The notes beneath the pieces are model-generated. The model made no database searches, was not told the DNA's origin, and saw only the letters and a program-made list of their open reading frames with translations. A DNA stretch of 24,863 bases, from positions 1-24,863 of IMG/VR virus record IMGVR_UViG_3300030099_002872; one strand, given 5' to 3'. Origin of the DNA: a virus. Made by a program: the position numbers and the translations under genes. This document shows, piece after piece, positions 1 through 24,863 of this stretch; positions within the stretch are counted from its first letter, which is position 1; each line of letters begins with the position of its first letter.

Positions 1-1431
1 ATCATTTGCAGCGAATAAAGCGTTATGTGAATTCCAATATGGCTGAGTAGATGAAGGATGATTCTCTCTAAACATTCCTATTCGTGGTGAACCCAAATCT
101 GCTTGACCTGCTAACGATCTGCCTAGACTACTAAGCATCATTTGGTCGGAAGGAACAATCATTCTACCTCCAGCACCCTTTACTTCACTCGGATGTAAAA
201 AGTGTAGATTTGATGAATGACTCCAATTTGCTCTACGTCTTTCAAAGAAGTCAGCATCATTGAAGGATGATGATAATGTTTCACTTAATGGATGACCACG
301 ATTTGCATTGATAAATGAAGGAAAATGACTCCCCCCATCGGTTGAATATTGCATCAGTAAAGAGTTAGATTGATTGAACAAAGTGTCATCTAACCATCCT
401 CCGTCAAATATTTTCGGATAACTTTGTTTCAACATATCATGTAGTGATTTTGAATCTCTACCTACTCCCCCCCAAGGCTGAAACAAATCCCACCACTGAT
501 AGGTGTGACTTGGAACTATACCAGATGTATCATTGATGTAGGGGCTTACATAATGTAAGTCTGCACTTACACTTTCACTTTTCACAAAATCCGACATTGG
601 CATAGGAGGGACAACTGGTCCATGCCTATCACTCGCTCTTTGCCACCATTGTAAAATTGGTATCATTCTACCTCGAAATGAACGCATTGCTCTACCAAAA
701 GATAACCCTGCTTTTTCTTGCATTTTGTTTTGCAGAACTTTAGCATCAGGAGAAAGAACTCCATCAGTTTGAGCCATATCCCTTAGTATATCTAAGAAAT
801 GCTGCCTTTGGTCTGGTGTTTGATATTCTAAACCAAAAAGATACGGTAAAAGTCCAAGTGATTTACTCCACTCTTGTTTTTTACCCGCCCTATATTCCTC
901 ATCTGTTTTCATTCTATATCGATTCCTATCTCTAGTCATCAAATCAAACATTGATTCTTTTGGGTCGCCATATACATCTCTATCATAATTGATAGTTCTT
1001 TCACGCTCGGACATTTCTTTCAATAAGTCCATTACCTGCTCTAAATGACTCGCATAAGCAGGATCGCCCCATGAAGCACCATGTAAAAGAGGGCAACTAT
1101 TACTATCAAAGCCAAAAGGATGATGATTGCCAAATTGATTATCGGGGCTAGTAACCATCCAATCGTTCAAAGGACTGTTTGAAATTTTTGTATGCCCTGC
1201 CATGAAATCTTTGTAATCGGGAATCTGCATAGATGCAACAGACATGGGTGCAGATAAATCTGTCATTCTATATTCTGGCATTTGAGGGGCCATGCCCATC
1301 ATTGTAGCCATGTCCTCTTTACTGATGTTTTCTTTATCTACTGCTTCTACAAACTTAGAGTAGTCGTAATCCGATGCTTTATGGATTGCTATTATTGCAT
1401 CAGTTCTCAAACGGTCTAAATCCGTAGTCAT
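1..1431 (-). CDS. Unknown large protein, C-terminus cut by window edge
   Basis: Reading the minus strand from the ATG at 1431 gives 477 codons with no stop before base 1, so this is a real gene missing its 3' end. The start is supported by AGGGGTGA five bases upstream of the ATG, and it begins 11 bases after the stop of the EF-hand protein gene, so it belongs to the same operon. The protein is rich in Trp, His, Met and Ser, with paired Trp in the middle and a Gly/Trp-rich stretch around residues 335-350. I see no transmembrane helix, signal peptide or catalytic motif. Its position downstream of the portal suggests a virion or assembly protein. A major capsid protein is possible by position but the sequence gives no support for it. 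The family is not recognised. Confidence 0.8.
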   Translation of the reverse strand, partial: MTTDLDRLRTDAIIAIHKASDYDYSKFVEAVDKENISKEDMATMMGMAPQMPEYRMTDLSAPMSVASMQIPDYKDFMAGHTKISNSPLNDWMVTSPDNQFGNHHPFGFDSNSCPLLHGASWGDPAYASHLEQVMDLLKEMSERERTINYDRDVYGDPKESMFDLMTRDRNRYRMKTDEEYRAGKKQEWSKSLGLLPYLFGLEYQTPDQRQHFLDILRDMAQTDGVLSPDAKVLQNKMQEKAGLSFGRAMRSFRGRMIPILQWWQRASDRHGPVVPPMPMSDFVKSESVSADLHYVSPYINDTSGIVPSHTYQWWDLFQPWGGVGRDSKSLHDMLKQSYPKIFDGGWLDDTLFNQSNSLLMQYSTDGGSHFPSFINANRGHPLSETLSSSFNDADFFERRRANWSHSSNLHFLHPSEVKGAGGRMIVPSDQMMLSSLGRSLAGQADLGSPRIGMFRENHPSSTQPYWNSHNALFAAND

Positions 1432-1442
1432 TTATTCACCCC

Positions 1443-2300
1443 TTAATTACAGGCGGGGCATCCATCTTGACTTTTATTTCCTCCACCACCAGTCCCAACA
1501 CACTCATGACATTCGGTATTCTTATCCAATTTTTTTCTAACTTGTTTCAAGAGGCTTTCAATTTCACCAATTATACCTTGATTATTGCCTCCGAATTGTT
1601 TTGTTAGTTGGTTTAGTTTTTGTTCTACCGAATCTACATTTGGTGTTGCTCTAGTGCCGCCTTTGTCATTGTAGTGCATGTGCAGACCTGTTCCATCAGG
1701 GCCATAACCTGTTTTAGCAAAAGCAAACATATCTGCATTTTCACTTATGATTGATTTTTTTGGTCCATCATTCATATCAGGAAACATACCTTGAGTGGTG
1801 AATCCTCTTGCTCTTACCTTTTCTCCACCATCTACATTGTAAAACTCAGGATAAGAGTCAGTGACACTAGGTTCTTGTTGAGCCTTGATAATTCCCATCT
1901 CTATAAGAATTTCAGTAGTCTTGTCTATTTTTTTAGAGACTTTACCACATTCTCTATCGCACTGTTCCTTTTGTTTGGGAGTGCATTCGGAATAATTACG
2001 GCCAAAGTGCTTTTGACAATACTCATTCTTTTCACTCATATCCGCTTTACCGATTTTATTCTTATCACCCTTTGGAGTTGGCAATTCGGGTGCAGGTCTA
2101 TTTCCTCTATCGGATTTGTAACCTCGCTTTGCCATAGATGCTTCGATTGCTTTTCCACGTTTCTTTTCATAGGGCGATAATTTACCATCTTTGTTAAGGT
2201 CTGCCTTTTTCTTGTTTTTGACTTCTTTCAATAAAGCCTCAACTTCTTGTAATAGTAATCCCTCTTGGGTCTGTTCTCTTGGATTAAACCATTGTGCCAT
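1443..2300 (-). CDS. EF-hand and Cys-rich protein
   Basis: A 285-residue protein. Near the N-terminus, after a short helix, is a textbook EF-hand calcium loop at residues 34-45 (D-x-N-x-D-G-x-L-S-x-x-E), followed by a basic helix. Two Cys clusters follow: C95/C106/C114/C118, and a C-terminal pair of CxxC motifs (C264/C267 and C281/C284). The first of these reads CHECVGTG, like one DnaJ zinc-centre repeat. The start chosen is the ATG at 2300, which overlaps the upstream stop (TAATG) and has AGGTGA eight bases before it. The in-frame ATG at 2333 lies inside the upstream gene. Calcium and zinc binding are inferred from the motifs. The role is unknown; its place in the portal operon suggests a virion component. 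Confidence 0.75.
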   Translation of the reverse strand: MAQWFNPREQTQEGLLLQEVEALLKEVKNKKKADLNKDGKLSPYEKKRGKAIEASMAKRGYKSDRGNRPAPELPTPKGDKNKIGKADMSEKNEYCQKHFGRNYSECTPKQKEQCDRECGKVSKKIDKTTEILIEMGIIKAQQEPSVTDSYPEFYNVDGGEKVRARGFTTQGMFPDMNDGPKKSIISENADMFAFAKTGYGPDGTGLHMHYNDKGGTRATPNVDSVEQKLNQLTKQFGGNNQGIIGEIESLLKQVRKKLDKNTECHECVGTGGGGNKSQDGCPACN

Positions 2301-2629
2301 TATGCCTTCACCTGCCGTTCTGCTTCCTTCCACTCTTCTAATACTTCATCCCTTGATTTTAGAAATAAATCTCCGCTACCTGTAAATGGTCCGGACATTA
2401 CATTAGAGGGGGTTTCTCTTTGTAGAGGGTCGAATGTTTCATCTGCATGAGGGGTTGTGAATTTATGCCATCCATTCTTTTTCATAAGAAGTTCAGGATC
2501 TGTCATTGCTTTCTTCAAAGAATGATTTTCACTCTCTAGTGCTTGCATTCTCTCATTTAATTGGCGAACTTCACCAATCAATTCTTTGAGTATATCAATT
2601 TGAGTTTGAGTATTTTCTTCATCGGACAT
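2300..2629 (-). CDS. Small coiled-coil protein, unknown
   Basis: A 109-residue protein not recognised as any family. Residues 8-42 form a likely coiled coil with heptad-spaced Ile, Leu and Met. The middle is His/Thr/Pro-rich, and the C-terminal 25 residues are a charged helix. It begins one base after the stop of the preceding gene and its stop overlaps the start of the EF-hand protein, so all three are probably translated together. A tail-chaperone, scaffold or head-completion role would fit the position, but nothing in the sequence decides this. Confidence 0.7.
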   Translation of the reverse strand: MSDEENTQTQIDILKELIGEVRQLNERMQALESENHSLKKAMTDPELLMKKNGWHKFTTPHADETFDPLQRETPSNVMSGPFTGSGDLFLKSRDEVLEEWKEAERQVKA

Positions 2630-2630
2630 T

Positions 2631-3050
2631 TCACATTCCTCCTTGCATTCCCCCGCCCATAGGGTTCATTGGAGGTTGTTGTTCCATTGAAGCCGCCATA
2701 GGGTCATTGGGTTGAACTGGTGCTAACGGTTGCATTTGTGCAACTGAAGCATGTGCCTCTCTAATCATTGAAATATCCTCAGTTAGAGATAACAACTTTT
2801 GCCTCAAGGCTTCTACATTTTTTTGTAGTGCTATTGTAGCCTGGGATTCAACATTAGTGCTTCTTGCTTGTGACATAATTTGATTCATTTCTCCGCATTG
2901 AGCCGCTAATTGCTGTATTCCTGTATCAATATCGTTAATCAATTGTGCTGCTGGTGCAGTAGATACGGATGTTACTGGATTTTGTTTTGTAAATATATCA
3001 TGGATATGCCACCCGCTTTGAATGTTTTTTGTATATCCATTTTGCCACAT
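2631..3050 (-). CDS. Small helical protein with Met/Gln/Gly/Pro-rich tail
   Basis: About 139 residues, family unknown. Residues about 35-105 are helical and coiled-coil-like (Gln, Ala, Leu, Met-rich). The last 35 residues are low-complexity Met/Pro/Gln/Gly, ending in GGGMQGGM. I place the start at the ATG at 3050, preceded by GGTGGTG five bases upstream. A GTG at 3056, overlapping the previous stop, would add two residues. The composition resembles small scaffold-like or decoration proteins of tailed viruses, but this is inference from position and composition only. Confidence 0.68.
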   Translation of the reverse strand: MWQNGYTKNIQSGWHIHDIFTKQNPVTSVSTAPAAQLINDIDTGIQQLAAQCGEMNQIMSQARSTNVESQATIALQKNVEALRQKLLSLTEDISMIREAHASVAQMQPLAPVQPNDPMAASMEQQPPMNPMGGGMQGGM

Positions 3051-3052
3051 CT

Positions 3053-3391
3053 TCACACCACCCTATGAGGGGTGTAGAAGTTAGTGCTTCTACCGTGACG
3101 ACTAACACCTAAAGCAACTGCATTTTCAGTTCCGTTGTAATCCGAAGCGGTGTTATCATATTGTGGTATTACACCTGCAAATCGGTCTGCTACTGGGCTT
3201 CTATTCATTGATTTTTGAAGTTGGTCGTGTAAATGTAAATCGGATTTTAACATACTCAAAGCATTTTCAGCATTCAATATTTGATGTGCTATACTTTCGG
3301 TATCATTTTCTTTGATTGCTTTTTGAATTGCTTCTATTGCGGCTAGTGCTTTTCTAGCCATTGGATCCATCTTTTCGATAATATCAAACAT
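3053..3391 (-). CDS. Small helical protein downstream of portal
   Basis: A 112-residue protein. Residues 1-75 are predicted from composition to be two or three helices (Ala, Ile, Leu, Lys, Glu); the rest is polar with several Asn, Tyr and Arg. The ATG at 3391 is preceded by AAGGGTGA with a normal spacing. A 47-base gap separates it from the portal stop, the longest gap in this half of the window, so a minor internal promoter is possible. No family recognised. Its slot just after the portal is where head assembly or scaffold genes usually lie. Confidence 0.7.
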   Translation of the reverse strand: MFDIIEKMDPMARKALAAIEAIQKAIKENDTESIAHQILNAENALSMLKSDLHLHDQLQKSMNRSPVADRFAGVIPQYDNTASDYNGTENAVALGVSRHGRSTNFYTPHRVV

Positions 3392-3438
3392 CTTCGCTCA
3401 CCCTTCGCATAACTTTCTCTATTATTACTATACCGCCA

Positions 3439-5223
3439 TTATTGGTCTAATCCTTTGCGTTTTTCCTGTTCTTTGATTTTACTATCAATGATTTTTTCAG
3501 TTGGAGATTTCAAACTTCTTTTATCTGTTTTAGAAGATGCACCAGTAGGAGTTCCTTCGACTCTATCAATCATCGTAGGACTTTTGCCGCCGCTAGTTCT
3601 AGTATTCTTACTTTGAGTCCTCAATGGAGGCAAGTCTGTTCCAGATGTAGTGGCTACTGCATCATCAAGTGGAGTAGACCCTCTACTTGAATCAAACTTT
3701 GTCCTCTTGAACATCATGTTAGGGTCATTAAATATGTCCTCATCTCCTTTTTGAACCTGCTGTCCTCCTTGTTGAGCCATAGCCGCTTGTTGTTGTGCTT
3801 GGGCTATTTCCTCTTGACTAGGTTGTTTGAAATCAAAGTGCAATATCTTGTCATCAATACCATCTCTTAGGGTTGCTTCATAACCTGCTTGCTTCATTTG
3901 CATCATATTTCTAATAGCCATTTCATCTCTTCGCAAGTGCATGATTTCATCTTCCTCTTCATGCGGGTTGAGAACTAAATCCCATTCAGTAATCTCAAAG
4001 GCTGAAACAATTTGAGGGAATAAAATACGATTGTAAATTGACTGTGCATAGGCTACTGCCCTGTTACTAACAACTATTTGCATACCCTCATTGTTTAGAC
4101 CTCCACCCGAAACGTCATTCATGAATACATTTGATACGCCAAAGAACGCTGCTATGCGTTGTCTAATATCATCTTTTATTGGGATATACTGCAACTCTTC
4201 TAATGTGTCCATCATACGCACATATTCAAGACCGCCTCTACCTGATTCTGTTTCTACACCGATAGTCGGTATGTATGATGGGTCACGCTCAAGATGCTCT
4301 TGTATATTTCTTGCAGTTCGCTCTACTGTCTCCATATTGGATGACTTGATTACCATGACCCCTCTTGGCATACGCTTCTTTTGATAGGCAGAATAAACAT
4401 AATTATCCATAGCAATAAGAGTATTGACTTGCCTCCACATTGTAGCAACTGGTGAGCGACCATACAGTTTCGACGGCGACCACTTGCTAATGTGTAAGAC
4501 TTCACCCTCAGTATATACTTGGCCTTTGCCAACACCTGCCAAATTCATGTAATGAATAGGAACTACCGGCATTCCAGTTACAGGGCATTTATCTTTTGGG
4601 TCACTGGTTCTAAAGGTTCTATCAACTAAACTCGTATATTGACTACCTCCACGCACCCCTCTCTTATCAGCGAGTATTCTCATAAAAATTGGGTCGGCTC
4701 TTGTGATTTCTTTTACACGATAAAACATAATCTGTTTGGTATCAGGGTCTACAAAGTATTCTTTTGTGAGGATTAAATATGCGTCATCAACAATGTTCAA
4801 ATCCATCTCTATTTCTCTCATTACTTCAACAAAAGACTGAAGCATACCGTTCTTTTCGTTTAGCAACATTTCGGCATATTCTAGTTGGCTTTTGTCTGCT
4901 TTTCGGACTTCACCGCCACATTTCTTACAGGTTTCGACTTCTTGATGATATACTTCATCACAATCAACACACTTTACAACAAACTTTGGTTTCCAACCAT
5001 ATCCTTTTCTAAAGGTTTCAACAGACAAGTGGTTTAGAATGGATCTCAAGACCAAACACTCAAAGGTTGCTGCATACAAAGCGGGTATGGTTATTCCTTG
5101 AAGTAAAGGTGGCTCTTGAATACCAGATTGAAACAATGGCATAGTTGGCATTGGAGTAGTATGCCTTTCTAGGTCTATACCAATGGCTGAAAACAAACGT
5201 TCCATTCTTTCTTTATCAGCCAT
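3439..5223 (-). CDS. Portal protein with inserted zinc ribbon
   Basis: A 594-residue protein matching the general plan of phage portal proteins, the dodecameric ring through which DNA enters the head. The central part has the typical run around residues 240-290 (EVLHISKW, then LYGRSPVATMWRQV, then a long helix), followed by a segment (about 355-395) ending near the Gly-rich GGGLNNEG. Unusually, residues 85-102 hold a CxxC...CxxC zinc ribbon (C85, C88, C99, C102) within the N-terminal region. The last 130 residues are Gln-rich, then Ser/Thr/Lys-rich and probably disordered. The ATG at 5223 has AAGGAGG upstream, lying in the end of the preceding gene, which it overlaps by eight bases. Terminase lies two genes upstream, the usual head-gene order. 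Confidence 0.85.
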   Translation of the reverse strand: MADKERMERLFSAIGIDLERHTTPMPTMPLFQSGIQEPPLLQGITIPALYAATFECLVLRSILNHLSVETFRKGYGWKPKFVVKCVDCDEVYHQEVETCKKCGGEVRKADKSQLEYAEMLLNEKNGMLQSFVEVMREIEMDLNIVDDAYLILTKEYFVDPDTKQIMFYRVKEITRADPIFMRILADKRGVRGGSQYTSLVDRTFRTSDPKDKCPVTGMPVVPIHYMNLAGVGKGQVYTEGEVLHISKWSPSKLYGRSPVATMWRQVNTLIAMDNYVYSAYQKKRMPRGVMVIKSSNMETVERTARNIQEHLERDPSYIPTIGVETESGRGGLEYVRMMDTLEELQYIPIKDDIRQRIAAFFGVSNVFMNDVSGGGLNNEGMQIVVSNRAVAYAQSIYNRILFPQIVSAFEITEWDLVLNPHEEEDEIMHLRRDEMAIRNMMQMKQAGYEATLRDGIDDKILHFDFKQPSQEEIAQAQQQAAMAQQGGQQVQKGDEDIFNDPNMMFKRTKFDSSRGSTPLDDAVATTSGTDLPPLRTQSKNTRTSGGKSPTMIDRVEGTPTGASSKTDKRSLKSPTEKIIDSKIKEQEKRKGLDQ

Positions 5224-6502
5224 TTACAATATCCTCCTTCAAATCAACTATGTCTTTATCCGACATATTCCATGATTTTAACAGTTGGACTTGCTTTGTT
5301 CCTTTTGCCAAATCGTAAGTTAGACATTTTAATGCGTCATCATCATCTAACATAGCCAATTTTAATATCTTTAAATCTCCTATGTTGCCATGAGGTAATG
5401 CGTTTTCTATCGCTTTTGACACTGATATTTCACCTTCAATGACCAAACCTTTACCCTCCGCTATAACACCTGTGATGCCTAATTCATTATTCAAGGCTCT
5501 CGCATATTCTTTCTTGACATTTGACTCAAACGGCAATATTAATCTAGGAATTCCACGTGGACTTATTTCTATATTACCGCCCATTTCATACAGATTGTTA
5601 ATTAAAGCACCTGCGTCTTTGATGAAAATATTTGCCGTATCTAATCCATAAAACAGTGATTTTTGGTCGTGCTTTGAACCACTACCAGTAGAAATAATAT
5701 CGTAAAGAAATCCGTGTGATTTGATTAGTTTTGATATTCTAGCGGTGCTACCCTTTACTCCATGACTTTGTAATGATTGAGAATTCATAATTCCATAATT
5801 CTCTAAGACCTCATGGGTTTTTTCTAATATACGCATTTCGGGTGCGCTTAACCGTTCACCTTTGTTTATGCGACTAGACCAATTAGAGTAAGCGATTTCT
5901 TTTTGTTCATCGTCATTAGAATCTAGCCAATGTTTAACAAATCGTCTAAACGGTATTTCTAATGTGCTAACATTCTTTTGAAGCATGTTCCAATCAAAGT
6001 CAGTAAAGGGTATGATGTCTAATACACTTTCTGGAACACTGGGAAATGACTTTACTAAAGCCAATCTTTCAGCCTGTATTAGAGGTTCTATTAGGTCAAG
6101 CATTTCTATTTTATCTGCTTTGATTAATAAGTTAGAAATGTCTTGACTAGACATACCAAAATTATCTATAAACCAGTTTTTTGATATTGGGACTGGTGAT
6201 GTTCCGGTATCTACTTTTGTTCCTGGTTGGTTCTCTACGGTAGAACTTTCGGGAGAGTCCATGCCCTCTAATCCCGCATCATCTCTAGGACTACCAGTTG
6301 TATCTTTTTCTTTTTTAGAATCATTGGCTGCTTTTTGTTTGTCGGCAAGAAGTTTTCTTTCTTGAACAAGATTCTTTTGTTCGGCTTGATTTTGTTTAAT
6401 TTCGGCTTGAATGACCTTTTCATCAAGCAATTTTTTTAACACATCGTCTACGGATTCGACACCAGTTGTAGCACTAATTGTTATGTTTAGATTATCAAAC
6501 AT
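5216..6502 (-). CDS. Unknown protein between terminase and portal; possible LAGLIDADG-like fold
   Basis: A 428-residue protein. Residues 15-65 form a charged coiled coil, 66-105 are Ser/Thr/Gly/Asp-rich and probably disordered, and the remainder is globular. Residues about 295-375 follow the hydrophobic and glycine pattern of one LAGLIDADG half: a helix ending LYEMGGNIEIS, strands, then a helix and ELGITGVI, a short strand and a final helix. The acidic catalytic residue of that helix is replaced (YEMGG), so nuclease activity is doubtful. The similarity is read by eye and is weak. The start overlaps the terminase stop by eight bases and follows AGGGTGG. An adaptor or packaging role would fit the position. 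Confidence 0.7.
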   Translation of the reverse strand: MFDNLNITISATTGVESVDDVLKKLLDEKVIQAEIKQNQAEQKNLVQERKLLADKQKAANDSKKEKDTTGSPRDDAGLEGMDSPESSTVENQPGTKVDTGTSPVPISKNWFIDNFGMSSQDISNLLIKADKIEMLDLIEPLIQAERLALVKSFPSVPESVLDIIPFTDFDWNMLQKNVSTLEIPFRRFVKHWLDSNDDEQKEIAYSNWSSRINKGERLSAPEMRILEKTHEVLENYGIMNSQSLQSHGVKGSTARISKLIKSHGFLYDIISTGSGSKHDQKSLFYGLDTANIFIKDAGALINNLYEMGGNIEISPRGIPRLILPFESNVKKEYARALNNELGITGVIAEGKGLVIEGEISVSKAIENALPHGNIGDLKILKLAMLDDDDALKCLTYDLAKGTKQVQLLKSWNMSDKDIVDLKEDIVNG

Positions 6503-7931
6503 TCGCCCACCCTAACCTACTTTGCCATACATTAGCATCTAAAATAACAATATTATCCCTATATTCTTTTGTTGCTTGAACTGCTAATGCAAGAGCCATA
6601 ACCATGTCATCGTGACCGCCTAAACTCTCCATACGCCCATTATCTAGCATAGTAAAGGTGGATAATTCAGTTAATAAATTATTCATTAATCTTTTAGTGC
6701 CTCCCTCATCTTTGTAAGGGAGTGATAACTTACCCTGCTCAAACTGTAACTGAAGAGTGTGAATCAAAGCCTCCTTTTTCATTCTGCTCATATTGAATGG
6801 TTTGATTGGTAAATCACTTATCTCATTCAACACTTGGTTAAACGCCATAGCAAAATTGTTCGTTTCTAATTCTATGATAACAGGATTGAACCTTGCATTC
6901 AATTCTATTATCTTATCAATTTGAGAAGAGAAATCCATACCTTTCTCATGGTGAGTGTGTATGATGTGTTTGTTTTTATTTTCATCAACTGCTATTACCA
7001 TCATACAAGTATAGTCTGCTCTCCTATCTGCGGATATTGCAGGATCCCAACCAATGTAATAATTGTATGACTCTCCATCGTGAGGATAATATGAAAGCGA
7101 TAATTCCTCATCCTTCACTTTGTTTAGAACTTCTTCAGGGAATAAACTTGCTTCACTCGCTATCGGCTTACACAAATACTCTCTAGTAAATGCTATTGAT
7201 GTCATGTCATTCCTTCTTGCATTCAAAGCCTCTAAAGACCAACGCTCAGGGAACAACGGCTCGCCTGTTTGTTCATTTATGGCCGGATATTCACCTACTT
7301 TGTATGATTCTAATTTCTTCAATTCCGAATACAAATCAGTATATGAAAAAGGAGTGCCAACAATACATAATTGTGCAGTATGGTGTAACACTGGTAACAA
7401 TGCAGTATAGAACCATTGAGAGACATGCTTCAACTGAGTCTGTGCTTCACTCGACAATATATCGTCTAAAACTACAATTTGAGGGTGCGCCCCACGCACC
7501 GCTTTACCAACAGACATAGCAGTTATGGATGATTTGTTTGTGAACTTGAACTTCTGCTTTGCCCATCCTCTTTTTGGTTTCAAATGTTGTAGTGCAGGTA
7601 TTGTTTCAATCAATTCATTCATTTTTGCCATGTGGTCTATTGACTGATGTTGGCTATGTGAAAAGAATAACACTTCAGTTCCAGGGTTGTATGCCATTTT
7701 CCACAACAAATATACTCGGTAAAATACAGACTTACCATGATCGCGACTGGCTATTATGCAAGTTTTGTTATTGTTCTCGGACATATCAAACCATTCTTTG
7801 TGAAAGTCGGTCAATATCCAAGGATGTTTTTGGTCTATCTTACCACATATCTCTTCAAAAAAAAACTTGAAATCTCTACGACCCATTTCAAAATCAACAG
7901 ATGCCGTTAATTCATTTAAGCCACTAGACAT
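6495..7931 (-). CDS. terL: Terminase large subunit
   Basis: A 478-residue DNA-packaging motor: an N-terminal ATPase and a C-terminal RNase H-like nuclease that cuts concatemeric DNA. The ATPase has a Walker A of the terminase type around residue 62-68 (SRDHGKS), a Walker B with catalytic acid near 152-157 (IVVLDD), and a coupling motif near 192 (GTPFS). The nuclease domain shows GWDPAIS near residue 295 (first metal-binding Asp), IIELE near residue 350 (second acid) and GGHDDMVMA near 440 (third acids). All parts look intact. I choose the ATG at 7931, with GAGTGA five bases upstream; a GTG at 7940 would add three residues. It is followed by an unknown gene and then the portal. Confidence 0.95.
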   Translation of the reverse strand: MSSGLNELTASVDFEMGRRDFKFFFEEICGKIDQKHPWILTDFHKEWFDMSENNNKTCIIASRDHGKSVFYRVYLLWKMAYNPGTEVLFFSHSQHQSIDHMAKMNELIETIPALQHLKPKRGWAKQKFKFTNKSSITAMSVGKAVRGAHPQIVVLDDILSSEAQTQLKHVSQWFYTALLPVLHHTAQLCIVGTPFSYTDLYSELKKLESYKVGEYPAINEQTGEPLFPERWSLEALNARRNDMTSIAFTREYLCKPIASEASLFPEEVLNKVKDEELSLSYYPHDGESYNYYIGWDPAISADRRADYTCMMVIAVDENKNKHIIHTHHEKGMDFSSQIDKIIELNARFNPVIIELETNNFAMAFNQVLNEISDLPIKPFNMSRMKKEALIHTLQLQFEQGKLSLPYKDEGGTKRLMNNLLTELSTFTMLDNGRMESLGGHDDMVMALALAVQATKEYRDNIVILDANVWQSRLGWANV

Positions 7932-7945
7932 ATATATCACTCAAA

Positions 7946-8980
7946 TTATAATCCCATTGCTCTTTTTGCTTCATCATCGGAATTTCTTTTTGTTTTCTTT
8001 TTCTCAGTGGCCTTTTTAGGTTCTTCATTACCTGTTTTGTATTTATCTGGTAAAACATCGTAGAAGCCAGCATCTTTGATTCTATCCATGTTTTCTTTTA
8101 CCCATTCATCACGTGTATTTTTGTTTTGAATATTCTTTGTATATTCGGCATATTTCATTTTAGCATCGTCGGCTTTTGGCTTTGTCAATTCAACCGACCT
8201 AGTTTTTAGTGCTTTTTTACCTTCTTCCGATGCTGCTTTTGGTTTTTCAATTGGTGCGGGTTTAGTCTTGTTTGCACCCTTTTTAGCAGTTTTGGGGTCA
8301 ATAGCAGGTTTTATCTTGGGTTGTGTTTTCTTTTTCTCTTTATCAAAATATTCTACTGCATCTTTCATGTCTTTCGACTGTTGTAACCTCGCTTCTTTAC
8401 CTGCCTTTCTACCCTCTTGATTAAATTTGGTATATGATTGGTTTATGGCCCTATTAATTGCTTCCATCATAGCACTGTAACTGTCATCAAACGCTTTATC
8501 GTGTGCAGGGTCTTTTGGTTTAGCCATCTCTTTCATTTCATCTGCTTCAATAGGTCCGCCTGTGGTATCTTCATACATATCTTTAGGCGGTGGCAATTGC
8601 TTAGGCTTAGATGAAGTAAGGGAAGGCGAAGTGTTTTCTTTGAATGGATCGCGAACCTTATAAGGCAACATTCGGTTCTCGTCGGTTATTGGAGAGGATT
8701 GAGAACTAACTTCTTCAAATTCTGCATCTTCAGGCGGGGGAGGCGGTAATGAAGGCATAGTAGGAGTAGCCACTCTTGGGGCAGATACTACTTCTTGAGT
8801 AGCCGGTTCAGGTGTAGACTCATCATCACCATAACCTGTATAGAGTTTCATGTTTCTTTTTGCTGCATCAAAGCCCTGCAATGCCTTTTGCCTCTTACGA
8901 TCCATTGCGGCATTATAACCTGCTGATATTGTATCAAAGATACCTTTGTAGATTATATCCAATGCCTCTTCCCGACTCAT
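7946..8980 (-). CDS. Low-complexity Pro/Lys-rich protein upstream of terminase
   Basis: A 344-residue protein. The first 50 residues form helices (IIYKGIFDTISAGYNAAMDR). Residues 52-150 are Pro/Ser/Glu-rich with a run of six prolines, and residues 190-330 are Lys/Ala/Pro-rich, highly charged and probably disordered or extended helix. The ATG at 8980 is preceded by AAGGTGAT, which includes the stop of the upstream gene. No family recognised. Long disordered, charged proteins next to terminase are often scaffold or internal head proteins, but that is inference. Confidence 0.7.
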   Translation of the reverse strand: MSREEALDIIYKGIFDTISAGYNAAMDRKRQKALQGFDAAKRNMKLYTGYGDDESTPEPATQEVVSAPRVATPTMPSLPPPPPEDAEFEEVSSQSSPITDENRMLPYKVRDPFKENTSPSLTSSKPKQLPPPKDMYEDTTGGPIEADEMKEMAKPKDPAHDKAFDDSYSAMMEAINRAINQSYTKFNQEGRKAGKEARLQQSKDMKDAVEYFDKEKKKTQPKIKPAIDPKTAKKGANKTKPAPIEKPKAASEEGKKALKTRSVELTKPKADDAKMKYAEYTKNIQNKNTRDEWVKENMDRIKDAGFYDVLPDKYKTGNEEPKKATEKKKTKRNSDDEAKRAMGL

Positions 8981-8984
8981 CTTA

Positions 8985-9926
8985 TCACCTTCTTAGGTTT
9001 CTAGTTGTATTCCTTTCTTGAACGCCTTTTCGTAAAGAGATTATATCATCATAAGCAGATAGTTGATTATCAAATGAAGTCATAACAGGCGACATTCCCA
9101 TTGCTCTTTGATTCATACGAGATTGCGCCGCTTGATAATCTTGAGTTTGTTGCTCAGATTTTTTATTTGCCCTGCGCCTTGCTATGCCACCTGTGCTACC
9201 AAACTGTGAAGTTAAACCACCAGTTAGAAAATCTGCGGCCATTCCTAAGCCACTACGATTGCCAAAGTATGATTGTTTAGGGCCTCCTTTGCCTCGGTCT
9301 AATGTTTGCATATCTTGAGCAGCCCCATACTGTTGTGCCATAGTTTGCACTGATGGGTCTACGGCCATGTTGCCTCCTTGTGGCTGTTGTGGTTGTGGTT
9401 GTGGTTGTGGTTGTGGTTGGTTTTGTTGTGGTTGTTGTGGTTGGTTTTGTTGTGGTTGGTTTTCTTGTCCTTGCCCCCCCATAGCATTCAAATCCGGTGC
9501 AGGTGGAACTTGTTCTAAATTATCCATCAACGGTTGTTGTTGTTGTTGATTTAAGCCTTGAGAATCCATAAGTTTCTCCGTATCTCTTACGGCAGATTTC
9601 TCATTTTCTTTATCTAAACCACTTTTGTCTGGACCAAGAGCCTGAGTAGGTATGCCCCTTGCAGCCATATTCATTCTTTGGTCTGTCCTTGCAGCCTCTT
9701 GATTTTTTATTTTTGCAGCATCCATTTCTTGTTTTTGATATTTTTTTGGAGTTCCAGTTCTTGCTCTATCTATGGCTTGCCCAATAAAAGGAAGCCTAGC
9801 AGCACCTTTGCCACCTTCCGATTTTGGCCTCCCTCCTAATCTTGGCAGAACTCTTTTTTCTAAGAAATCTGCATCTTCATGTCCCAGTTCAACCAATCTT
9901 GCTCTTAAAACTAAATCATCATTCAT
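8985..9926 (-). CDS. Gln/Pro-repeat protein, unknown
   Basis: A 313-residue protein. The N-terminal 60 residues include a basic stretch and LPFIGQAIDRARTG. Residues about 130-190 are almost entirely Gln, Pro and Asn, encoded by a GGTTGT-type repeat. The C-terminal third is mixed, with basic clusters such as IARRRANKK. The start overlaps the upstream stop by eight bases. No catalytic motif, membrane segment or family is visible. The Gln/Pro region is probably an extended linker and may vary in length between relatives. Confidence 0.7.
   Translation of the reverse strand: MNDDLVLRARLVELGHEDADFLEKRVLPRLGGRPKSEGGKGAARLPFIGQAIDRARTGTPKKYQKQEMDAAKIKNQEAARTDQRMNMAARGIPTQALGPDKSGLDKENEKSAVRDTEKLMDSQGLNQQQQQPLMDNLEQVPPAPDLNAMGGQGQENQPQQNQPQQPQQNQPQPQPQPQPQQPQGGNMAVDPSVQTMAQQYGAAQDMQTLDRGKGGPKQSYFGNRSGLGMAADFLTGGLTSQFGSTGGIARRRANKKSEQQTQDYQAAQSRMNQRAMGMSPVMTSFDNQLSAYDDIISLRKGVQERNTTRNLRR
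9381..9471. repeat. GGTTGT-type tandem repeat coding Gln/Pro
   Basis: Short imperfect tandem repeats of GGTTGT, TTGTGG and GGTTTTGTTGT within the gene at 8985-9926; on the coding strand they give alternating Gln and Pro codons. Such tracts change length by slippage. The repeat keeps the reading frame here. Confidence 0.75.
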
Positions 9927-11778
9927 TAAACGCCACCTTCACTAATTGCACTTCTTTCTTTGTCAAGCCATGTGTCTTTGCTATGTTGTCCCAATCGCCT
10001 CTAGTGTGATATATACTCACTATATCGGAACTGGGTCTTTTGAGAGTTTTACCAATTTCATTAACATCATTAATTGAGTTGATAGAATAGTTTGATTTTT
10101 TGAAGTAAGTTATTTCTTGCTTGGCTATTTCAAGTTGAACATTTTCTAACATATTTTGAATCATTTCAACGTTGTTCATATCTTCGGATTTACGGAATGA
10201 TGGGAATAATTGTGCATACCCGTAACCAAGATTATACAACAAATTATCCAAGAATCCTCTCTCCTTAGTTGCAGACGGAGTTGGCTGACCGGCATAAGTG
10301 TTTAGCATCGGAGGGGGGGTTGCAGGGGGTTTTTGTGGTGTTGGGTTTGCACCCACAATTGCAGCATTTTGTCTTGGCGGTTCAGGGTCTGGTCTAATTA
10401 AAGCAGGTAGTTGTCTATCCATTACAGGAGGTATGTTTTGTGGTGGAGGCGAAGCGGGGGGAGGCATATCTACTGGAGGTTGTTCTGTATTTATTGGTTC
10501 AACCGGAGGTTGTTGTGGTGGTTCAGCACCAGTCGGCAAATCTGGTTGTGGGGGGGTTTCAGGCCCTCGAACTCCATAATCATAGCCCTCGCCACTTGGC
10601 AGTCTATATGCTTCACCAGCCCATTCGGGAGGCTTACCATCTAACATTTCTTGAGTTTGAACTGCTTGTAATAATTTATTTTTGGCCGTTCCTTGATATT
10701 TACCGGAATAAGCATCAGCATATACCTTTCTAGTTGTTTCCTCATCCCAACCATGATGTTGTTGCCATAGATTTATCATTTTATTACTAGGTTCTGGTGA
10801 ATGATATGCTTTGTTACCTTGGGTTCTAAATGTGGCATGTTCTCTTAACTCAGGGTGGATTAGATTAAGCAAGTTTTCATTACTCAAAGCACTTCTATTA
10901 TTCTCTTCAGTTTCCATCATAACTCTATTTTGTTGAATGTTTTGTGGTGAAAACTTACCTGCTTCTAATGGGGCGTGTGCTAAACCTCCAAACATTTCAA
11001 ATTCCGGCAAAGACTTAAGCCGTTGCATGGCGATTTCAACCAACTGTTCGGGAGGCACACCAGGATTCTCAAGTTTTACAGATTGAACCGCTAATCCAAA
11101 CTTACTTTTTAGTTTGTCATCTTTGAGATTTATTGTGTCAGCATGTAATATACGTGGAGATATGGTATCTCTTGCTACCCTTTTAGAATATGGATTTGTT
11201 TCTTTACGCATGGCAGTTAGACCTACATGATATGGTCTAGCATAAGATTCCGGTTTGCCTGTTAATTTGCTTACATATTGAGTGATGACTGCCCCTTGTG
11301 CGTTTTTTGTAGGTGTATTCCCTTTTTGTTTATACCCCAAAACCGGAGTTCTCCACGCTTGAGTAGCAACATAATTTCCTAAATCTAATTGAAATGCCGG
11401 AGGTAAAGTATCACCAGTCAATTGATTGGTTCTATTGATTGCCTCATTTATGATTGGTGCTTGAGAATTTATGGCTTTTAGAAACGCTTGTCGAAAATTT
11501 TGTTCTGCACCACTTCTACTAGCAGATCCAAAACCCATTTGTAACAATGCAATCTCTTCATCAGTTAATGTTCCATCATGAGCCTGTATAGCCATCTTTA
11601 TTGCATCGGCTTCAACGCCTGAAAACTCATTAGCGTTCAAATCGTGATGGTTATCCTGTAAGGCTGCCATTCCTTCTTCAACACTGTTTGCACCTAACAT
11701 GGCGTTGATGAAATCAAATATGTTAAAGATTCCGTAACCTTTGCGAATAAGATAATCATCAAGCAATATAAGAGGCAT
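9919..11778 (-). CDS. Large unknown protein with Pro-rich linker
   Basis: About 619 residues, not recognised. The N-terminal half (1-400) looks globular, with an alpha-helical start. It includes a segment near residues 70-85 (HDGTLTDEEI) that resembles the end of an EF-hand loop but lacks the first ligands. Residues about 410-520 are a Pro/Gln-rich linker; the last 100 residues are again globular and end in a likely helix-turn-helix-like stretch (IAKTHGLTKKEVQLV). I take the ATG at 11778, preceded by GTGAT five bases upstream; a GTG at 11787 overlapping the previous stop is the alternative. Size and position suggest a virion or head protein, unproven. Confidence 0.72.
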   Translation of the reverse strand: MPLILLDDYLIRKGYGIFNIFDFINAMLGANSVEEGMAALQDNHHDLNANEFSGVEADAIKMAIQAHDGTLTDEEIALLQMGFGSASRSGAEQNFRQAFLKAINSQAPIINEAINRTNQLTGDTLPPAFQLDLGNYVATQAWRTPVLGYKQKGNTPTKNAQGAVITQYVSKLTGKPESYARPYHVGLTAMRKETNPYSKRVARDTISPRILHADTINLKDDKLKSKFGLAVQSVKLENPGVPPEQLVEIAMQRLKSLPEFEMFGGLAHAPLEAGKFSPQNIQQNRVMMETEENNRSALSNENLLNLIHPELREHATFRTQGNKAYHSPEPSNKMINLWQQHHGWDEETTRKVYADAYSGKYQGTAKNKLLQAVQTQEMLDGKPPEWAGEAYRLPSGEGYDYGVRGPETPPQPDLPTGAEPPQQPPVEPINTEQPPVDMPPPASPPPQNIPPVMDRQLPALIRPDPEPPRQNAAIVGANPTPQKPPATPPPMLNTYAGQPTPSATKERGFLDNLLYNLGYGYAQLFPSFRKSEDMNNVEMIQNMLENVQLEIAKQEITYFKKSNYSINSINDVNEIGKTLKRPSSDIVSIYHTRGDWDNIAKTHGLTKKEVQLVKVAFNE

Positions 11779-11783
11779 TTCAA

Positions 11784-13037
11784 TCACTTTTTGCCTACTA
11801 GCCCCATTTCATTTGCCAAAGCCATATCTACAAAACGATATGCTTTTTCTTCCTCGTTTGTCTTTGTTGGCCCAGTAGGGGCTGAAGATTCATGACCGCT
11901 TACAGCAGAACCAACTTTGCCTTCTATCCCCAAATCTGGATTGGATTTTGTGAGTTTGTTTAATTTAGCAAGCAAAGATTCAATCTTACGCTTCATGTTC
12001 ATTAATTCGCTTCTAGTGATGTTAGGCTTCGCTTTGGCTATCAACGGGTCGTGAATGCCTAATGGGTCAATACCCCTACCAGTTGGTTTGAATGCAGAAG
12101 TAGATGTGCCACGTGCAACCATAGGTATTCTAGGCATCTTAGTGCTAGTCCCTTTTGTTCCGCCAATCGTGCCACCTAATTTACCAACGCCTCTTGTATC
12201 TGCGTGATGAGTTAATCCTCTCGGCAAAGGTCCTGCGGCTCTACGCATTCGCTCATACGCCTTTTTCCTCTCCCATGCTATCGGGTCACGCAATCGTAGA
12301 GGTATTTGCTCGCTTCTTGCAGAACCAACCCTTCTAATCGCATCACTATATTTGTTAGGATGAAACGCTTGAACTTTAGCCCCTCTATCTAATTGAATTT
12401 GGTCGCTTGCAGACTTTCTTTTAGTCCTCGATTTAATGTCACGGCCACCTACTGCGGTTTTGCTCTTTTTCTTACTACGCTTCTTTTTACGCTTTGATTT
12501 TGCTTTGGCCTTTCTTTCTTCTTCAGCATCCTCTTCATCTTCACTATATCTGCGGCCTTTGTATTTTCTACGAGCCTTTTCTATGTCTGCTTTACCAAGC
12601 ATAGCCGGAACTAATGTGTTACTCATTCCATATTTGACATTCGGGCCTTCGCTTCTTACTGAACCTGCATTCATGCCTTGAGAATAACCAACCCCTCTAC
12701 GGTTCAACTGCAACCCTACACCAGATTCTAACATTGATTGCTCTTGTTCCATTTGTGGAGAACGCCCTAAAACATCGTCTATTTTTGTCGGCCTTATGCT
12801 GACATGCGGTATTTTTGCTTGAAGTTCTGCTAACGCTCTCTCACGCCTTTTTTGTGGGTCTTGTTGATCCCTGCTTTGTGCATCTTCATTTGTTTCTCTA
12901 CCATGATGTGACAACCCATCCCTATCTTCATTTGGGTTAATGTCGTGGTCTAAGACTTCACGTGGATTAAAACCATGAGTCATCTCTTGAGTTCTTGGAG
13001 TCCAAAACAAAGAATCTCTAGGGTTACTAACTACCAT
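11784..13037 (-). CDS. Very basic protein, possible DNA-condensing virion protein
   Basis: A 417-residue protein, low in hydrophobic residues. Residues about 154-209 are a dense Lys/Arg tract interrupted only by a short acidic patch (SEDEEDAEEE) and resemble histone tails or protamine-like segments. The N-terminus carries FNPREV (residues 23-28), nearly the same as FNPREQ in the EF-hand protein at 1443-2300. A C-terminal helix lies near residues 343-365. The ATG at 13037 has a near-perfect AGGAGGTTGA eight bases upstream and overlaps the previous gene by 11 bases. Binding of viral DNA inside the head is inferred from charge; no family recognised. Confidence 0.75.
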   Translation of the reverse strand: MVVSNPRDSLFWTPRTQEMTHGFNPREVLDHDINPNEDRDGLSHHGRETNEDAQSRDQQDPQKRRERALAELQAKIPHVSIRPTKIDDVLGRSPQMEQEQSMLESGVGLQLNRRGVGYSQGMNAGSVRSEGPNVKYGMSNTLVPAMLGKADIEKARRKYKGRRYSEDEEDAEEERKAKAKSKRKKKRSKKKSKTAVGGRDIKSRTKRKSASDQIQLDRGAKVQAFHPNKYSDAIRRVGSARSEQIPLRLRDPIAWERKKAYERMRRAAGPLPRGLTHHADTRGVGKLGGTIGGTKGTSTKMPRIPMVARGTSTSAFKPTGRGIDPLGIHDPLIAKAKPNITRSELMNMKRKIESLLAKLNKLTKSNPDLGIEGKVGSAVSGHESSAPTGPTKTNEEEKAYRFVDMALANEMGLVGKK

Positions 13038-13482
13038 CTTTCAACCTCCTTCTAATATCACGATACATTATATCCACTTGGTTCGGCAAGGTCATATACC
13101 ATTGCGCTAGAGATGGAACTCTAGCATAAGATTTTGCCATCGGTAGCATCTTTTGTTTGAGATTTGTGATGATTTGCGTTCCGTCGAGCAAAGAAATACA
13201 CTCGGCATCTTTGTTTTGTTTTAGCACTTTTAAGTCATCAATCAACAATCTAACCACAATCAATGCCCCATATATGTCTCCAACTATTTCATCAGGATAT
13301 TCGCCTAAACTTTCTTTTATCGCATCAGCCCATCTTTCGACAACCACATCGATTACATTAGTATATTTCAGTAACATTTCAACAGTCCATTGGTTATGTG
13401 TTAAGTCGTTAGTGAGAATTTTTGTATAATCCTCTACATCTCTACACATAAGATGATAAACAGTTTTATGATTTTTCTTCAT
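13027..13482 (-). CDS. All-helical protein, unknown
   Basis: A 151-residue protein that reads as a bundle of helices throughout, with no Cys pairs, signal or membrane segment. Its ATG overlaps the upstream stop as ATGA, so it is likely translated together with the small-terminase-like protein. No family recognised. Pairing with a terminase-like gene suggests a packaging or assembly role. Confidence 0.72.
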   Translation of the reverse strand: MKKNHKTVYHLMCRDVEDYTKILTNDLTHNQWTVEMLLKYTNVIDVVVERWADAIKESLGEYPDEIVGDIYGALIVVRLLIDDLKVLKQNKDAECISLLDGTQIITNLKQKMLPMAKSYARVPSLAQWYMTLPNQVDIMYRDIRRRLKDGS

Positions 13483-14201
13483 TCAGTCATCACCCCTGCT
13501 GCTACTAATCTTTTCTTCAACTCTACCCACTCTTGAGGCGACTTTTCTACAAAATACTGTTGCATTACAGTCATGATAGAAACACTTTGCCTATCTTCTA
13601 TTGTTTCGGCCTTTTCCATCCATTTGGCTAATTCTACTAATGTATCTCTAACTTCCCTATGAACTTTCAAAGCAGTCTCTACATCACGCATCTCTACCAT
13701 TTCATCTTCATCATCAAATTGATTCTCAACATGGTCTAGGACTCTTCCCAACAATTTATCCAACCTATTCATGTTTTTTTCGACTCTACCTAATGATTCC
13801 GTTACAGTTTTCATAGTATTTGGTAAAACTTCTATGCTGACGTGTTGTTGTATGATTGGTTTGGTATGTTTTTCCATGTGCGTAGAAACCATACTACTTG
13901 CTATACCTAGTTCTACCGCAAAGTCGTCTATACTTGCCATACCTTCTAGTATGGCTTTTTCTATATCAGCACGATTAGGATCTGTGCAAATAGGACATTG
14001 ACTGTTACTATTGTTGTAGTATTCACCGGAATGCCGCCTCATGTGCCGATGAGATGTTCCTTCCGGCCATTGATAACGCTTATCGCAATCTTGAACATCT
14101 AATACCCCAGTAAGTATTTCTTGTTCAATTATATCCCTTTCGGGATGTTGGCAGAACGGGCAATTTTTACGGGTTTGCCTACCTGCCATAAATTGACCCA
14201 T
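13479..14201 (-). CDS. Small-terminase-like protein with two CxxC...H fingers
   Basis: About 240 residues. It has two tandem copies of a module read as CPxCxxPxRxxIExxIxxG, then a helix-turn-helix-like stretch, then HxxxH. Copy 1 has Cys at residues 14 and 17 and His around 51-57; copy 2 has Cys at 69 and 72 and His at 108 and 112, numbered from the ATG at 14201. The second copy contains a clear helix-turn-helix (DDFAVELGIASSMVSTHMEKH). A single copy of this module is common in small terminase or terminase-associated DNA-binding proteins. The remaining 125 residues are helical and acidic and may oligomerise. Starts at 14228 (GTG), 14201 and 14189 are all possible; 14201 is the first ATG and lies just after the previous stop. 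It could alternatively be a regulator. Confidence 0.72.
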   Translation of the reverse strand: MGQFMAGRQTRKNCPFCQHPERDIIEQEILTGVLDVQDCDKRYQWPEGTSHRHMRRHSGEYYNNSNSQCPICTDPNRADIEKAILEGMASIDDFAVELGIASSMVSTHMEKHTKPIIQQHVSIEVLPNTMKTVTESLGRVEKNMNRLDKLLGRVLDHVENQFDDEDEMVEMRDVETALKVHREVRDTLVELAKWMEKAETIEDRQSVSIMTVMQQYFVEKSPQEWVELKKRLVAAGVMTE

Positions 14202-14211
14202 GCCTTTTGCC

Positions 14212-14478
14212 TTAATTTGTCTTTTCACTTAACTTGTGGTGATGACAACGGTTATTGTAATTTGGATTACCTTTTCGAGCGCATGGCTTACCACTTTTTG
14301 TTATGACTCCACAAAGATCGGATTCTTCATTCTTTTTTAATTTTTTTTTGACTAAAAGTTTGACATCTTCAAAATCAAAATCTCCATCTCCGTCTTGGTC
14401 GAACCTAGTCAGTAATGGACTGTAAGGTATAGGGTTAAAACGCCTCCCTTCCCAAGAGGCACTACCGAAAGGAAGCAA
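14212..14478 (-). CDS. EF-hand plus C-terminal zinc-binding motif
   Basis: An 88-residue protein with two parts. Residues 27-38 form an EF-hand calcium loop (D27, D29, D31, G32, F34 and D38). Residues 56-79 give C-G-x-x-T-x-x-G-x-x-C followed by R-C-x-x-H, the arrangement of the small phage zinc-motif family known as DUF5763. No ATG exists in frame; translation probably begins at the TTG at 14478, inside the end of the preceding gene, so the start is uncertain. FNP occurs at residues 14-16, as in other proteins of this operon. Calcium and zinc binding are inferred from the motifs; the role is unknown. Confidence 0.72.
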   Translation of the reverse strand: MLPFGSASWEGRRFNPIPYSPLLTRFDQDGDGDFDFEDVKLLVKKKLKKNEESDLCGVITKSGKPCARKGNPNYNNRCHHHKLSEKTN

Positions 14479-14704
14479 ACTGTCTTACTGCTATTCCAAA
14501 TGTAAAGAATAGTCCAAACACACTAAACATTACTTGAGTCGAACTCAAGGATGAACCTCTCCATATCAACATTACAAACATAGCAAGCATGAATGATATG
14601 ATGAATATCATTGTTGCACTTTCTACTAACATTTTGTTAGGACTCATAAATTGAACAGTGGTATCATAGATATTTGGTTGGTAATTTTCCTCTTTTTTCG
14701 TCAT
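14462..14704 (-). CDS. Two-helix membrane protein
   Basis: An 80-residue protein with a polar N-terminus and two hydrophobic segments at about residues 27-48 and 55-73, joined by a short Gly/Ser loop. It ends in a small basic tail. The ATG overlaps the upstream stop as ATGA. Size and topology would suit a holin, but many small viral membrane proteins look alike. Archaeal lysis systems are poorly known, and it could instead be a virion membrane protein. Confidence 0.72.
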   Translation of the reverse strand: MTKKEENYQPNIYDTTVQFMSPNKMLVESATMIFIISFMLAMFVMLIWRGSSLSSTQVMFSVFGLFFTFGIAVRQFASFR

Positions 14705-15294
14705 AGTAATGCCGCCCCGCCCATTTTAGCCATATTTCCCATTCCGCCTTGTTGTTGCACTTGTTGGCCTAATAGACCACCAACTAGATTTCCAAAGAAA
14801 CCACTTGGTTCTTGGTTAGCCATATAACCCATTTTGTGCGCTTGAAGGAACATTTGCCTTTGTTGTTGATTAGATGCTAAGTGATTTTGTGCTGCTGAAG
14901 TAAGTCTTGTGAGTGTAAGACTAAGGTTTTCTGGTGAAAGAGTAGCCATTGAAGCGGGTAAAGAGGCTGCTTCTAGTGTGATTTTATTATCATCTCCTTG
15001 AACAAAGGTGACATTAGAAAAGAAATCTTTTAGAGAAAGCCTTACTATTTCGCTAATCAAGTCCATCAGCAACGGTAAATTGTTACCAACTATAAACTGA
15101 GATACTGGGTCATTTAATTCAAGTAGTCTCGCAGTAGCAGTAACAGGGTCGTTTGCTAACTGTTGCATCATTGGATTTTGTGCAGCCATGCCATACATAT
15201 CTGCATTTTGCATACCTCCAATATTTTGTTGTTGCATATTATTTGCTGCACCAAATGTATTTGTTGTTGTATCATTTTTACTAAACCAACCCAT
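14701..15294 (-). CDS. Gln/Met/Gly-rich protein, unknown
   Basis: A 197-residue protein with a low-complexity N-terminus (residues 8-50, Asn/Gln/Met/Gly), a globular helix-strand-helix core (52-145) and a Gly/Gln-rich C-terminus that is moderately hydrophobic (FGNLVGGLLGQQ). The ATG at 15294 is preceded by GGAGTGAT six bases upstream, and the gene overlaps the next by four bases. No family recognised. A minor virion protein is the likeliest guess. Confidence 0.7.
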   Translation of the reverse strand: MGWFSKNDTTTNTFGAANNMQQQNIGGMQNADMYGMAAQNPMMQQLANDPVTATARLLELNDPVSQFIVGNNLPLLMDLISEIVRLSLKDFFSNVTFVQGDDNKITLEAASLPASMATLSPENLSLTLTRLTSAAQNHLASNQQQRQMFLQAHKMGYMANQEPSGFFGNLVGGLLGQQVQQQGGMGNMAKMGGAALL

Positions 15295-15300
15295 ATTATA

Positions 15301-16269
15301 TCACTCCGTTACTTGTTGTTCTACCGCCGTATTTGTTATAGCATTATTCATGGCACTTTGCATATTAGCACCAGTTCCCATTGCATTTCTTTGAGCCATC
15401 AAAGATTCTGCTTGAATTGCTCGCAAATCAAATGTCACTTGAACAATATCCACTACTCCTGATACCGGATTAGGTAATTGGGTCAAAGTTACACCCTTGC
15501 TATACTGTGCGTCTTGATGAATCATACCAAAGAATTGCTCGTATTTCATTAGTGATTCTGGTGTGCTTCTATTCTTTACTTTATTTGAACCACCCATAAG
15601 AGTCTTTACACCAGGTATTTTTGTAAATTTAGTGCCTTTTGAAGTTGCTCTAAAACCATCCTCTTCCATCTCATGTTCTTGAACCAGTGACTTCAATGTA
15701 TGATATATATGCAGATGAGCCGGACATAATGTGCTATTCATTTCATCTCCATGATCGCCATGTGTTCGAGCCAACGGCTTTCTTGCATTCCCCGTATCTT
15801 CATCAAACCAATAAAGGTCTGCCAATGAAAGTCCTGTTTTTTCATCTACTATGTGAGCATAAGCGTTGTCGCCTTCTAAAAATCTCCTTACATCTACACC
15901 ACAACATGCACATTCATGTGCGGCATTGTAGCGATAAACTTTGAACAAACCTAGATTATAATTAGGTGGCCTTAGTGCTTTTCTAAGCATTTTGATATTC
16001 TTTTTTCTTGCTTTTCTTGGATTTTTAGGATTTGATTTTAATTGAACCTCTACTGTTGGTATCAACTGTTCTTCACCTATGTCACCTGTCGAACCAGCAC
16101 TTGCCATTTCAGCCCTTTGTTGAGATTTCAATAACTCATAACCTATTCCAGTTTGTGCAGACATAAGACGCAATTGCTCATCATCCAAGCCTCGTAGTGT
16201 AATTCCAGAATTTGTAAAGACATTAAGGGGGTTGAACCCGCCTAGATTATACGCCATTAGCCCTGCCAT
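15301..16269 (-). CDS. Cys/His-rich protein of putative virion module
   Basis: About 322 residues. The N-terminus is hydrophobic and short (MAGLMAYNLGGFNPLNVF). A central region contains CACC (near residue 120-123) and, some 55 residues on, CPAHLHIYH, which together could hold one zinc ion in an HNH-like or zinc-knuckle arrangement. A basic stretch (residues 78-100) precedes it. I choose the ATG at 16269 over the one at 16281. The region around it is almost identical to the start of the regulator gene at 17876, and a TTAAAAAA box lies about 25 bases upstream, as for a leaderless transcript. No family recognised. Confidence 0.72.
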   Translation of the reverse strand: MAGLMAYNLGGFNPLNVFTNSGITLRGLDDEQLRLMSAQTGIGYELLKSQQRAEMASAGSTGDIGEEQLIPTVEVQLKSNPKNPRKARKKNIKMLRKALRPPNYNLGLFKVYRYNAAHECACCGVDVRRFLEGDNAYAHIVDEKTGLSLADLYWFDEDTGNARKPLARTHGDHGDEMNSTLCPAHLHIYHTLKSLVQEHEMEEDGFRATSKGTKFTKIPGVKTLMGGSNKVKNRSTPESLMKYEQFFGMIHQDAQYSKGVTLTQLPNPVSGVVDIVQVTFDLRAIQAESLMAQRNAMGTGANMQSAMNNAITNTAVEQQVTE

Positions 16270-16277
16270 GACTGACA
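16254..16277 (-). repeat. 24-base start-region repeat, copy 1
   Basis: Matches 17861-17884 at 21 of 24 positions and in both places spans the start codon (AGTCATGGCAGGG in the centre). It is a possible operator or leaderless translation signal shared by two promoters. Confidence 0.55.
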
Positions 16278-16289
16278 ACATGATAAAGG

Positions 16290-16297
16290 TTTTTTAA
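16290..16297 (-). promoter_or_regulatory. TATA-like box upstream of 16269 gene
   Basis: On the minus strand reads TTAAAAAA, centred about 25 bases before the ATG at 16269, the spacing expected for an archaeal leaderless promoter. It lies in the 28-base gap after the GTPase gene, so it would be an internal promoter. No clear ribosome binding site precedes the ATG, which agrees with this. Confidence 0.4.
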
Positions 16298-17029
16298 CTA
16301 AAGTGAGTCTAATAATTCAATCAATCCCTTTTCTACGTTAATTCCATGCTGAGATGACATTGCCATGATTTCAGCCCTGTAACCTGCTTTTCTCAACCGT
16401 TTCAAAGATTCTCTAAAAGGTCTAACAATAGGATGCTCTTTTTGTATTCCCATTTTCCATAGGTAAGCCGCCCTTTCATCCCACCATAAGTCCATTTTAT
16501 TTATCATTAGACAAAACAGTTTAGGCCGATACTTTTTTACTCGTTTCTTGGCTTTTCGAGATATATTCTTTGATACATCTTTTTTCACTATGTTATCCAC
16601 TAGATAAGTCAAACCGGCTACCGCATCACTAACAAACTGAGGGGATGTCAATGCTCTATGATCTATCATGTAAATTACTAACTCTACATTTCTTGAGAAC
16701 ATATCATCAACCCAAAGGTTACGGAACATAGCATCACCCCCTATGTCTGTGGTTGTAACTGGTTTTTTGACTTTGATTAATCTAATTTGTTTTCTAGTTT
16801 CTTTGACTTTACGATAACCCGTTGCAGTATTAGACTTTGGATGTGCAGTTCTCAGGCTAAATGGTATAGGGTCTATATCCCCAGGAACTGTAAGATACTG
16901 GTCTAATGTAGTCTTACCAACCATAGACGGGCCATAAATACCTATTCTAAATGGCCTCAAAATCCTATAAAAACCATAGATGGCTGAAGCAGATGCCATT
17001 ACCATGTGTCCGGCGATTAACGCAGACAC
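16298..17029 (-). CDS. Membrane-anchored small GTPase-like protein
   Basis: About 243 residues. The first 25 form one hydrophobic segment. A complete G domain follows: G1 GPSMVGKTT (Walker A), G3 D-I-G-G in TTDIGGDAMF, G4 N-K-M-D, and a G5-like SSQHGINVEKGL near the C-terminus. This layout is that of Arf/Ras-superfamily GTPases. I prefer the GTG at 17029, preceded by AGGTGG and just downstream of the previous stop; an ATG at 17077 would overlap that gene by 38 bases, and an ATG at 17005 would shorten the membrane segment. It lies in an operon with three small membrane proteins, so a role in assembling or remodelling a membrane-bound complex is plausible. GTP binding is well supported; its partner is unknown. 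Confidence 0.85.
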   Translation of the reverse strand: MSALIAGHMVMASASAIYGFYRILRPFRIGIYGPSMVGKTTLDQYLTVPGDIDPIPFSLRTAHPKSNTATGYRKVKETRKQIRLIKVKKPVTTTDIGGDAMFRNLWVDDMFSRNVELVIYMIDHRALTSPQFVSDAVAGLTYLVDNIVKKDVSKNISRKAKKRVKKYRPKLFCLMINKMDLWWDERAAYLWKMGIQKEHPIVRPFRESLKRLRKAGYRAEIMAMSSQHGINVEKGLIELLDSL

Positions 17030-17039
17030 AAACTCCCAC

Positions 17040-17264
17040 CTAACCGAATAATCCTTTGATGTAATCCCATACATCACTTGGAGGATAGCCTAACAATTCC
17101 AACCCAATCAATATTCCAAATGTAGCAAAGATTCCTCCTAGTAAGGCGAAAAATGTTCTCACCCACCCCGCTACCCGTTCCATTTTTCTCTCATAAGAGT
17201 TTTCTGCCAGTATTTGCGACATTGCTTCAGTTTGTCGCTCTTGGCGGGTCGTGAAAGGCCACAT
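17040..17264 (-). CDS. Single-helix membrane protein
   Basis: A 74-residue protein with a polar, charged N-terminus (residues 1-33), one transmembrane segment (about 35-59) and a short C-terminal tail. The tail, SDVWDYIKGLF, resembles the motif that begins the accessory proteins further upstream in the operon direction (D-V-W-D-x-x-K-x-x-F), but lacks the leading Phe. The start follows nine bases after the previous stop. Likely a partner of the GTPase encoded next to it. Confidence 0.75.
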   Translation of the reverse strand: MWPFTTRQERQTEAMSQILAENSYERKMERVAGWVRTFFALLGGIFATFGILIGLELLGYPPSDVWDYIKGLFG

Positions 17265-17272
17265 ATTATCAC

Positions 17273-17725
17273 CTAAGACTTATCTTCTTCATTAGGTATT
17301 CCAAAGGTTTGCTTACCTGGATTAGTGGGCTGATATGGATTTTGACTTTGTGATTCCCAATATCTTGCCTTGTTCGCTCTCCTTTGTGCTAGACGAGATT
17401 GAGAACGATGCCATCTATCAATTTGATTTTCCTTTGCGAATTCTGCTCGCATAGCAAGTGAATCTCTAACCCCTCCAACATGGAATAATACCATAGAAGT
17501 GCATAGGAATCCGAATGTAATCAAGCCATATTGTAGCCCCATCTCAGCAGCACCGGCATCTGGTAGATACCATCCCATGTGGGAAACGGCTACCGAAACA
17601 CCAGTAAGTAACGCTTGCCATAGCAACATTGCTATCAAATTAATATCTATTCTATTTGTATCATGTGCAATATACGGAGGGGGGTAATATCCATTCTGCG
17701 TAATTTGTTGTTCATCTTTACTCAT
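17273..17725 (-). CDS. Two-helix membrane protein with polar tail
   Basis: A 150-residue protein. The N-terminus is polar with several Tyr and Pro. Two hydrophobic segments lie at about residues 28-48 and 62-83, followed by an Arg/Gln/Asn-rich C-terminal tail of some 60 residues that probably faces the cytoplasm. The ATG at 17725 lies inside the end of the regulator gene (eight-base overlap). The gene ends with TAGGTGAT, which serves as the ribosome binding site of the next gene. No family recognised; holin-like or membrane-scaffold roles are both possible. Confidence 0.78.
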   Translation of the reverse strand: MSKDEQQITQNGYYPPPYIAHDTNRIDINLIAMLLWQALLTGVSVAVSHMGWYLPDAGAAEMGLQYGLITFGFLCTSMVLFHVGGVRDSLAMRAEFAKENQIDRWHRSQSRLAQRRANKARYWESQSQNPYQPTNPGKQTFGIPNEEDKS

Positions 17726-17876
17726 CTTTATTCACCTTATCTTTGTTCTTAAAATAGAACGCTACTGCATGATTCACAAATGAAGATTTGGACTCACGCC
17801 CTCTTTCATTCTCCATTTTAGCAAATAAACTGTCCTTCATAACAACGGAAACATGCTTGCCCATCAACCCTGCCAT
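17718..17876 (-). CDS. Ribbon-helix-helix transcription regulator
   Basis: A 52-residue protein: MAGLM, then KHVSVVMKDSLFAKMEN (a strand followed by helix A), then GRESKSSFVNHAVAFYFKN (turn and helix B). This is the CopG/MetJ-type ribbon-helix-helix plan, which binds DNA as a dimer through the paired strands. It is the first gene of the left-hand operon and starts at the ATG at 17876, with TTTATAG about 29 bases upstream and no ribosome binding site, as in a leaderless transcript. Regulation of the divergent promoter region and of its own operon is likely by position. The target sites are not proven. Confidence 0.75.
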   Translation of the reverse strand: MAGLMGKHVSVVMKDSLFAKMENERGRESKSSFVNHAVAFYFKNKDKVNKDE

Positions 17877-17884
17877 GACTAACA
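17861..17884 (-). repeat. 24-base start-region repeat, copy 2
   Basis: Partner of 16254-16277, with three mismatches in 24 bases. It covers the start codon of the ribbon-helix-helix gene and about eight bases upstream. It is a candidate autoregulatory operator. Confidence 0.55.
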
Positions 17885-17900
17885 AGTATATGAACTATAA

Positions 17901-17910
17901 CACTATAAAC
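17901..17910 (-). promoter_or_regulatory. TATA box of regulator operon
   Basis: On the minus strand reads GTTTATAGTG, centred about 29 bases before the ATG at 17876. This matches the archaeal TATA spacing for a leaderless or nearly leaderless transcript. It lies back to back with the TATA box of the plus-strand gene. Confidence 0.55.
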
Positions 17911-17912
17911 AA

Positions 17913-17922
17913 CTAAAAATAA
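17913..17922 (+). promoter_or_regulatory. TATA box of plus-strand gene
   Basis: CTAAAAATAA, centred about 27 bases before the ATG at 17944, with no ribosome binding site between. This is the classic archaeal leaderless layout. Only a few bases separate it from the opposing TATA box, so the two promoters may compete or be controlled together. Confidence 0.55.
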
Positions 17923-17943
17923 GACAACCATAGTGGTCTGCAC

Positions 17944-18453
17944 ATGAACCAACCGAACATAATAGAAGCCGTTAGAGCCTTACGCTCATACAATAGAGCA
18001 GTAAGCGGCCAAACAAACGATCCAAATAGTATTCAATCGTGGATTGCTAGACATGCTGAAAGAGATAGCACGATTAAGAGTTTTTGTCAAGATGCCGCCA
18101 TTGGGTTATTGGGATATATGAATAATCCAATCTATTCAGCAAACATGACAATAGAGCAAGCATCGTGGTCTGGATTGTATAATCAAGCAGAACAATTGAT
18201 TGCTGAAGAAGCGTTTTGGGAAAATGAAGAGAGCATAAGAGCAAATGATACTACCTTTACTAGACTATTTGGTGATGATATTAACTGGATTCACCAGTAT
18301 ATGATATACAAAGGTGTTCCATCTCAAGTTCCATTTGAGTATTACATTAACATGATTATTGATGACCTACGGAGTTGTCATGGAAACAGTAGAGCAGGTT
18401 CAATATCACATATTGAAAAAGACCCGACTATGTTTGAACAACCCATTCCTTAA
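17944..18453 (+). CDS. Unknown protein, only plus-strand gene
   Basis: A 169-residue soluble protein, mostly helical, with several Trp and acidic residues and no membrane segment or Cys pair. Family not recognised. It has its own TATA box and starts at an ATG with no ribosome binding site, probably leaderless. Its stop overlaps the end of the convergent gp88 gene by four bases, leaving no room for a terminator. Being divergent from a regulator gene, it is probably controlled separately from the two minus-strand blocks, perhaps at a different stage of infection. Confidence 0.75.
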   Translation: MNQPNIIEAVRALRSYNRAVSGQTNDPNSIQSWIARHAERDSTIKSFCQDAAIGLLGYMNNPIYSANMTIEQASWSGLYNQAEQLIAEEAFWENEESIRANDTTFTRLFGDDINWIHQYMIYKGVPSQVPFEYYINMIIDDLRSCHGNSRAGSISHIEKDPTMFEQPIP

Positions 18454-19742
18454 TGCTTGTAGTAACCAACTTTAACTCCGTTCTCGTTTCTTACCACATT
18501 GGGGTCAAAACAATCCGAACATTGATGGTCTACACAACTGCTACCAGGATTTACAGATGCTAAACAGGTGCTTTGAGGCGACATATACTCCTTATTATCA
18601 ATTACATTAGAATATTGTAACTGAGGGTATCTATCAACCAAGTCAATAAACTTCTGTGAAATCTTAGGAACGCCACGCTCTACATTCAAATCATTGTCTA
18701 ATGTTTGATTGATGAATGGTAAAGAAACCATTACAGACATATTCTTTGGTATCGTATCTTCATCTCTAGCACTCATAGCACGTGCTACTGAACTTCTTTC
18801 TCTTGTGGGAATCCAGTGAAATATATCGGGATTCTGTAAGGCTATATCCATAAGCGCACTCATCATTTCTGGTGAGTCTACATCTCCAGAATCGAAGAAT
18901 CGCATTAATGGGAAATTCTTAGTTTGGTATGGTATTTCTTGAGCAATGTTAGATGCCCATGCAGCAGGGTCCTCGCCCATTTTCATAGCAGCATAGTTTC
19001 TCAATAAATGGCGTTGTGAAGCATTCATAGGATAACCTTGACCTCTACCGTGAACATAACAATTATGGCAAACAGTTCCAGGCACTTCTCGCAATGTTCC
19101 ACCTACCCTGCACATGTGCGTTGGCATTGAAAAACTACCACCAGGCATCTTTGTTGTTTTTGAAAAGCCTCCGCCAATCAAACGCTTAACCTCTTGAGGT
19201 TTTGTGAATGTGCCATATTCATATTTTGGTAAGTCTAGCCCATAACCCTCTAATGGATAATCAAAAGGCATATCCATCAAATCGGTCACTATTTTTTGAC
19301 CTTCGGGAGTGTTGTTTAAAAAATTGAAAACAGACCTGTCTTTTTTTCTATTTGGAATATCGCTTATTAGTGAATAAAGAGAATACGGCTCATCTTCAAG
19401 AAATTCTTGCTTAACTATCAACCAAACCGTGTCAAAGGGTTCATCACTTTTTTTTTTTACCTTAGAATGTAATGCGTTCAAGGTGTCTGTTGAAAGTTTA
19501 GTTTCTTTCGGCTTTGTTGCAGGTTTTCGAGGGACACCTCTTGCTCTATCTAACAATGCCCTAATTGAAGCGTTTTCTGGTCCACCAGTTTCAGGATCTA
19601 TCCTTGTTTTCGGATAATTTCGTTTTGCCTTCGTGCTTTCAGCCATGTTTGCCTCTACAACTTCTTCTATCTCGTCATCTCTTTCGGGAAAAAGAGGATT
19701 AGACTTTTTGAGCAATTGCCACGCTTGTTCAAAACTGCTCAT
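18450..19742 (-). CDS. gp88-family protein with two tag motifs
   Basis: About 430 residues. The C-terminal part (about 185-430) matches the gene-88 protein family of mycobacteriophages: Cys at 211, 225 and 228 (CHNCYV), then MRFFDSGDVDSPEMM, NPDIFHWIPTR and a Cys-rich end (CLASVNPGSSC, CSDCFD). The family's activity is unknown to me; its Cys layout suggests bound metal or an iron-sulfur cluster. The N-terminus carries the shared motif FEQAWQLLKK (residues 4-13), then a disordered stretch, then a second copy, FDTVWLIVKQEF (103-114), directly after an 11-adenine run. I start at the ATG at 19742, which puts the motif at the N-terminus as in its neighbours; an upstream TTG at 19781 seems unlikely. 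Confidence 0.85.
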   Translation of the reverse strand: MSSFEQAWQLLKKSNPLFPERDDEIEEVVEANMAESTKAKRNYPKTRIDPETGGPENASIRALLDRARGVPRKPATKPKETKLSTDTLNALHSKVKKKSDEPFDTVWLIVKQEFLEDEPYSLYSLISDIPNRKKDRSVFNFLNNTPEGQKIVTDLMDMPFDYPLEGYGLDLPKYEYGTFTKPQEVKRLIGGGFSKTTKMPGGSFSMPTHMCRVGGTLREVPGTVCHNCYVHGRGQGYPMNASQRHLLRNYAAMKMGEDPAAWASNIAQEIPYQTKNFPLMRFFDSGDVDSPEMMSALMDIALQNPDIFHWIPTRERSSVARAMSARDEDTIPKNMSVMVSLPFINQTLDNDLNVERGVPKISQKFIDLVDRYPQLQYSNVIDNKEYMSPQSTCLASVNPGSSCVDHQCSDCFDPNVVRNENGVKVGYYKH

Positions 19743-19760
19743 GGCCTTTCGATAGGATAG

Positions 19761-19777
19761 GTAAATATAGTTATATC
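19761..19777 (-). promoter_or_regulatory. TATA-like region upstream of gp88 gene
   Basis: On the minus strand reads ATATAACTATATTTAC, covering two overlapping TATA-like boxes about 24 and 31 bases before the ATG at 19742. It lies in the 39-base gap after the methyltransferase stop. No convincing ribosome binding site precedes the ATG (AAAGG lies too close), so a short-leader transcript is plausible. Confidence 0.4.
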
Positions 19778-19781
19778 TCAA

Positions 19782-21155
19782 TCAGTTGAAATCTTGAAGG
19801 GTTTTTTGTTTAGGTCCCATGCCAAAAGCACTTTGAGCAATTGCTCTCATTACAGGTGGAACTACTACATTACCGATGGTTTGTTTTAGAGCAGGTATAG
19901 ATTTTTTATTGCCCTTTGGTGTGATATATCGATAATACATATTTCTTGCAGGTTCAAAGTCGTATGTAGGGTCAATGCCTTGTAACATTGCTACCTCTTC
20001 CGGTTCAAGCATTCTGTTGTAAAGAAGTGCAGGTAAGTTATGAGTAATGCCAGTAGTAGTTTCAGTCAATGGTTTCATGTGTTTAAACGCAGTAGACTTT
20101 CTTTCATCATTCCATACGGCAGGTGTTCCTCCTTTAGTTCCACGACCAGGGAATGCGCTACCCATTTGAGTCAAGAAACTTTGATTCAAAAGTTTCTCCG
20201 CAGCCGCTTGATTTAATTGACCTCTTGATTGTAACTCATCTATGATGGCTTTTTTGTTGGCAAAATTATCCCTCTCTTCCTGTTCAAGATGTGGCAAAAA
20301 GTCCAAGATAGAGGGGCTTGCTTCTCGGCCAGCCTGTGGTTTTCTAGTTGCTTTGTAATGTGTTGGATTTTTATCCCAACCTTGGCCTATGAACATTCTA
20401 CCTCTTGTTGTAGGCACTCCATAATCAACTGCATCCATCTTTGCATTTGGCTTGTCTCGAAGTAATCCCATGATTACTTTTCTAAATTCTGGTGATACAT
20501 AAGGTTCTAACAATTCGGGATGTTCATTTACAAAATCAACAACCCCTGGTGCTTCTTCTAAAGACCAAGAGTTTAGATTTACGTCAGGGTGTTTCATTAA
20601 TTGCTCGACAGTATAGAAAGCATTACCTATCATCGGCCATGCTTTGAGTCTATTTTCGTGCAACTCTTGTTCGGTCATACCCGAAGGACCAGACCTACGC
20701 ATTGCGTTACTGAAGGCTTGACATGGAGGGGAAGCGTGATAATGCAGTTTTCTACCTTGAGCAGCATCAGCATAGCGTTCTACTAGGTCGTCAGGGTGTA
20801 ACATTCCTTGATCTGTTCCAATATACCCTTCAATCACATCACCCTCGAAGTTGGCTTCACGCAGTCTGTTAGCAGCATCCATAGCATCAACAGATGCAAC
20901 AACTGGAATACCTGCACTTTCAAAACCTAAGTCAGCACCGCCCATTCCCGCAAACTCAGTGACTGCTGCTGCGTCATCACGCATAGGCATTTGAGGAAAT
21001 CTCAAATCATAATTTTGTTTCATTTGTTCTAGTATGTCTTTATCAACATTACTAGCCTTCATCAGCATTGACGACCACGCTTCCTGAAATAAAGCCTCTG
21101 GTGTCATTACATGGGCGATACTCTCTTTGTGTAAAAAAATACCCCTACAATCCAT
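19782..21155 (-). CDS. DNA (cytosine-5) methyltransferase
   Basis: A 457-residue C5-cytosine methyltransferase using S-adenosylmethionine. Motif I is TEFAGMGGADLGFESAG (residues 66-82), motif IV SPPCQAFS with the catalytic Cys at 145, and motif VIII VPTTRGRMFI. The C-terminal motifs are LEPEEVAMLQGI and IGNVVVPPVMRAIA (motif X). Motif VI is altered: the usual E-N-V reads E-E-A (WSLEEAPGV), with the key Glu kept. The first 60 residues are extra and carry the shared motif FQEAW. The ATG at 21155 fits a short-leader transcript from the TATA box at 21182-21190; the ATG at 21107 would place the motif at residue 6 as in its neighbours. No restriction enzyme is beside it, so host-defence evasion or regulation is likelier than restriction-modification. 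Confidence 0.92.
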   Translation of the reverse strand: MDCRGIFLHKESIAHVMTPEALFQEAWSSMLMKASNVDKDILEQMKQNYDLRFPQMPMRDDAAAVTEFAGMGGADLGFESAGIPVVASVDAMDAANRLREANFEGDVIEGYIGTDQGMLHPDDLVERYADAAQGRKLHYHASPPCQAFSNAMRRSGPSGMTEQELHENRLKAWPMIGNAFYTVEQLMKHPDVNLNSWSLEEAPGVVDFVNEHPELLEPYVSPEFRKVIMGLLRDKPNAKMDAVDYGVPTTRGRMFIGQGWDKNPTHYKATRKPQAGREASPSILDFLPHLEQEERDNFANKKAIIDELQSRGQLNQAAAEKLLNQSFLTQMGSAFPGRGTKGGTPAVWNDERKSTAFKHMKPLTETTTGITHNLPALLYNRMLEPEEVAMLQGIDPTYDFEPARNMYYRYITPKGNKKSIPALKQTIGNVVVPPVMRAIAQSAFGMGPKQKTLQDFN

Positions 21156-21181
21156 GTAGTTGGAGAGGATTTAATAAGTAA

Positions 21182-21190
21182 GTTATAAAG
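21182..21190 (-). promoter_or_regulatory. TATA box upstream of methyltransferase
   Basis: On the minus strand reads CTTTATAAC, a strong archaeal TATA match centred about 31 bases before the ATG at 21155. A second AT-rich stretch (TTATTAAAT) lies about ten bases closer. It sits just downstream of the stem-closed element at 21198-21294. Confidence 0.45.
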
Positions 21191-21197
21191 CGGCTAC

Positions 21198-21294
21198 TGG
21201 CAGACAAGGGTTGCATTAAACGTTATTCTCCGACACATAGAGTTTAGTTAGGTTTTCTTTTGGGCTTTTTTTTTCACCTAACGCTTGTCTGCCA
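21198..21294 (-). other. Stem-closed intergenic element, possible structured RNA
   Basis: The gap between the zincin and methyltransferase genes holds a perfect 11-base inverted repeat (TGGCAGACAAG at 21198-21208 and its complement at 21284-21294), extendable to about 15 pairs with one mismatch. Nested inside is a perfect 7-base inverted repeat, GTTAGGT at 21247-21253 and ACCTAAC at 21276-21282, around an A-rich loop on the minus strand. In the minus-strand transcript this would fold into a closed stem with an internal hairpin and a single-stranded remainder of about 35 bases. It could be an mRNA processing or stability element, a small RNA, a regulatory leader or a recombination site. No known RNA family is recognised. 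Confidence 0.55.
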
Positions 21295-21295
21295 C

Positions 21296-22726
21296 CTAAT
21301 TACCACCAGTGAAAGCCATAGATGAATCCATTGCATCTCTATTAGGATTTCTAAGGGCATTCGCAAGCGTATAAGCATCTTCTATTTCACGCAATACCGC
21401 ATCACTTCCAAATTTTGGTTCTTTATATCGTGCAGGTATTCTTTCAAGTCTGCGTGATTTTGTTTTTGGTTTAAAGAATAAATCGCCATCTTGTAGATAA
21501 TCTTCATAATCACTTGGTAAAAATTCGCCATCTCCTTGACTATCATAATACCCAAGATACATTGACACTAAATCGGGGTTTAATGATAAATCCCCATAAT
21601 CATTCCACCGATACAGATAAGCATCACCAACTCCATCATCTACATCTTTGTATTGTGAAGGATCTATCATTTCATAATTGGCAAGGAATTTTTCAGGGTC
21701 ATCTCTAAACAAATCAAGAGTTCCATAAGATTGAAATGCGTTTTTGTAATTATCTTCAAAGAAGTCTGTAAGTTTGTTTCTTAGTTCTATGTTGCCAATG
21801 CCCTCTTGGATTTCTTTAGGTAAATCTTCAAAAGAACCTATTTCATTTTCATCAAGTCCTCTAATTTGTCGCAATAAGGCTTTTACTGGTTCATATCTAC
21901 TCGCTATTTTCTTTCTTGCAGCACCCGAACCTTGACCGCCAAATTGAGCAGGGCCTACATTTGTTCTGTTAAGATATTGAGATGCCATGCTCAAAACTGC
22001 ATTTTCTAAATTTCGTTTCTTTCTTTCATTTGAAAAGGTTGATGCTTTTTCGGCTCGTTTTGCATACCTTCTACCTACGTCGGGATGAGAAAATAAATTA
22101 TCTATTACTTTTTTACTATCAAATGGGTTTTGAGTCATGTATGCAATAAATTCTTTCAAACTTGCTTCAGTAGTAGGGCTATTGCTCATATGGTCATAAT
22201 AATCGAAAAGGTCATACATCATCCGTTCTATTTCTGCTCTCCTACCTTGTTGTCTCAAAAATTCCCTTTGATGACCCCTACTAGAATAACCAGGGTCTGC
22301 AAGTTGATGTGCTTCATGCCCCGATTCGTGCGTTGTAGTGTCTATGACTTCTTGATAAATATTCTGCTCTACAAGTTCATTATAATATTGAACAATTGGT
22401 TCATCATTATCAAAAGGCACATTCCCTCTAAACATTCGTAACAATCGTGCCTTTTCCTCACGTGTGAAACCATAACTATTCATTGCGGCTCTATAAGCCT
22501 TCAATTTTGCGATTTGGCTGATAGGTCCTAACAATGTGAAATTTTTATCTGTTATTGTTTGGGTTTCATCCGAGCCGTAGGGTTTGAACATGTAATCTAC
22601 GGGTTTTCTAAAATGATAACCATAAGCGTCAGGTTGTTCATCTTCATAACTTTCGCCACTCAATGAACCTCTTAAGGCAAAATCGGCCTTAGCCAATTCC
22701 CATGCTTGCTCAAAGGGTTCAGTCAT
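21296..22726 (-). CDS. Zincin-like metalloprotease with N-terminal tag
   Basis: A 476-residue protein. It opens with the shared motif FEQAWELAKADF (residues 5-16). A zinc-peptidase signature HESGH lies at residues 133-137, with a probable third ligand Glu near 192 (KEFIAYMTQ). The same HESGHEA and E-x-x-A-x-x-x-Q pair occurs in the next tagged protein, so the two share a fold. The rest is acidic and Tyr/Asp-rich. The ATG at 22726 follows GGGGGGAG and overlaps the previous gene by eight bases; an ATG at 22744 would overlap more and shift the tag inward. Substrate unknown; possible targets are host surface, envelope or cytoplasmic proteins. Confidence 0.78.
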   Translation of the reverse strand: MTEPFEQAWELAKADFALRGSLSGESYEDEQPDAYGYHFRKPVDYMFKPYGSDETQTITDKNFTLLGPISQIAKLKAYRAAMNSYGFTREEKARLLRMFRGNVPFDNDEPIVQYYNELVEQNIYQEVIDTTTHESGHEAHQLADPGYSSRGHQREFLRQQGRRAEIERMMYDLFDYYDHMSNSPTTEASLKEFIAYMTQNPFDSKKVIDNLFSHPDVGRRYAKRAEKASTFSNERKKRNLENAVLSMASQYLNRTNVGPAQFGGQGSGAARKKIASRYEPVKALLRQIRGLDENEIGSFEDLPKEIQEGIGNIELRNKLTDFFEDNYKNAFQSYGTLDLFRDDPEKFLANYEMIDPSQYKDVDDGVGDAYLYRWNDYGDLSLNPDLVSMYLGYYDSQGDGEFLPSDYEDYLQDGDLFFKPKTKSRRLERIPARYKEPKFGSDAVLREIEDAYTLANALRNPNRDAMDSSMAFTGGN

Positions 22727-24101
22727 CAAACTCCCCCCTTTCATACCGTTCCATCATTTCTTTTCTCCAAGAAATGATAGCGTCTTGCCATTCATCCCAT
22801 TTTTCTTCATCTTGAGGTTTTGGTGGTCCGTAGTATTCTGTTATTGCACTTGCAGGAATGGGGCTTTCAGTCCATTGGTTATCTCCTTCTGGTGGAAATA
22901 ACCTTCGATTAGGATTTTTGACGGCATCAAGAGGGAAATGAAGGAGAACAGGATCGCCACCATCCTTGCCTCTCGTTAAGTCGGAACGGATATTGGCAAA
23001 ACCTATCGCCTGTTCAGGACTTTGTGAGAAAAACACCGAAGGTTTGGTGAAAGCGTCTGGTGCTTTTGGTTGGAGTCCTTGTTCTCTTATCCTCTCAAGA
23101 ACACCAGTTGTAGTCCCGTGAAACGGTGCTTTCATCAAATCCCAAACATCATCAAATGATTTTATGACTCTTGGCTTAGGCATTCTTATTTGCTTCCCTC
23201 CCTCTCTAGTTTGAAATTGTTTAGGTGCTTTGTATGAATGTGCGGCAGTATTTGTATGCCTTGCTAATCTTTCATTGACTTTATCCTCATCTGCAAAATG
23301 CTGAAGTGTGTGCGCCCCTACTTCATGTGCAGCATTAAAGTTTTCATTAGGCAATATGCCTTGATTTACCGCTTGCACTAATTCTTCATCTATCGCCTCA
23401 TGACCGGACTCATGAACAATTGTAGAGATTATATCATCAATAGCCTCATCTTCATCAAAACCAGCAGATGAGAATAAATTACGGTAACGATTTGCTGGAC
23501 CATAAGTAGATAGATTAGTTCCTGTATGAGTAGCATAATCCCTATCTTGCCCCTCAAACTGATATAATTGATTTATGTTACTTTGTAGGTATCTTTTGCC
23601 GCTTTTGTCATAACCTTCAATATCTTGACCTTTAGCATCTTTATAGTCTATTATGGTTTTTCTTGGAGTATCAGTTCGCATAGTCTTTGTTCTTGGTAAA
23701 GAGCCGCCCCTTCTAAACTCGGCAGTTTCTGGAGTTGCATCTCTACCTCGGTCAATTTGTTCTTGTTCAGTATAAGGATTCAAATCAGTTCTGTATGATA
23801 TTCCCCCTGCACCTTGCACTTTTTTAGATGGGTCAAAGGTTTGTGCTGCATCTCCTGTAATTACAGTATTCTCACTTGTAGGATTGCCATCCTCTTGAAT
23901 AAGTTCTGCACCATAGTAAGGATCCCAATCACGCTTACCAGCAGTAAAACGGCTAAAGAACCCAGTTGGTCTTTTAACAAAATCAGGAACAGTAACATTT
24001 GCCGTTGCTGAAGGAGGCGTGTATTTTCCTCCTGTCATTTGATTTCTTGAATCAAAATAGAAATCCTTTGTCAAATTCCAAGCGGTGTCAAAGGCGGTCA
24101 T
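22719..24101 (-). CDS. Tagged zincin fused to ADP-ribosyltransferase-like domain
   Basis: A 460-residue protein built as tag, zincin, tag, ART-like domain. FDTAWNLTK (residues 4-12) begins it. A disordered region follows, then HESGH at 230-234 with a probable third ligand Glu260 (HEVGAHTLQ). A second motif copy, FDDVWDLMK at 316-324, directly precedes HGTTTGVLERIREQGLQP, FFSQSPEQAIGFA, PVLLHFPLD and ESPIPASAI. These follow the strand-by-strand pattern of phage ADP-ribosyltransferase or KptA-like folds, with His328 as the likely NAD-binding His. Modification of a host protein by ADP-ribose is inferred; catalytic residues beyond the His are not certain. The start overlaps the upstream stop as ATGA. 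Confidence 0.78.
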   Translation of the reverse strand: MTAFDTAWNLTKDFYFDSRNQMTGGKYTPPSATANVTVPDFVKRPTGFFSRFTAGKRDWDPYYGAELIQEDGNPTSENTVITGDAAQTFDPSKKVQGAGGISYRTDLNPYTEQEQIDRGRDATPETAEFRRGGSLPRTKTMRTDTPRKTIIDYKDAKGQDIEGYDKSGKRYLQSNINQLYQFEGQDRDYATHTGTNLSTYGPANRYRNLFSSAGFDEDEAIDDIISTIVHESGHEAIDEELVQAVNQGILPNENFNAAHEVGAHTLQHFADEDKVNERLARHTNTAAHSYKAPKQFQTREGGKQIRMPKPRVIKSFDDVWDLMKAPFHGTTTGVLERIREQGLQPKAPDAFTKPSVFFSQSPEQAIGFANIRSDLTRGKDGGDPVLLHFPLDAVKNPNRRLFPPEGDNQWTESPIPASAITEYYGPPKPQDEEKWDEWQDAIISWRKEMMERYERGEFDD

Positions 24102-24565
24102 TCCATCACCTCTAATCGGTCTTTAGGCCAAACATAATCGGGGGCATTTGTTCTCCACAACTGCCCTGCCTCATAGGTTTGGCTCTCATCCGGCATCAAA
24201 TCCAACGGAACTTTGCGATTTGCTAAAACATGAGCCATTAAATCATATAATGCGGTTGCATAACCTCTCCTTCTAAACGGCTCGTCTGTTTCAACTCCTG
24301 TTGCCATCATTATTGGCATGTTTTGATAATATGTCTTTTGCGCTTCCGATTCGGAACGGGCTTTGTTTCCATAACCCTCTCCAATGAAACCCGAAATAAA
24401 ATCATCTCCCGAATCAACTACAATTGGCATTGTTTCTTTGCTTTTTGGGTCGTAAAAATCGCCTTGATACCTTCTCCCCATCCACTTATTGTTATCAACT
24501 TCTTTTACAGTGTTTGGGATTATAGGCATCTTCACAATAGCCCAAGCGGTGTCGAAGGCGGTCAT
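24098..24565 (-). CDS. GNAT-like acetyltransferase with N-terminal tag
   Basis: A 155-residue protein. It begins with the shared motif FDTAWAIVK (residues 4-12), whose DNA is almost identical to the start of the next gene. The second half has RRRGYATALYDLM (98-110), the acetyl-CoA-binding R-x-x-G-x-A loop and helix of GNAT acetyltransferases, followed by a short strand and YEAGQLWRT near the C-terminus. The preceding strand (IMMATGVETDEPFR) fits GNAT motif A. The domain is small for GNATs, and the acceptor is unknown. Both ends overlap neighbouring genes as ATGA. Confidence 0.68.
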   Translation of the reverse strand: MTAFDTAWAIVKMPIIPNTVKEVDNNKWMGRRYQGDFYDPKSKETMPIVVDSGDDFISGFIGEGYGNKARSESEAQKTYYQNMPIMMATGVETDEPFRRRGYATALYDLMAHVLANRKVPLDLMPDESQTYEAGQLWRTNAPDYVWPKDRLEVME

Positions 24566-24863
24566 TCGTAACCCTCCAATTCTTGAAGTATATTTGAAAC
24601 AAGGGGGCTTCGGGGAATTACATCTTCATTTGAAAACCTAAGCCCATCTTCTGGTCTATTAGGATAAATATGCCCTCCCATCAACACTTGTAGATTACTA
24701 AGTCCTTTTCCTGTTTTTGGATGGTCTTTTTCTCGAATGCACCTTGCCATGTATGACCCATTTGTTGTGATTATGCGAGTTGTATGTTCGCATCTTTGAG
24801 AGCCACTATCCTTACTGGCGGGGGGGTTCATATCCAATTTTGCTTCTTTGAGCAAATCCCAGG
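24562..24863 (-). CDS. Tagged small protein, N-terminus beyond window edge
   Basis: The frame is open to the right edge, and its first visible codons read W-D-L-L-K-E-A-K, the second half of the shared tag motif, so the true start lies outside the window. A TTG at 24855 is therefore not the start. About 100 residues are visible, with two Cys-x-x-H-like pairs (RCEH and RCIREKDH) that might hold zinc, then a polar C-terminus. No family recognised. The stop overlaps the start of the GNAT-like gene as ATGA. Confidence 0.72.
   Translation of the reverse strand, partial: WDLLKEAKLDMNPPASKDSGSQRCEHTTRIITTNGSYMARCIREKDHPKTGKGLSNLQVLMGGHIYPNRPEDGLRFSNEDVIPRSPLVSNILQELEGYE

Follow-up and report, generated by a model that had tools for sequence, protein, structure and literature searches.

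The internal proteins of T4 are diverse defense proteins that share nothing but a capsid-targeting sequence (CTS), by which they are placed in the scaffolding core (PMC3012670). T4 Alt is an ART that is packaged and injected (PMC5512222). Both were invoked in a preliminary description of the DNA analyzed here, in which a short N-terminal motif on unrelated proteins was proposed to mark virion cargo, and they constitute a good functional precedent. The window, i.e. the whole stretch of DNA under study, is a viral record of 24,863 bases in which all motif coordinates refer to the minus strand (Table 1).

Results

Tagged genes in the window

The motif, in the following termed tag, is present at the start of five complete genes, in one truncated edge gene and in two further, internal copies. 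Its presence on successive minus-strand genes from position 18450 to the end was borne out and the coordinates were recovered. Six N-terminal copies had been counted. Five of these belong to complete genes, the copy of the methyltransferase being degenerate, while the edge gene, truncated by the end of the record, retains only WDLLKEAK, a remainder that by itself is consistent with a tag. The motif is not, as initially assumed, solely N-terminal: both internal copies had been overlooked and 13 proteins carry two to four tags, with four in L164:7408-9480. The gene for the gp88-domain protein likely starts with the ATG before SSFEQAW, in preference to the TTG at 19781.

Table 1. Position of tagged genes, internal tags and head-module genes in the window
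Feature	Position	Strand	Tag (position)	Evidence or remark
Edge gene, cut by record end	24562-24861	minus	truncated, WDLLKEAK (24838-24861)	partial, consistent with tag
GNAT-like protein, 155 aa	24098-24565	minus	MTA-FDTAWAIVK (F to K, 24530-24556)	AF2 and Foldseek
HExGH (zincin-like) + ART protein, 460 aa	22719-24101	minus	MTA-FDTAWNLTK (24066-24092)	HESGH read directly
Internal tag of HExGH + ART protein	23130-23156	minus	FDDVWDLMK	just before ART domain (about 22722-23129)
HExGH (zincin-like) protein, 482 aa	21296-22744	minus	MTEP-FEQAWELAK (22688-22714)	
Cytosine-5 DNA methyltransferase	19782-21155	minus	degenerate, FQEAWSSML (21063-21089)	PF00145, 1.4e-16
gp88-domain protein	18450-19781	minus	MSS-FEQAWQLLK (19707-19733)	PF17338, 5.7e-17
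Second, internal tag of gp88-domain protein	19410-19436	minus	FDTVWLIVK	upstream of gp88 domain
Low-complexity protein, gene directly upstream of TerL	7946-8980	minus	untagged here (REEALDIIYKG)	candidate core/scaffold protein
Terminase large subunit (TerL)	6495-7940	minus		phrog_38, 2.6e-75
Portal protein	3439-5223	minus		phrog_18178, 1e-56

Occurrence and extent of the tag in related viruses

Related viral loci were found via the TerL of the window, and 80 of them were kept. A degenerate DNA pattern matched 27 of 30 records of TerL relatives, with as many as 16 matches in a record, almost all on one strand; the reversed pattern yielded zero matches in the same 30 records. The proposed search of related contigs for the N-terminal motif proved productive at the protein level, where a regular expression found 494 copies in 480 proteins among 2,415 distinct proteins from the related loci, compared with 4.4 after shuffling and 6 after reversal, the gene calls being greedy ORFs and the sequences not independent of each other. 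Most copies begin 2-8 residues past a methionine. An apparent tag in the HMG-CoA lyase of L132 (FDISWCVSL) was discarded as one of the few matches expected by chance.

The logo of 415 non-redundant copies reads M-[TS]-A-F-[DE]-x-A-W-x-[LIV]-[LVM]-K-[AM]-P and spans about 13 residues, with part of every column set by the regular expression itself. Information is near background from about +12 after F, which confirms that the motif does not belong to a larger homologous domain, and MAFFT alignments of about 50 unrelated tagged proteins likewise show little conservation outside the tag. When the region behind the tag was inspected for a conserved cleavage site, no conserved columns came to light from +14 to +40. 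A loose [AR]-S-x-[DE] stands before internal tags.

Proteins behind the tag

The sequences following the tag fall into 167 groups (BLAST, E 1e-4), some of which may be merged by distant homology, in agreement with the original statement that the downstream domains are unrelated. Tagged proteins are mostly single-body, and among the bodies are ART and GNAT-like folds, cytosine methyltransferase, gp88 and zinc ribbons. The domain labels originally given to the window proteins are supported by Pfam for the methyltransferase and gp88 and by AF2 and Foldseek for ART and, less firmly, GNAT; the zincin label corresponds to HExGH as read in two proteins. For the stand-alone tagged ART L086:5803-6255 the AF2 model (pLDDT 89) matches KptA/Tpt1 with a Foldseek probability of 1.00 (best E 1.1e-4, TM 0.4-0.5) and also DarT1. 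The model of the GNAT-like protein from the window (pLDDT 86) has exclusively acetyltransferases as top Foldseek matches, with a probability of 1.00 but a best E of 2.2e-3 and a TM of about 0.45; its Pfam match is weak (0.05) and it is one of 30 related bodies.

The 150 amino acids after the internal tag of the HExGH + ART protein are 81-83% identical to L086:5803-6255, which is encoded in the related genome G002. Because of this identity and the tag kept at the junction, the window protein appears to have arisen when two tagged genes fused. In some methyltransferases the tag has decayed, for example in the 55% identical homologue of the window enzyme in G002, which starts with MSEALFNEAFSLML. 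The gp88 bodies match marine phage proteins over the C-terminal domain only, and the gp88 protein as single query found no relatives in the viral collection. Among 50,697 phage records, none contained a close relative of the methyltransferase or ART bodies.

The tag is a capped helix under selection at the peptide level

The residue two positions before F is of a helix N-cap type in 82% of the cases, compared with a background of 32%, and tag position 2 (N3) is acidic in 88%. An N-cap residue together with an acidic N3 forms the classical capping box. F1, A4, W5 and L or V at position 8 lie on one face of the helix, and AF2 places a helix at residues 3-11 of both the stand-alone ART and the GNAT-like protein of the window, with a pLDDT of 62-64 for the tag block that is below the confidence of the folded domains in both models. 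The tag is thus an autonomous, capped amphipathic helix, and the idea of a short docking-type helix on unrelated bodies is supported. One example of this sequence type is MTAFDTAWDLLK.

In some arrays the same codons are reused, e.g. TTCGACACCGCTTGG, as would be expected if the motif were a DNA or RNA feature at gene starts, be it a recombination site or a translation leader, instead of a protein signal. This explanation is barely conceivable and was dropped after codons and flanking DNA had been tested: codon identity at shared tag residues is only 0.53 within and 0.48 between genomes, identity of the DNA flanking the tag upstream and downstream is near 0.28, all synonymous codon choices occur, and there are copies inside genes. 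It is the tag peptide that is under selection, neither its codons nor the DNA around them being conserved. Tagged genes have a G-rich, Shine-Dalgarno-like track ahead of the ATG, and N-terminal placement of the tag is therefore genuine. Tag positions 3, 7 and 8 show genome-specific preferences beyond all shuffles, also when each body family contributes a single tag; the four residues that follow (10-13) show none beyond shuffles. Within a lineage the tags thus vary in concert, as a common partner, or copying of one tag from another, would lead one to expect.

Late-strand bias of tagged genes

Of the 67 N-terminal tags in five near-complete genomes, 66 reside on the late (head/tail) strand, compared with 288 of 482 untagged genes (Fisher p=1e-12, array neighbors not being independent), so that the assignment of tagged genes to the late strand holds. 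The same applies to 8/8 tags in G052 (one gene counted twice) and 2/2 in G024. In G002 tagged arrays are found on both sides of the structural module.

This position is also compatible with late proteins that are not packaged. The tag might dock them on a single hub outside the virion, such as a host complex, the viral chaperonin or a replication/packaging factory: a common partner of this kind would account for one helix on unrelated bodies as well as for genome-specific flavors, and late operons produce non-structural proteins, too. We nevertheless consider such a hub doubtful, since just one of the 67 N-terminal tags is opposite to the late strand, the same tag occurs on a head-module protein (see below), and ART, methyltransferase and metallopeptidase domains match those of injected polyvalent proteins (PMC5512222) and would be called for early in infection, not late.

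The protein encoded upstream of TerL

In the regular expression scan, capsid protein, head protease, portal and TerL were devoid of tag copies. The early statement that terminase and portal lack the motif thus stands, but it missed that a head-module protein, encoded immediately upstream of TerL, is tagged in most lineages, though not in the clade of the window. This long, charged, low-complexity protein is a candidate core or scaffold protein. Its N-terminus contains F..[AVGS]W in 27 of 42 intact, non-identical cases (overall, such an N-terminus is present in 59 of 782 proteins, and in 4 after shuffling); 11 of the 42, from the window's clade, exhibit AxDxIYK in place of the tag. In other lineages the protein ends in two SLLP motifs, the last one being SLLPxGW, and sometimes a second tag-like motif is located near its C-terminus. 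Another conserved head-module protein is tagged as well.

Tags on these two proteins, in the first case at times joined by a tag-like motif near the other end, are what one would expect if all tagged proteins were virion or scaffold parts and the helix an assembly contact in the head core, such that the proteins would structure the head or be degraded there and would not be injected as effectors. We regard this as unlikely, as most bodies are variable from one genome to the next and many resemble enzymes, both unusual traits in structural subunits. The tag could also serve for control: as a degron it would shorten the life of potentially toxic enzymes in the producing cell, and as an inhibitory peptide it would silence them there. 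While its N-terminal location on enzymes potentially harmful to the producer would suit such a function, the tag is also found inside proteins and on small zinc-ribbon proteins, a DNA methyltransferase and the long protein encoded upstream of TerL. A degron would destroy these as well, and a control function appears very unlikely.

The tag is confined to one virus lineage

From gene content we infer that the tag-bearing viruses are magroviruses, tailed viruses of marine archaea. According to gene maps, relatives of 90-110 kb have two oppositely transcribed gene modules, and they encode a Cpn60_TCP1 chaperonin (1e-131), an ERCC4 nuclease and an RFC-like AAA clamp loader. An HK97-type capsid protein (phrog_24667, 4.9e-51) and a head maturation protease (8.7e-19) are encoded in G002; both genes are known from relatives, the window fragment stopping short of them. 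HMG-CoA lyase-like genes sit within tagged arrays of relatives. This gene content matches the ICTV description of the Magrovirales (Aoguangviridae and relatives), which lists 90-110 kb, two opposite modules, chaperonin, HMG-CoA lyase, RFC-like clamp loader, head protease and HK97-type capsid (PMC10768690). Some genes in the arrays, e.g. for HMG-CoA lyase, are untagged. The closest chaperonins to the viral one are archaeal (about 40%), and a search with it for Poseidoniales genomes returned other archaea only.

The magrovirus capsid protein is present in 43 of 59 tag-bearing contigs tested, and a TerL of the window type, at 45-87% identity, in 28 of the first 36; tag contigs without capsid or TerL are mostly fragments. 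The strict tag pattern hit 87 stretches in IMG/VR and had zero matches in 84,980 prokaryote genomes. The motif is accordingly not shared with cellular genes in this set, an outcome that would have spoken against the original proposal, and it is confined here to one virus lineage. The magrovirus-type capsid protein has its best matches in the phage collection in HVTV-1 and HCTV-1 (Druskaviridae), and a scan of these viruses (HVTV-1 outside a gap of 2 kb, HCTV-1 in its late half) revealed neither the tag nor another repeated N-terminus and no late tag arrays.

Discussion

We favor, as the probable explanation, that the tag is a virion cargo tag by which enzymes would be co-assembled with the procapsid for injection, because the logic is the same as in T4: a shared short helix, diverse enzyme cargo, late genes and a tagged head-module protein. 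Tagged proteins would be made late, together with head and tail, and the exposed helix face formed by F1, A4, W5 and L/V8 would bind one partner in the procapsid interior. The bound proteins would be built into the head and exit with the DNA at the next infection, upon which ART, GNAT, methyltransferase, gp88 and zinc-ribbon domains could act on host targets and defenses. In this scheme we infer packaging and injection, the existence of a receptor, the effects on the host and any cleavage. Several findings count against a cargo tag, namely the untagged capsid protein, protease, portal and TerL, the internal copies, according to which a free N-terminus is not required, the untagged genes within arrays, such as that for HMG-CoA lyase, the persistence of tagged arrays in viruses of the window's clade without a tag on the protein encoded upstream of TerL, and the lack of late tag arrays in the related Druskaviridae (HVTV-1, late half of HCTV-1). 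That the cargo tag represents a general address system, with one helical docking peptide by which each genome would load a rapidly changing set of at least a dozen enzymes into its virion, is in our view slightly favored.

With a ten-residue signature of this kind, hundreds of magrovirus proteins that otherwise defy annotation would become predicted virion cargo, which would represent a testable catalog of host-takeover and anti-defense factors directed against uncultured marine archaea. If true, the proteins injected into one of the most abundant archaeal groups of the ocean could be read directly from sequence. The tag is also a candidate peptide for loading proteins into capsids of archaeal tailed viruses.

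Encapsulin cargo-loading peptides are short, too, and send unrelated enzymes into an HK97-fold shell; they are usually C-terminal and have another sequence. By description, the likeness consists in a short peptide on unrelated enzymes, while the magrovirus tag is mainly N-terminal. In the literature searched, which comprised magrovirus texts and abstracts with key magrovirus papers (Philosof 2017, subscription papers) lying outside that search, the tag is not described. With the CTS of T4 (PMC3012670, PMC5694885) it has in common that a short N-terminal peptide is present on diverse proteins, that expression is late, that the cargo includes an ART and that the virus possesses a head maturation protease. 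Unlike the CTS, the magrovirus tag also occurs internally and in multiple copies, is attached to far more families of putative cargo, belongs to archaeal viruses and has no conserved protease site just downstream as far as alignment columns reveal. No sequence relation is claimed; the tag would work like a CTS, a known kind of signal, and it is this likeness, not membership in the CTS, that we put forward. The polyvalent proteins of phages and conjugative elements resemble the tagged proteins in their ART, zincin-like peptidase and DNA methylase domains and in their predicted packaging and injection (PMC5512222). In the former, however, the domains are strung together on giant proteins, whereas the magrovirus proteins are mostly single-domain and have a short helix in common, both tags being retained in the occasional fusions. 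The signature also suggests an independent origin of tag-based cargo loading in archaeal tailed viruses.

Tagged proteins and their neighbours

Among the tagged proteins, alignments A1 and A2 yielded matches to DUF6321 (8.1e-17) and DUF5872 (1.8e-10), and one likely matching member is the protein found in the related viral locus L089 and the larger record G002. Genes for HMG-CoA-lyase-like proteins that do not carry the tag sit inside or adjoin tagged arrays in three of the larger records (Table). Four tags occur in one polyprotein-like protein of 690 residues from locus L164, at residues 8, 327, 478 and 636, with [AR]-S-G-D ahead of its internal copies. At many loci, [AR]-S-x-[DE] is often found ahead of internal tags, where it could serve as a linker, as a cleavage site or as part of a helix cap.

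Table. Coordinates of the features discussed
Feature	Location	Remark
Likely DUF6321 or DUF5872 member	L089:5199-5417; G002 81199-81417
HMG-CoA-lyase-like gene	G002 21202-22071	untagged
HMG-CoA-lyase-like gene	G014 93103-93996	untagged
HMG-CoA-lyase-like gene	G026 82289-83131	untagged
Four-tag protein	L164:7408-9480
TerL-upstream protein	window 7946-8980	homologues in L038, L055, L066 and others
GTPase-like protein	window 16298-17077
Protein preceding head protease	window 1-1431	N-terminal part

Further proteins encoded in the window

In many lineages the protein encoded just upstream of TerL, the terminase large subunit, ends in a paired motif, SLLPxS followed by SLLPxGW; this may be a C-terminus through which a core or scaffold protein docks. 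A virion gene block encodes a GTPase-like protein with weak Arf/EF-Tu matches, syntenic and 44-81% conserved in relatives, which is unusual for a tailed virus. The protein of about 1,150 residues preceding the head protease occupies the place that the zeta-toxin protein has in Druskaviridae.
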